DNA from: Humisphaera borealis
Lineage (GTDB): Bacteria; Planctomycetota; Phycisphaerae; Tepidisphaerales; Tepidisphaeraceae
Direction of reading: 5' to 3'
Assembly: GCF_015169395.1 (NCBI RefSeq)
Contig: NZ_CP063458.1
Coordinates: 310,001 to 374,000 of the forward strand
Length of the DNA: 64,000 nucleotides
This document shows positions 1 through 64,000 of the stretch, one piece after another. The translations under genes and the position numbers were made by a program. The notes below the pieces were generated by a model. That model was not told the origin of the DNA. It ran no database searches and was given only the letters and a program-made list of their open reading frames with translations. The first letter of the stretch is position 1, and every line of letters starts with the position of its first letter.

Positions 1-984
1 ACGAGTCTGGTGCTCACGGTGAGCCGCACGAACAGCGCCGGCTATGCCGCGGTGAACTGGTCAACCGCGAACGGTAATGTCGCGGGCGCCATCGCACAGG
101 CGGGCAGTGATTACACCGCCAGCACCGGAACCGTTTTCTTTGCGCCCGGACAACTCACCCGGCAGTTGTTCATGAATGTAGTCGGCGACACCGCCGTCGA
201 GAGCAACGAGAGCTTCTTCGTGAATCTTTCGAGCTTCTATTCGGCGACGTTCGCCGACAGTCAAGCGGTTGCCACCATTGTCAATGACGACCAGGCCGTC
301 ACTGTGGCAGGGCTTTCAGTTAACGACGTCTCCATCACCGAAGGGGCCGGCGCTACGACCAAAAACCTGGCGTTTACCGTCTCGCTGAGCAAGAAGGTCG
401 CCAAGGCAGTGACGTTCAGCTACGCCACCCAAGGAAACACCGCGGCCAGCGGCACCGATTTCGTCGCCAAGACCGGCACGGCGACGATCGCCGCCAACGC
501 GCTGTCGGTCGTCGTCAACGTCGTCATCAAGGGAGATGCCGTCTACGAGCCCGACGAGACGTTCTATCTCAAACTCAGCAACGCGGTAAACGCGACGATC
601 CTGGACAACACGGGCATCGGCAAGATCGTCAACGACGAGTTGATTCCGAAGCTGAACATCTTCGACGCGCCATCCATCATCGAAGGCAACAGCGGAACCC
701 GGCAGCTCGTTTACACGGTGAAACTGGACAAGGCATCGTCTACGGCGGTGACGGTAAACTTCGCGACGGCCGACGGCACGGCGAAGGTCGCGTCCAATGA
801 CTACAAGGCCCTCAGCGGCAAGCTGACGTTCGCCGCCGGCGAGACCAGCAAGACGATCATCGTCACGACGGTGGGGGACACACGCAAGGGCGTGGACGAG
901 ACAGTGTTCGTGAAGCTCAGCAGCGCGATCGGCGCTCAGATTGTAGACGGGCAGGCGGTGGGGACGATCAAGAATGATGACTGA
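1..984 (+). CDS. Calx-beta repeat surface protein, C-terminal part (5' end outside the window)
   Basis: The frame is open from the first base, so the true start lies upstream. The visible 327 codons hold three Calx-beta-type modules of about 105-110 residues. Each ends in a VNDD/KNDD-like motif and contains the D-E-T/S-F stretch before the last strands (for example YEPDETFYLKLSN and GVDETVFVKLSS). Calx-beta modules are calcium-binding beta sandwiches found in large secreted or surface adhesins. The protein ends right after the third module with KNDD and no anchor or sorting tail. The gene runs toward an inverted-repeat element beginning about 30 bp after the stop. The family is clear, but the function of the whole protein cannot be told from this fragment. 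Confidence 0.85.
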   Translation, partial: TSLVLTVSRTNSAGYAAVNWSTANGNVAGAIAQAGSDYTASTGTVFFAPGQLTRQLFMNVVGDTAVESNESFFVNLSSFYSATFADSQAVATIVNDDQAVTVAGLSVNDVSITEGAGATTKNLAFTVSLSKKVAKAVTFSYATQGNTAASGTDFVAKTGTATIAANALSVVVNVVIKGDAVYEPDETFYLKLSNAVNATILDNTGIGKIVNDELIPKLNIFDAPSIIEGNSGTRQLVYTVKLDKASSTAVTVNFATADGTAKVASNDYKALSGKLTFAAGETSKTIIVTTVGDTRKGVDETVFVKLSSAIGAQIVDGQAVGTIKNDD

Positions 985-1013
985 TCGGAGGTTGGTAGTC
1001 ATTCGTCCGCAAA

Positions 1014-1150
1014 CTTTTTGCGCCATCCCCGAAGGGATGGGCTCGGACGCGGACATACCGCAAGGTCTGCGATCGTCTTCGATTTGATTTATCCCGACGC
1101 TAGTCGTGTGCCGGCGTCCGAGCCCACCCCTTCGAGGATGGCGCCAAAAT
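1014..1150. repeat. REPIN-like inverted-repeat element 1
   Basis: Two arms of about 37 bp (1014-1050 and 1114-1150) are reverse complements with about four mismatches, separated by roughly 60 bp. Each arm can itself fold, for example CCATCCC-CGAA-GGGATGG. The element fills most of the gap between the adhesin and the serine hydrolase. It has the same paired-hairpin design as the elements at 3345, 20421, 39950, 41273 and 54357, but a different sequence. Confidence 0.8.
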
Positions 1151-1215
1151 GTTCTGGCTCCCGACCCCGACTCCCGACTACTCAACTACTGACGAGGCGC
1201 GGTAAGCTTTTCGGC

Positions 1216-2397
1216 ATGCGAACTGCCAAGCTCCTTTCTTTGTCGTGCATACTCACCGCCATGACGATGACCGCTGCCCGTGCCGCTGATGCGCCACCGA
1301 AACTGCCGGGTGTATCCGAGAAGATGTTGACCTTCGTAAAGGACAGCGAAGTTTCCGGCGTTGTCACGCTGGTCGCGAATAGCGACGGCATCATCCACCT
1401 GAGCGCCGAAGGGCTGGCCGACATCGAAGCCAACAAGCCGATGCAGCCCGACAGCCTGTTCTGGATCGCGTCGATGACCAAGCCGGTGACCGGCGTGGCA
1501 ATGATGATGCTGGTCGATGAGGGCAAGCTTGCGATCGACGATCCGGTCGCGAAGTACATTCCTGAGTTCGCGAACCTGAAGAAGCCGGACGGCTCGCCGG
1601 CGAATTTGACCGTGCGGCATCTGATGACTCACACGTCGGGGTTGTCGGAAGTCTCGCCTGAAGTCGGCAAGACCGCGACGAAGCTCGCCGACCTGATTCC
1701 GTCGTTCCTCAGTAAGCCGACGCAGTTCGTCCCCGGCAGCAAGTGGCAGTATTGCCAGAGCGGTATCAACACCGGTGGGCGGATCGTCGAAGTCATCAGC
1801 GGGATGAGCTACCCCGAGTTCCTGCAGAAGCGGCTGTTCGATCCACTTGGCATGACCGATACCAGCTTCTATCCGCCGAAGGAGAAGTTGGATCGCCTGG
1901 CCGACAGCTACAAGAAGGACGGCATGAAGCTCGCTGCCGTGCCCATTGCGTTCCTGAACGGCAAAAGTCCGAGCGACACCAACCGCTACCCGCTGGCCAA
2001 CGGCGGCTTGTTCTCGACCGCGAAGGACTACGGCACCTTCCTGCGCATGGTACTGAACAAGGGATCGCTCGACGGCAAGACTTACCTGTCGCCTAAAGCG
2101 GTCGAGCAGATGACGTCGGTCCTGAGCGGAGATGTGGTGACCGGCTTCACGCCCGGCAACGGCTGGGGCTTCGGCTGGTGCATCATCCGTGAACCGCAGG
2201 GAGTGAGCGCCAAGCTGTCCCCTGGAAGTCATGGCCACGGCGGGGCGTATGGCACCCAGGCGTGGATCGATCCCAAGGCTGGTTTGGCGCACGTGCTGAT
2301 GATTCAGCGGACGAACTTCAGCAACCCCGGCGGGTCCGACGGTTCGCCGGTACGGCAGGGGTTCCATGAAGCGGTTTCGGAGGCGCTGAAGAAGTGA
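1216..2397 (+). CDS. Secreted class C beta-lactamase-fold serine hydrolase
   Basis: 393 residues. The ATG at 1216 is chosen because it begins a good signal peptide (MRTAKLLSLSCILTAMTMTA, cleavage near ARA-AD); the frame is open further upstream but without secretory character. The catalytic signature is present: S86-M-T-K89 (SxxK), Y179 in WQYCQSG (the tyrosine motif) and H341-G-G near the C-terminus. The family includes penicillin-binding esterases and transesterases, D-aminopeptidases and EstB-type esterases; most members are not antibiotic-degrading. It probably acts in the periplasm on an ester, amide or peptidoglycan-like substrate, which the sequence does not reveal. It is a single gene between repeat elements. 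Confidence 0.85.
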   Translation: MRTAKLLSLSCILTAMTMTAARAADAPPKLPGVSEKMLTFVKDSEVSGVVTLVANSDGIIHLSAEGLADIEANKPMQPDSLFWIASMTKPVTGVAMMMLVDEGKLAIDDPVAKYIPEFANLKKPDGSPANLTVRHLMTHTSGLSEVSPEVGKTATKLADLIPSFLSKPTQFVPGSKWQYCQSGINTGGRIVEVISGMSYPEFLQKRLFDPLGMTDTSFYPPKEKLDRLADSYKKDGMKLAAVPIAFLNGKSPSDTNRYPLANGGLFSTAKDYGTFLRMVLNKGSLDGKTYLSPKAVEQMTSVLSGDVVTGFTPGNGWGFGWCIIREPQGVSAKLSPGSHGHGGAYGTQAWIDPKAGLAHVLMIQRTNFSNPGGSDGSPVRQGFHEAVSEALKK

Positions 2398-2493
2398 CGG
2401 CTGGTCATTGGTCATTGGTCACTCGCAACGCGTCGCCTTGGTAAGAGGCTATTGCCAGTGACAGGTGACCAGTGACAGATGACATCCTCTCTC
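2398..2493. repeat. Imperfect inverted repeat of TGGTCAYT words
   Basis: Just after the hydrolase stop, TGGTCATTGGTCATTGGTCACT is followed about 40 bp later by words of the reverse complement (GTGACAGGTGACCAGTGACA). The pairing is imperfect, so this is a degraded member of the palindromic intergenic class or simply a simple-sequence patch. Confidence 0.45.
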
Positions 2494-2570
2494 CATCCCT
2501 ACCTTCCATCTCGCCCAGCCTCTATAATCCTCGTGGTTTGACACAGACCGTATCGCTGGAAGGAGCCCGC

Positions 2571-3344
2571 GTGGCAAAACGTTCTCCCTTGGCCGAAAAA
2601 CTGGACGAAGTGAAGGACCGCATCGCGAGGGCTTGCGAGAAGCGCAAGCGCGATCCGGCCGAGGTGACCCTCGTTGCTGTCACCAAAACCGCTGCGCCGG
2701 AGCAGATTCGCGAAATCCTTTCGCTCGGCATTGCCGACCTCGGCGAGAGTCGCGTGCAGCAACTCACCCAGCGGGCAGGGCAGCTCAATGAGTTTGTCGC
2801 CAGGCGGCAGATTCATGGCGACGCCGGCACGATGCCGGACAAGATCCGCTGGCACATGATCGGCCACCTTCAGCGGAACAAAGTCAAGTCGCTGCTGCCG
2901 TTCGTCCACCTGATCCACAGCATCGACAGCCTCCGGCTTGCCGAAGAACTTGATGCCCAGGCCGACAAGGCCGGGCGAAAGATTCCGATCCTGCTGCAGG
3001 TCAACGGTTCGGAAGAGCCGCAGAAGCACGGTGTGGCAATCGGGGCGGCGGTCCATCTGGCCGAGCAGATCGACTCCATGCCCGGCCTGCAGCTGACCGG
3101 CCTGATGACGATGGCCGCCCATGAGACCGATCCCGTCAAAATCCGCCAGGCGTTCAGCCGAACACGTGAGGTGTTCGAAGAGCTGAAGTGGAACAAGATC
3201 GGCGGGGCCTCCCTGCGGCACATCAGCATGGGCATGAGCGACGACTTCGAAGTCGCGATCGAAGAAGGAGCAACGATGGTTCGCATTGGTTCCACCCTCT
3301 TCGGTGGCGGCGTGCAGGATCATGAAGGGCTTGAGGAGGCTTAG
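2571..3344 (+). CDS. yggS: YggS family pyridoxal-phosphate homeostasis protein
   Basis: 257 residues from the GTG at 2571, chosen because AAGGAG lies 6 bp upstream and the family N-terminus (short helix, then the barrel) fits; the open frame starts about 100 bp earlier. It is a PLP-binding fold-type III barrel protein without known catalytic activity that buffers PLP in the cytoplasm (YggS/YlmE/PROSC family). Visible signatures are the PLP-lysine strand VAVTKT, IGHLQRNKVK, HSIDSLRLAEEL, MGMSDDFEVAIEEGATMVRIG and the terminal GSTLFG. A perfect TATAAT at 2523-2528 could be its -10 element, but no good -35 is visible. A REPIN starts directly after the stop. Confidence 0.95.
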   Translation: MAKRSPLAEKLDEVKDRIARACEKRKRDPAEVTLVAVTKTAAPEQIREILSLGIADLGESRVQQLTQRAGQLNEFVARRQIHGDAGTMPDKIRWHMIGHLQRNKVKSLLPFVHLIHSIDSLRLAEELDAQADKAGRKIPILLQVNGSEEPQKHGVAIGAAVHLAEQIDSMPGLQLTGLMTMAAHETDPVKIRQAFSRTREVFEELKWNKIGGASLRHISMGMSDDFEVAIEEGATMVRIGSTLFGGGVQDHEGLEEA

Positions 3345-3496
3345 GTAGGGTGGGGTTGACCCACCATCACCCGTCGTTGACCCGTTGTATTCGTCGCCAG
3401 GTGACGTCAGAAACGGGGAGTTGTCGCTCGAAATGCTCCGGCGGACCCACACACCGAGTGTTCGAGAGCAGCTTGGTGGGGTGAACCCCACCCTAC
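3345..3496. repeat. REPIN of the GTAG type, copy A
   Basis: The left REP (3345-3365) is GTAG followed by the hairpin GGTGGG-GTTGA-CCCACC. The right REP (3475-3496) is the inverted form ending in CCTAC. The GTAG tetranucleotide plus imperfect hairpin is the hallmark of REP sequences mobilised by RAYT tyrosine-type transposases, and two REPs in opposite orientation make a REPIN. It starts at the base after the yggS stop and ends 4 bp before the next ATG, so it makes up the whole intergenic space. A sister copy is at 39950-40087. Confidence 0.88.
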
Positions 3497-3500
3497 AGCA

Positions 3501-3797
3501 ATGCCCGACATCGATTTCTTCAACTTCTTCCGCTACGTGCTCGGAACGATCGTGACCGTTTACGCTACGGTCGTGACGTTGCAGTCGATGCGCGGGTGGT
3601 GGGCATGGCTGAATGGGCGGGATCGTTACGTGAGCTTGCTGCGGCGTTATCTGATGGTTCACGGACTTCGCTTGAGATTTCGCACGTTCTGGGGCGATGT
3701 CATCATCTGCCTTTTGCTGTGTGTCGTGTTCGCGTTGATCTGGGTTGCGCACAACAAGATCTACGCTATCGGAGAGGTGCTGCAGAGTGCCCGCTGA
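3501..3797 (+). CDS. Small two-helix membrane protein, unknown function
   Basis: 98 residues. Two hydrophobic helices are visible: about residues 10-28 (VLGTIVTVYATVVTLQSM region) and 64-83 (VIICLLLCVVFALIWVAHN). A basic, tyrosine- and tryptophan-containing loop (GRDRYVSLLRRYL) lies between them. I recognise no family. Its last 11 bp overlap the start of the next gene, so the two are probably translated together. No Shine-Dalgarno is visible because the REPIN abuts the start codon. Confidence 0.65.
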   Translation: MPDIDFFNFFRYVLGTIVTVYATVVTLQSMRGWWAWLNGRDRYVSLLRRYLMVHGLRLRFRTFWGDVIICLLLCVVFALIWVAHNKIYAIGEVLQSAR

Positions 3798-4791
3798 TTC
3801 TTCACCTTCGCCGGCCGATGTCCGTCTGTTGCCCGACAACAGTGCCGGTGGTTCCGACGCGCGCGTTGATGCCAGGAGCAGCGATTTTCTGGCCCGAAAC
3901 GAGGCCGAAGTCGTAGCTGCGGCTACCCCCGGCCGTCAGCTTTCGGATCTGCCCAAGGACGAACTGGAAAACCTGGCCGAAGAGTTCGGCATTGATCCGA
4001 CGCGGTTCAAGGACCGCCAGGGCCTGGTCGCGGCGATTCACGACCGGCGACAGACGATCGCCGGGTTCGAGCGTGACGCGCTGCTCGATGTCGTTCGCTG
4101 GGGCCGTCGTCCGGTGGCGGTGAACGCCAGCAAGGAGCAGCTGGCTCAGGAGATCGCACGGATCAAGTCGATGCGGTTCGTCGGGCTGTCGCACCGGGGG
4201 TTGGTGGTGCTGGCCAGAATGCGCGGTGTTACTGCGGAGGATGCCGAGCCGATCCCCGACCTGATCAAGAAGCTGCGGAAGCAGGAAGGCTTCTTCGCGA
4301 AGCTCAGCCGTAAGCGACGGTCGGTGATCGCGTCGGTGGTGTCGAGCGTGGTTGGCGAGCCCGACAGCGCCCGCGAGTATCAGTACCTGCCGACGCCTGA
4401 GGGTCGCCAGCCCGTCGGCAGTGGCCCGGCATCGGCGACGATCAAGGAAGAAATCGAAGACGCCGGCCTGTTCGGCGGTATTACCAATCGCATCAAGAAG
4501 TCGGCCGACACGTACATCAATCAGAAGCTGGATGAGATCGAGACGCGCATCGACCGCAAGCTCGACGAGATCGACCGCCGGTTGGCGGAGTGGCGGGACA
4601 AGGAGGTCGCGAACCGGATCAAGATTCTCAAGATCACGCTTTGGGCGAGCGTCATCGTCGGTATCGTGTCGCTGATCTATTCGTACGTGAAGGTGAACTT
4701 CCCGGTCGGCGCGGACAAGCCGGTACCGAAGGTCGTCGCGCCGCCGGTGTTGCACCCCGCACCACTGGCCCCGGAGCCGGCGAATCCATAG
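3787..4791 (+). CDS. Membrane protein with Rho-N-like (SAP-like) helical domain and coiled coil
   Basis: 334 residues from the GTG at 3787, which has GGAGAGG 9 bp upstream inside the preceding gene. Residues about 51-92 (LPKDELENLAEEFGIDP...) resemble the Rho termination factor N-terminal domain, a small helical nucleic-acid-associated fold; a looser similar helical patch lies at 112-148. Residues about 240-275 form a charged coiled coil (KLDEIETRIDRKLDEIDRR), followed by one transmembrane helix at about 281-300 and a proline-rich tail. The function is unknown. The overlap with the upstream 98-residue membrane protein suggests a two-protein membrane complex (inference). Confidence 0.7.
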   Translation: MPADSSPSPADVRLLPDNSAGGSDARVDARSSDFLARNEAEVVAAATPGRQLSDLPKDELENLAEEFGIDPTRFKDRQGLVAAIHDRRQTIAGFERDALLDVVRWGRRPVAVNASKEQLAQEIARIKSMRFVGLSHRGLVVLARMRGVTAEDAEPIPDLIKKLRKQEGFFAKLSRKRRSVIASVVSSVVGEPDSAREYQYLPTPEGRQPVGSGPASATIKEEIEDAGLFGGITNRIKKSADTYINQKLDEIETRIDRKLDEIDRRLAEWRDKEVANRIKILKITLWASVIVGIVSLIYSYVKVNFPVGADKPVPKVVAPPVLHPAPLAPEPANP

Positions 4792-4823
4792 GAGCGTCGG
4801 ACGTCGCCTGTCATTCAGCCCAC

Positions 4824-6488
4824 ATGGATGTGCCGATCCAACAATTCATCTGGCTATGCGGGGCATCTCTGTCGACGGTCGCAGTCGCGTGGCTCGTATG
4901 TCGCCGGATACGTGCCTCAAAGACAAACGACCCTGCCGCCCGTATAACCCCTCCACCCGTGTCTCCGCAGCAGCTCGAACAAACACTCCGCGACCTCCCT
5001 CGCGTCGGCACGCTCATTAAAGATCGCGGCTATCGCCAGATCTGGCGGTTCGAGTTCGACGGGAAGGCGTATTACCTCAAGTTCTATCCCCGGGGCCGTT
5101 CATTCTTCTCCCGCGACGGCTGGCGTCGGCGATTCCGGGGATCACCGGCATACAACGAGTTTCAACGCCTGCAGTGGCTCCAAAAGGCGAAGATCCCGGC
5201 GCCACGAGCCGTAGCGATCCTCGGCGGGTTCGTACTCGACGGCATCAAGGGAGACGCCGTCATCCTGCATGCGATTGAACCGTCCGTCTCGCTGGACGAA
5301 TTGCTCAACGATCAGGCGGTGCACGGCGAGTATTCGTCTCGTCAGCGCCGCGACCTGGCCGACCAGGTGATCGATCTCGTGTACAAGCTCGGACAGGCCG
5401 GGTACGGGCATCACGACCTTCACCTCGGTAACTTTCTGCTTCACGACGGCAGGCTCCATCTGATCGACGCCTACGCCTTGCGAAAGGGCGGCTTGACCAC
5501 CGCTGACGTACTGATGCTCGGTGCGGGAGTCGCCAGGTTTGCGACGACAACCGACCTGCTGCGGGGCTGGCGAAAGCTTGTCGGTGAGGGGCCGATACCC
5601 CGTTCAAACCCGAACGCGTCCGCCATCTGGCAGAGCCAGCTCAGTCGCATCAAGGGTGGGAATCGCTACTTCGGTCGGCTGTCCCTGGACGGTTGGCGCG
5701 GCGTGTTCTTCAAGCAGACCAAGCACCCTCGGCGCTGGGCGGAAGTCAGTCACCTGGAAGTCTCCAAGATGGACTGGCAGTCCACCCTGCCGGCGATCGT
5801 CCGTGCACTGGAGGACGGGTCATTAAAGACACTCAAGTCCAGTCCCAGCGGCGACGTGTACGAAGGGGCGTTGAAGCTGGGCGAGTACAACGTTGACGTC
5901 GTCATCAAGCAGCCGCACAAGCGATACTGGTATCGATACTTCAACGAGATCGGCAGGGGGTCGCGATCCCGCCGCGCCTGGTACAAGGCGTGGAACCTGA
6001 TCGTTCGTGACCTCCCAACCGCCTGGCCGCTGGCGTACTTCGAGCGGACGCGGCTGGGCTACGTGACACAGTCGTTCATCGTGTTCGAGAAAGTCCCTGG
6101 CCCGACATTCTGGACAGTCGATCTGGACGCGCTGACCGACCGAAGCAGGGAGATGCTGTTCCACCGGGCCGGCCGGTTGCTGCGGTTGCTCGAACGCTTC
6201 GGCATGTCGCACTTCGATGCCAAGGCCAGCAACTGGATCGTTCGTGCCGACGAGGCAACCGGGCCGTCGCCGGTACTGATCGACGTTGATGGCATCCGAT
6301 TCCGCCGGTGGACGGCGCTGGGGATCGACCGCCTGTTGCGTAGCCTTCTGGGACGAAAGCAGTATTCGCCGGACGATTCGCTGGCGCTGTGCCGTGGGTA
6401 CGCGCCGTACACGCGGCTGGAGGCACCAAGGACCGACGCAGAAGTGGAAGATCCTGCCCGCACTTCGGATACGCCGGGAGATGGCTAG
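4824..6488 (+). CDS. Membrane-anchored tandem WaaP/Kdo-kinase-like protein
   Basis: 554 residues from the ATG at 4824, which gives one N-terminal hydrophobic helix (about 7-26). Two protein-kinase-fold domains of the lipopolysaccharide-kinase (WaaP/InaA/KdkA) type follow. Domain 1 has Lys86 in AYYLKFY, the catalytic loop HHDLHLGN (Asp198) and the metal-binding Asp in HLIDAY. Domain 2 has Lys362 in VDVVIKQPHKR, HFDAKASNW (Asp465) and VLIDVDG. Both copies therefore keep the key residues. It lies directly upstream of a family-9 glycosyltransferase, fitting phosphorylation of a lipopolysaccharide-core sugar at the inner membrane (inference). The substrate is unknown. Confidence 0.78.
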   Translation: MDVPIQQFIWLCGASLSTVAVAWLVCRRIRASKTNDPAARITPPPVSPQQLEQTLRDLPRVGTLIKDRGYRQIWRFEFDGKAYYLKFYPRGRSFFSRDGWRRRFRGSPAYNEFQRLQWLQKAKIPAPRAVAILGGFVLDGIKGDAVILHAIEPSVSLDELLNDQAVHGEYSSRQRRDLADQVIDLVYKLGQAGYGHHDLHLGNFLLHDGRLHLIDAYALRKGGLTTADVLMLGAGVARFATTTDLLRGWRKLVGEGPIPRSNPNASAIWQSQLSRIKGGNRYFGRLSLDGWRGVFFKQTKHPRRWAEVSHLEVSKMDWQSTLPAIVRALEDGSLKTLKSSPSGDVYEGALKLGEYNVDVVIKQPHKRYWYRYFNEIGRGSRSRRAWYKAWNLIVRDLPTAWPLAYFERTRLGYVTQSFIVFEKVPGPTFWTVDLDALTDRSREMLFHRAGRLLRLLERFGMSHFDAKASNWIVRADEATGPSPVLIDVDGIRFRRWTALGIDRLLRSLLGRKQYSPDDSLALCRGYAPYTRLEAPRTDAEVEDPARTSDTPGDG

Positions 6489-6557
6489 GGTAGGGGTCGT
6501 GTCGAGTCCGCTGAAGTGGATGGCATCGCCTTCCGGGACAGGTCAAGTTTGAACTGC

Positions 6558-7586
6558 ATGCAGCGGATCCCTTTTCAAACCTCGCCACGCCGCGTCCTGA
6601 TCGTGAAGCCCAGCGCGATCGGCGATGTTGTGCATACGCTGCCTATCCTGAAGCTCGTCAAGAATCGCTGGCCACTCGCGGAGGTGAGCTGGCTCGTCAC
6701 GCCCGCCTGTGCGGGCATTCTCGACCAGCATCCCCTGTTGCACGAAGTCATTCGATTCGACCGAAAGATGTTCGGCCGCAGCTGGCGGCAGCCGAGCGTG
6801 CTTCGATCCCTGTTTGAGTTTGGTGAACGGCTCAAGCGCCGGCGGTTCGATGTCGCGATCGACCTGCAGGGACTTTTTCGCAGTGGTTGGCTGACATTCC
6901 AGACCGCCGCGCCGATCCGCATTGGTCTCTCTGATGCCCGCGAGTTTGCCACGCTGTTCTACACGCACCGCATCACCGTCGGCCGGCGCGAGCAGCATGC
7001 GATCGAACGCTACCTGTCGGTGGCCGAAGCAATAGGAGCCGGTCGAGGCCCTGTGGAGTTCCCATTCGCGACGACCGCCGCCGATGAAGCGTTCGTTCGC
7101 GATCGAGTTCCTGCAAAGTATGCCCTGTTGTTCCCGGGCACCAACTGGGCGACCAAGCGATGGCCGGTGGAAAAGTTTGCCGCCCTTGTTGCACGCCTGA
7201 AGCAACGGTTTGGCCTTGAGACGGTGGTCGGCGGGGCACCCAATGAAGTGGACCTTGCGGCGAAGATTCCAACGGCCGTCAACCTGGCGGGCCGGACAAC
7301 ACTCAACCAGCTTGTCGCGTTGATCGCTCGATCAGCGGTCGTGATCAGCAACGACAGCGGTCCGATGCACATCGCCGCCGCCCTGGGCCGGCCACTGGTG
7401 GCACCGTTCGGCCCGACCAATCCCATACGAACCGGGCCGTACGGACGCCTGGGTAGCGTCGTCAAGCTCGATCTGCCCTGCAGCCCCTGCTACAGCAGAC
7501 ATTGCTCGCACCAGAGTTGCCTGCAATGGCTGGAGATCGATGCGGTTCTGCGGGTCGTGGAACGAGAACTCACCGGAAGTTATTGA
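6558..7586 (+). CDS. Glycosyltransferase family 9 (heptosyltransferase-like)
   Basis: 342 residues from the ATG at 6558; an in-frame ATG at 6516 is the alternative, and neither has a clear Shine-Dalgarno. GT9 hallmarks are the N-terminal KPSAIGDVVHTLPIL, DLQGLFRSGWL, LFPGTNWATKRWP (donor-binding region), NLAGRTTLNQLVALI and SNDSGPMHIAAALGRP followed by GPTNPIRTGPYG. GT9 enzymes (WaaC, WaaF, RfaQ) transfer heptose to the lipopolysaccharide core at the inner face of the cytoplasmic membrane. It forms a likely operon with the upstream double-kinase gene (69-bp gap). Its last 17 bp overlap the end of the convergent yajQ gene. Confidence 0.88.
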   Translation: MQRIPFQTSPRRVLIVKPSAIGDVVHTLPILKLVKNRWPLAEVSWLVTPACAGILDQHPLLHEVIRFDRKMFGRSWRQPSVLRSLFEFGERLKRRRFDVAIDLQGLFRSGWLTFQTAAPIRIGLSDAREFATLFYTHRITVGRREQHAIERYLSVAEAIGAGRGPVEFPFATTAADEAFVRDRVPAKYALLFPGTNWATKRWPVEKFAALVARLKQRFGLETVVGGAPNEVDLAAKIPTAVNLAGRTTLNQLVALIARSAVVISNDSGPMHIAAALGRPLVAPFGPTNPIRTGPYGRLGSVVKLDLPCSPCYSRHCSHQSCLQWLEIDAVLRVVERELTGSY

Positions 7587-8070
7587 ACTGTACCGGCACC
7601 TCTGGCGGGTTGGCTTTCAGATGTGCGATGACCGCCTGCAGGTCATCTCGCTTTGGGCCGGTCACGCGCAGGGTGTCGCCCTGGATTGAAACCTGCACTT
7701 TCAGCTTCAGATCCTTGATCGACTTCTGAATCGCCTTGGCAACATCCTTCTCGATCCCGCTCTTGAGCTTCGCCTTCTGACGCACGGTCTTGTGCGTGGC
7801 CTGCTCCAGTTTCTGGTAGTCCAGCGCCTTGGGGTCGATCCCGCGCTTGATCATCTTCTCGACCAGAACCTTCTTGACCGCGTCCAGCTGGGACTCGGCG
7901 TCTGCCGTCAGGACGAGTTCCTTGTCTTTACGATTCAGCTCCGAGATCGACGCCGCACTGCCCTTGAAATCGTAGCGCGTAATGACCTCCTTGATCGCCT
8001 GATTGACGGCGTTGTCCATCTCCTGGAGGTTGATCTCGGACACGATGTCGAATGATGGGTCGGCTGGCAT
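7570..8070 (-). CDS. yajQ: YajQ family nucleotide-binding protein (DUF520)
   Basis: 166 residues, the usual length. The start at 8070 is set by AAGGAG upstream and the family N-terminus MPADPSFDIVSE. Further signatures are NAVNQAIKEVITRYDFKGS, a central DPKALDYQKLEQAT and the C-terminal VTGPKRDDLQAVIAHLK. YajQ-type proteins bind nucleotides or RNA; some (Xanthomonas XC_3703) bind cyclic di-GMP and act with a transcription factor. It is cytoplasmic and monocistronic here, tail-to-tail with the glycosyltransferase gene. Confidence 0.95.
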   Translation of the reverse strand: MPADPSFDIVSEINLQEMDNAVNQAIKEVITRYDFKGSAASISELNRKDKELVLTADAESQLDAVKKVLVEKMIKRGIDPKALDYQKLEQATHKTVRQKAKLKSGIEKDVAKAIQKSIKDLKLKVQVSIQGDTLRVTGPKRDDLQAVIAHLKANPPEVPVQFNNFR

Positions 8071-8231
8071 AGTGGGTCGCTCCTTCGGTCTGTTGCTTGA
8101 GTTGGAGATACCAGAAACGGCAGAACAGGCAAAGCCGCCGGCAACAGCCCGCCAACGCAGACAGCCCGTGCCCACCCAGGTCAACCGGGATGCGCACGGG
8201 TGTGTGTCAGGCTGTGCAAAGGTTGGAAGCG

Positions 8232-9227
8232 CTACCTCCCCTGAACGTGCCTGGCGAGGAATCCCCGCATCAAACCGGCGATCTCCGCTCCGTTGCTCTC
8301 GAGCGCGAAGTGCCCCGCGTCCAACAGGTGGAACTCCAGGTTCTTGAGATCTCGCTTGTACGGCTCGGCACCGGCGGCGGGGAAAATCTGGTCGTTCTTA
8401 CCCCAGACAATCAGCATCGGCGGCTGATGCTGCCGGAAGTAAGTCTGCCACGCCGGGTAGTTTGGCGGATTGCTACCATAGCTCAGGAAAAGGTCGAGTT
8501 GGATCTCATCGTTGCCAGGGCGGTCGAGCAGATATTGATCGGTGATCCATCCATCTGGACTCACGCGCTCGACTTCTTTAACGCCGTGTGTGTACTGCCA
8601 TCGGGTGGCTTCGAGCTTCAGGAACGGCCGCAGCGCGTCGCGATTTGCTTTCTCCGCAGGGTTGCTCCAGTAGGCCTTGATGGGTTTCCAGAAATCGTTG
8701 TCGAGGCCTTCTTCGTACGCGTTCCCATTCTGTACCACGATAGCGCTGACACGTTCCGGGTGGGCGGCGGCCAACCGATATCCGACCGGCGCACCGTAAT
8801 CCTGAACGTACAAGGCGTACTTCTTGAGCCCCAGCGTCTCCGTGAATTTCCCGATGACGCTCGCAAGGTTGTCGAACGTGTAGCCGAACTTCTCGCGCGA
8901 CGGCATGGAGCTATGTCCGAAGCCGGGATAGTCCGGCGCGATGACATGATACTTGTCGGCCAGTGCCGGAATGAGGTGACGAAACATCTGAGAGTTCGTC
9001 GGGAACCCGTGTAGGAGGAGGAGGACGGGTGCGTCGGCCGGACCGGCTTCCCGATAGAAGATGTCCAGGCCGTCGACTTTCACTGTGCGATGCAGCACCG
9101 CAGGCTGAGTGGTAAGCGCCAAGGGCGCGGGCCGCTCTTCGGCGGCGGGTGTGGGGACGGGAATCGAAACGACCACGGCAACCGAGGCGGCTGCCAGCAA
9201 TCCGAAAGCGGCAATACGTGCGAACAT
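8232..9227 (-). CDS. Exported alpha/beta hydrolase, epoxide hydrolase/haloalkane dehalogenase type
   Basis: 331 residues; the ATG at 9227 has AAGGAG 8 bp upstream and begins a signal peptide ([20 protein letters not shown], cleavage near PAA-EE). The alpha/beta-hydrolase fold is clear: HGFPTNS at 73-79 (oxyanion loop), DYPGFGHSS, and an aspartate nucleophile Asp143 in VQDYGAPVG. An aspartate rather than serine points to the epoxide-hydrolase/haloalkane-dehalogenase branch. The likely base is His306 in DAGHFALES. It is probably periplasmic. A TetR operator candidate lies about 75 bp upstream of its start and the TetR gene is the next gene upstream, so it is the likely regulated target. Confidence 0.85.
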
Positions 9228-9301
9228 GGTGAAACTCCTTTGGAGGGAATTGGTTGGAGTCCGGGTCCGGGCGTCCCTCGAATACAGCCCGGGTGGAATA
9301 A

Positions 9302-9315
9302 ACAGACAGGTCTGT
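9302..9315. promoter_or_regulatory. Candidate TetR operator in front of the hydrolase
   Basis: ACAGAC-AG-GTCTGT: 6-bp arms with a 2-bp centre, embedded in a longer AGACAG/CTGTCT context. The same 14-bp site, in the opposite orientation, lies 12 bp upstream of the TetR gene at 9929-9942. Two identical palindromes in these two positions make them the likely binding sites of the neighbouring regulator. Confidence 0.75.
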
Positions 9316-9338
9316 CTATATTGGTTCAAATAAAAACG

Positions 9339-9917
9339 TCACGTGTGTGTGCTGTTCATAAGCCGCAAGGCCGCGTCCCTCGCGATGTCCGCCGACTCTG
9401 ACTCGCCCTGCATGTACGCTGACACGATCGCTCCATCGACCAACAGAGCGACCGCCGGGGCGGATTTGGCGGCGTCCTTCCCGACCGCGTCGGCGATCAG
9501 AGACTCTAGAAGTGAGCGGAATCGCACCTTGTGGTCGCGGGCGAATTGCGAACCGGGGTGTTTCGGGTCTGCGAGTTCGGCTGCGGCATTGATGAATGCG
9601 CACCCGCGAAAGCCCGGGCTGCCGAACCAATCCTTTAGAGCGGCGAAAAATGCGCGAAGCTTGTCCTTCGTCCGCCTGCCGTGCCGTTCCATTGCCGACC
9701 TCAGGAACGCTTCCACCAGAGCTTCCCGGTGCTTGAGCGCGGCGAGGATCAGATCATCTTTAGAAGCAAAGTGCTTGTAGAGACTCATCTTTGCCACGCC
9801 GGCCTCGGCAATGATGCGGTCGATGCCGACGGCCCGAACGCCGTCCTGGTAGAACAGTCGGTCGGCGGTCTCAAGGACGCGCTGACGGGCTTCGGATCGA
9901 GCAGCAGTTGGCGGCAT
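9339..9917 (-). CDS. TetR family transcriptional repressor
   Basis: 192 residues from the ATG at 9917. The N-terminal helix-turn-helix is typical: LETADRLFYQDGVRAVGID, then IIAEAGVAKMSLYKHFASKDDLI at about 34-56. The C-terminal ligand domain contains RGCAFINAAAEL, a motif common in the TetR_C_16/YcdC-like branch. It lies 111 bp upstream of the alpha/beta hydrolase on the same strand, with an identical palindrome in front of each gene. This suggests autorepression plus control of the hydrolase, with the ligand probably related to the hydrolase substrate (inference). Confidence 0.9.
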   Translation of the reverse strand: MPPTAARSEARQRVLETADRLFYQDGVRAVGIDRIIAEAGVAKMSLYKHFASKDDLILAALKHREALVEAFLRSAMERHGRRTKDKLRAFFAALKDWFGSPGFRGCAFINAAAELADPKHPGSQFARDHKVRFRSLLESLIADAVGKDAAKSAPAVALLVDGAIVSAYMQGESESADIARDAALRLMNSTHT

Positions 9918-9928
9918 GGGTGAACTAT

Positions 9929-9942
9929 ACAGACCTGTCTGT
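9929..9942. promoter_or_regulatory. Candidate TetR autoregulatory operator
   Basis: ACAGAC-CT-GTCTGT, 12 bp upstream of the TetR start codon; it is the reverse complement of the site at 9302-9315. It lies where a bound repressor would block the regulator's own promoter. Confidence 0.75.
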
Positions 9943-10083
9943 TTTAAGTCAAGCACGGTGTCGATTTCTCGGAAAACCGCGATCTGCAGGCACCTGGCAG
10001 CTTCCCGGACTTGGCACCCGACGACGAAACCGAGGCCAGAGCGAGGGGACAAACCTGGCAGCCGTGTCGAACCTGCGGGCTCG

Positions 10084-11310
10084 TTAGAGCCGGTGCCCCA
10101 TCTTTGCCTTCTTCGTCGCCAGATACTTCTCGTTGTGCTCGCCCGGCTCGACCCGGACCGGAACGTTTTCGACGATGCTCAGGCCGTACCCCTCCAGCCC
10201 GTGAATCTTCTTGGGGTTGTTGGTCATAATGCGGATCTTGCGGATGCCCAAATCGCGCAAAATCTGTGAGCCGATGCCGTAGTCGCGCTTGTCGACTGGC
10301 AGGCCCAGCCGCTCGTTGGCTTCGACGGTGTCGAGTCCCTGTTCCTGCAGCTTGTACGCGTGCAGCTTATTCACCAGGCCGATACCGCGGCCTTCCTGAC
10401 GCAGGTAGATCACCGCGCCTTTGCCTTCCTTCTCGATCATGGTCATCGCAGCCGAGAGCTGCGGGCCGCAGTCGCAACGCTGGCTGCCGAAGACGTCGCC
10501 AGTCAGGCATTCGCTGTGAACGCGGACGAGCACCGGCTCCTCGTGGACGATGGGCAGCCCGTCGGGGCCAAGCTCGCCGATGCCGCCCTTGCAGATCGCC
10601 AGGTGCGGCTGCGGATCGACGTGACTTTCGTACGCAATCAGCGTGAAGTCGCCCCAGTTGGTCGGCAGGACGACGGTTTCAACCCGCTTGACGAGTTGCT
10701 CTCGCTGCAGGCGGTAACTGATCAGGTCGGCAATGGTGCACATCTTCAGCCGGTGCTTCTGGCAGAAGACTTCAAGTTCCGGCCGACGGGCCATTTCGCC
10801 GTCGTCTCGCATGATCTCGCAGATCACAGCGGCGGGCTTCATGCCGGCGAGGCGGGCGAGGTCAACCGAGCCTTCGGTCTGCCCGGCGCGAACCAGCACG
10901 CCGCCGTCACGGGCACGCAAGGGGTTAATGTGCCCGGGTCGGAGCAGATCTTGCGGCTGGGCGTCGTCGGCGATGCAGACGGCGATCGTCGCCGCCCGAT
11001 CCTTGGCTGATACGCCCGTGCTGACGCCGAACTTCGGATGCGCATCGACCGTGACAGTAAACGCCGTTCCCATCTGTGCGGTGTTGATGTGTGTTTGGGG
11101 ATGAAGGCGCAGCTTATCGCACTGGCTGACTTCGAGGCTGACGCAGATAACGCCGCGGGCTTCCTTGAGCATGAAGTTGACAGCCTCGGGCGTCACCTTC
11201 TCGGCGGCGTAGACGATATCGCCTTCGTTTTCGCGGTCTTCGTCGTCAACGAGGACGATGGGTTTGCCTTGACGCAATTCTTCGAGGATCTCGGGGATGG
11301 GAGCGAACAT
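10084..11310 (-). CDS. ribBA: Bifunctional RibBA: DHBP synthase / GTP cyclohydrolase II
   Basis: 408 residues. The N-terminal half makes 3,4-dihydroxy-2-butanone 4-phosphate from ribulose 5-phosphate (DDEDRENEGD at 22-31, RPGHINPLRA with His127). The C-terminal half opens GTP for riboflavin synthesis and has the zinc cysteines C268, C279 and C281 (ECLTG, RCDCG) and RQEGRGIGLVNKLHAY. One oddity: the second conserved histidine region of the synthase, normally GHTEA, reads RAGQTEGSVDL with Gln at 144. No FMN riboswitch was recognised upstream. It is monocistronic, divergent from the DUF1080 gene. Confidence 0.95.
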   Translation of the reverse strand: MFAPIPEILEELRQGKPIVLVDDEDRENEGDIVYAAEKVTPEAVNFMLKEARGVICVSLEVSQCDKLRLHPQTHINTAQMGTAFTVTVDAHPKFGVSTGVSAKDRAATIAVCIADDAQPQDLLRPGHINPLRARDGGVLVRAGQTEGSVDLARLAGMKPAAVICEIMRDDGEMARRPELEVFCQKHRLKMCTIADLISYRLQREQLVKRVETVVLPTNWGDFTLIAYESHVDPQPHLAICKGGIGELGPDGLPIVHEEPVLVRVHSECLTGDVFGSQRCDCGPQLSAAMTMIEKEGKGAVIYLRQEGRGIGLVNKLHAYKLQEQGLDTVEANERLGLPVDKRDYGIGSQILRDLGIRKIRIMTNNPKKIHGLEGYGLSIVENVPVRVEPGEHNEKYLATKKAKMGHRL

Positions 11311-11488
11311 AGGTCGGCTGATTGTAGTCGATCCGGGTGGCGAACGCGTTCCTCGCCGGAAATGCAGGGATTGCCGCGGAGCGACGGAGCGCTACTCGAC
11401 TTCAACGGCTCGACGAACGCCGATTCGAACAAATCGCCCGGCCGGCTGTAAGTACTGGTACCACCTCGGTTGCAACTCGAGTTTCGCT

Positions 11489-12229
11489 ATGAGAAAGACA
11501 ATACAGACGACCTTCGCCCTGATGTTGACCGCCGGTCTGGCCGTAGCATTCGCCCGAGCGGCCGAACCCGTCGCCAAGACCGAGTCCAAAGCTGCTCCCA
11601 ACACCCTGACAGACCAGGAAAAGAAGGACGGCTGGCAGTTGCTGTTCGACGGCAAGACCACCACCGGCTGGCGGCGGTTGGGATTCGATTCGGTCCCCGA
11701 AGGACCGTGGATCGTGAAAGACGGTGCACTGGTTCACCAGAGCGGCAAGGGCGGCGGCAACGACATCATCTACGACAAGCAGTTTGAGAACTTCGAACTG
11801 GCGTGGGAATGGATCGTGCCCAAGAAGAACGGCAACTCGGGCATCAAGTACCGCGTGCTGGAAACCAAGGGCAAGAACGGCGCCTTCGGTCCCGAGTACC
11901 AGATGATGAATGACCCCGGTGTGACGGATAAGCACTCGACGGCGTCGCTCTACGATATGCTCCCGCCGGTCAATGCCAGGCTCGCGCCGGAAGGGCAATG
12001 GAACCAGTCGCGGGTCGTTATCCGTGGCAACAAGGGAGAACACTGGCTCAACGGCCAGAAAACGGTCGAGTTTGAGTTCTGGAACGAACCGTTCAACGAG
12101 GCGCTCGCCAAGAGTAAGTTCAAAGGCAAGGAATGGGGCAAGCAGGCCAAGGGATACATCGCGCTCACCGATCACGGCGATGAGGCGATGTTCCGCAGCA
12201 TCAAGATTCGGGAACTGCCGGCGAAGTAG
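11489..12229 (+). CDS. Secreted DUF1080 (3-keto-disaccharide hydrolase-like) protein
   Basis: 246 residues from the ATG at 11489, which begins a signal peptide (MRKTIQTTFALMLTAGLAVA, cleavage near ARA-AE). The DUF1080 concanavalin-like fold is shown by DGWQLLFDGKTTTGWR, WEWIVPKKNGNSGIKYR, GPEYQMMND, HWLNGQKTVEFE and the closing YIALTDHGDEAMFRSIKIREL. The family is greatly expanded in Planctomycetes and Verrucomicrobia and includes 3-keto-glucoside hydrolases. It is probably periplasmic. It lies 81 bp upstream of the cytochrome/DUF1549/DUF1553 gene on the same strand. Confidence 0.9.
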   Translation: MRKTIQTTFALMLTAGLAVAFARAAEPVAKTESKAAPNTLTDQEKKDGWQLLFDGKTTTGWRRLGFDSVPEGPWIVKDGALVHQSGKGGGNDIIYDKQFENFELAWEWIVPKKNGNSGIKYRVLETKGKNGAFGPEYQMMNDPGVTDKHSTASLYDMLPPVNARLAPEGQWNQSRVVIRGNKGEHWLNGQKTVEFEFWNEPFNEALAKSKFKGKEWGKQAKGYIALTDHGDEAMFRSIKIRELPAK

Positions 12230-12310
12230 GATCGACGACCAGACACGTCCGAGTGATCGAGCGTTTTAACGGGCATGCGTTCCTGCCCCTGCCATTCTAT
12301 CGGCGGTAAC

Positions 12311-14665
12311 GTGACGCAAGATGTCCGAGCCATCCTTCTTGTCCTGGCCGCGATTGCAGCGGCAAGTATCGCAACGCGCGCCGGTGCCGTTCCGGTCTCG
12401 CCAGCCGACCGCGCCTTTTTCGAGAACCGCGTTCGACCCGTTCTGGTGAAGCACTGTTACGAATGCCATTCCGCAGGGGCGAAGAAGGTGGGCGGCAAGT
12501 TGCTGCTGGATACGCCGGAGGGAATGCGAAAGGGCGGCGAGTCGGGCGCACTCCTGGAAGCCGGAAACCCGGACAAGAGCCTGCTGATTCACGCCCTGCG
12601 ATACGACGGAACCGAGATGCCGCCGAGCAAGCCACTGCCTGCCGCGGTGGTCAACGACTTCGCGGATTGGGTAAAGCGTGGAGCGCCCGACCCGCGTGGC
12701 GTTGTACCGGCTGCGACAACCCGCTCCGGCGAGGCGGAGAAGGGCGAAGTCTTCTGGTCGCTTCGGCCTGTCTCCAGTCCCGTGCCGCCGGATGTACAAG
12801 ACAACGCTTGGCCGCGCGACCCGATCGACCGCTTCGTCATGGCGCGACTCGAATCATCCGGCTTGAAGCCCGCGAAAGACGCCAATCCTCAGGCGCTGGT
12901 CCGGCGCATCTACATCGACCTGATCGGCCTGCCGCCGACCTCGGACCAGTTCTCGCGTTTTGTCACCGACTACCAGCGAGACTCCGGAAAGGCCGTCGAG
13001 CGGCTGGTCGATGAGCTGCTGGCAAGCCCTCACTTCGGCGAACGGTGGGGCCGGCACTGGCTCGATGTCGCGCGGTTTGGCGAATCCAATGGCAACGACG
13101 GTCTGGGCCGCAATCCTACCTTTCCGCACGCCTGGCGCTACCGCGACTACGTGATCGCCGCTTTCAACAGCGACACCCCCTACGATCGTTTTCTGACAGA
13201 ACAGATTGCCGGTGATTTGCTGCCGGCCGACTCCGACGTACAACGCGACCGAAACCGGATCGCGACCGGCTTCCTGGCGCTGGGATCGAAACCCGCCAAG
13301 GCGATGAACGCTAATTTCGACATGGACGTGGTCGCCGACCAGATCGACGTCATCGGACGTGGCATCATGGGCCTGAGCGTCGCATGCGCGCGCTGCCACG
13401 ATCACAAGTTCGATCCCATTCCGACGCGCGACTATTACGCGCTCGCTGGCTTTTTCACGAGCACCGAGACGCTGTGGGGGATCGCCGGGAACGAGGCGCT
13501 GACGGCCCCCGCGACCGACCTACATGTGCTCAAAACGCCTGCCGTGGTTCCGCCACCCAAGGAGTTTGTCGAGACCGTGGTCACGCTGGAATCGAATACG
13601 GGTAAGCCCAAAGCGATACCGAAGCCGAAGTGGGCCCCGGGGACGCCGCTGGCGATGGGCGTCCGCGATCGGCCCAAACCGGCGGACTGCAAGATCAACA
13701 TCAAAGGGGAATCGAACAAGCTCGGCGAAAGCGTGCCTCGCGGCTTCCTCTCGGCTGTCGAGGGGGACCGGCCCTCCGCCGCCATCGATGCCAGCCAGAG
13801 CGGCCGCGTCCAGTTGGCCCAATGGCTGACGCGCGGCGACCATCCGCTGACCGCCCGCGTGATGGTCAATCGTGTGTGGCTACACCTGTTCGGCGAGGGA
13901 CTCGTCCGCACTCCCGACGATTTCGGCCTGTATGGCGAAGCGCCGACCCATCCGGAATTGCTCGATCACCTGGCCGGACGGTTCGTTCGGGACGGCTGGT
14001 CAGTCAAGCGGCTGGTTCGCGGGATTGTCCTGAGTCGGACCTATCAACTTTCCTGCGAGGCTGACGCTGCAACGGTTCGGGCCGATGCACAGAACCTGCT
14101 GCTCGCCCGGCACAAGCGCCGCCGACTCGACGCCGAATCGCTTCGCGACGCGATGCTGAGCGTCAGCGGGCAGTTGGAAACCAAGCCGGCCGAAGGGTCC
14201 CTCGTCCGACACCGCGACATCCTGATTAATCTGGCGGGCAGCCTGCATCAGCCGAGCGTTCACCGCAGCGTCTATCTCTGCTATCTGCGCAGTTCGCCGC
14301 CGCCGGAACTGGCCGCATTTGATCTGCCGGAGTTCACATCGGTGACCGGCCAGCGCGACGTCAGCACGATTCCCAGCCAGGCATTACACCTCTACAACAG
14401 CCCGTTCGTGATCGAGCAGGCCGCGGCATTCGCCCGGCTACTGTCAGGTGAATCGGCGGATGCACGAGGCCGGGCAAAGCTGGCCTGGCAGCGCGCTTTC
14501 CACCGAGATCCTGGCGCAGAGGAACTGGAGCAGGCGGTCCGTTTCGTAGAGATGACCGCCACTGGCCCGGCGACGCCTTCGAACGGTCAGGTTTCGGAGC
14601 AGAAGGCCTGGGCGGCGCTTTGCCAGGTGCTGCTGGCGGCGAATGAGTTCCGGTACGTTGATTGA
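12311..14665 (+). CDS. Planctomycete cytochrome C / DUF1549 / DUF1553 protein
   Basis: 784 residues from the GTG at 12311, chosen because it puts a hydrophobic export signal at the N-terminus; an ATG at 12275 is the alternative. Domains in order: a PSCyt1-type haem domain with C49-Y-E-C52-H53; DUF1549 from about 150, including [13 protein letters not shown] and a second CXXCH (C359-A-R-C362-H363) in the family motif [18 protein letters not shown]; and C-terminal DUF1553 with [22 protein letters not shown] and FNLPEFTSV-like segments. It is predicted to be periplasmic. In Planctomycetes these proteins are paired with DUF1501 proteins, as here (45-bp gap). The biochemical role is not established. 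Confidence 0.92.
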
Positions 14666-14710
14666 CGCGATCAAGGCGTTCGAACGGACGCTGAATCTGG
14701 AGATCCACGA

Positions 14711-16069
14711 ATGCACCACTCACGACGCAGTCTGCTGCAATCGCTCTCCTGCGGGTTCGGTTACCTGGCATTGCAGGGACTTTGCGGCAGGGCGGCGCAG
14801 GGTGTTGCTGCTGCGACAGCAACGGACCTGTCGCAGCGCGTTTCGCCAATCGCGGCCCGCGCCAAGCGGGTGATCTTCCTCTGTATGGCCGGCGGTCCGG
14901 CGCAGATGGACACCTTCGATTACAAGCCGCAGACCGGAAAGAAGCCCCATCCCGGATCAGTGACTGAGTTCAAACAGCGCGGCCAGAGCGGTCTGTGGGT
15001 ATCGGAGTTGCTACCCGAAACGGCGCGATACGCCGACGAGCTTTGCGTCATCAACGGCATGAATGCCGACACGGGGATTCACGCCCAGTCCTTCCTGCAG
15101 TTGCATACCGGCGACCGGCTTCGGCCGCGGCCGAGCCTGGGATCGTGGGTCAGCTACGGACTGGGCACGCAGAACCAGAACCTGCCGGGGTTCATCAGCC
15201 TCAACACATCCAAGACGTCGGTCTACTCCAGCGCATTCTTGCCGTCGATCTACAGCGGTACGCCGATCGGCGTGAACGGCGAGGACATGGGAAAGGCCAC
15301 CATCGCCAATGTCGCCAGTTCGCACCTTCCGCCAGACGTCAAAAGGCAGCAGGTTGACCTGATTCAGTCGATGAACCGCGAGCATCTGGCGCATCGACCG
15401 GGTGACGCGGAACTCGACAGCGTCATCCAGTCGATGGAACTGGGCTATCGCATGCAGTCCGAAGCGCCGGGCCTGCTCGATCTGGGCAATGAGTCGCAGG
15501 CGACGCTCGACAGCTATGGTATCGGCCGGGAGAAGGAGTCCGTCGGAACCTGCAAGAGATCCGATTTCGGCCGGCAGTGCCTGCTTGCCCGGCGGTTCGC
15601 CGAGGCGGGCGTGCGCTTCATCGAGGTGTGCCACGGTAGTTGGGACCAGCACAAGAACCACCGGCGCGATCTCAAGGCCAACTGCGAAGCGACGGATCAG
15701 CCGATCGCCGCGCTCCTGGGTGATCTGCGACAGCGTGGCCTGCTCGATGACACGCTCGTCGTCTGGGGCGGCGAGTTCGGCCGGCCTGGCCTGACGCCCG
15801 GAGACGGCAAGGACGAGACCGACCACAACTATCGCGGCTTCACGTTCTGGCTGGCAGGCGGGGGCGTGAAGCGGGGGTACGTTCACGGCAAAACCGACCC
15901 TACCGGAACCCAGGCTGTCGATGGCAAGGTGCACTTTCGCGACCTGCACGCGACGATTCTTCACCTGATGGGCCTGCCCCCCAACGACCTGACCTTCTGG
16001 CACGCCGGCCGCAATCACCGCCTGACCGGCCCCGAAGGTGGGAAGGTCGTCCACGAACTCTTCGCCTGA
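14711..16069 (+). CDS. DUF1501 protein (alkaline-phosphatase-superfamily-like), Tat-type signal
   Basis: 452 residues; GGAG lies 8 bp upstream of the ATG. The N-terminus [20 protein letters not shown] resembles a Tat-type signal with an RR motif. DUF1501 signatures are [58 protein letters not shown] and [12 protein letters not shown]. The family is a sulfatase/phosphatase-fold relative exported with its neighbouring cytochrome/DUF1549/DUF1553 protein. The DUF1080, cytochrome and DUF1501 genes form one likely transcription unit. Confidence 0.92.
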
Positions 16070-16115
16070 TTTCTGGCACTCGCAAGCGAGTACCCTGTCT
16101 GTGCGACGTCTGCCA

Positions 16116-19100
16116 TCAGGTCGGGTTTGGCGTAGGCCCGAACGTGTCGGCCGACGACTTCTTCCCCTTGCGCTGGGTCAGGCGAACGAGCTGAAAGCCG
16201 ATCCAGATGACCACCATGCACGGCACGATCACCACCAGGCCGAAGATCACCCACTGCAACACCTTGAACAGCCCGGTGAGCGCGCCGCTCATGCCTTCAC
16301 GGAGCGATTCGCCGAACCCTTTCTCCGATGCCACCGTCGCCGGCGTGGCGTAGGTGATTTCAACCCGCGACCGCGACAGCAAGCCTTCCGGGATGTTCTC
16401 GTTCTGACGGCTCTGGTTGGCCGTCACCTCACCTTGGCTGCGGACGCTGGTGATAAGCTGCCCGATCGCCGCCAGCGGCACATCGACGACGACGCGAGCA
16501 CCGTCTTTGCGATCCTGGCGGGCGCGTTCGGCTTCGATCTTCCGCCCGCCCGCCGCGATCGCCGCCGCCTCAAGGTCGCCGATCGCCTTGTCGATGTTCG
16601 AGGTCTCCACGGTCAGCTGGAATACCTGCCGCGGCGGTTGCTGGCCTGCCTCCTTCACCGACAAGCTGTAACGAATCTTGGTGTCGACCGTTCCTTGCGT
16701 ATCCTGCGACCGCTCGATCGAGCGATTGAACACGTCCGTGTTTTCCGACAGGACCTGCTCGATGATCTCCCGGTCCGACCGGTTGATCACGAACACCAGC
16801 GAACCGGTAATGTCCGTCCGGTTTTGCACCGAGAGCTGCGAACTAACGACCAGGGCATCGGTGATCCGCAGGGCATCGACGAGCTTGTTGTACCGGTCTT
16901 TCGCCGACGGCGCGACGACCACCATGCTGTGCGACTCCCGCGGCTGAAGCGTGCGTTCGTCGACCACCGTCACGATATAGCCGATCTTGTTCTCGACCGT
17001 CATCGGCCCGTCGGGCAGACGGGCAGTCGCGCGGCTGGTGGTCAGGCCGGCGTCCTTCATCGCCTGTTCGAACTTGGTCGCGTTGTCGCGCGGCGTCGCG
17101 AATCGCAACGTCCCGTTCGGGTTGGCACGGTCGGCGAGGTTCAGGTTCGAACCCACCACCCGTGCCCCCGCGTCCTTTGCCGCCCGAACGAGCTTGTCGA
17201 ACGTGTCCTGCACCGTCCGCGTGGCGACCGTTGCGTTGATCGTTTCCCGCGGCGACAGGCGGATTTCATCCACCAGGCCGATCGACAGGCGAATCTTCGA
17301 ATCCACCGTCGTTTCGGTGTCGTTTGAGCGGACGGCACTGCGGGAGATAATCGCCCCGGACTCACGCAGTACGCCTTCGACCGTGGACCACTTCTCCCGT
17401 GATGTTTCGAACTCGAGCTGCCCGGTGATGTTGTTGGCGTCCTGCTCATTCAGTTGCGAGGTCACGACCCGGCCGCCGGCGTTGGTCGCGGCGTCGAGCA
17501 GCTTGCGGAAGGCCGTCGGGACATCCGCTGCCGCGACCTGTAGCGTCGTCGTCTCTCGTGCTGGGACCTGCGACAGCGACATGATCTGCAGCGAGAAACC
17601 GCGTTTGGCCTCGGTCGTGTTCTGCGTATCGGGGTTGATTGCGACATCCATCCGCATGACATCAACGCCGGCGCGAACCGCGCCCAGCAGCACGTCGGCC
17701 TTGTCCGCCTGCACCTGAAAGACGATCGTTCCCGACGTCTGGTCGGCCCGCGGGCGGTTGAGCTGTGACGTCTTGATCGTCCCGCCTGACGACTTCACTT
17801 GTTCCAGGATCAGCTTGTAGGTTGCTTCGACATCCTGGGCGGCGAGGTTGAGCGTGGTCGTCTGCCGCGGCTCGATGTTCGCCAGGTTGTAGATGTGGAT
17901 CTCGAACTGCGTCTCGCGCTTCTCAACACGCAGGCCGGCCACGATCGGGCCGCTGCCGCCTTCGGTCGCGGTCTTGCGGCTGATATCCAGCCGCGCCAGC
18001 TTGCCGAGCTGCTTGAGACGGTCGATCACTGGTCCGGCTGCGTCGGGGGAGACGCTCGCCTTAATCGTCGCCGAAAGCTGGCCGGCTTCGAGCTTCTTCA
18101 GGTCCGAATCGATCACCCGGCCTTTGGCCTGGTCGATCGCTTTAAGGACTTCCGATCGCACATTTTCGACGTCTTCGCTCTCGACGGCGGTATTGACCGT
18201 CTCGACTTCAAACGCCGCGGTAGGGGAGCGCACCTCGCGTTCCTGCAGTTCGACGACCAGCGTCGCCAGCGCGACGAGATTGTCGTAGTACTTGATCTCG
18301 CCCTGAAGCAGTTCGAGCTTTTCCCGCCAGACGCCGAGCTGCTTCTCGGCCTCGAGCAGGTCCTTCACTTCGCCGCCCTTGGCGATGATGTCGAGCAGGC
18401 GTTTTTCCATCGCCAGCGCGGCACGAAGCTGCGAGGCGATGTCGGTGTATCGCTTGGTGACGTCCTCGGCACCGATGCGCTGGTTTTTCAGGTCGCCCAT
18501 GCCGCGGAGCTTGAGCACGAGCGTGTCGAGCCGTTCCGGCGGAACGCGGACCGTGACCGACCCGCGGACCTTGCCGTTGGGAAGCTTGTCGGAAGAGGTC
18601 GTCGCGACATATCCGCCTTCCTCGGTGACAAGCTTGCTCACCTGGACGAGGGCGCTATCGAAGCTGTCGACCTCGAAATTGACGACGCCGTTGCGGATGA
18701 TCTTGCGTACCTGCACCTCCGGCGGCGGGACTTCGGCAGGCGCGGGGGCGACGGGTTTGGGAGCCGGTGTTGCCGGGGCCTTCTCCTGCGCAGCCGAGGC
18801 AGTCTCCTTCTTGTCTGCATCAAAGAACAGATTCGTAGTGTCCGACAGAACCTTCGCCCGGTCACCGTTGGTGCTTCCAGATTTCTTGTCGCCACCCTTC
18901 GCTTCGCCGTCGATATCGGCCACTTCGACCTGGTCGCCGAGGGTGAGTGTCCCATTGCCGTTCTTGCCGAAGCCAAGGCCGCGTTTCGATACCGGCCCGT
19001 CGGCGGCGAGCCCTTCGGTCACCTTCTGAACATCCGCGAGTGATTTGAGCTGGTCCTTACGGCCGTCCTTCAGCTTTTCGATCTCGCTTTCAACCCCGGC

Positions 19101-20333
19101 CGCGCTGAGTTGTGTCGGGCGATACCACTTGCCGTTGTCGTCGCCGCTCGTGCTCATGGCCCAGCCGCGCGTGTCGGCAGCTTTGCTCTTGGTCTCCGGG
19201 CTGGCCGTTGCGGGCGAGAGCGCTACAGTGCCGAGCTTGCCCTCGATTGGGACATCCGTCCCGAGTTGCAAGGTACCGCCGGAAACGGTGGTGCCACCGG
19301 TGTACGAATTGTGGCCGCTCCAACTACTTCCCGCGGAGCGACCTTTGACGGTGCCGCCGTTGTTCGACTGAAGATTGAAATTGGGCGCGTCGGAAAAGTC
19401 GGGGATGTCCAATGCGACCGGACCATTCGACGGCTTCGAGGCTTCTTCAAGCCTCTTCTCGGCTTTGCCCTTGAGGGAGCTTCCGCGCGGCGCATTGGAA
19501 TCGCTTCGCACCGCTGACTCATTCGACTGTAGCGAAGGCACCCCGTCTTCGGCGTTCTTGACGCCTTTGGTTCCGTCGGTACGGGCAAGACTCGTGGTGC
19601 CGGTGGGACCGCCAGTAGTAGGGGAACGATCGTTCACGTCGCGGGCTTCGCCCCACCTGAAGTTGTAGTAGTTCGACGCGTTGGTTCCCGACGAGCCGGC
19701 TCCGGCCTGGGTGCCGAAGTACGTTGCGTAGGGGTCAGTCGATTGGAGGTCCATCCCTTCCTTCGTGGCGCTCAGATAACCCATTTCCCGCGACTGTGGT
19801 TTTAGTGTCTGTTCAACGTCCGTCGATCCGTTGAGCACGTCGTTACTTTCAGCGAGTTTGGATCGAAGCGAGAACGCCCGGCCGTCGGAATCCGCCTCCC
19901 GGCGTACGCCATATTCTTGGTGGAATCCGGTGCCCCGAAGTACGCCGATCTCATCGGTGCGACGTAGATCGCGACCGTCCACCGCCACGCTCATTCCATA
20001 CCCCACTGTCCCGATCACCAGCGACGCCGCCACGCCGACGGCGATGCGGCGGACCATGGGATGGTGGATGGGACGCGACAGGCGCATCACCAGCGACGGC
20101 CGCGAGAACTGCGGGCGGAGCGCGCCGACGAGCCGGTCCTCGAACGCCGGGCCAGGAACAGCGCCAGCCAGGGCGGCGACGAGTTTGGCATCGGCGGCGC
20201 GGGCGATTTCGAGGACGGCGGCGCAGTCGCCGCATGTCGCGACATGGGCGTCGAACGCCCGCGTCTCGGCGTCGTCGAGTCCGCCGGTGAGATACGTGTC
20301 GATCAGCGGGAGGATATGGTTTTCGGTGGTCAT
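16116..20333 (-). CDS. Giant anti-sigma-like membrane protein with tandem DUF4349-like repeats
   Basis: 1405 residues. The N-terminus is a zf-HC2 anti-sigma zinc finger (H30, C34, C37 in HVATCGDC), followed by a transmembrane helix at about 93-112. A low-complexity linker contains one adhesin-type beta-strand repeat (HNSYTGGTTVSGGTLQLG, about 336-353). A DUF4349-like domain starts near 548 (GVVNFEVDSF, then KRYTDIASQLRAAL and a coiled coil). Five tandem units begin at residues 823, 926, 1029, 1132 and 1235, exactly 103 apart, each opening with R-E/Q and containing a VVTSQLN/VVSSQLS-like strand. A second transmembrane helix (about 1355-1380) and a basic tail end the protein. It is predicted to be anchored at both ends with about 1200 residues outside. 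The ECF sigma gene lies directly upstream, 237 bp away. Confidence 0.85.
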   Translation of the reverse strand: MTTENHILPLIDTYLTGGLDDAETRAFDAHVATCGDCAAVLEIARAADAKLVAALAGAVPGPAFEDRLVGALRPQFSRPSLVMRLSRPIHHPMVRRIAVGVAASLVIGTVGYGMSVAVDGRDLRRTDEIGVLRGTGFHQEYGVRREADSDGRAFSLRSKLAESNDVLNGSTDVEQTLKPQSREMGYLSATKEGMDLQSTDPYATYFGTQAGAGSSGTNASNYYNFRWGEARDVNDRSPTTGGPTGTTSLARTDGTKGVKNAEDGVPSLQSNESAVRSDSNAPRGSSLKGKAEKRLEEASKPSNGPVALDIPDFSDAPNFNLQSNNGGTVKGRSAGSSWSGHNSYTGGTTVSGGTLQLGTDVPIEGKLGTVALSPATASPETKSKAADTRGWAMSTSGDDNGKWYRPTQLSAAGVESEIEKLKDGRKDQLKSLADVQKVTEGLAADGPVSKRGLGFGKNGNGTLTLGDQVEVADIDGEAKGGDKKSGSTNGDRAKVLSDTTNLFFDADKKETASAAQEKAPATPAPKPVAPAPAEVPPPEVQVRKIIRNGVVNFEVDSFDSALVQVSKLVTEEGGYVATTSSDKLPNGKVRGSVTVRVPPERLDTLVLKLRGMGDLKNQRIGAEDVTKRYTDIASQLRAALAMEKRLLDIIAKGGEVKDLLEAEKQLGVWREKLELLQGEIKYYDNLVALATLVVELQEREVRSPTAAFEVETVNTAVESEDVENVRSEVLKAIDQAKGRVIDSDLKKLEAGQLSATIKASVSPDAAGPVIDRLKQLGKLARLDISRKTATEGGSGPIVAGLRVEKRETQFEIHIYNLANIEPRQTTTLNLAAQDVEATYKLILEQVKSSGGTIKTSQLNRPRADQTSGTIVFQVQADKADVLLGAVRAGVDVMRMDVAINPDTQNTTEAKRGFSLQIMSLSQVPARETTTLQVAAADVPTAFRKLLDAATNAGGRVVTSQLNEQDANNITGQLEFETSREKWSTVEGVLRESGAIISRSAVRSNDTETTVDSKIRLSIGLVDEIRLSPRETINATVATRTVQDTFDKLVRAAKDAGARVVGSNLNLADRANPNGTLRFATPRDNATKFEQAMKDAGLTTSRATARLPDGPMTVENKIGYIVTVVDERTLQPRESHSMVVVAPSAKDRYNKLVDALRITDALVVSSQLSVQNRTDITGSLVFVINRSDREIIEQVLSENTDVFNRSIERSQDTQGTVDTKIRYSLSVKEAGQQPPRQVFQLTVETSNIDKAIGDLEAAAIAAGGRKIEAERARQDRKDGARVVVDVPLAAIGQLITSVRSQGEVTANQSRQNENIPEGLLSRSRVEITYATPATVASEKGFGESLREGMSGALTGLFKVLQWVIFGLVVIVPCMVVIWIGFQLVRLTQRKGKKSSADTFGPTPNPT

Positions 20334-20420
20334 GGCTTTAGCCTTCTAGTTTCGTTCGGAATGTACGGGATTGATGTCAACTTGCGGCACGTTTCGAGCC
20401 GCCCTTGAGAACGGCGCTTT

Positions 20421-20523
20421 AGTGACACGGGCTTCCAGCCCGTGCGAGAGGCACCGGACTTTCAGGCGATGAGCGATTGCCATACTCCTGAATCACTCGC
20501 ACGGGCTGGAAGCCCGTGTCACT
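20421..20523. repeat. REPIN-like element with perfect 28-bp arms
   Basis: Arms 20421-20448 and 20496-20523 are perfect reverse complements (begin AGTGACACGGGCTTCCAGCC), with a 47-bp centre. Each arm folds as CACGGGCT-TCC-AGCCCGTG. It sits between the ECF sigma gene and the anti-sigma gene and may act as an attenuator or mRNA-stability element there (inference). Confidence 0.88.
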
Positions 20524-20570
20524 GACCGGGCCGTCCGGCATCGCCAGAGTCCGGATGTCTGTGCAACGTT

Positions 20571-21179
20571 TCAATACTCTTCACTGGCACTCATCAACTG
20601 CCTCAGGCGGTTCATCCCGCGGCTGAGAAGGCCGCGTAGTGATCCATTGCTGAGGCCCAATTGCTTGCAGACGGTCGCGTAATCGGCCCCGGCGAGATAG
20701 CGCATGGAAATCGGGGCGCGATACTCCTCGGGCAGCACCCGCAGAAGCCCCAACAGGCGGTCGTGGGTCTCGCGCTGCTCCGACTGTTCGGCGGGTGACA
20801 AGCCGGGGTCGCGTACCGCGGCCAGCACACCAGCCTCTCCGTCCCCGCCGCCGATGACCCGGTCGCGGCCGCGCTTCTTTCGCAGGTCGTGCCGGCCGGC
20901 GTCGATACGCACGGTTCTAGCGATAGAGAAGAGCCAACGGCGGAAGCCGGATGCATCGGGGAGTTCGTGGAGTTGGTCGATACTCCGCCAGGCGATCAGG
21001 TAGGTTTCTTGGACGAGGTCTTCGGTCCGCTGACGGTCGCCGGTCTCCAGGTAGAGCCTGGCGTAGAGCATGCGTGCGGTGGCGCGAACGAGGGTTTCGA
21101 ACGCGGCGTGATCGCCGTGCTGGGCCTGGCGGACGAGGAAGGCTTCGTCCGTGCCGTCTGTCGCGCCGGAGAATCGCAT
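20571..21179 (-). CDS. ECF-type RNA polymerase sigma factor
   Basis: 202 residues from the ATG at 21179, which has GGGAG 6 bp upstream; the frame is open about 240 bp further. Region 2 spans about residues 24-92 (AFETLVRATARMLYARLYLE, TEDLVQETYLIAWRSI, FRRWLFSIART). Region 4 spans about 140-195 (LRVLPEEYRAPISMRYLAG, YATVCKQLGLSNGSLRGLLS, GMNRLRQLM). It is cotranscribed with the giant zf-HC2 protein directly downstream, the expected sigma/anti-sigma arrangement. Its regulon is unknown. Confidence 0.92.
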   Translation of the reverse strand: MRFSGATDGTDEAFLVRQAQHGDHAAFETLVRATARMLYARLYLETGDRQRTEDLVQETYLIAWRSIDQLHELPDASGFRRWLFSIARTVRIDAGRHDLRKKRGRDRVIGGGDGEAGVLAAVRDPGLSPAEQSEQRETHDRLLGLLRVLPEEYRAPISMRYLAGADYATVCKQLGLSNGSLRGLLSRGMNRLRQLMSASEEY

Positions 21180-21438
21180 CCGTGCTCCCGGCGGGTTAGT
21201 TGCCGCGGTTCGCGACAGGGGTTTCATCGCCGACGCCTGTCCACCTGCGTATAGGTCGTCGTCCGGGGGTATTCGTGTCACGTCGCTGCCTCCGGGGTGG
21301 ATCTGCGGCTGTTCACCCTGCCCGGCGACAGCCCGCACATCATGAGGAACGACAATGGGACGCCAGCGGCGCGCGAAAGTTGCGAAGAATGATCGGCTGA
21401 CCGCTGTCCGTGACACGGACAGCCGACAACGGGTCGGG

Positions 21439-22755
21439 CTAGTCGTTGCCGGCTTTGCCGGCTTGCTTGGCGATGCTTGCCGGGCGGGCGTCCTTGTACT
21501 TGTCGAGCGCTGCCTGCAGCGTCTGGCGGGCCGTCTTAGCGTCGGGTGAGAGTGCGGCGGCGTTCAGTGGGGCTTTCTCCAAGATGTCCGCCGAGACGTC
21601 GAACATCTCGCCGTCGCGATAGAGCTTGTACCGTTTGTCGGCTGCGAACTCTTTGCTCGCCTTGGGGCCGCCTTCGCGGGCATACCAGGAATAGACCCAC
21701 TGGCGCGGCGTGCCCGGTTCGCCGCGAAGCTGTGGCAGAAAGCTCGTTCCGTCGAGCGTCAGGTCGCGGGGCGGCGCGACGCCCGCTGCCGACAGCAGTG
21801 TGGGAAGGAAGTCGGTGGTGTCGATCAGGTCGTCGCAGACCGTTCCTCTGGCAATTCCGGCCGGCCAGCTTGCGATCAGCGGCACGTGCATGCCGGCAGC
21901 GGTCGATTTGCCTTTGCCGCCCTGGACCTTGCGGTCGCCCATCATCGACGTGATCGCCGGGCTCGTGCCGTTGTCGCCGACGAACAGGATCAGCGTGTTG
22001 TCTCGAATCTTCAGTTCGTCGAGCCGGGCGACGAGTTTGCCGATCAGCTTGTCCATGTACGCGACCATGTCGCCAAAATGCGCAGGCGACTTTCCGTCTT
22101 TTTCGCCGGTACGGCCGGGGTCCCAGTCCTTGCTGTCGGGGGTTGGCTGGAACGGGTCGTGCGTCAGCATCATCGTGTAGTAGAGCAGGAATGGCTGGTC
22201 CTTCTTGCGCGAGATGAAATCGAGCGCAAAGTCGTTCACCATGTCGGGGCCGTATTCCCCTTTGCTGAAGTCCAGTTCCTTGCCGTTATGTTCCAGGCCG
22301 GGGTTGGCGTATCGCGGCGGGCGGCGGGTGTGTTGCCAGAGGTACGATTCGTCGAACCCAAACTTCTGCGGCAGGCCGACCTCATGCCCGAGTTGCCACT
22401 TGCCGGCGATCGCCGTCGCGTAGCCCGCCTGCTTCAGGAGGTTGCCGAATGTCGTCTGCGACCGCTCGAGATCGCCGAAGTTGATGTAGTTGCGGACGTT
22501 GTACTGGCCCGTCATGAGCTGTGCTCGCGTCGGTGTGCAGAGCGGCTGCGCGTAGCAGCGAGTGAAGCGCACGCCGGCGGCGGCGAGGTTGTCGAGGACG
22601 GGTGTCTTGTACGAGGTGCCGCCATTGGCACCGATCGTTTCGTATCCCAGATCGTCGGCGAGGATCAGGACGAGGTTGGGCCTGGTATTTGCGTCGGCCG
22701 TGACGCAGGAGGCGATGAGCGCGAGCAAAAATGCGATTGGTGTGAGTTTGTTCAT
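21439..22755 (-). CDS. Secreted sulfatase (formylglycine-dependent)
   Basis: 438 residues from the ATG at 22755, giving a signal peptide ([20 protein letters not shown]). Metal-binding [14 protein letters not shown] at 25-38 and the formylglycine motif C73-T-P-T-R77 followed by AQLMTGQ are present, as are GDNGTSP and the C-terminal [12 protein letters not shown]. The threonine at the fourth position (CTPTR rather than CxPSR) is a tolerated variant. Sulfatases of this type cleave sulfate esters from polysaccharides in the periplasm or outside and need a formylglycine-generating enzyme, which is not in this window. Confidence 0.93.
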
Positions 22756-22864
22756 GCGTTCGTTCCCACCCGTCAACGCTCGGCGGTCACGGCCTATTGC
22801 TTCTCGGTTCAACCTTCGAACGCACCGGTGGCGAGGTTCGTTCGGCCGACAGGCAGGCGGCGCT

Positions 22865-23824
22865 TCAGAGCCATTTCTTCCGTCGCATGTAAAACAACAG
22901 CCCCGCGGCGATCAGAATGCATGCGAGCCAGAACAAGTAGTATCCCCCGGGAACCTGAGTACCGGGCAGATCCGGAAAGTTCACGCCATACATGCCGACG
23001 AGAAACGTCAGCGGCAGGAACACCGCGTTCAGCACGGTCAGCCGGTTGATCACGCGATTGGTGCGGTGGGCGACGATGCCCATGTACAGGTTCAGCGTCT
23101 CGGCGAGCGATTCGCGCTCGGTCGTCAGGTCGGCCACCAGGCGGTCGAGCGCGCCGGCCAGTCTTTCCAGGGAGGGCACGGTGCTTTCGGAAACGAAGCT
23201 CGTCCGGCGGGTGATCATCTCGTGGAGAACCTCTCGCGCCGCGAGCATCGACTTGCGCAGCGTCACCATGTCGGCCTGGATACGCGCCGCCTGCTCGAAG
23301 ATCGAATCGTCGGTCGCGTTGAGGATGCCTTCCTGCACCTTGCCGCTCTGGCGGTCCAGGGCACGAAACGCCTTGCGGTAGCCGTGGATGAGTTGATCCC
23401 AGTACTCGTAAAGCAGGAAACCACCGCTGCGGGCGAAGCGGAGAAAGTCGCGGCGATAGATACGGCGGACCCTTTCGAGGAACTCGACTTTGCCGTGATG
23501 GATGGACAGCAGATATCGTTCGCCGACGGCGACATCGACAAAGTACGTGCAAAGCTTGCCGTCGACGAAGAGCAGCGAAGTGAGGGTAAAGTGCAGCACG
23601 TCGTCGTAGACGTCATGCCGGCCGTCGATGTCGGGGCCGGTGATCTCGTCGGCTACTTCCGGCGCGATCCGCAGCTCTGCGAGCATCGCCTTCACCGCGT
23701 CAGGTTCGGCTTCGCGATCGATATCCACCCAGCAGAATCGCCCGGCCGCACAGGCGGGCGCAACGTCCGCTGCCGGGATTTGGCGTTCCTGCTTGGACTC
23801 AAAGTCGAATTCGATGACGTGCAT
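22865..23824 (-). CDS. corA: CorA family divalent metal ion transporter, GVN variant
   Basis: 319 residues from the ATG at 23824, fitting the family N-terminus, though no Shine-Dalgarno is visible. A long cytoplasmic N-terminal domain is followed by a long helix ([20 protein letters not shown]) and two C-terminal transmembrane helices, with the KKWL end typical of CorA. The selectivity loop reads Y279-G-V-N282 instead of the nearly invariant YGMN. The variant may alter selectivity or simply be tolerated; the Mg/Co/Ni/Zn preference cannot be read from sequence. Confidence 0.9.
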
Positions 23825-23959
23825 AACGAGTTCGCAGGAAAAGGATACGAGACGAGGTGACCGGCTGGGTGGGTCGCGGAGCGGCGCGGTAACTATCGGG
23901 CGCATCCTGCCCGGGCTGGGTGCAGCACCGATCTTCCTTCCGAACAAGCCGTCACTGCT

Positions 23960-25246
23960 CTACTTCGCCGGTGCCTTCCACGACCAGGGCTTGGGGGCTT
24001 CGGGGAATGCGAGGTTGTTGAACTTCCGCTCGACCTTCTTCCCGTTGAATAACTGGTCGGCGAAGTCCATCAGGGTGGACCAGTCTTCGAAGTTCTGCTC
24101 GTGCTTTCCTTCCCGATAGTGAATTGCGATCTTGTCGCCGGCGCCCAGGTAGTCGTAGACCTCTCTCGCAGCGGCGTAGGTCACCTGCGAGCCTTCGGGG
24201 TTGGCCCAGAGGTCGCCGAGTGCTTCGCACGTCAGCAGTGCGCGCGGTGCGAAAGCGGCCTTGACGCTGTGCTGGTCGATCGGCAGGCGATCGATCTTGC
24301 CGATGAAATCGGTGAACTGAGGCTGGAACCAGTAAGGGAAGCTCTTGGTGATGTTCTCGATCGCCTCGCTCTTGGGGGCCTGATAGCGGTAGCAGCCCGC
24401 GCCGCCGCAGCCAGAGTTGTTGGGAACGGTCAGAGCGATGCGGTCGTCCATCAGCCCGGCGACGATGGTCGTCTTGCCGCCGCGCGAATGACCGGTGACG
24501 ACGATCTTCGCCTTGTCGACGTCTTCGTGTTTCATCAGCACGTCGATGACGCGATGGTAGCCCCAGGCCCAGAACGCGGTGGCCGAGGCGTCAAGGTCGG
24601 GATAGGCGACGTACCCCGGGCCATTGCGATCGCCCTTCTTGTCGGGAACGATCTCGGTGCGATCGAAGTCGGCCAGGATGTAGCCGCGGCGAGCAATCTC
24701 GGCAGCGATCTCCGGTTTGACGCGCCCCCAGCACAGGTCGCCTCGCACGACCACCGGGAACGGCCCCTTGCCCGGCGGAAGCGTCAGCATCAAATGGAAG
24801 GGCACCTGCCGGGCGGTGTCATTCTCGGGCCCGACGGTGATCAGATAACTGACGACCTTGGTGCCGGCGGGATAGTCGATCTTCGGTTCCGGTTCGTCCT
24901 TCTTGTCGGCGTTGGACCCGCTTCGCTTCGGAGGAATGTAGGCCGGATCTTCCTTCACACGCACCTGGCCGGCAGGCGGAACGGGGGGAAGCGTGCCGTA
25001 CTGATAGGTCTGGATCAGCTTCTTGAGCTCCTCCCGCCGGCGCGGCCAATCATCGGGCGACTTCACGCGTGAGCCATCGACGAACAGGAACGGATCAGGC
25101 AGTTCTTTGATGCTCGGCAACTCATCGACTGGTGTCCGCGTGGTTACGCCGATGCCGGCGGCGCGGGGTGGTTCTTCTTTAGCCATGATCGATGTCGCTG
25201 CGAGAGATGAAACGGCCAATATCGAGAGAATGGTGCGGCGGTTCAT
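23960..25246 (-). CDS. Exported CE15-like (glucuronoyl esterase-type) alpha/beta hydrolase
   Basis: 428 residues from the ATG at 25246, which begins a signal peptide (MNRRTILSILAVSSLAATSI). The nucleophile motif is VTGHSRGGKT with Ser254, followed by NNSGCGGAGCYRY; both resemble the GxSRxGK and NDSGCGGA signatures of bacterial carbohydrate esterase family 15. The catalytic His is probably in REGKHEQNFEDW near residue 396. CE15 enzymes cut ester bonds between lignin and glucuronoxylan; related acetyl esterases are an alternative. It fits the saccharide-degrading theme with the sulfatase and heparinase-like genes. Confidence 0.8.
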   Translation of the reverse strand: MNRRTILSILAVSSLAATSIMAKEEPPRAAGIGVTTRTPVDELPSIKELPDPFLFVDGSRVKSPDDWPRRREELKKLIQTYQYGTLPPVPPAGQVRVKEDPAYIPPKRSGSNADKKDEPEPKIDYPAGTKVVSYLITVGPENDTARQVPFHLMLTLPPGKGPFPVVVRGDLCWGRVKPEIAAEIARRGYILADFDRTEIVPDKKGDRNGPGYVAYPDLDASATAFWAWGYHRVIDVLMKHEDVDKAKIVVTGHSRGGKTTIVAGLMDDRIALTVPNNSGCGGAGCYRYQAPKSEAIENITKSFPYWFQPQFTDFIGKIDRLPIDQHSVKAAFAPRALLTCEALGDLWANPEGSQVTYAAAREVYDYLGAGDKIAIHYREGKHEQNFEDWSTLMDFADQLFNGKKVERKFNNLAFPEAPKPWSWKAPAK

Positions 25247-25360
25247 GCCGAAAGCATCGCCGGACGGCGGGGGGTGTTGCAAGGGGAAGAGGCGGAGTGT
25301 CGAAGAGCCAGTGTAAGAGGCAATTCGATCGTCCGTCGATTTCGTCTCCGAGTCTCTCCG

Positions 25361-28300
25361 TCACCTATAGACCCGATCCTTGTCGTCCTTCCGGATTGAA
25401 TCGAGCAGGTCGTCGAAGATGTGGTCGCGATCGCCGTCGCGGGCGAAGATCGAATCGGAGCCGCCGCGGCCGTCGATGGTGTCGTGCCCGCGGCCGCCGG
25501 TGATGCTGCCGTTTCCACCGTCGCCGACGATAAGGTCGTCACCGTCGTCACCGAAAAGAGAGGTGATCCATCCACCGGTGTCGTGGGCCTGAATGCTGTC
25601 GTTGCCGCCGTTGCCGTGGACGGTGATGGTTTCGCCGTTCTTGTAGTCCAGGAGGAACTGCGCGCCGTTGAACTTGACCAGCACGCGTGGGCCGTCCTTG
25701 CCGATTCGGCGGGTGAAGAAGATGTCATCTGCTGCGGCGGTGCCTTGAATGACGATGCCGTCCTGACCGGCGCCCAGGTCGAGGCTGTCGCCCGGTTGGG
25801 CGGTGGCGATGTCCTTGCCGGCGCCGCCGAGGATGACATCGGCGGCGAGGCCGCCGGTCATGTCGTCGTTACCATCGCCGCCGTCAATGGTGACGGGGAT
25901 CGTCAGCCCGGTCGCCTGCACGAGGTCATCTCCGCCGCCGGCGTTGATCACGACGCTGCCAACGCCGGCCTTGGCGAACGCTGGTCCGGCCTGGCTGCCA
26001 TTGATCGTGACGACGACGTTACCGGCCAGTTCTGTGACAGTGATGACGTCGCGGTTGTCAGACCCGTTGACGGTCAGCGACCGGATGCCTCTCCGCAAAT
26101 CAAAGTCTGCCGCGACTTTGGGTATTGCTACTTCGAACGTGCCCAGAATCCTAGGCGCGATCGCAACGCCGGTGACGTCGGCGATCTGATTTCCCAGCAA
26201 TTGCACGGTGTAGATGCCGTTGTCGGTCGGATCCCAATTGCCGCCCTTGGGAGCGAGTGCGTAGGTTGCAAGCAACTCCACGGCATTCTTCGGAGTGCTC
26301 TTTGAAACCAGCGTCACCGGAACAACGACGCCGCCTGGGCCGACGACCCTGATGTCCTGCGCATCGATCATCCCCGCATTGATGGCGGCGTTATCGCGGT
26401 ATAAGACGGTCAAGCTCGTGCCGGGCGTGATCGTCTCGATCTCGTGCACGGGCGACATCTTCGCCAGTGGGGCGGACTGTCGGGTAAGCGAGAATGAGTC
26501 GATCCGCGGCGACGAGCCCACGCCACTCGGCGCGACGTCGAACACCACCTTCACGGCATGCTGGCCGGCGGTGAGCGACTTCGAGAAAAGCACGACCGTC
26601 TGGTAGTCAGGTTTGGGGCCGGCCGTCACTGGAAGGTTCAGCGTTCCGCTGACGTTCACCCCGTCGATCTCCACATGGAACTTGCCGCCGGCCTGACCGT
26701 TGCTCAGACGCAGCGCGAACTCGTGGATGCCGGTTGATGCGAGGTTGACCGTGTATCGCAAGAACTCGCCGGCCTGCAGACCGACCACGTCGAACCCGGT
26801 GGCCTGGTCGAGACTCCTGGCGATGTCGACGTCGGTCACACGGTATTGGCCGGCGCTGTTGCCGGCGGAGTTGTCTTTCCAGCCGAAATCCCTGGCCATA
26901 TCGAAGTTCTCGGCTTCGACCAGAGCGCCGGGAATCGGCTTGCCGTTGTAGGGAATCTGCGGGAAGAAGAAGCTGCTCGCGCCGCTGAAGCCTTGGATGT
27001 TCCGCCCGAACGGATCAAAAATCGCGGCCTTGGGGGCTCCGCCGCTGGGGTTGACGAAAAAGTGAATGTCCCAGATCCGTTCATGCCACGGCGGAGGGAC
27101 GAGGCGATCGGGCGGTGTGTGGATGACCTTCGAGCCTCTTGGCACGTCATTGGCAGGCGGCGTGGGCTCGAACGTGCCACCGACGATGTGATGAAAGCCG
27201 GCTTCGTGCACCAGCCAGGCGTCGGCGGGGAAGCCGGCAAAGGTGGGAATCGTTGCAGGGTCGTAGTCGCTGCCGTAGCCCCAGGAAATCAGTGTGTAAG
27301 GAAAGTCGGCAAAGGCATCGGTCGGATCCCGGCCGGCCTTGGGCGCGTAAAGCAGGACATCAGGCCGTCCCAACTCAGAGACGTCGTTGTTGTTGATGTC
27401 CCGGGCGAACGCGACGCCCATGCCGTTAAAGCTGTTGAAGTTGTGGGTCGGCACATACCCCTTGCCGAGCAACCGGCCGACGCCCACCTGGCTGTCGAGG
27501 ATCGTCAGGTCGCCGAGGAAGTTTCGCACGCGAACTTCGTCCTGCACCATCGCTTCGGTGAAGTCGGCGGGGCTGTTGATGTCGATGTAATCGGGTTTGC
27601 CGTCCTGATCGCTATCGGCGAGGTTCCCGATGTGCGGGTGGACGTTGATGATCCCGGGCGCATCGATCTTTTTCTTGCCGCTTCCGTTGGCGTTCATCAC
27701 GAACACCTTCTGTGGCCCGGCCAGTAGAAGTGGACCGCCGACCGCTTTGAAATAGGCGATCTTGGTGCCGTCGGGCGACCAGCTCGGATCGCCGCCGCCG
27801 CCAATGTGCAGGAAGCTGTCGTCGATGGTGAGGTTAGGTCCGTAGGCACCGGTGGCGGCGTTAACCTTGTAGACGTCGCCGAACGGCAGCGTGTGCTCTT
27901 TTTCCGACGTGATGAGCAGTTGCGTATCGCCGGGCCCCCAAACGGCATCGTGTTCTTCGGCCTCCAGCCCGGCTACCAGGCGATTGCCGGTGCCGTCGGC
28001 GTTGATGATGTAGATATCTTTCTCGGCGTCGAAGACGCCGAGGACGCCGCCGTCGAGAATCTTTGTGTACGCCAGTCGCGTACCGGCGCGGCTCCAGGCG
28101 GGTTCGTTCTCGGCCTCTGGCGCGGACGTCAGCCGACTGAGGCCGGTGCCATCGGCGTTCATGATCCAGATGTCGAGGTTGCCGGCGCGGTCCGATGCGA
28201 AGGCGATCTTGGAGCCGTCCGGGGAGAAGACCGGTTCGGTGTCGATACCGGGCGAGTTCGTCAGCCGACGAATGTTGGTCCCGTCAACGTTCATGATCGC

Positions 28301-28621
28301 CAGCTCGAAGTTGTTCGTCTGGCCTGGGTCCTGGAAGCGGCTGGTGGTGAAGACGATCTGTTTTCCGTCCGGAGAGAACGACGGATGGTCATCAGGCAGA
28401 TTCAGGCCATGGCCGGAAAACTCGAAGTTGTCCGTCTGGCTCGTGGTGATCTGCTTCATGTCGGAGCCGTCGAGCCGGCTGACAAAGATGCCGCCACGAC
28501 TTCCACCGAAGTCACCGACGATGAGTCCGGCGGCCCAGGTCAGCAGGGCGTCGGCAGCCATGAGGCGACGGCGTTCGAGGGGCTCGACGGCAATCGCGCG
28601 AAAGCCCGGTGACATGTTCAT
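25361..28621 (-). CDS. Secreted multidomain protein: beta-propeller, CBM6-like and RTX repeats
   Basis: 1086 residues from the ATG at 28621 (GGAGG 5 bp upstream). Residues 10-20 read VEPLERRRLMA, the LEPRRLL-like N-terminal motif of planctomycete surface proteins. A PD40/TolB-type propeller follows (repeats such as FSPDGSKIAFASDRAGNLDI). A central part of unknown fold is followed by a CBM6-like carbohydrate module (begins ALVEAENFDMARDFG, ends PRIDSFSLTR), then an Ig-like stretch. About 200 C-terminal residues are RTX-type calcium-binding repeats (IDGGDGNDDMTGG, LFGDDGDDLIVGD, GGRGHDTIDGRGG). It is probably secreted or cell-surface attached. Confidence 0.85.
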   Translation of the reverse strand: MNMSPGFRAIAVEPLERRRLMAADALLTWAAGLIVGDFGGSRGGIFVSRLDGSDMKQITTSQTDNFEFSGHGLNLPDDHPSFSPDGKQIVFTTSRFQDPGQTNNFELAIMNVDGTNIRRLTNSPGIDTEPVFSPDGSKIAFASDRAGNLDIWIMNADGTGLSRLTSAPEAENEPAWSRAGTRLAYTKILDGGVLGVFDAEKDIYIINADGTGNRLVAGLEAEEHDAVWGPGDTQLLITSEKEHTLPFGDVYKVNAATGAYGPNLTIDDSFLHIGGGGDPSWSPDGTKIAYFKAVGGPLLLAGPQKVFVMNANGSGKKKIDAPGIINVHPHIGNLADSDQDGKPDYIDINSPADFTEAMVQDEVRVRNFLGDLTILDSQVGVGRLLGKGYVPTHNFNSFNGMGVAFARDINNNDVSELGRPDVLLYAPKAGRDPTDAFADFPYTLISWGYGSDYDPATIPTFAGFPADAWLVHEAGFHHIVGGTFEPTPPANDVPRGSKVIHTPPDRLVPPPWHERIWDIHFFVNPSGGAPKAAIFDPFGRNIQGFSGASSFFFPQIPYNGKPIPGALVEAENFDMARDFGWKDNSAGNSAGQYRVTDVDIARSLDQATGFDVVGLQAGEFLRYTVNLASTGIHEFALRLSNGQAGGKFHVEIDGVNVSGTLNLPVTAGPKPDYQTVVLFSKSLTAGQHAVKVVFDVAPSGVGSSPRIDSFSLTRQSAPLAKMSPVHEIETITPGTSLTVLYRDNAAINAGMIDAQDIRVVGPGGVVVPVTLVSKSTPKNAVELLATYALAPKGGNWDPTDNGIYTVQLLGNQIADVTGVAIAPRILGTFEVAIPKVAADFDLRRGIRSLTVNGSDNRDVITVTELAGNVVVTINGSQAGPAFAKAGVGSVVINAGGGDDLVQATGLTIPVTIDGGDGNDDMTGGLAADVILGGAGKDIATAQPGDSLDLGAGQDGIVIQGTAAADDIFFTRRIGKDGPRVLVKFNGAQFLLDYKNGETITVHGNGGNDSIQAHDTGGWITSLFGDDGDDLIVGDGGNGSITGGRGHDTIDGRGGSDSIFARDGDRDHIFDDLLDSIRKDDKDRVYR

Positions 28622-28733
28622 TTCGACCTCCACCGGCAAACTAACTCCGTGCAACATCAGCCGCAAAAGAAATTGCGGGAAATTGTGGAGGCCGGCGTGT
28701 GGTCGTTGAGATCAGATGGGGTGCGAGCGTTCG

Positions 28734-30362
28734 CTACTTGGCCGTAAAGCCTGCCTTCATGTAATCGACGATCGTCTTGGCCAGGTAACTCACGTTCCAC
28801 GCCGACTTACCCAGCGTGCGGGCGAGGCTGACGTAGGTCTGGTTGGTGCCCCCGACCGACTTGCCCGGCGTGCGGCTTGCATCGACGTAGGTGATCGTCT
28901 TCCGGATGCCGCCGGGGTTGGTCGCGGCCTTGTTCAGCACCTTGGTCGTGAAGAAGTTGTTGGAGTAGCTGCCGGCCATCGAGCTTCGAATGATCGCGTT
29001 GTAGGTCGCGATGTTCTGGAAGTGGTTGTTGGAGACGTTGAGGTTGTTCAGCGCCTTCTGCCCGGTGCCCGGTGCCATGCCGGCATTGACCCAGAAGCCG
29101 ATGCTCCAGTTGTAGACCACGTTGTTGGAGATCGTCAGGTCGTTGATGCCAACGGCCTGCGAGGCGTTGTCGTTGCCGGAGCCGACGGCGAGGGTGATCG
29201 CCGGGAGCTTGGCCAGGGGGTCGCCGTTGGCGATGACGTTGCCGCTGATAAGGGTGCCGCCGCGCTTGACGTTGCCGATTTCCATCGCGACGCCGCGGGG
29301 ATTGCCGCCGATGTTGTGCGTGTCCACGAAGACGTTGTTGACCACGCGTCCGGTGACGCCGCCGGGCGTCACGGGCGAGCCGTTGACCAGGCCGAAGCTC
29401 AGGCCGGTTGCGTTATTGATAAAGACGTTGTTTTCAATGATACCGCCGCCGCGGGCCTGCAACCCATGGCTGGAGCCGTTGGAGAAGACGTTGCCGCGGG
29501 CGACCAAACCGCTGGTGGTCGAGCGGACGTAGGCGTTGTGATAATAGACTGTCGCAGACTTGCCGTTTCCCCAGCCGTTGTGATCGAAGACGTTCTCTTC
29601 AAGCGTAAGCCCGGCGACACCTTCGGCGAAGAGTCCCTGCGAGTTACGGCTGCTGCGGGAAAAGGCGTCGGTGATGATGGACCGCCGCACGGTAATGTTG
29701 GTGACGGGGCCGAAGTACTTCTGGAGCACGATGTTGTTGACGTACTTCGTGATCTCCACGTCTTCCATGAACATGTTGTTGATGGTCCCGGCAACGGCGA
29801 TGCCGTCGGCGACCGCGACGCCGTCACCGATCAGCTTGATCCCCTGGATGTACAGGTTGTTGACCGGATTCTTGCTGCCGATCGCCAGGCCGTAGCTCGC
29901 CCCCGTGTTGATGACCGCGCGGGAACCGGTGCCATAGCTGCCGATGACCAGCGGCTCGGACGCGCTGTGGCCGCTCTTGCTCCAGATGCCGAAGTTGCCC
30001 GAGAAGGTCTCGCCGCGCTTGAACAACAGTTGGTCGCCCGTACCGCTGCGAAGCAGCGAGATGCCCTTGGAAATCGACTTGATCGGCGACGTGCTGGACA
30101 GCCCGGTGTTGGTGTCCTTGCCCAGGGCGCTGACATAAATGACGCGCGAGCCGTTCTCCGGCGTGACGACGGTAAAGCCGGCGGCGTCCTTGCTGACGGA
30201 CAGGTGCGTGCGGGTTTCGAGCGACTCGATCATCGCCTGGGAGCGACCCTGGCCGATCCGAGAAGTGCCACGGTCGGCGACGGCTGGTTGGGCCGGCGAA
30301 ACGGAACGAAAGTTGCGACCGCGCGTCAAAGAACGCGCCATCGCCGACTGAGAAATCGGCAC
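28734..30362 (-). CDS. Surface right-handed parallel beta-helix protein
   Basis: 542 residues if started at the GTG at 30362, which has GGGAGG 4 bp upstream; an ATG at 30341 is the alternative. The LEPRRLL-like motif IESLETRTHL is at 45-54. The rest is a pectate-lyase-like beta helix with short N-rich turns (NNVFINNATGLSF, LVARGNVFSNGSSHG, LTISNNVVYNW). The proteins that carry this fold bind or cut polysaccharides; no catalytic residues could be assigned. It lies 112 bp after the propeller/CBM6/RTX gene start, same strand, same type of N-terminal motif. Confidence 0.8.
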   Translation of the reverse strand: MPISQSAMARSLTRGRNFRSVSPAQPAVADRGTSRIGQGRSQAMIESLETRTHLSVSKDAAGFTVVTPENGSRVIYVSALGKDTNTGLSSTSPIKSISKGISLLRSGTGDQLLFKRGETFSGNFGIWSKSGHSASEPLVIGSYGTGSRAVINTGASYGLAIGSKNPVNNLYIQGIKLIGDGVAVADGIAVAGTINNMFMEDVEITKYVNNIVLQKYFGPVTNITVRRSIITDAFSRSSRNSQGLFAEGVAGLTLEENVFDHNGWGNGKSATVYYHNAYVRSTTSGLVARGNVFSNGSSHGLQARGGGIIENNVFINNATGLSFGLVNGSPVTPGGVTGRVVNNVFVDTHNIGGNPRGVAMEIGNVKRGGTLISGNVIANGDPLAKLPAITLAVGSGNDNASQAVGINDLTISNNVVYNWSIGFWVNAGMAPGTGQKALNNLNVSNNHFQNIATYNAIIRSSMAGSYSNNFFTTKVLNKAATNPGGIRKTITYVDASRTPGKSVGGTNQTYVSLARTLGKSAWNVSYLAKTIVDYMKAGFTAK

Positions 30363-30658
30363 GAAACCTCCCGGAAAGGAGCAAACACAGGATTGAAGTC
30401 TAAATCGGGCCGGGAACCAGCCGGCCCGTACAAGATCAGGAGTGACGCAGGCGAACCCGCGCTCTTGCACCCGATTGAGCGGCGGCAACTTAAGGGTCAA
30501 AGGAGGCGGATGCCATCGAAAATCTGGCCGAAAAGAAGTCTTTTTTCGCAGCCGGTCGCGGACGCCGCAGTGGCCGATAATCTGCGCAATCGGGACGGGT
30601 TATGACAGGGGATTCGATGGGGATCGAGGCTGTCGGAGTTCGAAATGGTCGCCTTCGC
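30363..30658. other. Intergenic region (296 bp) upstream of the beta-helix gene
   Basis: No convincing gene. It should contain the promoter of the beta-helix gene and the end of the crtI-like transcript. AAAAGA-AG-TCTTTT at about 30532-30545 is a short palindrome with a T run. No strong -35/-10 pair was recognised. Confidence 0.5.
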
Positions 30659-32272
30659 TCAGCCGTCCAAGTCCTCCATCACCATCTCACTGGCGATCTT
30701 ACCCGACAGCGCCACCAGCGGCAGCCCGCCGCCAGGGTGCGTCGCGCCGCCGGCGAAGTAGAGCCGTTCGACATCCTTGTCCCGGTTCGGCGGGCGCAGG
30801 AAGGCATCCTTCAGGTTGTTGCTACCGATGCCGTAGATGCTGCCGGCGTTCGCGTTGTACAGCGACTTCAGATCGGCCGGCGAGATCTGCCGCTCGACGA
30901 CGATCCGCTTGTTTAGATCCTTCAGCCCCCAGGCGTGCTCCAGCGAGTTGATCAACTGATCGCGGTAGCGCGGGCCACGCGTCGACCAGTCAATTGTCCC
31001 ATCGATCGGCGGGGCGGACGCCAGGACGAACAGGTTCTCACAGTCGTCAGGGGCCTGCGATGCGTCGGTGCGTGTCGTCGCGCAGACGTAGATCGCCGGG
31101 TCGCGCGGCACGGTGCGGGTGTGGAACATCGACACCACGTCGCTGCGGTAGTCGGCGGGCATGAACTTGTTGTGATGCGCGAGCTGCGGATAGGTCCCCT
31201 CGACGCCCAGCAGAAGCGCCAGGCCCGATCCCCCGGCTTCCAGTTTGTTCAGCGTTTTGTCGGCGTACTTTCGGCGGTAGCGGGATTCGATCAGCGAACG
31301 GTAGCTGTAAACGACGTCGGCGTTACAGACGACGGCATCGGCGCGAATCGCTTCGCCATCGGCGAGTCGGACACCCGCGGCCCGTCCGATGCGCCTGGAC
31401 TTCGCGCCGGCGGTCGGCGGCTCGATCAGCACCTGGTCCACCGGCGACGAGGTGCGGATGTCCACCCCCAGCGACTGCGCGACCTCCGCCAGCGCCTCGG
31501 CCAGCCGGTACATGCCACCCTGCGGATACCAGCCGCCGAACTGCCGCTCGGCGTGCGGAATACAAGTGAGCGTGGCCGGCGCCTTGAACGGGCTCGCGCC
31601 GCTGTACGTCGCGTATTGGTAGAGAACTTCCCGCAGACGCCGACTGCGCACGGCGCGATCGACCACCACGCTGAACCGCCTGAACATGCCGATCTGGAAC
31701 GGCGTCGAGAGGAGTTTCAGGCCGACCTTGGCGCGAAACAGAGGATCGGCCGCCGCCGCCAGGGCGTCTGCCGTATCGGCTGGCGATCCCGGCCGAGGCT
31801 TCAACAACTGCTCCGGGGCCTTAAACAGAAACAACTCCGCCGACAGGTCCCAGATGCGTTTGCCTTCGGCGGCGAAGGCGCGGTAGCCGGCGACATCGTC
31901 GGGGGCGATCTTGCGCAGCTCCTGCTCCAGGGCGTCGTCGTCGTTGCGAAGCTCGAACGTCGTCCCGTCGCCCCAGATGTAACGGGCGATCGGGTCGAGC
32001 CGCTGCAGAGTCAGGTGGTTGCTCAGCCGTGTACCGGCGGCTTCAAAGAGCTGCTCGAAGACGAACGGCAATGTGAGCAAACTCGGGCCGGTGTCGAAGC
32101 GAAAGGAGCGATCGGCAGGGCGGCCGGGATGCGGAAGCTCTCTCAAGTTGAGCTTGCCGCCAATGCGATCGTTCTTTTCCAGCAGCGTGACGCGCAGGCC
32201 CTTGGCGGCCAGGCGGATCGCCGCCGACAACCCGCCGACCCCGCCGCCGATGACGATGACCTGTTTGCTCAT
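30659..32272 (-). CDS. CrtI-like phytoene desaturase family oxidoreductase
   Basis: 537 residues from the ATG at 32272 (MSKQVIVIGGGVGGLSAAIR, the FAD-binding GxGxxG region). Further hallmarks are LLEKNDRIGGKLN, FRFDTGPSLLTLPFVFEQLF, YRKKYADKTLNKLE-like central segments and the C-terminal YFAGGATHPGGGLPLVALSG. The family desaturates or isomerises carotenoid backbones at the membrane, using FAD. No phytoene synthase or other crt gene is next to it, so the exact substrate (phytoene, diapophytoene or a later carotenoid) is open. Confidence 0.88.
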   Translation of the reverse strand: MSKQVIVIGGGVGGLSAAIRLAAKGLRVTLLEKNDRIGGKLNLRELPHPGRPADRSFRFDTGPSLLTLPFVFEQLFEAAGTRLSNHLTLQRLDPIARYIWGDGTTFELRNDDDALEQELRKIAPDDVAGYRAFAAEGKRIWDLSAELFLFKAPEQLLKPRPGSPADTADALAAAADPLFRAKVGLKLLSTPFQIGMFRRFSVVVDRAVRSRRLREVLYQYATYSGASPFKAPATLTCIPHAERQFGGWYPQGGMYRLAEALAEVAQSLGVDIRTSSPVDQVLIEPPTAGAKSRRIGRAAGVRLADGEAIRADAVVCNADVVYSYRSLIESRYRRKYADKTLNKLEAGGSGLALLLGVEGTYPQLAHHNKFMPADYRSDVVSMFHTRTVPRDPAIYVCATTRTDASQAPDDCENLFVLASAPPIDGTIDWSTRGPRYRDQLINSLEHAWGLKDLNKRIVVERQISPADLKSLYNANAGSIYGIGSNNLKDAFLRPPNRDKDVERLYFAGGATHPGGGLPLVALSGKIASEMVMEDLDG

Positions 32273-32310
32273 GGGCTGCTGATGATAGGCGGCGGCGAGA
32301 CGATGCGCTC

Positions 32311-32934
32311 TCATCCGCCGCCGACGTGAACCGCCAGAGACTTCAACACCCCCAGCGACCTGAATACCAGCAGCGTCGTAACCGCTGCCAGCATCACGGC
32401 AACCAGAAGCATGCCGAAGCAGCCGCGTTTCGATTGCATCGCCGCGCGTTGCTCCAATGTGCTGTACGTTCCGGGCTCGGCGGCGAGTTGTTCCACGCGC
32501 GACTTGGCTTCGGCCAGGCCGTCGCCGGTCTTCTCCCGCCAGACCTTGATCGCCTCGATCTTGCGGCCGGCACGCACCATTGCGGCGAGTTGCCGCCGGG
32601 TGGATTCGTCCACGCCGCCGGATGGGTCTGAAGTGCGGAAGACGCCCTGTGTGCCCGGCGACAGGTCAGATGGAAGTCCGCCGGCTTCCATCGCCTCGAC
32701 GGCGTCCTTGGCTTCCTTCAGGCCGCTGTGGGTGAACTCTCGATAGAGCTTGATCGCCTGAATCTTCCGCTCGGCGCGAATCTCGACGGCGATCTGTCGC
32801 TGCTGTTCGGGGGTGAGTTGGCGCAAAGGCGTCCTCCAGGGCAGTTGACGAAAGCGGAACGGGGCCGCCGACGCACCGGCCTCCAGCACGCGATCCAGAC
32901 CCAAGGGCAAGGGGGGCGGTGCTTCGACCTTCAT
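32311..32934 (-). CDS. Membrane protein with two ribosomal L7/L12 C-terminal-like modules
   Basis: 207 residues. Two modules at about 57-83 (KIQAIKLYREFTHSGLKEAK) and 124-150 (KIEAIKVWREKTGDGLAEAK) strongly resemble the L7/L12 C-terminal helix pair KxxxIKxxREhTGLGLKEAK, the surface that contacts translation GTPases. A transmembrane helix lies at about 172-192. It is not the ribosomal stalk protein, which lacks membrane segments. The function is unknown; it could tether a binding partner to the membrane. It lies 38 bp upstream of the crtI-like gene, same strand. Confidence 0.75.
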   Translation of the reverse strand: MKVEAPPPLPLGLDRVLEAGASAAPFRFRQLPWRTPLRQLTPEQQRQIAVEIRAERKIQAIKLYREFTHSGLKEAKDAVEAMEAGGLPSDLSPGTQGVFRTSDPSGGVDESTRRQLAAMVRAGRKIEAIKVWREKTGDGLAEAKSRVEQLAAEPGTYSTLEQRAAMQSKRGCFGMLLVAVMLAAVTTLLVFRSLGVLKSLAVHVGGG

Positions 32935-33004
32935 GCTACCGGCCCGGCTCAGGTTTGGGCATGGTTACGAACTCTCGCCAATTTGTGCATAGAATCGTCG
33001 ATCA

Positions 33005-33715
33005 ATGCTCGTGACCGATCTCGGCCAACTCGCCTACCGCCCCGCGTGGGAACTGCAGGAGCAGGCACATGCCCGTGTGCTGGCTGGCGGTGAAGAGGAA
33101 CTTCTGCTCGTCGAGCACTTGCCGGTCATCACCCTCGGCCGGCGCGGCAGCGTGGAAGGGTCGGAGATGGCCCGCAATCTGCTAGCCTCACCGGAGTCGC
33201 TGGCGGCGGCGGGGGTGGAGGTCGTCCAGTCCGACCGCGGCGGCGACATCACCTTCCATGGTCCCGGCCAGGTCGTCGCCTACCCGATCGTCCGGCTGAA
33301 CGACCACCGGATGAGCGTCGGGGCTTACGTTCGTCGGCTTGAGCAAGCCGTCATCGACACGTTCGCCGACCTGCGGATTTCTGCCCGCCGGGAAGAGGGT
33401 GCCGTCGGCATCTGGGTCGATGACGCCACCTCCGGCCAGGCGGCGAAGATCTGCGCCGTCGGCGTACGTATCAAGCGGGGCATCTCGCTGCACGGCATAG
33501 CGCTGAACGTGACGACCGATCTCGACTACTTCAATCTGATCGTCCCCTGCGGCCTGGCGGGCAGGCCGGTGACGAGCGTGCGGCATGTGCTCGGCTCGAA
33601 CACAACGGCTGACGCTATAGCGCTGTTCGCCGAGGCACGCAACGCACTTACCCGGCGACTGGTGCAGACGTTTGCACACAAGGCAACGTCCGTCGCACAC
33701 ACCGACGACGCCTAA
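33005..33715 (+). CDS. lipB: LipB octanoyl-[acyl carrier protein]:protein octanoyltransferase
   Basis: 236 residues. It transfers octanoyl from acyl carrier protein to lipoyl domains, the first step of lipoate assembly. Seen: VITLGRRGS, R79-GGDITFHGPGQ, the catalytic Lys148 in AAKICAVGVRIKRG, HGIALNV and the thioester-forming Cys182 in IVPCGL. The length and order are standard. LipA is not in the window. It is divergent from the L7/L12-like gene and convergent with the heparinase-like gene 25 bp away. Confidence 0.95.
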   Translation: MLVTDLGQLAYRPAWELQEQAHARVLAGGEEELLLVEHLPVITLGRRGSVEGSEMARNLLASPESLAAAGVEVVQSDRGGDITFHGPGQVVAYPIVRLNDHRMSVGAYVRRLEQAVIDTFADLRISARREEGAVGIWVDDATSGQAAKICAVGVRIKRGISLHGIALNVTTDLDYFNLIVPCGLAGRPVTSVRHVLGSNTTADAIALFAEARNALTRRLVQTFAHKATSVAHTDDA

Positions 33716-33740
33716 CGCGGCTGCTTCTGTATTCTCGATG

Positions 33741-35630
33741 TCACGGAATGACGCCGGGCGCCGCGCGGATGCAAAGCCGTCCCACGCTGGCCGGCGGTGT
33801 TTTCACGCGAATCAGAATGCGACTGAGTCCGGGGTTCGGAGAATCCCAGGCCTTCCGTGGCTTCGAGACATCCTCCACGTCGACCGTCGCGCCTTGCCCC
33901 TCGAGGATACGGAGACGCATCGTCCTGCCATCCTGCCGAAGGATGGCCCCGTCGGCGGTCACGGTTACCTGCGCGCGGGTCAGCCACTGCCAGGCGACTT
34001 GCGTCGCATTCGCGCCTGTTGTCCACTCGTCGGCGATCGTCACTGATCGGTCGGGGTGGAGCACAAATTGCCGCTGAGCGCGGGCAACCCGCTCGCAAAC
34101 CACGGGGGACAGGTCCACCAGGTAGCCGACGCCGTCGCCGCCAGGCGGCAACGGGCGGATGTCCGCTTTGGCCTCCACAAGTTGCGGGGCGTCGTCAAAA
34201 CGAAGCAGGTTATGGCTCTCTGGCCCGCAGCGGAAAATGCTCCACCGCCTGCCGTTCTGCTTCGTCCCGAAGAGGTCGGCGTTCGGCAAGCCGTTGGCCC
34301 GAGCGTGCGGATAGCTTTCTCGCCCCAGGTCGACCGCCCAGCGCACGCCATCGGCCTCGAGGACGAACGAGCCGACGTCCATGTGCGCGTGTGAATCGTC
34401 TGCGCGGCCGGCCTTGATGCCGACGAACGTGGCGTGCGGGTCGTTCCACGCCGACCGCATCACGGCCTGCGGCTGCGAGCCGCCCTGGCTCCACCAGGTC
34501 AACGGACGAGTGCTACCCTTTGCCGTGGCGAGGGCCGGGTCGTACCAGATCAGGGCAAGTGGCAACATTCGGCTGGCATCGCCGCGCGGCGCACCCGCGG
34601 CGATGGCTTCGGCAAGCGCACTGAGATTGGCGAGTTCCCGCTGGAGTAAGTCGCCACGCCGCAACTCGCGAGCGAACCAGAACATCACCGGTTCGAAACT
34701 GACTTCTGAACCGTTGTCGGCAAAGTTGTACAACTGCCCGGTCGGGCCGGTCATCTGGAGCGTGTAGTCGGCCGTTTGCGGAAATCCGGGGGCGCGTTCG
34801 AGATCGCTCGAACTGCCCAGGGCTGTGCGCAATGCATCGGCTGTCAGTGCGTAGAACGTGGTTCCATAGGCCCAGTAATCCGGACCCTCCGAGTAGGCCC
34901 CGGCGGGCGCGTAGAGCTCGGCGTAGCGTGGCAGGTGTTTCATCGCGCGGGCGACGATCTGCCGGGCAAGAGCCGGTTCTTGGTCGGCTACGATCAGTGC
35001 GGCCGCGACAAGGCCGCCGTGACACACGGCGGTCCAGTTATTGCTGCCGCTGACCCAGGTTTTGTCCTCGCTCACCAGCAGCGACGGGCGCAACGCCTTG
35101 TCGATGAGGGCGACGGCGAAGTATTGGCGCTCCAGCGGGGTTAGCGCGTCATGCAGCCAGTCCAGCCCCGTGGCCATGCCCAGTGCGCCCTCGGCGGTGT
35201 CCAGAAAGTGCTGCGGATACCAGTTCGGCAATTCGGCCAGGGTTCGCATCTCGAGCTTTGCCCGGGCGAGAAAGCGGGCATCGCCGGTCAGTCGATAGGT
35301 CATCGCCAGGGCGAGAATCCGCCCCTGCGCCTGCCGCATGGGGCCGTGCCAGAACGCACCCTTATCCACGTAAGCGACGGGCGGTTGGTCGATCAATCGC
35401 TCGGCCGTGTCGCGCACGACGCCGAAGATCTGCCGCGAGACTGGATCACTCGTGATCTGCTGCTTCAATGCCGCCCAACGCGCGGCATCGGCAAAGAGCC
35501 TTGACTGCTTCGCCAGGCTGGTCCAATCGTCGGCTGGTGTCTTTGCCGGGTTGGCACGTCCGCAGCCGGAGAAGGCAAATAACATTGCCGCCAGCAGGGA
35601 ACAACCGACCCTGGTTTGCATTCGTGCCAT
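33741..35630 (-). CDS. Heparinase II/III-like polysaccharide lyase lipoprotein
   Basis: 629 residues. The signal ends in a lipobox-like FSGC23, so the protein is probably lipidated and membrane-attached. An alpha/alpha toroid part (WYPQHFLDTAEGALGMATGLDWL, SGSNNWTAVCHGGLVAAAL, YSEGPDYWAYGTTFYAL) is followed by a heparinase II/III-like beta region (GIKAGRADDSHAHMDVGSFV, WAVDLGRESY). The aromatic and histidine-rich motifs of heparinase II/III lyases are visible. The substrate (heparin-like, alginate or another uronate polymer) is unknown. Confidence 0.85.
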   Translation of the reverse strand: MARMQTRVGCSLLAAMLFAFSGCGRANPAKTPADDWTSLAKQSRLFADAARWAALKQQITSDPVSRQIFGVVRDTAERLIDQPPVAYVDKGAFWHGPMRQAQGRILALAMTYRLTGDARFLARAKLEMRTLAELPNWYPQHFLDTAEGALGMATGLDWLHDALTPLERQYFAVALIDKALRPSLLVSEDKTWVSGSNNWTAVCHGGLVAAALIVADQEPALARQIVARAMKHLPRYAELYAPAGAYSEGPDYWAYGTTFYALTADALRTALGSSSDLERAPGFPQTADYTLQMTGPTGQLYNFADNGSEVSFEPVMFWFARELRRGDLLQRELANLSALAEAIAAGAPRGDASRMLPLALIWYDPALATAKGSTRPLTWWSQGGSQPQAVMRSAWNDPHATFVGIKAGRADDSHAHMDVGSFVLEADGVRWAVDLGRESYPHARANGLPNADLFGTKQNGRRWSIFRCGPESHNLLRFDDAPQLVEAKADIRPLPPGGDGVGYLVDLSPVVCERVARAQRQFVLHPDRSVTIADEWTTGANATQVAWQWLTRAQVTVTADGAILRQDGRTMRLRILEGQGATVDVEDVSKPRKAWDSPNPGLSRILIRVKTPPASVGRLCIRAAPGVIP

Positions 35631-35821
35631 AGTCGACTTTCAGGTATTCACATGGGGCGATCGATGTCCTTGCCGCCGGTGGTGGTTCCGTCGCTCGCGA
35701 TTCTACCGTGGTTCATGTCGTTGACGGTCGATATCCTCTCAGCAATCGCCTTCTGGGTGTTGGACCCGACATCGTTGGTTTGGTCATCCTTCGGTCGCCT
35801 GCCGTAGACTTGCTGCCTGAT

Positions 35822-38743
35822 ATGACACGTTCCCTGACATTGCTCATCTCACTGGTGATCCCGCTCGTCAGCATGGCCGACACGCCGGCGCGACCCCAGG
35901 CGAAGGACTTGTCGGCTGCGATCAAGAAGGTGACCGACGAACTCGCAGCTTATCGAGCGGCGGCCGATACCCTCGCTCCACGCGATGCCGCCACCCAGTG
36001 GCTGACGCTGTACGACCGCACGTCGGCGGTCTGGCTGCAGGGACGCAGCGGATCGGCTGCGGTCCGCAAGCGGGTGGAAGAGGTGCACCGCGACTTTCTG
36101 GCATCGCTCCCGCCGCCGGCAACCTGGCGGGAACTGTCGGCGCAGATCGACGCCCGACCCGCCCCCGCTGACGCTGACGGGAGTGTTCGCTATAGCGCCC
36201 TGCGCGTGCTGAGTCGCCTGCTTGCCGGCGATGGCCGCGGCCGTGAAGACGCGTTGCAGGCGCTGCGGGATGCCGTCGGCAGCGGCGACGCGGTCGCCGG
36301 TCTCGGCGCCGACGAAGACTCCGCCTCGCTCGACCAGCTCATTGGCACCCTCGCCGCAGGCCGCGGCCTCACCGAGCAGTTCGAGAAGGAACTCGAACTC
36401 CTCGGCCCCGACCCCGATCAGACAATCGCAATACCCGACCTTTACCGGCAGGCGAATCCGGCGAATGCCGAAGCCATGCTCAAGGCGGCGGTCGTCGGCG
36501 AAGCGCGGATTGAGCTCTCCGGCGGCGACTACACCGACCGGCGTGTACTCGACCTGGCCCGCAAGCATGTCAGCTCGATGAAGATGCCGCACTTCGAGCT
36601 TGTGCAGGATGAGGCGGCGCTGGATCTGTTCGATGAGATGGAGCGCCGTTTCCCTGACGACGCCAAAGCCGACAAGGCTCGCATTCGGCGTGGCGAGCCG
36701 CCATGGAATACGGGCACACGAGCCCTCGATCGCTATAAAGCCAGGCGGTTGCAGCTTTGCAGGCTGATCCGCGAAGGCAGGACAGACGAAGCTCAGAAGG
36801 TTCAAGCGCGGCTGATGGCCGATGATGCGATTGAGTCGACGGCGGATGACGAAGGCCTGCTTTCGTTCGATATCCTGCTCGAAGACCTCGAATGGACCGA
36901 CGCACGCTTGAACACCGTCCTGGCGCTATTGAAGAAGCACCCCCAAGCGCCGCTGTGGCAGGTGGCCGGCCGGGGTGCCTTGCGTCTGGGCAAGCTTCAG
37001 AGCTGGATCGAACTCGCCGACGGCGTTCAACCTGACGTCGCCGCAACCGCCTACGACGGGACGCCCCTGCGTGATCTGGTCGTCAATGTATTGCTGCTCG
37101 CCGATCGAAACGATGACGCAATGGCACGGCTCCGGCGGTTGCCTGCGCCCGATAAGAGCACTATCGATGACATCTACTCCGCCGCTTCCCTGGCCGCACT
37201 GGGCGACCAGCGCAAATCGGAGAAGGACGTCGCGCTGGCGGTCGACTGGATGCGGCAGGCGTGGCGGCGGATGTCCAGGCAGGCGGCGTCCGGTGACGAC
37301 TCGGACCAGCTCGATGCAGCCGCGGCTGCCCGGTACTTCTCAGACGCGCTGCTTCTGCAGAAAAAGGCACCTGAAGCCGCCGCGACGCTGCTCGAAGCGG
37401 CAGAGGTCTGCCGATCGCACGCAAGCCTGTCCCCGGCGCTCCTGGCCGAGGCCCTCGCGATTTACCTTGATGCGGGCAAGCCGACACAGGCGGTAGAACT
37501 ACTCGATACCGCCGAGCATTGGCACGCCGACGACCTCGTGTCGCAGGTGAGCCAGCGGGCGCGCGATCGTCGGCGGTTGGGAACCGTCGCCGGTGCGGCA
37601 TTGCTGCAGTCGGGGAAGCGACCGGCGGGCATCAAGGCGATCGAGTCGTCGCTTGCTTATGACGTCGATCAACCGGCGGCGTACCGTGCGCTCCTGGCCG
37701 CCGCCGCAGGCTCGGAAGATGCGATGCGCGAAGTTCTGGCCGCGTTCGGACGGATCGTTCGCTCCCGCCCGATGTCGCCGCTTCCGCTGGCCTGGAAGGC
37801 CGAACTGCTCCGTCAGGCCGGGAAGCTGGAGGCAGCGGAAGAAGCTGCCGCCGCCGCGATCGCCATGGGCGTGACGGATGAAATCGTGCTGGGTTCGAAA
37901 GACCTGTTACAGGCGCACCGGACGATGGTCGCGGTGCTGAAGGCCCAGGGTCGATCGCGCGATGCGATTGAATTCGCCGGCGCGGTCGCCGCGGCGGATC
38001 GCATTGCGGCGGCGAAAGAGTTGTCGGCCGGACCGGCGCTCAAGGCGTGCGAAGAGGCCGCCGAACTCTTCCCGGCTTGGGTGCCGCTGCGGCTGTTCCT
38101 CATGTTCGAATACATAGACCGCGGTGACACCGCCAAAGCGAAGCAGGAAGCACAGGCCGCCGTCACGCACCTGTTCAAACTCCCACTGGAACGGCTCGAG
38201 TCGCAGGCGATCGTCGGCAGTGCGATGTTGCATCCGGTGTTCCGCGCCGAGGTCGAGCGGATGGCGAAGGCCAGGCTGGAAGAAGAACCCGCCGACGCCC
38301 GCGCGAGCTACCTGCTGGGCCTTGCCCATATCGAAGCCAGCCGTGCGGCCGAGGCTTCTGTCATGCTGGCCGCCGCAACGCTGCACCAGCCGAAGTTCGC
38401 CGCCGCATGGGTGGCGCTGCGTGACTACGGCGCGACGGTCGCCGTCCGGTCTGACGCGGCGTTACACGTCGCGACGCTGCCCGGTCAGATCGGTCGAGAC
38501 GAGTTCGCCCCGGCCGAGGTGATCGACCTGCGGCGGTTGTGGGACACCGTCGCCACCGTCCGCCGGTCATCGCCACCGGCGACGACGGCGATCTACCCGC
38601 TTAGTGCCAGCAAGGCTGATCCCGACGACCAGCCCAACAAGCCGGCGGCCGAATCGGCTACACCGGGCGAAGTGCTTTCGCAGACGCTGCTGTTGCAAAC
38701 GCTCAGATCGCTGATGTTTCCCGGCCTGCCTGATGAGCTATGA
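35822..38743 (+). CDS. Large secreted protein with helical, TPR-like repeats, unknown function
   Basis: 973 residues from the ATG at 35822, which begins a signal peptide (MTRSLTLLISLVIPLVSMAD). The body is alanine-rich and almost wholly helical with TPR-like helix pairs (for example ALAIYLDAGKPTQAVELLDTA, SYLLGLAHIEASRAAEASV). No catalytic motif was recognised. The gene is divergent from the heparinase-like lipoprotein (191-bp gap) and 23 bp upstream of the FIST gene, with which it may be cotranscribed. A periplasmic scaffold role is a guess. Confidence 0.7.
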   Translation: MTRSLTLLISLVIPLVSMADTPARPQAKDLSAAIKKVTDELAAYRAAADTLAPRDAATQWLTLYDRTSAVWLQGRSGSAAVRKRVEEVHRDFLASLPPPATWRELSAQIDARPAPADADGSVRYSALRVLSRLLAGDGRGREDALQALRDAVGSGDAVAGLGADEDSASLDQLIGTLAAGRGLTEQFEKELELLGPDPDQTIAIPDLYRQANPANAEAMLKAAVVGEARIELSGGDYTDRRVLDLARKHVSSMKMPHFELVQDEAALDLFDEMERRFPDDAKADKARIRRGEPPWNTGTRALDRYKARRLQLCRLIREGRTDEAQKVQARLMADDAIESTADDEGLLSFDILLEDLEWTDARLNTVLALLKKHPQAPLWQVAGRGALRLGKLQSWIELADGVQPDVAATAYDGTPLRDLVVNVLLLADRNDDAMARLRRLPAPDKSTIDDIYSAASLAALGDQRKSEKDVALAVDWMRQAWRRMSRQAASGDDSDQLDAAAAARYFSDALLLQKKAPEAAATLLEAAEVCRSHASLSPALLAEALAIYLDAGKPTQAVELLDTAEHWHADDLVSQVSQRARDRRRLGTVAGAALLQSGKRPAGIKAIESSLAYDVDQPAAYRALLAAAAGSEDAMREVLAAFGRIVRSRPMSPLPLAWKAELLRQAGKLEAAEEAAAAAIAMGVTDEIVLGSKDLLQAHRTMVAVLKAQGRSRDAIEFAGAVAAADRIAAAKELSAGPALKACEEAAELFPAWVPLRLFLMFEYIDRGDTAKAKQEAQAAVTHLFKLPLERLESQAIVGSAMLHPVFRAEVERMAKARLEEEPADARASYLLGLAHIEASRAAEASVMLAAATLHQPKFAAAWVALRDYGATVAVRSDAALHVATLPGQIGRDEFAPAEVIDLRRLWDTVATVRRSSPPATTAIYPLSASKADPDDQPNKPAAESATPGEVLSQTLLLQTLRSLMFPGLPDEL

Positions 38744-38766
38744 CTTCTGCGCTGTAGAATGCGGCG

Positions 38767-39927
38767 ATGAAGTTCCTATCCGCCATCAGTGCTGCCCCCG
38801 ATACCGATGACGCCGTCACCGAGGTTTTGCGGTCCTTTCAGGCGCAGGGCAACGCCGGTGCCGATGTCGCGTTCGTTTTCCTGACGGCGCATCACACGCT
38901 CGAGGCTGATCGACTGGTCGAGAAGCTCTGGCTCGAGCTCGATCCCCAATGCATGGTCGGCTGCTCCGGCGACGGCGTGCTCGGCGGCGACATGGAAATC
39001 GAACGCCAGCCCGGCCTGGCGGTGATGGTGGGGCAGTTGTCCGGCGTGCGGTTCCATCCGTTCCACATCGCCGACGACTTGGACTGGCGGCACATGCTCA
39101 CCGACGAGGCGGAGCTGGCCGAGCGCGTCGGTTATGGCCCGCTGACGCGCGGCATCGTCGGCTTCGGCGATCCGTTCACCACGCCGGCCGGACAACTGCT
39201 GACGGCGCTCGATGCGGCGTGCCCCAATGCGCCGCTTGTCGGCGGGATGGCCAGCAGCGGTCGCCAGCCGGGCGAAAACATCCTGATTCGCAACGATCAG
39301 GTCCTGGAGCGGGGTTTCGTCGGCGTCAGCATCAGCGGGCCGGTCGCGGTGCAGGCGGTCGTCAGCCAGGGGTGCCGACCGATCGGTAAGCCGCTCGTCG
39401 TCACCAAGGCGAAGGAGAACATCATCGAACAGCTCGGCGGCCGACCGGCGATGGAAATGCTGCGGGAGATCGTCAACAGCCTGGGCCCGCAGGATGAAAA
39501 GCTGCTGTCCAGCGGATTGTTCATCGGACGGGCGATCAGCGAGTACCGCGATACCTTCGGCCGTGGCGACTTTCTGGTGCGCAACGTGATCGGCGTGGAC
39601 GAGCAGACCGGCGCGATCGCGGCGGCGGATTTCATCCGCGTCGGGCAGACGGTGCAGTTCCACGTGAGAGATGCCGCCACCGCCGGCGAAGACCTGGCTG
39701 CGATGCTGGAAGCCCAGAAGGGCAACCCGGCGGCGGGGTCGCTGCTGTTCAGTTGCAACGGACGGGGCACCAGGCTCTTCAACACCTCCGGCCACGACAT
39801 CGGCCAGGCGAAGAAGGCGATGCCGCAAACACCAGTCGCAGGCTTCTTCGCCGCCGGCGAGTTCGGCCCGGTAGGCGGGAAGAACTTCATTCACGGGCAT
39901 ACGGCGAGTTTTGCGATGTTTCGGTGA
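38767..39927 (+). CDS. FIST N- and C-domain sensor protein
   Basis: 386 residues with FIST_N (DVAFVFLTAHHTLEADRLVE, CMVGCSGDGVLGGDMEIE) and FIST_C (LIRNDQVLERGFVGVSI, then FLVRNVIGVDEQTGAI, AAGSLLFSCNGRGTRLF, PVAGFFAAGEFGPVGGKNFIHGHTASF). FIST domains are predicted small-ligand sensors, perhaps for amino acids, usually found in signalling proteins. Here it stands alone with no output domain. It has no signal peptide, so is probably cytoplasmic. A REPIN follows 22 bp after the stop. Confidence 0.92.
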   Translation: MKFLSAISAAPDTDDAVTEVLRSFQAQGNAGADVAFVFLTAHHTLEADRLVEKLWLELDPQCMVGCSGDGVLGGDMEIERQPGLAVMVGQLSGVRFHPFHIADDLDWRHMLTDEAELAERVGYGPLTRGIVGFGDPFTTPAGQLLTALDAACPNAPLVGGMASSGRQPGENILIRNDQVLERGFVGVSISGPVAVQAVVSQGCRPIGKPLVVTKAKENIIEQLGGRPAMEMLREIVNSLGPQDEKLLSSGLFIGRAISEYRDTFGRGDFLVRNVIGVDEQTGAIAAADFIRVGQTVQFHVRDAATAGEDLAAMLEAQKGNPAAGSLLFSCNGRGTRLFNTSGHDIGQAKKAMPQTPVAGFFAAGEFGPVGGKNFIHGHTASFAMFR

Positions 39928-39949
39928 GGCGTGGTCTCGCAGGGCATGG

Positions 39950-40087
39950 GTAGGGTGGGCTTCAGCCCACCGGTGCCTGACGAAGGCGGGTTGTGTCATG
40001 TTGCGGATGCATCAATGGTAGCGGCGCCGTTCGCCGCCGACACAACCGGTCATCGAACGGCACGCGGTGGGCTGAAGCCCACCCTAC
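39950..40087. repeat. REPIN of the GTAG type, copy B
   Basis: The left REP (39950-39971) is GTAG plus the perfect hairpin GGTGGGCT-TC-AGCCCACC. The right REP (40066-40087) is its exact inversion apart from the loop, ending CCTAC. The spacer is 94 bp. Same family as 3345-3496. It lies between the convergent FIST and aminotransferase genes. Confidence 0.9.
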
Positions 40088-40099
40088 CTAAGGCGACGA

Positions 40100-41221
40100 T
40101 CACACCAATCCGCACAACACCTCACACCCCTGCGCCAGCTTCTCATCCGTCGTCGCGTAGCTGATGCGGAAGTGCGTGTCGCGCTCGCTGAAGACGCTGC
40201 CGGGGATGATCAGGACGTTGTTGTCGATCGCCTTGGTGACGAACTGCGTCGCCGTCAGGCCGGCGGGGGCCTTGGGGAAGATGTAGAACGCGCCCTGCGG
40301 CTTCTGGATCTCGAACTTGCGGCTCAGCATCTCGTACGCCATGTCGCGCTTCTTCCGGTACGCGGCGACGTAATCGGTCATTGGCACATCGAGCGCGGCC
40401 AGGGCGGCGTGCTGGAAGGGGCTGGGGGCGCAGACGAACGTGTACTGCTGCAGCTTCGTCATCTGGGCAATGATTTCCGCCGGGCCGAACGCATAGCCGA
40501 GCCGCCAGCCGGTCATTGCGTGGCTCTTGCTGAAACCGCGGAGGACGATCGTGCGATCGTAGGCGTGCGCCGCAGACGGCAACCCCCGTGCGGCGTCGTA
40601 GAGGAACGGCTCGTAGATCTCGTCCGACAGGATCAGCAAGTCGTGCTTGCGGGCGACTTCGACCGCGGATCGCACTTCCTCTTCGGTCATCACGATGCCC
40701 GTCGGGTTGCTTGGGCTGTTGAGGATGAGCAGTTTCGTCTTCGGCGTGATCGCCGCTTCGACGCGGTCGGCGTGGAAGCGGAAGTCGGGGTAGCTGTCCA
40801 CGATGACCGGCTTGCCGCCGGTCAGGGTGAGCAGGTGCTTGTACATGACGAAGTAGGGATCGAGGAAGATCGCCTCGTCGCCGGGGTCCATGACGGCTTG
40901 CATCGCGAGCATCAGCCCGCCGGACACGCCGGACGTGATCAGCACCTCGCCGACGTCGCGGCCGAACTCTTTGCTCAGGTCGGCCCGCAAGCGGTCGCGG
41001 AGCGGGGCGATGCCCTGCGTCTGGGTGTAGCGGTTGTCGCCCCGGCGGATGGACGTGATCGCCATTTCCTTCGCGACATCGGGGACGTCGAAGTCGGGCA
41101 GGCCGATCGAGAAGTTGATCGGGTCCTTCATCTTCGCGGCGAGGTCGAAAACCTTGCGGATGCCCGAAGCGTCGACGCCCTTGGAGCGGGCGGAGAGAAA
41201 GTCGTTGAGGTTGCGCGGCAT
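40100..41221 (-). CDS. PLP-dependent aminotransferase class I/II
   Basis: 373 residues from the ATG at 41221 (MPRNLNDFLSARSKGVDASG). Fold-type I features: FSIGLPDFDVPD, YTQTQGIAPLRDRL, ILNSPSNPTG, ILSDEIYEPF, the PLP lysine in GFSKSHAMTGWRLGY, and FRISYATTDEKL at the end. It resembles aspartate/aromatic aminotransferases of the AspC/PatA group; the exact amino-acid substrate cannot be told. It is preceded by the 60-bp palindrome at 41273. Confidence 0.92.
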   Translation of the reverse strand: MPRNLNDFLSARSKGVDASGIRKVFDLAAKMKDPINFSIGLPDFDVPDVAKEMAITSIRRGDNRYTQTQGIAPLRDRLRADLSKEFGRDVGEVLITSGVSGGLMLAMQAVMDPGDEAIFLDPYFVMYKHLLTLTGGKPVIVDSYPDFRFHADRVEAAITPKTKLLILNSPSNPTGIVMTEEEVRSAVEVARKHDLLILSDEIYEPFLYDAARGLPSAAHAYDRTIVLRGFSKSHAMTGWRLGYAFGPAEIIAQMTKLQQYTFVCAPSPFQHAALAALDVPMTDYVAAYRKKRDMAYEMLSRKFEIQKPQGAFYIFPKAPAGLTATQFVTKAIDNNVLIIPGSVFSERDTHFRISYATTDEKLAQGCEVLCGLV

Positions 41222-41272
41222 GATGATGGGATTGTTGTGGCGGGAGCCGATTCTGTCCACGGTAAGGAGACG

Positions 41273-41332
41273 CCGGGAACGCGGAGCCCCAGCTCCGCAT
41301 GGTCATGCGGAGCTGGGGCTCCGCGTTCCCGG
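41273..41332. repeat. Compact palindrome with perfect 29-bp arms
   Basis: Arms 41273-41301 and 41304-41332 are perfect reverse complements around a 2-bp centre. Each arm also folds alone (GCGGAGC-CCCA-GCTCCGC), so the sequence can form one long hairpin or two short ones. It lies 51 bp upstream of the aminotransferase start codon, so it would be in that gene's leader if transcription starts beyond it. Confidence 0.9.
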
Positions 41333-41340
41333 GCATAGAA

Positions 41341-41379
41341 GAAGCACGCAGGTGCGACGTCGTCGCGCCTGCGTGCTTC
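41341..41379 (-). terminator. Hairpin terminator after the small basic protein gene
   Basis: A stem of about 18 bp with one G-U pair (GAAGCACGCAGG paired with CCTGCGTGCTTC, then inner GCGAC/GTCGC) lies 22 bp downstream of the stop. On the minus strand it is followed by TTCT, a weak T run. It probably ends transcription between the small basic protein gene and the aminotransferase gene. Confidence 0.7.
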
Positions 41380-41401
41380 GGCTCACTAGCAATCCGGGGG
41401 A

Positions 41402-41755
41402 TTACTTCTTCTTGGCGGCCGGGGCGGCCTTGGCGGCGGGGGCCGCCTTGCCGGCAGCGGCCTTGCCCGCAGGGGCGGCCTTGCCAGCGGCAGCCTTGGC
41501 GGCGGGAGCGGCCTTGCCACCGGCGGCCTTGCCGGCCGGGGCTGCGCCAGCCGCAGCGGCGTCGCCTTCCACCTTCTTCTCGGCCTTCACCACGGCCGCC
41601 TTGCGGTGGCCGACTTTCGGAAGGCCCAGCGGGCTGTTCTTGGTTTCGGACCACTTTTCCGCTTCCTTGAGCTTAAGGAGGCGTTCGCCACGCGTCAGGA
41701 CGTTGCGATGGCGGACCAGGGTGCTTGCGCTCTTGAGGCTGCGATCAAGGGACAT
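41402..41755 (-). CDS. TIGR04137-type small basic protein with histone-H1-like Ala/Lys/Pro tail
   Basis: 117 residues. Residues 1-53 (MSLDRSLKSASTLVRHRNVL, TRGERLLKLKEAEKW, GLPKVGH) match the small basic protein known from Chlamydiae, Verrucomicrobia and Planctomycetes, usually only about 50-60 residues long. Residues about 68-117 form an added low-complexity tail of GKAAPA/AKAA repeats ending KKK, like bacterial histone-H1 or HU tails. AGAGGA precedes the start. A good promoter lies at 41867-41895 and a terminator follows, so it is a single-gene unit. A nucleic-acid-binding role is inferred from charge. Confidence 0.82.
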   Translation of the reverse strand: MSLDRSLKSASTLVRHRNVLTRGERLLKLKEAEKWSETKNSPLGLPKVGHRKAAVVKAEKKVEGDAAAAGAAPAGKAAGGKAAPAAKAAAGKAAPAGKAAAGKAAPAAKAAPAAKKK

Positions 41756-42024
41756 CGTACTTTCCTCTGAAATCTCTGGCCGATTCGCGGAAACGAACCG
41801 GGTTGCTTCCTACCTGCCGCATGCCCACTGGCGCTGTCGCCGCTTTAAGGCAAAATCGGGGCGGGGATCATACAATGCCGTGTCGGATTCGACAACACGT
41901 GCGGCGGACAAGGTTTGCAGAACCGCGCAGAATCTGATGACGGTCACCCGCTTCGCGCCCGATTGACGCCCGCAAACTCGCACGTAGACCCTTGCCGCTG
42001 CTTCGATTAGAACAACGGTCGCCC
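41756..42024. other. Divergent intergenic region (269 bp)
   Basis: It holds the promoter of the small basic protein (41867-41895, minus strand) and an about 110-bp leader for it. The plus-strand half leads to the secreted protein at 42025; no clear promoter for that gene was recognised. No further gene is seen. Confidence 0.5.
41867..41895 (-). promoter_or_regulatory. Sigma-70-type promoter of the small basic protein gene
   Basis: On the minus strand TTGTCG (-35, 41890-41895) and TATGAT (-10, 41867-41872) are separated by exactly 17 bp, matching 4/6 and 5/6 of the consensus. Transcription would start near 41860, about 105 bp before the start codon. Confidence 0.65.
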
Positions 42025-42852
42025 ATGCCCAGCCCCGCGCCGAACCGTCGCCGACTGCCGTTGCACCCCCTGTCGGTCTGTGCAGGGGTTGCGGCGATCT
42101 TCGCCGGCAGCGGCTCTTTGCGCGGGCAGGCCCGGCCGTCGAGCCTGCCGGCAGCAACGCTTCCGTCGTCAAGTCAGCCGGCGACTGTTGCCTCGGCGCG
42201 CAGTGCCGACGCGCCACCCGCCACATCCGGTGCGACCCAGCCCGGCACCCGTCCGGCGAGCCAACCGGTCTACACCCTTGCCACCCCTCGCGAGACACTG
42301 AAATACTTCGCCGCGGCGTTGCGGGATGGCGACGTACAAAGGCTGCGGCGGGCGGTGATTTCCGGCGGCGACGCCGACGAACGCATGGTCACCGCGATTG
42401 CCGATATGGCGCGTGCTTTGGCAACGCTTCATGCCGCCGCCAAGGAAACCTATGGCCCGGACGCCGCCGCCCGTTTCACCGAAGACACCGCCGCCGGTTT
42501 CGAACAAACGCTCGCGAAGATTGACGCGGCGGAGGTGGTCATCGATCACGACGCCGCCACGGTGCGATATCCCGATGACAAGGACCATCCTTACGAGTTG
42601 CGGCGGGTGGGGGAGGAATGGAAGGTGCCTGCGACGCAGTTCACACAAGGTGTCGAGCCCCCCGTTCTCGAACGCCGCATCGGCGAACTGACGGTTCAGA
42701 CCCGCATCGTGATCGACATGGCGAGAGAGATCACCACCGGCAAACACAAGTCGGCCGACGCCGCCGGTTTGGCCTGGCGGAGCAAGATGATGGCCGCGCT
42801 ATCGGGAGACCTGCCCGGCAGCAGGGCGGCGACCAAGCCGAAGGGGCAGTAG
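42025..42852 (+). CDS. Secreted protein of unknown function with Ser/Thr/Pro-rich linker
   Basis: 275 residues from the ATG at 42025. A basic N-terminus and hydrophobic stretch (HPLSVCAGVAAIFAGSGSL) suggest export. Residues about 45-85 are a Ser/Thr/Pro/Ala linker. A compact helical/beta domain follows (TPRETLKYFAAALRDGDVQR, later VIDHDAATVRYPDDKDHPYE, LRRVGEEWKVP), resembling the NTF2-like proteins with a beta strand before W-K-V-P. This resemblance is weak, and I assign no function. Confidence 0.7.
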   Translation: MPSPAPNRRRLPLHPLSVCAGVAAIFAGSGSLRGQARPSSLPAATLPSSSQPATVASARSADAPPATSGATQPGTRPASQPVYTLATPRETLKYFAAALRDGDVQRLRRAVISGGDADERMVTAIADMARALATLHAAAKETYGPDAAARFTEDTAAGFEQTLAKIDAAEVVIDHDAATVRYPDDKDHPYELRRVGEEWKVPATQFTQGVEPPVLERRIGELTVQTRIVIDMAREITTGKHKSADAAGLAWRSKMMAALSGDLPGSRAATKPKGQ

Positions 42853-42920
42853 GCGGTCTGCTTGCTACGCCGATTTGGGGGGAGGCCGCAACTGACGCCT
42901 GACTCCTCTCGCCAAACCCC

Positions 42921-45266
42921 TTACTTGAGCGAGTTGCTTAGGGAGCTGCGCCTCGGGGATGCCTTTTCAATCGCGGCTTTCAGATCGCCGACGCTGTAGA
43001 AACCGGCGAGTTGAATGGGCTCGGTGAGCGTGGGGGAATAGATGACCGTCAGGGGCACGCCTTCGGCTTTGAGCTTCTCTTTCAGCAATTGCCAGCCAGG
43101 CGCGTCCTTGGCACTCAGGTCGGCCTTGATCATCGCGACAGACTCGTCCTGCACCGTTCGCTGGATCTCGCGGTCGTTCAATACCAGTGCTTCAAGAGCG
43201 TGGCAGTTCGAGCACCAGCTTGCGGTGAACTCGACCAGCACGACCTTGTTCGAAGACTGAGCGGCGGCGAGGGCCGTCTCGCTGTAGGCCTGCCACTCGT
43301 ACGGCTTCACGGCCAGCAGCTTCGCCGCATAAAACGATGGTGCCACGATCAGCAGCGCAACGATTGTGCCGGCGATCGGCGCGACGCGCGTCTTGCCGTA
43401 CTGCAGGCAGCGAACGATCACGAACAGGCCGCCGGCGGCGACGATCGCGAAGATCATCCACCAGACGGCCGGCGCGCCGGTGACGCGTTCCAGCCATCCC
43501 TTGGCGAAGAAGACCGCGACGGCCAGCAGCATGAAGCCCATCGACTGCTTGACCAGTTCCGCCCAAGGCCCGGTACGGGGGAACTTGCGGGCCAGTTCCG
43601 GCAACGCCGACAGTACGACGTAAGGCGAAGCCATGCCCGCGCCGACCGTGCTCACCAGGAGCAACCCCACCACGGGCGGTTGATTGAGCGCGACAGCGAT
43701 CACGCCCACAAACAGCCCGAACGTGCAAGGCGTTGATAGCGCCGCGGTCAGGATGCCGAACAGGAAGTTACCGAAGTAGGTGTCGTGTCGCGGCGTAAAC
43801 ATGTACGCCCCGGCGGGCAGATTGACGGTGAACACGCCGAACATGTTCGCGGCCATCGCGACGAGGATGAGCACCAGCGTGAGCGAGAACCACGGGTTGG
43901 AAAAAATCTCGCCCCATGTGAAAACCCGCAATACCACGACCAGCAATCCGAGCACGGCAAAGCTCGCGATCACCCCCAGGCTGAATACCAGGCCGAAGCT
44001 GACGCTCTTAAGGCGGTTGTGCTGCGCGGTTTCGTAGAATCCGATCGCCTTGAGCGGCAGCACCGGCAACACGCACGGAACGATGTTGAAGATGATGCCG
44101 ACGACGAACGCGATGCCGAACACGGCGGGGATCGAGTAGCCGGACAGCGCATCGGCACTGCTGTTGCTCGATGCCTTGACCGCCGTCGATGTTCTCGGCG
44201 GGGCCGGCGCGGCGATCATCGCAGCGGCGGCTTCAAAGAGCTCGGGTTGGTTGGGGGCGACGGCGCCCCGGGCGTCGGCGATCGATGTTCTGACCTCGAT
44301 CGGGAAATCTTCGGGGAAAAGGCAGACGCCGGCGGTGTCGCAGACCTGCACGGTGACAGTGCCCTTAACGGTGACATCCCCGGTTGCGTCGCCACTAACC
44401 TCTACCGGAACCAGGACGATCGCCCGGCCGGAGTAGATGCTGAGGGGTTTGCCATCGGCCGATGCCTTGGACTTACCCGGCGGGTACGCCGGCTCGCCGA
44501 ACTTCAGCCCCTTCGTTGCCTCTATTGCGACAGTGGTCGGGATGCCGTCGCCAATCACCGGATTGGCCTGGGCGTAGAAGCCCGGGACGATATCGATGAC
44601 CACAGCGAGCCTGGCAGGCTTACCGCCCTGGAGGGCGGTGGTGTCGAGCACGCCACTGACGCGGACCTTCTTGCCGTCCTTACCGGGCTCGGCCGCGGGA
44701 GGCGGCTCGGCAAGATAACCCTTGAACAGGTCGGCCTCGGAGGGTTCTGACTTTGCGTCGGCAGCGCCGATGGCGGCTTTGATCTCTATCGCCGCCTCGT
44801 CCGGCGGGAAGCAGGCCTTGTCGTCGCAGATCTGAAAGCCGAGCTTTCCCTTGATGACCGCGTCGCCGGGCTTGGCATCGGCGGCGATCTCCAGAGGGAC
44901 GCGGATGATCACACGGCCGTCGTAGACGCTGAGCTTGCCCAGCGCCGGGTACTGCTTGATGTGTCCCTTGGGGAAGATGGGCTTACCGGCCGTAACTCCC
45001 TTGGGGGTTTCGAACTCGGCGGTGAAGGCGATCAGGTAATCTTCGGTCGGCGTGTTCGACTGGGCGTGGAATCCGGGCTCGATATCGAACACCACCGCCG
45101 CCATCGCCGGTACGCCGGGCTTCAACACGGTCGCGCTGACGGCGGACTTCGCGACCTTGTAACGTTGCTTGTCCTGGGCAGTGGCGGGAAGCGCTGTGAA
45201 CGCCAACAGCAGGAACACGGCGGCGGATGAGAACAGGCGTCGGATGGAGCGGTCGGCGGTCGGCAT
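42921..45266 (-). CDS. dsbD: DsbD-like thiol:disulfide interchange protein with two N-terminal domains
   Basis: 781 residues with a signal peptide. Two periplasmic DsbD-alpha-like domains follow each other: the first contains FDIEPGFHAQSNTP and QICDDKACFPPDEA, the second IDIVPGFYAQANPV and QVCDTAGVCLFPEDF. The eight-helix membrane domain carries the redox cysteines in NIVPCVLPVLPLK and LSTPCTFGLFVG. The C-terminal thioredoxin domain has the active site WCSNC (EFTASWCSNCHALE). It moves electrons from cytoplasmic thioredoxin across the membrane. The duplicated N-terminal domain is unusual against E. coli DsbD (about 565 residues). Confidence 0.93.
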   Translation of the reverse strand: MPTADRSIRRLFSSAAVFLLLAFTALPATAQDKQRYKVAKSAVSATVLKPGVPAMAAVVFDIEPGFHAQSNTPTEDYLIAFTAEFETPKGVTAGKPIFPKGHIKQYPALGKLSVYDGRVIIRVPLEIAADAKPGDAVIKGKLGFQICDDKACFPPDEAAIEIKAAIGAADAKSEPSEADLFKGYLAEPPPAAEPGKDGKKVRVSGVLDTTALQGGKPARLAVVIDIVPGFYAQANPVIGDGIPTTVAIEATKGLKFGEPAYPPGKSKASADGKPLSIYSGRAIVLVPVEVSGDATGDVTVKGTVTVQVCDTAGVCLFPEDFPIEVRTSIADARGAVAPNQPELFEAAAAMIAAPAPPRTSTAVKASSNSSADALSGYSIPAVFGIAFVVGIIFNIVPCVLPVLPLKAIGFYETAQHNRLKSVSFGLVFSLGVIASFAVLGLLVVVLRVFTWGEIFSNPWFSLTLVLILVAMAANMFGVFTVNLPAGAYMFTPRHDTYFGNFLFGILTAALSTPCTFGLFVGVIAVALNQPPVVGLLLVSTVGAGMASPYVVLSALPELARKFPRTGPWAELVKQSMGFMLLAVAVFFAKGWLERVTGAPAVWWMIFAIVAAGGLFVIVRCLQYGKTRVAPIAGTIVALLIVAPSFYAAKLLAVKPYEWQAYSETALAAAQSSNKVVLVEFTASWCSNCHALEALVLNDREIQRTVQDESVAMIKADLSAKDAPGWQLLKEKLKAEGVPLTVIYSPTLTEPIQLAGFYSVGDLKAAIEKASPRRSSLSNSLK

Positions 45267-45327
45267 GGTAAAGAGTATAGCGGACGGAGCGGCGAACTAT
45301 TCGCGCACACGCCCTCGCAATGCTCGG

Positions 45328-45356
45328 TTGACCGCTCACGATCCAACCCTTAGATT
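45328..45356 (+). promoter_or_regulatory. Promoter of the Rrf2 regulator gene
   Basis: TTGACC (-35, 45328-45333) and TAGATT (-10, 45351-45356) with a 17-bp spacer; 5/6 and 4/6 matches to the consensus. It is about 27 bp before the start codon. Confidence 0.6.
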
Positions 45357-45382
45357 TCCCACTGTTTTAGCAGGAGATGGAT

Positions 45383-45820
45383 TTGAAGGTATCCAAGCGG
45401 ACGGAGTACGGCGTACGGGCGATCGTTCAATTAGCCCGCCAGTGGCCTCAGAACTTCGTGCAGTCCAAGGACCTTGCCAAGAAGGAACACCTTCCCACCA
45501 AGTTCCTCGAATCGATTCTGCTTGCGCTTCGGCGGGGGGGATTCCTGGAGAGCAAGATCGGTCGCGAAGGCGGCTATAAGCTCGCCCGACCGCCTAGTGA
45601 GATCTCCGTCGGCGACATCATCCGCCGGCTTGAAGGTCGACTGGCCAACCGTGAAGGCAAGATGGGTGACAATCTTTCGCTGGGCGAAGTCGCGGTGTTT
45701 CTGCTCAATGAACGCCTGACCCGCGCGACCAACGAAGTGCTGGATGCCGTCACGCTGGAGCAACTCGTAGAGCACGTGAACAAGGCGTCGAACCAGCAGC
45801 TCGAGATGTACTACATCTGA
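45383..45820 (+). CDS. Rrf2 family transcriptional regulator without iron-sulfur cysteines
   Basis: 145 residues from the TTG at 45383. An ATG lies 6 bp upstream, but there the AGGAG would touch the start codon; the TTG gives a 6-bp spacing and exactly the family N-terminus MKVSKRTEYGVRAIVQLA. The winged-helix segment continues with KKEHLPTKFLESILLALRRG and GREGGYKLARPP. The three cysteines that hold the cluster in IscR and NsrR are absent, so it should sense something else or act constitutively. It is divergent from the dsbD gene. Confidence 0.9.
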   Translation: MKVSKRTEYGVRAIVQLARQWPQNFVQSKDLAKKEHLPTKFLESILLALRRGGFLESKIGREGGYKLARPPSEISVGDIIRRLEGRLANREGKMGDNLSLGEVAVFLLNERLTRATNEVLDAVTLEQLVEHVNKASNQQLEMYYI

Positions 45821-45925
45821 AGCACGCTGGCCCGGCGCCTTGCGTCTGCGGCTCACGGTCGGTCAAAAAAAGTGGCGGGCGTGCCGGGCCCGACCGGTCC
45901 CAGACACACCCGCCGTACGGCGCGA

Positions 45926-45945
45926 TCGCTCCCTTTTGGAGCGTT
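45926..45945 (+). terminator. Rho-independent terminator after the Rrf2 gene
   Basis: CGCTCC-CTTTT-GGAGCG hairpin followed by TTT, about 105 bp after the regulator stop codon and before the convergent DUF883-like gene. Confidence 0.6.
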
Positions 45946-45991
45946 TCATTGCTCGCGCGTGGCGAAACATTTCATGCGCCCGCGTGGCGGC

Positions 45992-46339
45992 CTACCGGTG
46001 TGAACGGCGCGCCAGCAACAAGCCGCCGATCAGTACGCCGAGTCCGGCCGCAATCGCGATCGCGGCGGCGGGGTGCTTGTGCACCAGGCTCATTGCCTCC
46101 TGGGCCCGCCGGGTGGTGTAGTCGCGGGCCACGTCGTAACCGTGTGCCACTTCATCGCCTACCTTGCCGGCGGTCTTGCGGGCCGATCGCGCCGCATCGC
46201 GCAGATAGCCTGCAGCTTCCCGGCCGTGCTCGGCCATATCGTCTCGAAGATGGCCGGCCCGATCGCGGATATCGGCGACGGCGTTGGCAGCAGGGTCACG
46301 GGCCTTATCGATCACGTCTCGAACGGATGAACTCGACAT
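45992..46339 (-). CDS. ElaB/YqjD (DUF883)-like tail-anchored protein
   Basis: 115 residues from the ATG at 46339 (AAGGAG upstream). It is mostly amphipathic helix (VADIRDRAGHLRDDMAEHGR, AARSARKTAGKVGDEVAHGY) ending in one C-terminal transmembrane helix (PAAAIAIAAGLGVLIGGLLL) and a basic tail, the pattern of the ElaB/YqjD/DUF883 family. E. coli members are tail-anchored, stationary-phase proteins that bind ribosomes. It is the last gene of a run of three small envelope genes. Confidence 0.85.
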   Translation of the reverse strand: MSSSSVRDVIDKARDPAANAVADIRDRAGHLRDDMAEHGREAAGYLRDAARSARKTAGKVGDEVAHGYDVARDYTTRRAQEAMSLVHKHPAAAIAIAAGLGVLIGGLLLARRSHR

Positions 46340-46428
46340 TGTTGTCTCCTTGTCTTTCAAGCTTTGAATGTCGGCGTCGGCCCTACGGCCTAACGCCGAC
46401 TCGCAGGACAGCACAGCACGTCAACCCA

Positions 46429-46611
46429 TTACAGATCGATTCGCGCGCGTCTGCCGCCGGCCATTCCCGCGATCAGGGAGACGACAAACAGGACCAGGAA
46501 CAGGAAGAACAGGACCTTGGCGATTCCGGCCGCGCCGGCCGCGATACCACCGAAGCCAAAGACGGCGGCAACGAGCGCCACCACGAAGAAGATGAGGGCC
46601 CAACGAAGCAT
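46429..46611 (-). CDS. DUF1328 small membrane protein (YtjA-like)
   Basis: 60 residues, the usual length, almost entirely two hydrophobic helices: [40 protein letters not shown] and the basic end [12 protein letters not shown] is upstream. DUF1328 proteins are small inner-membrane proteins often placed beside stress-induced envelope genes. The function is unknown. Confidence 0.92.
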
Positions 46612-46732
46612 GACGGACTCCTAAAAAGGTGTAACGGTACTTTTGTGAACTTGTGTACGAGTTGGTTGCGGCACGCAGAGAAACAGGCACGAGCCACGCG
46701 AAGCGTCAAAAACCAGCAGGTGGTCAGACCCA

Positions 46733-46885
46733 TCAGTCGGTCGCGTCTTCGATCTTGTCGCCGACCTTCTTGATGTCGTCGCCGGCACCTTCAACGGTGT
46801 TGCAGCCGGTGGTGAGTGAGAGACTTCCCAAAAGCATGAGGACGCTGAGGCTTGCGACGGTGAGGCCACGAAGAGTGGATCGCAT
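46733..46885 (-). CDS. Entericidin family small lipoprotein
   Basis: 50 residues; AAGGAG lies 8 bp before the ATG at 46885. The lipoprotein signal MRSTLRGLTVASLSVLMLLG continues to the lipobox TTGC28, giving a short mature peptide CNTVEGAGDDIKKVGDKIED ending ATD. The mature motif CNTxxGxGxDIxxxGxxI is the entericidin A/B signature. Entericidins form a toxin/antidote lipoprotein pair in E. coli; single copies like this one are common in other bacteria and are not known to be toxic. It is the first gene of the small envelope-gene run. Confidence 0.92.
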   Translation of the reverse strand: MRSTLRGLTVASLSVLMLLGSLSLTTGCNTVEGAGDDIKKVGDKIEDATD

Positions 46886-47046
46886 GGTTGAACTCCTTGA
46901 GCCGAAGCTCGAATCCCGGTCCGGCCGACGGCGGCGACGATCATCGCCGTGCTCGCGTTTGCCGTATGGAAGGAGTATTGATGTGGCTTGATGAGCGCGG
47001 GTGGAATTAGTGGTGAATCACCACTCATGTCGCCGGTGAGCCTGCT

Positions 47047-48651
47047 TCACGAGTGGGCAGGTGCGGGCTCATCGTGGCAGGTGGGTGCCGAAGGTGAGAC
47101 GGCCGTCGCGAGCGGTAGCATCGCACAAAACTCGCAGCCGCCGCGTTCGAGGTTGCTGACCGAGATGTGTCCGCCGTGGAGTTCGGCGATACCCTGGGCG
47201 ATCTCGAGCCCCAACCCGCTTCCCCGGCCGAGCTTCTCATCGCCGCTCCCCTGCGCGAAGCGGTCGAAGATTTTTTCCTTCATGGACTCCGGGATGCCGG
47301 GCCCGCGGTCGCGAACGCCGATGCAGACCTTGTCGGTGCTGTCGAGGCGAACCAGGACCTTGACCGTGTCCTCCTTGGGGGAGAATCGGATCGCGTTGCG
47401 CACGAGGTTGTCGATCATGGTGCGCAGCAGGTCGGGATCGGCGATGACCGCCAACTCGCGGTCGGCGTCGGCGAACAGCTCGGGGTCGAGCTTGACATTG
47501 TGTTCCTGCGCGTACCTCCAGCAGTGCTGAATGGAGTCCAGCACGACATCGTTGACCGGAACACGGGCCCGCGTCGATTCGACCGGCTTGCCGTCCCGTA
47601 CGCGTGTGAGCAGCAGAAAGCTTTCCACCAACCGGCCGAGCCGGCGCATCTCGTCCTGCGTGCTGTCGATGAACTGCCTGATCTCTGCGGGCGTCGCGCC
47701 GGGGCGGGCCAGGGTCTGAGACTCGGTCAGAACCGTTGCAATCGGAGTCTTGATCTCATGCGACACGTTCGCGACGAAACGCTCCTGCGCTTTGTAGCCC
47801 GACTCGATCCGCTTGCGCATCTGATCCAATTCCTGCTTCAGCGATGTCAGTTCGCTGGCGGACGAGTGAAAGTCGATCGGTTGCGTGAGGTTGTCGGGCC
47901 GCATCTGGCTGGCGATCAGGCCCAACTGCCGCAGCGGCCGCACGGCGATGCCCGCGATGAACCAACCGGCGATCGCTGACGCGATCAGACCGATCGGCGT
48001 CAGCATCACGATGTTCATCGTGGCGCGGTCGGACAGATCGGTAAACAGCGCCTCGGGCGCGGCGACGACCAGGAGGCGCCCTTGCCCTGCGGAAGGGCCG
48101 GTCGCGATCGGCGGGAGGGGACGGACGACGATCCGGCTCGTGACGCCGCCAACTTTCGCCGGGAGTTTTGTCAGTCGACTTTCCAGACCGAGGTCGCGTC
48201 CTGCCGCAAGCAGGTCCTGCGGCGGCCCCAGCGGCCGGATGTCAATTGGCGGGTGAGCGCTGGTGGCGATCACGGTGCCGGCCTGATCGTACAGGGTGAT
48301 GATGCAAGGCCGGCCAAGCACGGCAGCGCCTCGCTCGGCAGAAACAGACTGGAGTGCCGCATCCGTCAGCGGCGCAGAGGCGGTCTGCACGCTGCCGGAG
48401 ATGGCATCCACGACGCGGCTCAGTTCCGTTACAAAAAGGGCGTCAGCGGTTCGGCTGTCATAGACCAGGTGTGCGACGGAAAGCCCAACCTGGATCACCC
48501 CGAATACCGCCAGCAGCATCAGCATTAGCCGCAGGCGCAGCGAAAGCCCGGAACTCTCGCCGGTCTGCGGCCGGCCTTTTGCCTTGCCGCCGCCACTTCG
48601 CGATCGCTCGTCGGGTGAACCGTCACGTGCTGATTGCTCATCCCACGGCAT
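47047..48651 (-). CDS. Two-component sensor histidine kinase
   Basis: 534 residues. The N-terminal cytoplasmic tail is long and basic. Transmembrane helices lie at about 41-62 and 212-235 with a periplasmic sensor between them, then HAMP (about 236-290). The H-box is FVANVSHEIKTPI with His298; N (DNLVRNAIRFSP), G1 (VRDRGPGIP), F (FDRFAQGSG) and G2 (GRGSGLGLEIAQGIAELHGG) boxes are present. Its start overlaps the end of the response-regulator gene by 14 bp, so the pair is translationally coupled. The stimulus is unknown; the neighbouring envelope genes suggest a cell-envelope signal (inference). Confidence 0.95.
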   Translation of the reverse strand: MPWDEQSARDGSPDERSRSGGGKAKGRPQTGESSGLSLRLRLMLMLLAVFGVIQVGLSVAHLVYDSRTADALFVTELSRVVDAISGSVQTASAPLTDAALQSVSAERGAAVLGRPCIITLYDQAGTVIATSAHPPIDIRPLGPPQDLLAAGRDLGLESRLTKLPAKVGGVTSRIVVRPLPPIATGPSAGQGRLLVVAAPEALFTDLSDRATMNIVMLTPIGLIASAIAGWFIAGIAVRPLRQLGLIASQMRPDNLTQPIDFHSSASELTSLKQELDQMRKRIESGYKAQERFVANVSHEIKTPIATVLTESQTLARPGATPAEIRQFIDSTQDEMRRLGRLVESFLLLTRVRDGKPVESTRARVPVNDVVLDSIQHCWRYAQEHNVKLDPELFADADRELAVIADPDLLRTMIDNLVRNAIRFSPKEDTVKVLVRLDSTDKVCIGVRDRGPGIPESMKEKIFDRFAQGSGDEKLGRGSGLGLEIAQGIAELHGGHISVSNLERGGCEFCAMLPLATAVSPSAPTCHDEPAPAHS

Positions 48652-49327
48652 TGTCGTCCATCACCCCGAAGCGGTAGCCCGCGCCTTTGATCGTCTGGAT
48701 CAGTGGGGTGTCGAAGTCTTTGTCGATTCGTTTCCGCAGGTTGGCGATGTACACGTCGATCACGTTGCTGCTGGGCTCGAAGTTCATGTCCCAGACCTTC
48801 TCACCGATCTGTGTGCGCGTCAGCACCCGGTTCGGGTTGCGCATCAGGTACTCGAGCAGCGCGAACTCCTTGTTCGATAATTCGATCTTCTTCTCGGCGC
48901 GCTTCGCCTGGCGGGTGTAGAGATCAAGTTCAAGGTCGTGAACGCGCAACGTTCGCGACTCGGTCGGTTCGCCGCGACGCAGGATCGCGCGGATCCGCGC
49001 CACCAGTTCCTCGAACTCGAACGGCTTGGTCAGGTAGTCGTCGGCACCCGCATTAAGGCCGGCGACCTTCTCCTCGGTCGATCCGAGCGCTGTGAGCATC
49101 AGCACCGGCGTCTTGTTTTTGCGTCGTCTGAGGTTGCGACAGACGTCCGTCCCGTCGCGATCGGGCAGCATCAGGTCGAGCACGACGATGTCATAGTCGA
49201 CGCTGCTGGCCATCTCCTCGGCCTCGAAACCGGTCAGCGAAACATCCACCGCAAACCCGTTCTCCGTGAGACCCTTGCGGATTCCCTCGGCGATTTTCGG
49301 GTTGTCTTCGACCACCAAGATTCGCAT
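48638..49327 (-). CDS. OmpR family response regulator
   Basis: 229 residues from the ATG at 49327 (GGAGG 8 bp upstream; family start MRILVVEDNPK). The receiver has Asp8 and the phosphoacceptor Asp51 (IVVLDLMLPDRDG), Lys at KPFEFEELVARI, and the C-terminal winged helix (LRVHDLELDLYTRQAKR, LSNKEFALLEYLMRNPNRVL, VIDVYIANLRKRID, TIKGAGYRF). It forms a pair with the downstream kinase. Confidence 0.96.
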   Translation of the reverse strand: MRILVVEDNPKIAEGIRKGLTENGFAVDVSLTGFEAEEMASSVDYDIVVLDLMLPDRDGTDVCRNLRRRKNKTPVLMLTALGSTEEKVAGLNAGADDYLTKPFEFEELVARIRAILRRGEPTESRTLRVHDLELDLYTRQAKRAEKKIELSNKEFALLEYLMRNPNRVLTRTQIGEKVWDMNFEPSSNVIDVYIANLRKRIDKDFDTPLIQTIKGAGYRFGVMDDNAVG

Positions 49328-49589
49328 CGTGCGTCCTCCAGAAAAGTCCGCGGTCGCGGCGGCGTGAGAAGTCTCAGGGCCGGTGGTGGGGGTCGTCATC
49401 GTCATGACACGACGGTAGCCCCTGCAGGCTCAACCGCCTGTGAATCCTTCATGAATAGATTTTCATCTCGCGATCAGGCCACGCTCAATCGCCAGCCTCA
49501 ACTATACGCCGCAGTTGCGGTTGGCGGGACTGGCATACTGCCTTATCTCCCATCTGACCGCATTCTGCAGGCCGCACCTCCGGAGACCG

Positions 49590-51542
49590 ATGTCCAAATT
49601 GAAAACCGCAGCGATCATTCTCGTATCCGTCGCCGTGCTGTGGCTCGGACAGGAGGTGTTCATTCCGCTGGTGCTGTCGTTCATGATGGCCATGCTGCTA
49701 TCGGGGCCGGTTCGGCGAATGGAGCGGTGGCATTTCCCTCGCGTTGTCGCCGCGACGATCGCCGTCGTCGTCGCGTTTGGAGCGATGGCATTCATCGGCT
49801 ACCTGGTCGGAAACCAGGTGTATACGCTCGCGTCGGACCTGGAAAAGTACCAGGGTGAGATCGTTCGAAAGGTCTCGACGCTTCGCGGAACCGGACCGGG
49901 CGTGATGGACAAGGTCGAGTCGACCCTGCAAAAAGTCGAGGCCGCCGCATCGACCAACCAGCCTTCGACAGAGCCGGCATCGCAGCCGACCACGCAGCCC
50001 GCGACGCAGGCCACTTTTACGGTCACGCACGGCGTACCTGTTCGTACCGACCCCGCCCCGGCGACCAAGCCGGCCGACGCCGAGATCGATAAGCCGTCCG
50101 GCTCGCGGCAGAATCCTCTGTACGCCTACATCATGCCGGGGCAGCCTTCGCCGCTGCGGACTCTTTCGAGCTATATCGGCATCGCGTTGTCGCCACTGGC
50201 GACCGCGGGCCTCGTGATCGTATTCGTCTTCTTCATCCTGCTCGAACGCGAGGACATCCGCGACCGCGCCATTCGACTCGTCAGCAACGGCCAGTACACG
50301 CTCACGACCACCGCAGTCGATGACGGTGTCGACCGGATCATCCGCTACATCCGTGCCCAGGCGATCGTCAACGGCACCTACGGCTTGGCGGTGGCGCTGG
50401 GGCTGTGGCTGATAGGGCTGACGCTCGGCGGTGGGATGACTTTCCCCAGCTTCCTGCTTTGGGGATTGCTCGGCGCAGTGCTTCGATTCGTCCCCTACAT
50501 CGGCCCGTGGGTGGCGGCGGCGTTCCCGATCACGCTGTCCATTGCCGCCTATAACGGATTCTCCGTCGCTGTTGCTGTCATCGCGATGTTCCTGGTCATC
50601 GAACTGCTCTCCAACAACATCATGGAGCCGATCCTCTACGGCTCCACGACCGGGCTGTCGGTGATGGCGCTGCTCGTGTCGGCCGTTTTCTGGACCTGGC
50701 TCTGGGGGCCTGTCGGCCTGCTCCTTTCGACGCCGCTCACGGTCGTCATGATGGTCGTCGGTCGCTACGTGCCGGGGCTGGGCTTCCTGGAAGTCCTGCT
50801 CGGCGACAAGCCGGCCATGACACCGCCGGAACGCGTCTATCAGCGTTTGCTAGCCGGCGACGAGGACGAGGCACTGGCGGTCGCCGAAGAATATGCCAAG
50901 GACCACACCCTGAAGGAGACGTTCGACGACGTGCTGCTGCCGGCGCTATCCATGTCCGAGCGGGATGCGGGGCAGGGAACGCTCAACGACGAGCGCCGAA
51001 CGATGGTCCTCCAAGGCACACGTCGAATCATCGAAGAACTTGGCGAGAACCCCGCCGCACCCGCCGCCGTCAAGACGGGCGATACGCCCGCCGCGACCAA
51101 AGACGTAACACCGACCGGCGTGCGCGTCGCCGTGCTGCCCGCGCACGACGAGGCCGACGCGTTGGCTGGCGTCATGCTGAACCGCCTGCTGCGCGATAGC
51201 GGTGTCGAAACACTGAACCTCACACAGCACGCCTTGGCGAGCGAAATGGTGGAACAGGTTCGTACGTTTGATCCCCACGTGGTCTTTGTTTCGTCCACGC
51301 CGCCCGCCGCGGTCAGCCACGTGCGGTACCTGCTGCGGCGGATGCGCGGCGGACTGCCCGTCGAAAAGCTCGCGATCGGCGTCTGGTCGGCGACGAGCGA
51401 CGTCGAGACGCTCAAAAACCGTTTGGAACTGAAATCAGCGGTGATCTCCACGAGCCTGGGCGGTGCGATTGAACAGATCCGGCAGATGACCGAGCAGGAC
51501 CGCGTCGACATCCGCAAACAGCGTGAAGTGGTGGGGGCGTAG
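49590..51542 (+). CDS. AI-2E family transporter with C-terminal Rossmann-like domain
   Basis: 650 residues from the ATG at 49590 (MSKLKTAAIILVSVAVLWLG). The AI-2E/PerM fold has about 8 transmembrane helices, with the family motifs LSFMMAMLLSGPVRRME, YIRAQAIVNGTYGLAVALGL, LLGAVLRFVPYIGPWVAA and NIMEPILYGSTTGLS. After the last helix (about 420) comes a helical region, a linker and a domain from about 511 (VRVAVLPAHDEADALAG, VMLNRLLRDSGVETLNL, DPHVVFVSSTPPA, EKLAIGVWS) with B12-binding/Rossmann-like strand pattern but no DxHxxG motif. The substrate (AI-2, ions or another solute) is unknown. Confidence 0.85.
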   Translation: MSKLKTAAIILVSVAVLWLGQEVFIPLVLSFMMAMLLSGPVRRMERWHFPRVVAATIAVVVAFGAMAFIGYLVGNQVYTLASDLEKYQGEIVRKVSTLRGTGPGVMDKVESTLQKVEAAASTNQPSTEPASQPTTQPATQATFTVTHGVPVRTDPAPATKPADAEIDKPSGSRQNPLYAYIMPGQPSPLRTLSSYIGIALSPLATAGLVIVFVFFILLEREDIRDRAIRLVSNGQYTLTTTAVDDGVDRIIRYIRAQAIVNGTYGLAVALGLWLIGLTLGGGMTFPSFLLWGLLGAVLRFVPYIGPWVAAAFPITLSIAAYNGFSVAVAVIAMFLVIELLSNNIMEPILYGSTTGLSVMALLVSAVFWTWLWGPVGLLLSTPLTVVMMVVGRYVPGLGFLEVLLGDKPAMTPPERVYQRLLAGDEDEALAVAEEYAKDHTLKETFDDVLLPALSMSERDAGQGTLNDERRTMVLQGTRRIIEELGENPAAPAAVKTGDTPAATKDVTPTGVRVAVLPAHDEADALAGVMLNRLLRDSGVETLNLTQHALASEMVEQVRTFDPHVVFVSSTPPAAVSHVRYLLRRMRGGLPVEKLAIGVWSATSDVETLKNRLELKSAVISTSLGGAIEQIRQMTEQDRVDIRKQREVVGA

Positions 51543-51591
51543 GGGCGGTGAAGGCGGTGGGGGCGGAAGGGGGAAAATCTCAGATCGCCGC

Positions 51592-51619
51592 TTGACACAT
51601 TCCCATATGGGAATATAAA
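51592..51619 (+). promoter_or_regulatory. ArsR-operon promoter with a perfect 16-bp operator in the spacer
   Basis: TTGACA (-35, 51592-51597; 6/6) and TATAAA (-10, 51614-51619; 5/6) with a 16-bp spacer. The perfect palindrome ATTCCCATATGGGAAT (51599-51614) fills that spacer and touches the -10. Bound repressor would block RNA polymerase directly. The start codon of the ArsR gene is 9 bp after the -10. Confidence 0.9.
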
Positions 51620-51627
51620 TTGAGCGT

Positions 51628-51966
51628 ATGGCCCGTGCAGCGACCACGCTCGATCCGTTCAATGCCGTTGCCGAGCCCAAGCGCCGCCAAGTGCTGGAGG
51701 CCCTCGCCACCGGCGAGATGGCCGTCAGCGACATCGTCGGGCGGCTGGGCTGGCCGCAGCCGATGGTGTCCAAGCACCTGGGGGTGCTGAAGGAGGTGGG
51801 GCTGGTGACCTCTCGCCGCGAAGGCCGTCAACGCCTCTACAGCGTCAACGGGGAGCAACTTAAAACCATTCACGACTGGGCCCGGATGTTCGAAAAGTTC
51901 TGGTCGCACCAACTCCTTCGCATCAAGGAACAGGCCGAACGCAGAGCGAAGGACCTGTCGGTTTAG
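51628..51966 (+). CDS. ArsR family winged-helix repressor (SRPBCC-associated type)
   Basis: 112 residues. The winged helix is complete: PFNAVAEPKRRQVLEALATG, ISDIVGRLGWPQ-like recognition region (SDIVGRLGWPQPMVSKHLGVL) and LVTSRREGRQRLYSVN wing. There are no metal-binding cysteines, as in the ArsR proteins paired with SRPBCC/AHSA1-family genes. It is the first gene of an operon and probably autorepresses from the palindrome at 51599-51614. The ATG comes only about 9 bp after the -10, so the mRNA may be leaderless or nearly so. Confidence 0.92.
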   Translation: MARAATTLDPFNAVAEPKRRQVLEALATGEMAVSDIVGRLGWPQPMVSKHLGVLKEVGLVTSRREGRQRLYSVNGEQLKTIHDWARMFEKFWSHQLLRIKEQAERRAKDLSV

Positions 51967-52021
51967 CCCGGAAGTTCCGCTCATCAACAAAGTCCATCAA
52001 TTTTCCGGAAAGGAAGTACCC

Positions 52022-52486
52022 ATGTCCTCCAGCACCACCGTCACCCAGGAACCTGTTTCGTCGCTCACGATCCGCCAGGACATCGCGATTGCTGCCCCTA
52101 TCGAAATCGCGTGGGAGGCCGTCCTCGATCAGCTCGGCCCGATGAACGAGATGCCCGATGGCACCCCATTCCCTTTCAAGCTGGAAGCCTGGCCGGGCGG
52201 TCGGCTGTTTCGTGATCTGGGCAATTCCGCCGGGCACCTGTGGGGCAACGTGCAGGTCATCAAGCCGCCGAAGCTGCTGGAGATCTGGGGGCCGATGATG
52301 ATGCCTTACCCTGCAATCAACCACCTGCAGTACCGGCTGACCGCCGAGGGATCGAACACCCGGCTGCAGCTCACCCACCGGGCCATGGGATTCATTCAGG
52401 ACGAGCACCGCGACGGCATGCCAAAGGGCTTCGACCACTGGGTCAATCGGGTCAGGCAACTCGCCGAGACCCGGTCGAGCAGATAA
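52022..52486 (+). CDS. SRPBCC/AHSA1-like ligand-binding fold protein
   Basis: 154 residues; GGAAAGG lies upstream. Family features are the start of the helix-grip fold IRQDIAIAAPIEIAWEAVLD, then KLEAWPGGRLFRD, VQVIKPPKLLEIWGPMM and the C-terminal long helix HRDGMPKGFDHWVNRVRQLA. These proteins bind small hydrophobic ligands in a deep pocket. Its place directly after the ArsR gene is the common ArsR-SRPBCC pairing. Confidence 0.88.
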   Translation: MSSSTTVTQEPVSSLTIRQDIAIAAPIEIAWEAVLDQLGPMNEMPDGTPFPFKLEAWPGGRLFRDLGNSAGHLWGNVQVIKPPKLLEIWGPMMMPYPAINHLQYRLTAEGSNTRLQLTHRAMGFIQDEHRDGMPKGFDHWVNRVRQLAETRSSR

Positions 52487-52653
52487 GCGTCAAGCCACGA
52501 AAGCATTAAGGCGCGACGTTGAGCCAGTTGCACTGCGCTCACAAGCACTTCTACGTACCTGCATTCCGCCGTGACTTCATCCCGCCGTGACTACATCCCT
52601 CCTGCGTTTGTTCCTCGTGTCAAAACATCAAACCCTTTACTAAGGACTTCCTC

Positions 52654-53502
52654 ATGACCACCCGTCCGATCGTATCGAAATCGCAATGGACCGAAGCCCG
52701 CATCGCGCTTCTAGCGAAGGAGAAGGAACTGACCCGGCAGCGCGACGAACTCGCCCGGCAGCGGCGTGAGCTGCCGTGGGTCAAGGTCGACCAGAACTAC
52801 GTCTTCGACGGCCCCGACGGCAAGGTCGCGCTCGGCCACCTCTTTGGCGATCGCAGCCAGCTCATCGTGTATCACTTCATGTTCGGGCCCGACTGGGCCG
52901 AGGGGTGCCCGAGCTGCTCGTATGTCTGCGATCACCTTGACGGCACGCTGTCGCACCTGGCAGCACGCGATGTGTCGCTGGTCGCCGTCTCCCGTGCGCC
53001 CGTGTCGAAGATTGCCGCCTTCAAGAAGCGCATGGGTTGGCGGTTCCCCTGGGTGTCGTCGCACGACAACGCCTTCAACTATGACTTCCACGTCTCGTTC
53101 ACTCCCGAGGAGCGCGCCAAGGGCGGCGTCTACTACAACTACGGCACCGCGCCATTCCCCAGCGAAGAAGCCCCCGGCGCCAGCGTCTTCTACAAAGACC
53201 CCGGCACCGGCGAGATCTTCCACACGTACTCTGCCTTCAGCCGCGGGCTTGACGCCCTCCTGGGCACCTACGTCTTGCTCGACCTGACGCCCAAAGGCCG
53301 CGACGAAGACCACCTGCCCTTCAGCATGCAATGGGTGCGGCACCATGACCGGTACGAAACCCGCGCCGCGTTCGCCGATGCCGACAAGCCCTACTGGCCC
53401 AAAGTCGAGCTCACCCTCGCCGGGACGGCGATGTCGGTCGCCGCGGGGTCCGGCTTGGATTGCGGCCCTTCCTGCGGCTGCGGATCGGAGAAACGTAAAT
53501 GA
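52654..53502 (+). CDS. DUF899 thioredoxin-like fold protein
   Basis: 282 residues. DUF899 signatures are EKELTRQRDELARQRRELPW, VFDGPDGKVALGHLFG, QLIVYHFMFGPDW, EGCPSCSYVCDHLDG and YVLLDLTPKGRDE. A CPSC-type pair of cysteines sits in the thioredoxin-like fold, and there is a cysteine-rich tail (DCGPSCGCGSEKRK) that may bind a metal. The last four bases overlap the next start (ATGA). Its biochemical role is not established. Confidence 0.9.
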   Translation: MTTRPIVSKSQWTEARIALLAKEKELTRQRDELARQRRELPWVKVDQNYVFDGPDGKVALGHLFGDRSQLIVYHFMFGPDWAEGCPSCSYVCDHLDGTLSHLAARDVSLVAVSRAPVSKIAAFKKRMGWRFPWVSSHDNAFNYDFHVSFTPEERAKGGVYYNYGTAPFPSEEAPGASVFYKDPGTGEIFHTYSAFSRGLDALLGTYVLLDLTPKGRDEDHLPFSMQWVRHHDRYETRAAFADADKPYWPKVELTLAGTAMSVAAGSGLDCGPSCGCGSEKRK

Positions 53503-53747
53503 GCCCCAAAAACTGCTGTAAACGCGGCGCCCAGGCCGCCGGCTGGGTTGTGCCCGGCATGACGCTGGCGCTGCTGCCCAAGTGTCCGGCCTGCGTTGCG
53601 GCGTACATCGCCGTCGCAACCGGATTGGGCGTCTCGCTCTCGACCGCGGCGTACCTCCGCACGTCGGTGATCGTCGTCTCGATTGCGGTCCTGGCGCTCC
53701 TCGCCACCCGAACCGCTGTTCGATGGACCCGCCGTCCGTCGAACTAA
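53499..53747 (+). CDS. Small two-helix membrane protein with CC and CPAC cysteines
   Basis: 82 residues, starting in a 4-bp ATGA overlap with the DUF899 gene. Two hydrophobic helices (about 13-50 region and VSIAVLALLATRTAV) and cysteines C6, C7 and C29-P-A-C32 are visible. The CPAC pair at the first membrane helix recalls MerC/MerT-type metal-carrying proteins, but I do not recognise a family. Translational coupling suggests it works with the DUF899 protein, perhaps in redox or metal traffic (inference). Confidence 0.72.
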   Translation: MSPKNCCKRGAQAAGWVVPGMTLALLPKCPACVAAYIAVATGLGVSLSTAAYLRTSVIVVSIAVLALLATRTAVRWTRRPSN

Positions 53748-53804
53748 AAGACCAACCTCCCGCGACTCAACATCCCGTTTTCACCCTTTCACAGGAGAGC
53801 CTCC

Positions 53805-54299
53805 ATGCAGGCCATCGATCTTGTTCGTCATGCACTTGGCGTCGGCGACCACGTGTTCCAGGGACTCGTCGCCGATTTACGCGATCACCCCATGGCGACG
53901 CAGGCGCCGACCGGTGGCAATCACGCCATCTGGACCCTTGGGCACATCACACTGCTTGAGGCCGGCATCCCCGGCATCTTCTTCGGCGAGTCCAATCCGC
54001 TGGCTAGTTGGGAACCGCTCTTTCAGGTTGGAAGCAAGCCGACCAACGACGCCAGCGCTTATCCCAGTTTCGACGAACTGCTCGGCCAGTATCGCCAGCA
54101 GCGGGCGACGACGATGAAGATTCTGGACCAGGTCGGCGAATCCGGCATGGACCGCGTGCCGGCGCACATTCCCAAGGGCTTCGAAAAGGCCATGGCGACC
54201 TTCGGCCTGACCTTACTCACCATGGCGTTACACCAGATGCTGCACGCCGGCGAACTGGCCGACATCCGCCGGGCGGTGGGCATTAAGCCGATGATGTAA
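53805..54299 (+). CDS. DinB family (DUF664-like) protein
   Basis: 164 residues. The four-helix DinB fold is marked by three metal-binding histidines: NHAIWTLGHITLLEAG near the start and ALHQMLHAGELADIRR near the end. DinB-like proteins include thiol-dependent S-transferases such as bacillithiol transferases. It is the last gene of the ArsR-SRPBCC-DUF899 operon. Confidence 0.9.
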   Translation: MQAIDLVRHALGVGDHVFQGLVADLRDHPMATQAPTGGNHAIWTLGHITLLEAGIPGIFFGESNPLASWEPLFQVGSKPTNDASAYPSFDELLGQYRQQRATTMKILDQVGESGMDRVPAHIPKGFEKAMATFGLTLLTMALHQMLHAGELADIRRAVGIKPMM

Positions 54300-54356
54300 A
54301 GATGTGGATCGAGGTTCGATGAGAATGTCGAGCTTCGATGAGAGTCCTGACCCCAA

Positions 54357-54442
54357 CGGTTAGCCGCGACGCGCAGCGGAGCGCGGCTTGCAGCGATACG
54401 CGTTACGCCTTCCCGCGCTCCGCTACGCGTCGCGGCTAACCG
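54357..54442. repeat. REPIN-like element whose right arm encodes the aroC C-terminus
   Basis: Arms of 30 bp (54357-54386 and about 54413-54442) are reverse complements with one mismatch (CGGTTAGCCGCGACGCG, then AGCGGAGCGCGG). The right arm covers the stop codon and the last five codons of aroC on the minus strand (VSRDA then TAG). Confidence 0.88.
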
Positions 54443-55604
54443 GTAGTTCGCGTGCCGCCCTCAAAAACATGTCGTAGTTCTGCTTCGTTTCCGCCAGCGA
54501 ATCCCCGCCAAACTTTTCCAGCATCGCTCTTGCGATCTCGAACGCGATCACGTTTTCCATCACGCAGCTTGCCGCGGAGATGGCGCTGATGTCGCTGCGT
54601 TCCCAGCCCGCTTCGCTGGGTTCTCGCGTGTTCAGGTCGATGCTGCGGAGCGGCTTGCCGAGCGTGCTGATCGGCTTCATCGCGCCGCGCACCACCACCG
54701 GCATACCGTTGGTCATGCCGCCTTCCAATCCACCGGCGTTGTTGCTGCCCCGGGCGAATCCCAGGCCCGGCGTATCGCGCTTGGTCTTGTCGTAGAAGAT
54801 CTCATCATGCACCTGGCTTCCGGGCCGGCGGGCCGTTTCGAAGCCCAGGCCGATCTCCACGCCTTTGAACGCCTGGATGCCCATGACGGCGGCGGCAATG
54901 CGGCCGTCGAGCCGGCCGTCCCATGTCATGCAACTGCCGATGCCCACCGGGCAGCCGAACACGTGCGTCTCGACGACGCCGCCGGCGGTGTCCTTGGCCA
55001 TCTTCTGCTGGTTGATGAACTCGCGCATCGCCGCGTCGGCCTCGGGGTCGGGGCAGTAAACCTCCGACGCGTCGCGCTTCGCGACCAGGTCACGCCAGTT
55101 GTCTTCGGTGACGTCGACCTTGGCCGTCGCTTCGCCCACCGTGCGGACGAAGCCGAAGACCTCGATGCCAAAGGCGCGTAGGAAGCAACGGGCCAGTCCG
55201 CCGGCGGCGACGCGGGCGGCGGTTTCGCGGGCGCTGGCGCGCTCCAGCGTCTCGCGGCAGTCGGTCGTCAGCCATTTGATGCTGCCGGCGAGGTCGGCAT
55301 GGCCGGGCCGCGGGCGGTGCAGCGGCGGGGTCGCCTTGAGGTCGTCGAGCCGGCTGTCCTTGTTGGGGATCAGCATCATGATCGGCGCGCCGATGGACTT
55401 GCCGAGGCGAACGCCGGTCAGGAACTCGGCGCGGTCGGTTTCGATCTTCTGGCGACCGCCCCGGCCGTATCCGCCCTGGCGGCGGCGGAGTTCGTTGTCG
55501 ATGAAGGCAGAATCAAGCGGAACGCCGGCGGGCAGGCCTTCGACGAGGGTGAGCAAGGCCTTGCCGTGGGACTCCCCGGCGGTGCGGTAGGACAAAGTCG
55601 ACAT
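54423..55604 (-). CDS. aroC: Chorismate synthase
   Basis: 393 residues from the ATG at 55604 (MSTLSYRTAGESHGKALLTL). It makes chorismate from EPSP with reduced FMN. Seen: GESHG, the RQGGYGRGGR region, HRPRPGHADLAGSIKW, RASARETAARVAAGGLAR, GSCMTWDGRLDG and RGSNNAGGLEGGMTNGMPVV. The last five residues (VSRDA) and the stop codon come from the REPIN arm. It is monocistronic on the minus strand. Confidence 0.96.
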   Translation of the reverse strand: MSTLSYRTAGESHGKALLTLVEGLPAGVPLDSAFIDNELRRRQGGYGRGGRQKIETDRAEFLTGVRLGKSIGAPIMMLIPNKDSRLDDLKATPPLHRPRPGHADLAGSIKWLTTDCRETLERASARETAARVAAGGLARCFLRAFGIEVFGFVRTVGEATAKVDVTEDNWRDLVAKRDASEVYCPDPEADAAMREFINQQKMAKDTAGGVVETHVFGCPVGIGSCMTWDGRLDGRIAAAVMGIQAFKGVEIGLGFETARRPGSQVHDEIFYDKTKRDTPGLGFARGSNNAGGLEGGMTNGMPVVVRGAMKPISTLGKPLRSIDLNTREPSEAGWERSDISAISAASCVMENVIAFEIARAMLEKFGGDSLAETKQNYDMFLRAARELPVSRDA

Positions 55605-55650
55605 AGATCGGTGAGTATAGCGGGTTTGGGGACGGTTTCCGATGCACGGG

Positions 55651-55860
55651 AGGCCGAGTTCGCCACGGAGGTACGGAGACAACGGAGGGCAACTGGAGAT
55701 CAGAAACGAATGAGGAACTGAGAACCGAGAATGGAGGACGAAGAATTCACGAAGTGCTCGTGCCGCGCATTCCGTCTCTGCATTCCCCGTTCTTCATCCT
55801 TCATTCGGTCCTGATCGCCGATTGCCCTCCGGGTCGCCGTGCCTCCGTGTGAGCTCGGCT
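55651..55860. repeat. Long imperfect inverted repeat (arms about 80-100 bp)
   Basis: The left arm (from 55651, containing CACGGAGGTACGGAG, CGGAGGGCAA and AACGAATGAGGA) and the right arm (to 55860) are imperfect reverse complements around about 55750. They share words such as GGAGGGCAA, GATCAG, CGAATGA and GAAG in the same order. It is longer and more diverged than the REPIN-like elements and could be a MITE relic. It fills the gap between aroC and the tRNA terminator. Confidence 0.65.
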
Positions 55861-55870
55861 CTGGCGCATG

Positions 55871-55893
55871 AAAAAACCCCTGAGCACCAGGGG
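55871..55893 (-). terminator. Rho-independent terminator after tRNA-Thr
   Basis: On the minus strand CCCCTG-GTGCT-CAGGGG is followed by TTTTTT (A run at 55871-55876 on the plus strand). It lies 24 bp after the tRNA 3' end. Confidence 0.9.
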
Positions 55894-55916
55894 TCTTTCC
55901 AGCTCGAAGGCTTCCA

Positions 55917-55989
55917 AGCCGCCTATCAGACTTGAACTGATGACCTGCGCATTACGAATGCGCCGCTCTACCAACTGAGCTAAGGCGGC
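55917..55989 (-). tRNA. tRNA-Thr(CGT)
   Basis: 73 nt on the minus strand. The acceptor stem pairs GCCGCCU with AGGCGGC. The D arm is GCUC-AGUUGGUAGA-GC, the anticodon loop UUCGUAA on a GCGCA/UGCGC stem with anticodon CGU (reads ACG, Thr), and the T arm has GUUCAAGUC. CCA is not encoded; the discriminator base is U. Confidence 0.96.
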
Positions 55990-56095
55990 AACGAAACGGG
56001 GTCCGGTCGGGTCAGATTGGTGACCCTTGCGGGGCAGGAAGCTTACCGGAATCGGGACGGATTTCAAGGTTGCGGCGGCGGCGGTTGTCGGCGCT

Positions 56096-56135
56096 CAATA
56101 GAACTGTCCTCTGTTTCAGTCCAATAGAACTGTCC
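56096..56135. repeat. Paired 14-bp direct repeat, possible insertion-sequence end
   Basis: CAATAGAACTGTCC occurs at 56096-56109 and again at 56122-56135, starts 26 bp apart. Short repeats of this kind (on the other strand GGACAGTTCTATTG twice) occur at the ends of some transposable elements; no transposase is nearby, so it may be a relic. That link is from memory and unproven. Confidence 0.5.
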
Positions 56136-56140
56136 CAAGG

Positions 56141-56229
56141 TTATAACGCGAGTGCCTTCCCCGCTTTGTGAGAATTCGTTGTTTGGCACGCGATGTTCTG
56201 CCCCATATCGGCCCTTGCCGAAGGGGCTC
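56141..56229 (+). repeat. 89-bp imperfect direct repeat, copy 1
   Basis: It aligns without gaps to 61079-61167; hand count 65 of 89 identical, and 47 of 55 in the core (56166-56220). It begins TTATAACGCG and includes TTGGCACGCGATG and GGCCCTTGCCG. It lies 377 bp upstream of the PEP-CTERM gene start, same orientation as copy 2 relative to its downstream gene. Confidence 0.8.
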
Positions 56230-56606
56230 TCCCTCGGGTGGGCCGCGCTATTTGTCGTCTAACCAACCCCCTCTCCGTGTCCGTGGTGAGTAATCCGGGC
56301 TAACGCTGGCGACGCAATTTGCATCAGCCACACCCCGTCACCGACCCCGCTACGATCGGTGTGCTGGCGATCGTTCGGCTGGCCTGTGAAGGGAAAACCA
56401 CTGGAAGAATCCGGAGCGCATGCCGGGTGTTCTATCGACGTTCCTAAAATCAGCGATATTTTACCTGAAATCGTTCTGCCCACGTATTATTATGGGCTCG
56501 TAGAGGCCGATAAGCCGGAGGGCTTTTCAGTCGTGCGTTCCGTGGGGTTCGCTGACGCAGGGGTCGGTCGGGCGGCCGAGGAAACTTGGAGAATCAGGTG
56601 TTTTGA

Positions 56607-59600
56607 ATGCGTTCACAAGGCTCAGGGTCTAACGGTGTTTTTGTTTCAGGCGCCTTTGATTCCGCCAGCAAATCATTGAGCAATGGAAAGTCTGGTAGGT
56701 CGTGGGTTTGTCTCGCGCGCCGCAAAGACGAAAAAGCATCGCGCATTCCGTGGCAGCTAGCGCTGGCAACAGCGTTGGTCGCCACGCCCACCGCGCGAGC
56801 CGCGACGTTCTACTGGGATGGGACCTCACCCGTCAGCAACGCAGGATTTGGTACCGCTGGTGGTGCCTGGGCGCAAGACAACACGACCGGCTTCAACTGG
56901 ACCACCTCGGACACCGGCATCCTTGCGGGCAGCAGCACTCAAACGACCACGAATACGGACCTGTTCAATTTCGGAACGGGCACTTTTGGCGTCGCGGCGG
57001 GCACTATCACCGTGAGCGGCAGCGTCGCAATGGGGAACACCACCTTTGGGTCGGCCTCAGGCGCGATCACCCTCAACGGCGGTACGATCAACCTCGCCGC
57101 GGCGTCGACTATCACGACGAATAACACATCCAACACGATTGGCTCCGTGGTCGGTGGCGCGGGGACCAGTTTCACCAAGGCTGGCACGGGAACGCTGATA
57201 CTGACCGCGGCAAACACTTACACCGGTGCCACCGTCATCACTGGCGGAACGCTCCAGGTCGGAAACGGCACGACGGGCAGTCTCAACGGCACCGCTGGCA
57301 CCGCGCTGACGTTCACAGGAACCGGCACGTTCAATGTCGCCGAGGCCGCCGGCAGCACCCAGGGCATGGGAGCGCTTAGCTTGAACGCCGGTGACGCCAC
57401 GATCACCTCCACCGCCGCCGGTGCCACATCGATTGCCACGCTGACCTTTGCATCACTGAACGCCCGGACGGCCGGTGCCACCGCCAATTTCAGCCTCGCG
57501 ACCAATACGAGTTCCACCAGCGTCACTCCGAACCGAATCGTCTTCACCGATACAACGAATGTTCCGCTGGCCAGCGGGTCCAGCAATGCCGGCATCTTCT
57601 TCGGCGGAAACGGCTACGGCCGCTATGACGTCGGCGGCTTCATCCGCGCGGTCACCTATGGCACGGATACCAACGCCAACGCCTCGCTGAGCGGACCAGC
57701 GGTGACTGATCTCGGAAGCATCACCGCCAGCACCGACTCGCAGTTCGTCGGTGCTGCCAGGGCGACGACAACCTCCGGCGCGGTGTCGGGTGCCAACACG
57801 AACACGCTCGCGGTCACCGACGGCTCGTTGTTCGCCGTCGGCCAAATCCTCACCGGCACCAACATCGCGGCCAATAGCTACATCACGGCGATCGCCGGCA
57901 ATACCCTCACCTTGACGAACCCCACGGGCAATGCGATCGGGACCGCCGTCTCCGCGGGCACCACGCTCACCCCCTACAATTCGGTCACAGCCCAGACGAC
58001 GGGTAGTCTTAACACGTTGAATCTGTCGGGCGTGGGCGCTTCACTCACGCTCGGTCCCGGCCAGACGTTGAGCGTGAACGGTATCCTGCGTACGGGCGGC
58101 ACCGCGGCGACGGCCGGTGTCATCAGCGGCGGGACGGGACTGCAGGCCGCTGTCAGTGGCGGTGACATCGTCGTTAGGACTAGCTTGTCGACGGACACCT
58201 TGGTGATCGCGTCGCCAATTCTGGATAATAGTGGAACCCGATTGACCAAGGTTGGTGCTGGTACGCTGTTGCTCAACGGTGCCAAGACATACAGCGGCGG
58301 CACCACGCTCAGTGCCGGCACGGTCGCCATCTCGAACGCCACCAGCTTCGGCACGGGCAGCGTGTCCGTCACGGGGAGTTCGAAGATTCTTGCCAACGGA
58401 GGCGTGACTTACGCGAATCCCATCAGTGTCGGTGCTCCATTGATCCTGCAGATCCCAAGTACCACCCCCGGCACTGCGACCTACAGCGGACAACTGACCG
58501 GATCCAGCAACATCACGGTCGAAGCCACCTTGGTCAACGCTGTCACCGGCACCCACGCCTTCACGGCAACGAACAATACCTTCACCGGCAGCGTTCTGAT
58601 GCCGATTGGGTCGACGGGGACCGGAAGCGGCAACGACTTTTTCAGCTTTAACAGCATCGGCGACGCCGGCACCTTCACGTTCCGCAAGAGAGGTCACACT
58701 AACGCGATCGCGTACACCGGCGCCACCCCCATCACGTTCGGGACGCGCCAGATCGCGCTAAGCGCCGATTTCGGCGGTTTGTACGATGGGGGTGGTGCCA
58801 ACCCGGTCAACAGTTTTCGGAACAACGCTGCGGACGCCGCACACACCGTCACGTTCAGCACCAATCTAACACCAGGAACGATCTTCCAGGCCGGAACCTT
58901 TTTCTTCGACGGCTCCAATACGGGAAACAACACCTTTAGTGGAGTTATCTCCAATCCGTCTAACTTCGATCTTGGCATCGGGAAAAACGGTGCTGGCAAA
59001 TGGATTCTCTCGGGCAACAATTCGTATGTTGGCAATGTGGTCATCGCCGGCGGAACTCTGTCGGTTGGTACGATTGGCGACGCGAACAGCAACCAGCCGC
59101 TGGGTCGAGGGGCACAGATCCTGCTTGGAAACTCCGGAACCAGCGGTGTTCTGGAGTTCACCGGTTCCAGCAGCACCACGAACAAACAAGTCCAACTCGG
59201 TACCACAAACAATAATCACGCAGGTACAGGAAGCATCCTCAATAACGGCACCGGGTCACTGACCTTTTCTAACACACCGTTCAACGTTGCCATCGCGGGC
59301 CTGACGTCCGTCACACGTACCCTTACCCTTGGCGGTAGCTACGCTGGCGGGAATGGTGCCAACGAAATCCAGGGCGTCATTCAAAACAACACGGGCACAG
59401 TTGCCACGGTTCCCTTGGTGGTCTCAGGCAGCGTGTGGATGCTCTCTGCTACCAACACCTACACAGGCGGAACAATCGTCAACGCTCCCGGGACGCTTGT
59501 ACTCTCAGGCAACAACACCGTCTCGCCCACGGCCGGAAGCCTGACAATCAACAACACCACACTTCAACTACAGGCCAATGCCGGCAACACCTCCGCCGGC

Positions 59601-60758
59601 ATCAGTTCGGCGGTCGGCTACGCCACCGGAAGCAGCGCCGGAAACGCCAGCCCCGGCCTGTCGGTCGGCACTACCGGTACGACATTCCAACTCCGCTCCG
59701 ACTCAGCAGTGACCTTCGCCGGAACCAGTGGTATCGCGGGTTTGAGTGGCAAGACCGTCACGATCAATGTCGGCAACAGTGGAGCGGGCACCAACAACGC
59801 GCTGACCTTCTCGCCCAACGGTAACGTGTTCGGCGGCACCAATACGTTTAACATCACGGGCAGCAATGGCTACAGCCTGATTCTTGGTGCCTTTAACAGT
59901 AACAATACCGGCGGCACCCAGACCTTTAACCCGACGACCGCGAGCGTGAGCATTGCAGGCATTGGATCGAATAGCGCTACTGGCACACTACAGACTATCG
60001 CGTTGTCCGGCACGGCGCCAGGCAATACGATGGGTGCCATCGTGAAGAACGGCACCAGAGACTTTGCCGTGACCAAGGCTGGTGTGAGCACATGGACACT
60101 AACCGGCACCAGCACCTACACCGGTGACACCAGCGTCAACGCCGGCACGCTCAGGGTTAATGGTGCCCTCGCTACTACGTCGGTCTTCGTCAACAACGCA
60201 GGGCGGCTCGAAGGGACCGGCACCATCGCCGGGCCGATCACGGTGGGCGAGGTCACGGTCGGTGCCAGCCGGGGTACTATCGCCCCCGGCAACAGCGTCG
60301 GACCACTCAACACCGGCAGCGAGACGTGGAACGCTGGCGGTTCGTATATCTGGGAGATCGGTGAGGTCAGCGGAACGCCGGGAACGAATTGGGATCTGCT
60401 CAATATCACCGGTACGCTGACGATCGGCAGTGGCAATACGTCCTCGCCTGAGACGCGCTTCCAGATCAAGCTCCAGACGCCTGCCGGCACGAGCCCCGGG
60501 AATGCGACCGGTTTCAATGTCGCAACGGCCTACGAGTGGACCATCGCACAGACGAGTGCTGGCGTCTCCGGATTCATCGCCGATAAGTTTGTTCTTGACA
60601 CCAGCGGGTTCAACGTGCTGGACGGCGACTTCGCGGTTGTGCAATCGGGAAACAACATCAACATCACCTATACCCCAGTCCCTGAGCCGGGCTCGATCGG
60701 CGTGCTGGCTCTGGCCGGTCTGGGCCTGCTGGCCCGTCGGCGTCGGGCTTCACGCTGA
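56607..60758 (+). CDS. PEP-CTERM protein with autotransporter-type beta-strand repeats
   Basis: 1383 residues. The N-terminus is extended: about 48 residues precede a hydrophobic signal (PWQLALATALVATPTARA, cleavage near A65). The body is Gly/Thr/Asn-rich beta solenoid with at least five beta-strand-repeat units of the autotransporter-associated type, at about 190, 546, 791, 945 and 1155 (for example GTGTLILTAANTYTGATVIT, GAGTLLLNGAKTYSGGTTLS). The C-terminus (1358-1383) is a PEP-CTERM signal: VPEPGS, a hydrophobic helix, then RRRRASR. There is no outer-membrane beta-barrel domain, so export is expected to be by Sec and exosortase sorting. A terminator follows at 60794. Confidence 0.92.
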   Translation: MRSQGSGSNGVFVSGAFDSASKSLSNGKSGRSWVCLARRKDEKASRIPWQLALATALVATPTARAATFYWDGTSPVSNAGFGTAGGAWAQDNTTGFNWTTSDTGILAGSSTQTTTNTDLFNFGTGTFGVAAGTITVSGSVAMGNTTFGSASGAITLNGGTINLAAASTITTNNTSNTIGSVVGGAGTSFTKAGTGTLILTAANTYTGATVITGGTLQVGNGTTGSLNGTAGTALTFTGTGTFNVAEAAGSTQGMGALSLNAGDATITSTAAGATSIATLTFASLNARTAGATANFSLATNTSSTSVTPNRIVFTDTTNVPLASGSSNAGIFFGGNGYGRYDVGGFIRAVTYGTDTNANASLSGPAVTDLGSITASTDSQFVGAARATTTSGAVSGANTNTLAVTDGSLFAVGQILTGTNIAANSYITAIAGNTLTLTNPTGNAIGTAVSAGTTLTPYNSVTAQTTGSLNTLNLSGVGASLTLGPGQTLSVNGILRTGGTAATAGVISGGTGLQAAVSGGDIVVRTSLSTDTLVIASPILDNSGTRLTKVGAGTLLLNGAKTYSGGTTLSAGTVAISNATSFGTGSVSVTGSSKILANGGVTYANPISVGAPLILQIPSTTPGTATYSGQLTGSSNITVEATLVNAVTGTHAFTATNNTFTGSVLMPIGSTGTGSGNDFFSFNSIGDAGTFTFRKRGHTNAIAYTGATPITFGTRQIALSADFGGLYDGGGANPVNSFRNNAADAAHTVTFSTNLTPGTIFQAGTFFFDGSNTGNNTFSGVISNPSNFDLGIGKNGAGKWILSGNNSYVGNVVIAGGTLSVGTIGDANSNQPLGRGAQILLGNSGTSGVLEFTGSSSTTNKQVQLGTTNNNHAGTGSILNNGTGSLTFSNTPFNVAIAGLTSVTRTLTLGGSYAGGNGANEIQGVIQNNTGTVATVPLVVSGSVWMLSATNTYTGGTIVNAPGTLVLSGNNTVSPTAGSLTINNTTLQLQANAGNTSAGISSAVGYATGSSAGNASPGLSVGTTGTTFQLRSDSAVTFAGTSGIAGLSGKTVTINVGNSGAGTNNALTFSPNGNVFGGTNTFNITGSNGYSLILGAFNSNNTGGTQTFNPTTASVSIAGIGSNSATGTLQTIALSGTAPGNTMGAIVKNGTRDFAVTKAGVSTWTLTGTSTYTGDTSVNAGTLRVNGALATTSVFVNNAGRLEGTGTIAGPITVGEVTVGASRGTIAPGNSVGPLNTGSETWNAGGSYIWEIGEVSGTPGTNWDLLNITGTLTIGSGNTSSPETRFQIKLQTPAGTSPGNATGFNVATAYEWTIAQTSAGVSGFIADKFVLDTSGFNVLDGDFAVVQSGNNINITYTPVPEPGSIGVLALAGLGLLARRRRASR

Positions 60759-60793
60759 GTGCATCCATCAATGGGGGCAAACGCCGCAACATC

Positions 60794-60828
60794 AAAGTAG
60801 CAGGCACTTTCCCGGTGCCTGCTACTTT
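60794..60828 (+). terminator. Terminator after the PEP-CTERM gene
   Basis: Perfect 14-bp stem (AAAGTAGCAGGCAC paired with GTGCCTGCTACTTT) around a 7-nt loop TTTCCCG, 35 bp after the stop codon. The A/T ends could make it bidirectional. Confidence 0.85.
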
Positions 60829-61078
60829 CGTGTTCTGTGATCTCATCGCACCTATACTCACCCGAATGGATTGGGATTGACGTTCGCCATCGAGTTTCCT
60901 ACCGTATCCGGACCAACCGCAACGTAAAGGTGATACCAAGACGGGCATGACATTCCGCGAAATGCAGGCCACCGAGCTCTGTCCTCCGATCACAAGGTAA
61001 CTTGTGCGGAAGATTGTGCAGTGAGCAATAGGCTGTTCGATCTACCCGTGTTCCCTCTCCCCTGGTTTTGAAGAAATC

Positions 61079-61167
61079 TTGTAACGCGATGATTCTCCCG
61101 TGCTTGTGAGAAATCGTTGTGTGGCATGCGATTTTCTGTATCATATTGGCCCTTGCCGACCGGGTCT
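61079..61167 (+). repeat. 89-bp imperfect direct repeat, copy 2
   Basis: Gap-free match to 56141-56229 (core 61104-61158). It ends 139 bp upstream of the gltB start and overlaps the possible gltB promoter (TTGTGT/TATCAT), whose -10 is not conserved in copy 1 (CCCCAT). Confidence 0.8.
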
Positions 61168-61292
61168 GCCGCCGCACAGGCCTCGCTTGTGAACGTGTAA
61201 CCAGTGTAAGTCACGAGAGTTACAGGTGTCGTCAGGATCGATTTCCCAGGGCGCGTCGGACGGCGCTCGCGGGTGTCGATCGGTTTAATCTA

Positions 61293-61310
61293 ATGAGTAC
61301 GCGCCAATGA
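61293..61310 (+). other. 5-codon upstream frame overlapping the gltB start
   Basis: ATG AGT ACG CGC CAA TGA; its stop codon overlaps the gltB start in an ATGA overlap (61307-61310). gltB has no obvious Shine-Dalgarno, so this short frame could couple translation, but chance is quite likely. Confidence 0.3.
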
Positions 61311-64000
61311 AGGGTCTTCCCCCCGCACAAGGTCTTTACGACCCCCAGTTCGAACACGACGCCTGTGGCGTCGGTTTCATTTGCCACATGAAGGGGCAGG
61401 CGTCGCACCAGATCGTCGTCGACGCCTTGCAGATGCTGGCGAACATGAACCATCGCGGCGGCTGCGGCTGCGAGGAAGACTCCGGCGACGGCGCCGGCAT
61501 CCTCGTCCGCCTGCCGGACGACTTCCTTCGCGCCCAGTGCGCCAAGCAGGGCATCACCCTTCCCCCGCTGGGCAGCTACGGCGTCGGCCAGGTCTTCTTC
61601 CCGCAGGACCGCGGGGCGCTGGAAGAGGCGAAGCGCGCTTTTGAGAAGGTCATCCACGACTACGGCATGGTGGTGCTCGGCTGGCGCGACGTCCCGACCA
61701 ACCCCAAGTTCGTCGGACCCAGCCCGCTCAAGGTCATGCCCAAGATCATGCAGGTCTTTGTCGGCATGGGCGAGACCTTCTACAACCGCGGCGATTTCGA
61801 ACGCCGGCTGTATCTCGTCCGCCAGCGGGCCGAGAACGTGATCGAGTTCAACCAGGACATGCACCCCGCGGCCCGCGAGGATTTCTACATCTGTTCGCTG
61901 TCGACGACCCGCATCGTCTACAAGGGCATGCTGACGGCCGACCAGGTCGGTCCGTTCTACCTCGACCTCCAGGACCCAGCCTTCGTCAGCGCTCTGGCGA
62001 TGGTCCACAGCCGGTTCAGCACCAACACCTTCCCGGCCTGGCGGCTGGCGCACCCGTACCGGATGGTCGCGCACAACGGCGAAATCAACACCCTGCGCGG
62101 CAACCGCAACTGGATGCGGGCCCGCACCGGCTCGCTCAAGAGCGAGGTCTTCGGCGACGAACTGCCGAAGATGTTCCCCATCTGCACCGAGACCGGCTCC
62201 GACTCGGCTACCCTCGACAACGCGCTGCAGTTCCTGTGTGCCAACGGCCGCAGCCTGCCGCACGCCATCCTGATGATGGTCCCCGAGGCCTGGCAGAAGA
62301 ACGAACTGATGGACGCCGACCGCAAGGCGTTCTTCGAATACCACGCCTGCCTGATGGAACCGTGGGACGGCCCGGCGTCGATCTCGTTCACCAACGGTTC
62401 GCTCATCGGTGCCGTGCTCGACCGAAACGGCCTGCGCCCCAGCCGCTACTACGTCACCAAGGACGACCTGGTGATCATGGCTTCGGAAGTCGGCGTGCTG
62501 CCGATCGAGCCGACCCGCGTGCTGAAGAAGTGGCGTCTGCAGCCGGGCAAGATCTTCCTGATCGACATGGCCGAGGGCCGGATCATCGACGACTCGGAAA
62601 TCAAGCAGGAGCTGATCGACAAGCGTCCGTGGAAGCGCTGGATCGAAGAGAACATGATCGATCTGGACACGCTTCCAGATCCGAAGAACGTCCACCAGCC
62701 CGACCACGACACGCTGCTCAAGCGGCAGCACGTGTTCGGCTACACCGTCGAAGAAATCAAGCTGCTCCTGACCCCAATGGCCGTCAACGGCCTGGAGGCG
62801 ATCGGCAGCATGGGCACCGATACGCCGCTGGCCTGTCTCTCGGACAAGCCGCAGCTTCTGTACAACTACTTCAAGCAGCTCTTCGCGCAGGTGACCAACC
62901 CGCCGCTGGACGCCAACTTCGAAGAACTGGTCACGTCGCTGATCACGTACCTGGGTCGCGAAGGCAACCTGCTGGACGAAGACCCGACGGCGTGTCACCT
63001 GATCAAGCTGAAGCAGCCGATCCTGTCGAACCACGACCTGGAAAAGCTGCGTGAAGTGGCGACCGGCGAACTGCGGGCCGTCACGCTGCCGGCGCTGTTC
63101 AACGTCGCCGAAGGCGAAGCCGGCCTGGGCAAGGCTGTCGAGAAGCTCTGCCAGGACGCCGCCAAGGCCGTCCGTGATGGCGCGTCGCTCCTCATCCTGT
63201 CCGACCGCGGCACCCACGAGAACAAGTGCCCGATCCCCAGCCTGGTGGCGACCGCCGCCGTGCATCACCACCTGATCCGCGAAGGCACCCGCACGCAGTG
63301 CGGGCTGGTCATCGAGACCGGCGAAGCCCGCGAGGTTCACCACTTCTGCCTGCTGATCGGTTTCGGCGCCGGCGCGGTTAACCCGTACCTGGCGTTCGAG
63401 ACGCTGGCCGACATGGACCTGGAAGGCCTGCTCAAGAGCCCCAAGGGAGAAAAGATCCCGCTGGACGTCGCCAAGAAGAACTACATCAAGGCGGCCAACA
63501 AGGGGATCATCAAGGTCGCGTCGAAGATGGGCATCTCAACGGTGCAGAGCTACCGGGGCGCGCAGATGTTCGAGGCCGTCGGCATCAGCAAGGAGCTGAT
63601 CAAGCAGCACTTCACCGGCACCGCAAGCCGGATCGACGGCATCAACCTGGAAACGATCGCCCGCGAGTCGCTCATGCGGCACCGCCGGGCGTTCCCGCCG
63701 ATCAAGGTCGACGGCGAAGTGCTCGAGAACGGCGGCCAGTACCAGTGGCGTCGCGACGGCGAGTACCACATGTGGAACCCCGATACGGTCGCCAAGCTTC
63801 AGCAGGCGGTCCGCATCACCGGGTATCCGACGTTCAAGGAATACAGCAAGCTCGTCGACGACGAGAGCAAGCACCGCTGCACGATTCGCGGCCTGCTCAA
63901 CATCAAGCCCGGCGCCAAGGCCGTGCCGATCGACGAAGTCGAGCCGGCCAAGGAAATAGTCAAGCGGTTCGTCACCGGCGCAATGAGCCTTGGCAGCATC
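61307..64000 (+). CDS. gltB: Glutamate synthase large subunit, N-terminal part (3' end outside the window)
   Basis: 898 codons are visible and the frame runs off the window end. The amidotransferase domain becomes active by removal of a 19-residue propeptide, exposing Cys20 (HDACGVGF). Seen: NMNHRGGCGCEEDSGDGAG, MVHSRFSTNTFPAWRLAHP, MVAHNGEINTLRGNRNWMRA, CTETGSDSATLDNALQFL and NGLRPSRYYVTKDD, then the central domain (MGTDTPLACLSDKPQLLYNY, FAQVTNPPLDANFEELV) and the beginning of the FMN-binding synthase domain (VKRFVTGAMSLGSI at the end). It assimilates ammonia with glutamine synthetase. The small subunit is not in view. Confidence 0.96.
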   Translation, partial: MKGLPPAQGLYDPQFEHDACGVGFICHMKGQASHQIVVDALQMLANMNHRGGCGCEEDSGDGAGILVRLPDDFLRAQCAKQGITLPPLGSYGVGQVFFPQDRGALEEAKRAFEKVIHDYGMVVLGWRDVPTNPKFVGPSPLKVMPKIMQVFVGMGETFYNRGDFERRLYLVRQRAENVIEFNQDMHPAAREDFYICSLSTTRIVYKGMLTADQVGPFYLDLQDPAFVSALAMVHSRFSTNTFPAWRLAHPYRMVAHNGEINTLRGNRNWMRARTGSLKSEVFGDELPKMFPICTETGSDSATLDNALQFLCANGRSLPHAILMMVPEAWQKNELMDADRKAFFEYHACLMEPWDGPASISFTNGSLIGAVLDRNGLRPSRYYVTKDDLVIMASEVGVLPIEPTRVLKKWRLQPGKIFLIDMAEGRIIDDSEIKQELIDKRPWKRWIEENMIDLDTLPDPKNVHQPDHDTLLKRQHVFGYTVEEIKLLLTPMAVNGLEAIGSMGTDTPLACLSDKPQLLYNYFKQLFAQVTNPPLDANFEELVTSLITYLGREGNLLDEDPTACHLIKLKQPILSNHDLEKLREVATGELRAVTLPALFNVAEGEAGLGKAVEKLCQDAAKAVRDGASLLILSDRGTHENKCPIPSLVATAAVHHHLIREGTRTQCGLVIETGEAREVHHFCLLIGFGAGAVNPYLAFETLADMDLEGLLKSPKGEKIPLDVAKKNYIKAANKGIIKVASKMGISTVQSYRGAQMFEAVGISKELIKQHFTGTASRIDGINLETIARESLMRHRRAFPPIKVDGEVLENGGQYQWRRDGEYHMWNPDTVAKLQQAVRITGYPTFKEYSKLVDDESKHRCTIRGLLNIKPGAKAVPIDEVEPAKEIVKRFVTGAMSLGSI

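Follow-up and report, generated by a model that had tools for sequence, protein, structure and literature searches.

A candidate class I anti-sigma factor of Humisphaera borealis with seven tandem DUF4349-related modules

The stretch of the Humisphaera borealis genome analysed here (contig NZ_CP063458.1, positions 310,001 to 374,000; 64,000 nucleotides, termed the window) encodes a 1405-residue protein that opens with an anti-sigma domain and continues into a long chain of tandem modules, which raises the question of what such a chain is made of and what it might sense. The initial annotation proposed an anti-sigma protein held by two membrane helices, in which five modules spaced 103 residues apart act as an envelope ruler or a force or ligand sensor. 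The gene and its principal segments are as follows.

16116..20333, minus strand: anti-sigma factor gene, 1405 aa (open reading frame translation and Pfam)
20220..20315, minus strand: zf-HC2 zinc anti-sigma domain, residues 7-38 (Pfam, E 2.9e-6)
19983..20045, minus strand: membrane helix 1, approximately residues 97-117, with a positively charged stretch before it (hydropathy)
18714..19976, minus strand: long, low-complexity, predicted external linker, residues 120-540 (PATR is the sole Pfam match there)
18216..18707, minus strand: DUF4349, residues 543-706, comprising module 1 (545-626) and a coiled-coil hairpin (~626-688) (Pfam, AlphaFold)
16206..16286, minus strand: membrane helix 2, approximately residues 1350-1376, with a basic tail after it (hydropathy)

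The N-terminal zf-HC2 domain was found where the initial annotation had placed it, with a Pfam score of 27.7 bits against a cut-off of 22.2, while NCBIfam NF052375 matches the same domain at E 7e-11, below its cut-off. A sequence search of the PDB returned nothing beyond a weak match of the zinc domain (3hug, E 0.36). The segment HVATCGDC, at residue 30 of this domain, carries the HxxxCxxC zinc motif (Hx3Cx2C) that defines class I, or zinc, anti-sigma factors (PMC7406223). Taken with the adjoining ECF gene described below, the domain and motif bear out the anti-sigma assignment and, judged from its sequence, the window protein is a zinc-type class I anti-sigma factor with two predicted membrane helices, the second of which is kept in relatives together with its basic tail. 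Hydropathy agrees with the two helices first proposed. The charges beside them suggest that both protein ends are cytoplasmic, and the ~1230 residues between the helices, close to the ~1200 originally claimed, would form the external part.

A close relative is present in 9 of the 26 Tepidisphaeraceae genomes, and further relatives occur in other Phycisphaerae, including a distinct clade termed f14, and in Gemmatales/Gemmataceae; a scan of genome contigs with the single protein as query returned no relatives. Of 25 loci, 21 have an ECF sigma factor gene immediately upstream. One further locus has a partial ECF gene at the contig edge, and the contig ends first in the rest. Wherever a relative's contig extends far enough, in two planctomycete classes, the pairing proposed at the outset holds. 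No neighbour other than the ECF gene is conserved in the loci of relatives compared. The elements upstream of the anti-sigma gene in the window are as follows.

20571..21416, minus strand: ECF sigma factor gene, open reading frame of 281 aa from GTG (Pfam, TIGR02937, orthologues upstream in relatives)
20421..20523, strandless: perfect 28-bp inverted repeat in the sigma/anti-sigma intergenic gap, a copy of a dispersed REP-like element

The ECF frame matches Sigma70_r2 (E 1e-8) and Sigma70_r4_2 (E 7e-9) of Pfam and TIGR02937 (E 5e-20). It carries ~90 extra N-terminal residues in comparison with its counterparts in relatives and, because these are shorter (184-225 aa), the listed GTG probably lies too far upstream, with the ATG near 21227 or the one near 21182 as the likely start. 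The arms of the intergenic repeat have 9 matches in the 400 kb sampled. In four relatives (G004, L097, L103 and L107) the same gap holds long hairpins whose sequence is unrelated, G015 has a related but imperfect hairpin there, and the window contains more long perfect intergenic inverted repeats at 39949-40088 and 41273-41332 (24 and 29 bp). Rfam gave no match across the gene region.

Beyond the DUF4349 domain, which matches its Pfam profile (PF14257) at E 3e-62 in seven stretches (210 bits against a cut-off of 27.7), the protein continues as six further units.

17949..18212, minus strand: module 2, diverged, residues 708-795 (HMM E 1e-40; hhalign to module 3, 98.5%)
17562..17870, minus strand: module 3, residues 822-924 (self-comparison, hhalign, HMM)
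17253..17561, minus strand: module 4, residues 925-1027 (self-comparison, hhalign, HMM)
16944..17252, minus strand: module 5, residues 1028-1130 (self-comparison, hhalign, HMM)
16635..16943, minus strand: module 6, residues 1131-1233 (self-comparison, hhalign, HMM)
16371..16634, minus strand: module 7, the diverged last unit, residues 1234-1321 (HMM E 1e-30; hhalign)

The R-E/Q pairs reported at residues 823, 926, 1029, 1132 and 1235 are at exactly those positions. In an ungapped self-comparison of residues 701-1330, offset 103 dominates with a mean BLOSUM62 score of +0.61, followed by its harmonics 206 and 309, while every other offset scores -0.40 or less and the best of 300 shuffled controls reaches -0.38 (offsets 90-115). 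The repeat is real because this signal lies far above the shuffles. Profile comparison leads to the same result: with profiles that include relatives, units 2-7 are mutually homologous, most pairs giving hhalign probabilities of 95-99.9%; values are weaker for pairs 2-6 and 6-7, and few sequences are available for unit 6. The claimed count of five needs amendment. Five 103-spaced starts do exist, but the last opens a diverged terminal module rather than a canonical copy, and adding the DUF4349 globular half and module 2, whose start precedes the first canonical unit by 114 residues, brings the total to seven. The DUF4349 region ahead of the repeats was correctly recognised, but its kinship with them was missed: the globular half aligns with units 2, 3 and 7 at hhalign probabilities of 80, 84 and 61%. 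The units are homologous to this half, which makes the repeats additional copies of it. A separate, new repeat domain, considered as a candidate, was ruled out by the same hhalign homology.

The linker preceding the modules, a disordered segment, was compared with whole genomes by an unbiased six-frame search. In several relatives this turned up matches between the linker and genes elsewhere in that genome. The G004 linker (residues 150-247) matches the G004 secretin with 60% identity over 108 aa (E 6e-35), and in a tree this piece is sister to that secretin (support 0.945), nested in the family's secretins; a single ancestral secretin capture was rejected for G004 by this placement. The linker of L109 matches its own Flp-pilus protein CpaB (65%, E 9e-40), those of G020, G021 and G015 match pseudopilins (H-X9-DG; E 1e-9 to 1e-10), and G019 has a pseudopilin C-terminal piece (E 0.004). 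Two secretin pieces are found in G016. In G166 of the f14 clade one piece is of pseudopilin type and another belongs to a putative secreted protein, and L107 matches a segment that follows the helix in membrane-anchored squalene-cyclase-like proteins (65%). Donors were identified through the Pfam families Secretin, N_methyl/DUF1559 and RcpC/CpaB. Such linker pieces had escaped the initial annotation. Loci whose linkers hold captured pieces of their own secretin, pseudopilin, CpaB or secreted proteins are L036, L035, L033, L032, L039, L109 and L084. In the window protein two pieces were observed, both weaker than the captures of relatives.

19365..19418, minus strand: secretin-like piece, residues 306-323 (VALDIPDFSDAPNFNLQS), matching the secretin open reading frame of this genome at 72% over 18 aa
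19263..19319, minus strand: PATR-like piece, residues 339-357 (Pfam PF12951, E 9e-6, 26 bits against a cut-off of 27)

The first reaches a whole-genome E of 0.0024 against a donor frame that is itself a Pfam Secretin (E 4e-24). The window protein has no Pfam match to Secretin (PF00263), the likeness being confined to these 18 residues. The second scores 19.6 in TIGR02601 against a cut-off of 19.85, and this single sub-threshold PATR is accompanied by no autotransporter beta-barrel family in Pfam. Chance matching of the linkers was rejected, since whole-genome E-values reach 1e-35 to 1e-40. Donor comparisons rise to 166 bits against at most 31.6 bits for 660 shuffled linkers, a control that is partly circular as the donor set was picked from hits, which the whole-genome E-values are not. 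The family modules, the family zinc domains and L184, used as controls, gave no donor matches. L184 (G000:C1:6227919) is another long zf-HC2-type protein encoded in the genome of the window protein; its open frame spans 856 aa, its external part is different, and the modules do not relate it to the window protein.

The donors identified are without exception exported or envelope proteins, most of them from secretion or pilus machinery, either because sequences of other kinds are not tolerated outside the membrane or because these are useful there. The linker is most likely a tolerant spacer that accreted pieces of exported-protein genes. An unlikely rival reading holds that the pieces are functional mimics (secretin, pseudopilin, CpaB and adhesin baits) for periplasmic partners or proteases of secretion and pilus systems, and that the switch reports the assembly state of a type II, Tad or pseudopilus apparatus. 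The lineage-specific nature of the pieces and the common character of their donors are in keeping with mimicry, as are the position of the G004 piece beside its own secretin and the donor order kept by the pieces of G016 (secretin) and of G020 and G021 (pseudopilin). Against it, no recognisable piece was found in the linkers of G001, L097, L101, L105 and most of f14, the pieces of the window protein are short and eroded, secretion genes are not conserved next door, and pseudopilins are abundant (41-85 N_methyl matches per genome), although secretin and CpaB genes are generally few. A stronger form appears rather improbable: the linker would be a self-mimicking sensor that repeatedly gains secretin, pseudopilin, CpaB or adhesin segments copied from its own cell, and the ECF switch would compete with those proteins for their envelope partners and thereby report on secretion or pilus assembly. 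The captured pilus and secretion pieces hint at the sensed signal, which is short of proof.

The AlphaFold model of the window protein, built from a 19-sequence alignment, predicts seven modules. Each has a beta-alpha-beta-beta-alpha-beta arrangement, neighbouring modules are linked by long strands, and the coiled-coil hairpin sits inside module 1. Mean pLDDT is 79, and pTM is 0.40, at which the module-to-module arrangement is not predicted. An independent model from the f14 clade shows four modules (pLDDT 83). The window protein contains seven ferredoxin/ACT-like modules, counting the DUF4349 half and the two diverged units. That the modules are ACT-like ligand-binding domains, with a small molecule as the signal, is quite unlikely: the ferredoxin-like fold, Foldseek similarity to proteins with ACT domains in tandem (GcvR and SerB2 among them), and weak ACT_4 and ACT_6 matches (both below the Pfam cut-off in the window protein) point that way, but the PDB fold matches (Z 7-8, E ~1e-3) indicate only the common ferredoxin/ACT arrangement. 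A secretin N-domain or ring-building fold is absent among these PDB matches, an absence that proves nothing.

Module number, counted with the DUF4349 half throughout, was compared among ECF-paired genes, as the initial annotation had advised, and varies between 4, 5, 6 and 7, the 103-residue spacing recurring throughout relatives. The f14 clade has 4 modules (3 detected in one member), most relatives 5, G019 and G023 6, and the window protein and L097 7; a relative of the same genus has at least 6 before its contig ends. Expansion was independent in two lineages, because the module tree places the additional copies of L097 in one group, separate from those of the window lineage. L097 (L097:1239-5144) is a lake Planctomycetota relative in which seven modules were reached by independent tandem duplication of a W3-type unit. 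The variable module number and the two separate expansions speak against a fixed-length ruler, and the ruler is not supported in the form first proposed. An envelope-spanning ruler or force sensor in which tension frees the sigma factor is very unlikely, since for all its long beaded chain, exact spacing and membrane helix at each end, its module number changes from 4 to 7 by independent expansions, both anchors apparently lie in the same membrane, and Pfam finds no peptidoglycan- or outer-membrane-binding domain.

We consider it quite probable that the window protein is a class I zinc anti-sigma factor bound to the membrane, partnered by the upstream ECF sigma factor and fitted with a new, expandable external sensor. 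The sequence itself establishes the domains, the repeat, the two helices and the pairing, while sigma binding, topology, signal and proteolysis are predictions. The zinc domain most likely holds the sigma factor at the inner membrane, outside which the ~1230-residue loop would consist of the fast-evolving linker, the coiled-coil hairpin of DUF4349 and, like beads on a chain, seven ferredoxin-like modules that would have arisen through tandem duplication of the DUF4349 globular half. By analogy with RseA and RsiW, an event on the external chain, either binding or the loss of a partner, may expose the anti-sigma factor to site-1 and then site-2 cleavage, which would free the sigma factor. Against this explanation, anti-sigma factors usually cross the membrane once, so that release from a loop with two helices is hypothetical, and the linker pieces might be functional rather than filler.

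Many planctomycete ECF switches respond to signals that are unknown, and a family spread over two classes offers a testable lead on one of them, as well as a case for studying how external anti-sigma sensors evolve. The window protein shares with the class I factors ChrR, RsiW and RslA the N-terminal zf-HC2 domain with its HxxxCxxC motif, a membrane helix and the adjacent ECF gene, sigma binding being predicted, and differs from them in the ~1230-residue external part, the seven modules and the second membrane helix. With DUF4349 proteins (PF14257) it has in common the globular half, the coiled coil and the C-terminal membrane helix; DUF4349 matches outside the anti-sigma family have a single module and, in most cases, no anti-sigma domain, whereas here the half is repeated and fused to zf-HC2. 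A DUF4349 lipoprotein is a tail-anchored candidate in a study of Tat tail anchors (PMC10924467) and DUF4349 is mentioned in a study of antibiotic evolution (PMC13218686). These two were the only papers naming DUF4349 in the open-access literature, to which the search was confined, and none there names it alongside anti-sigma factors. Two further systems are comparable in how they work. RsgI-type anti-sigma factors are membrane-bound and carry bulky external carbohydrate-binding or enzyme modules; the window protein has instead tandem copies of one ferredoxin-like module. In the RseA-DegS system the anti-sigma factor is cut once misassembled envelope proteins appear, and RseA is short and without copies of envelope-protein segments. 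On a known type of ECF/anti-sigma switch, what is new here is a chain of modules that can expand, together with a linker into which pieces of the envelope machinery are taken up.
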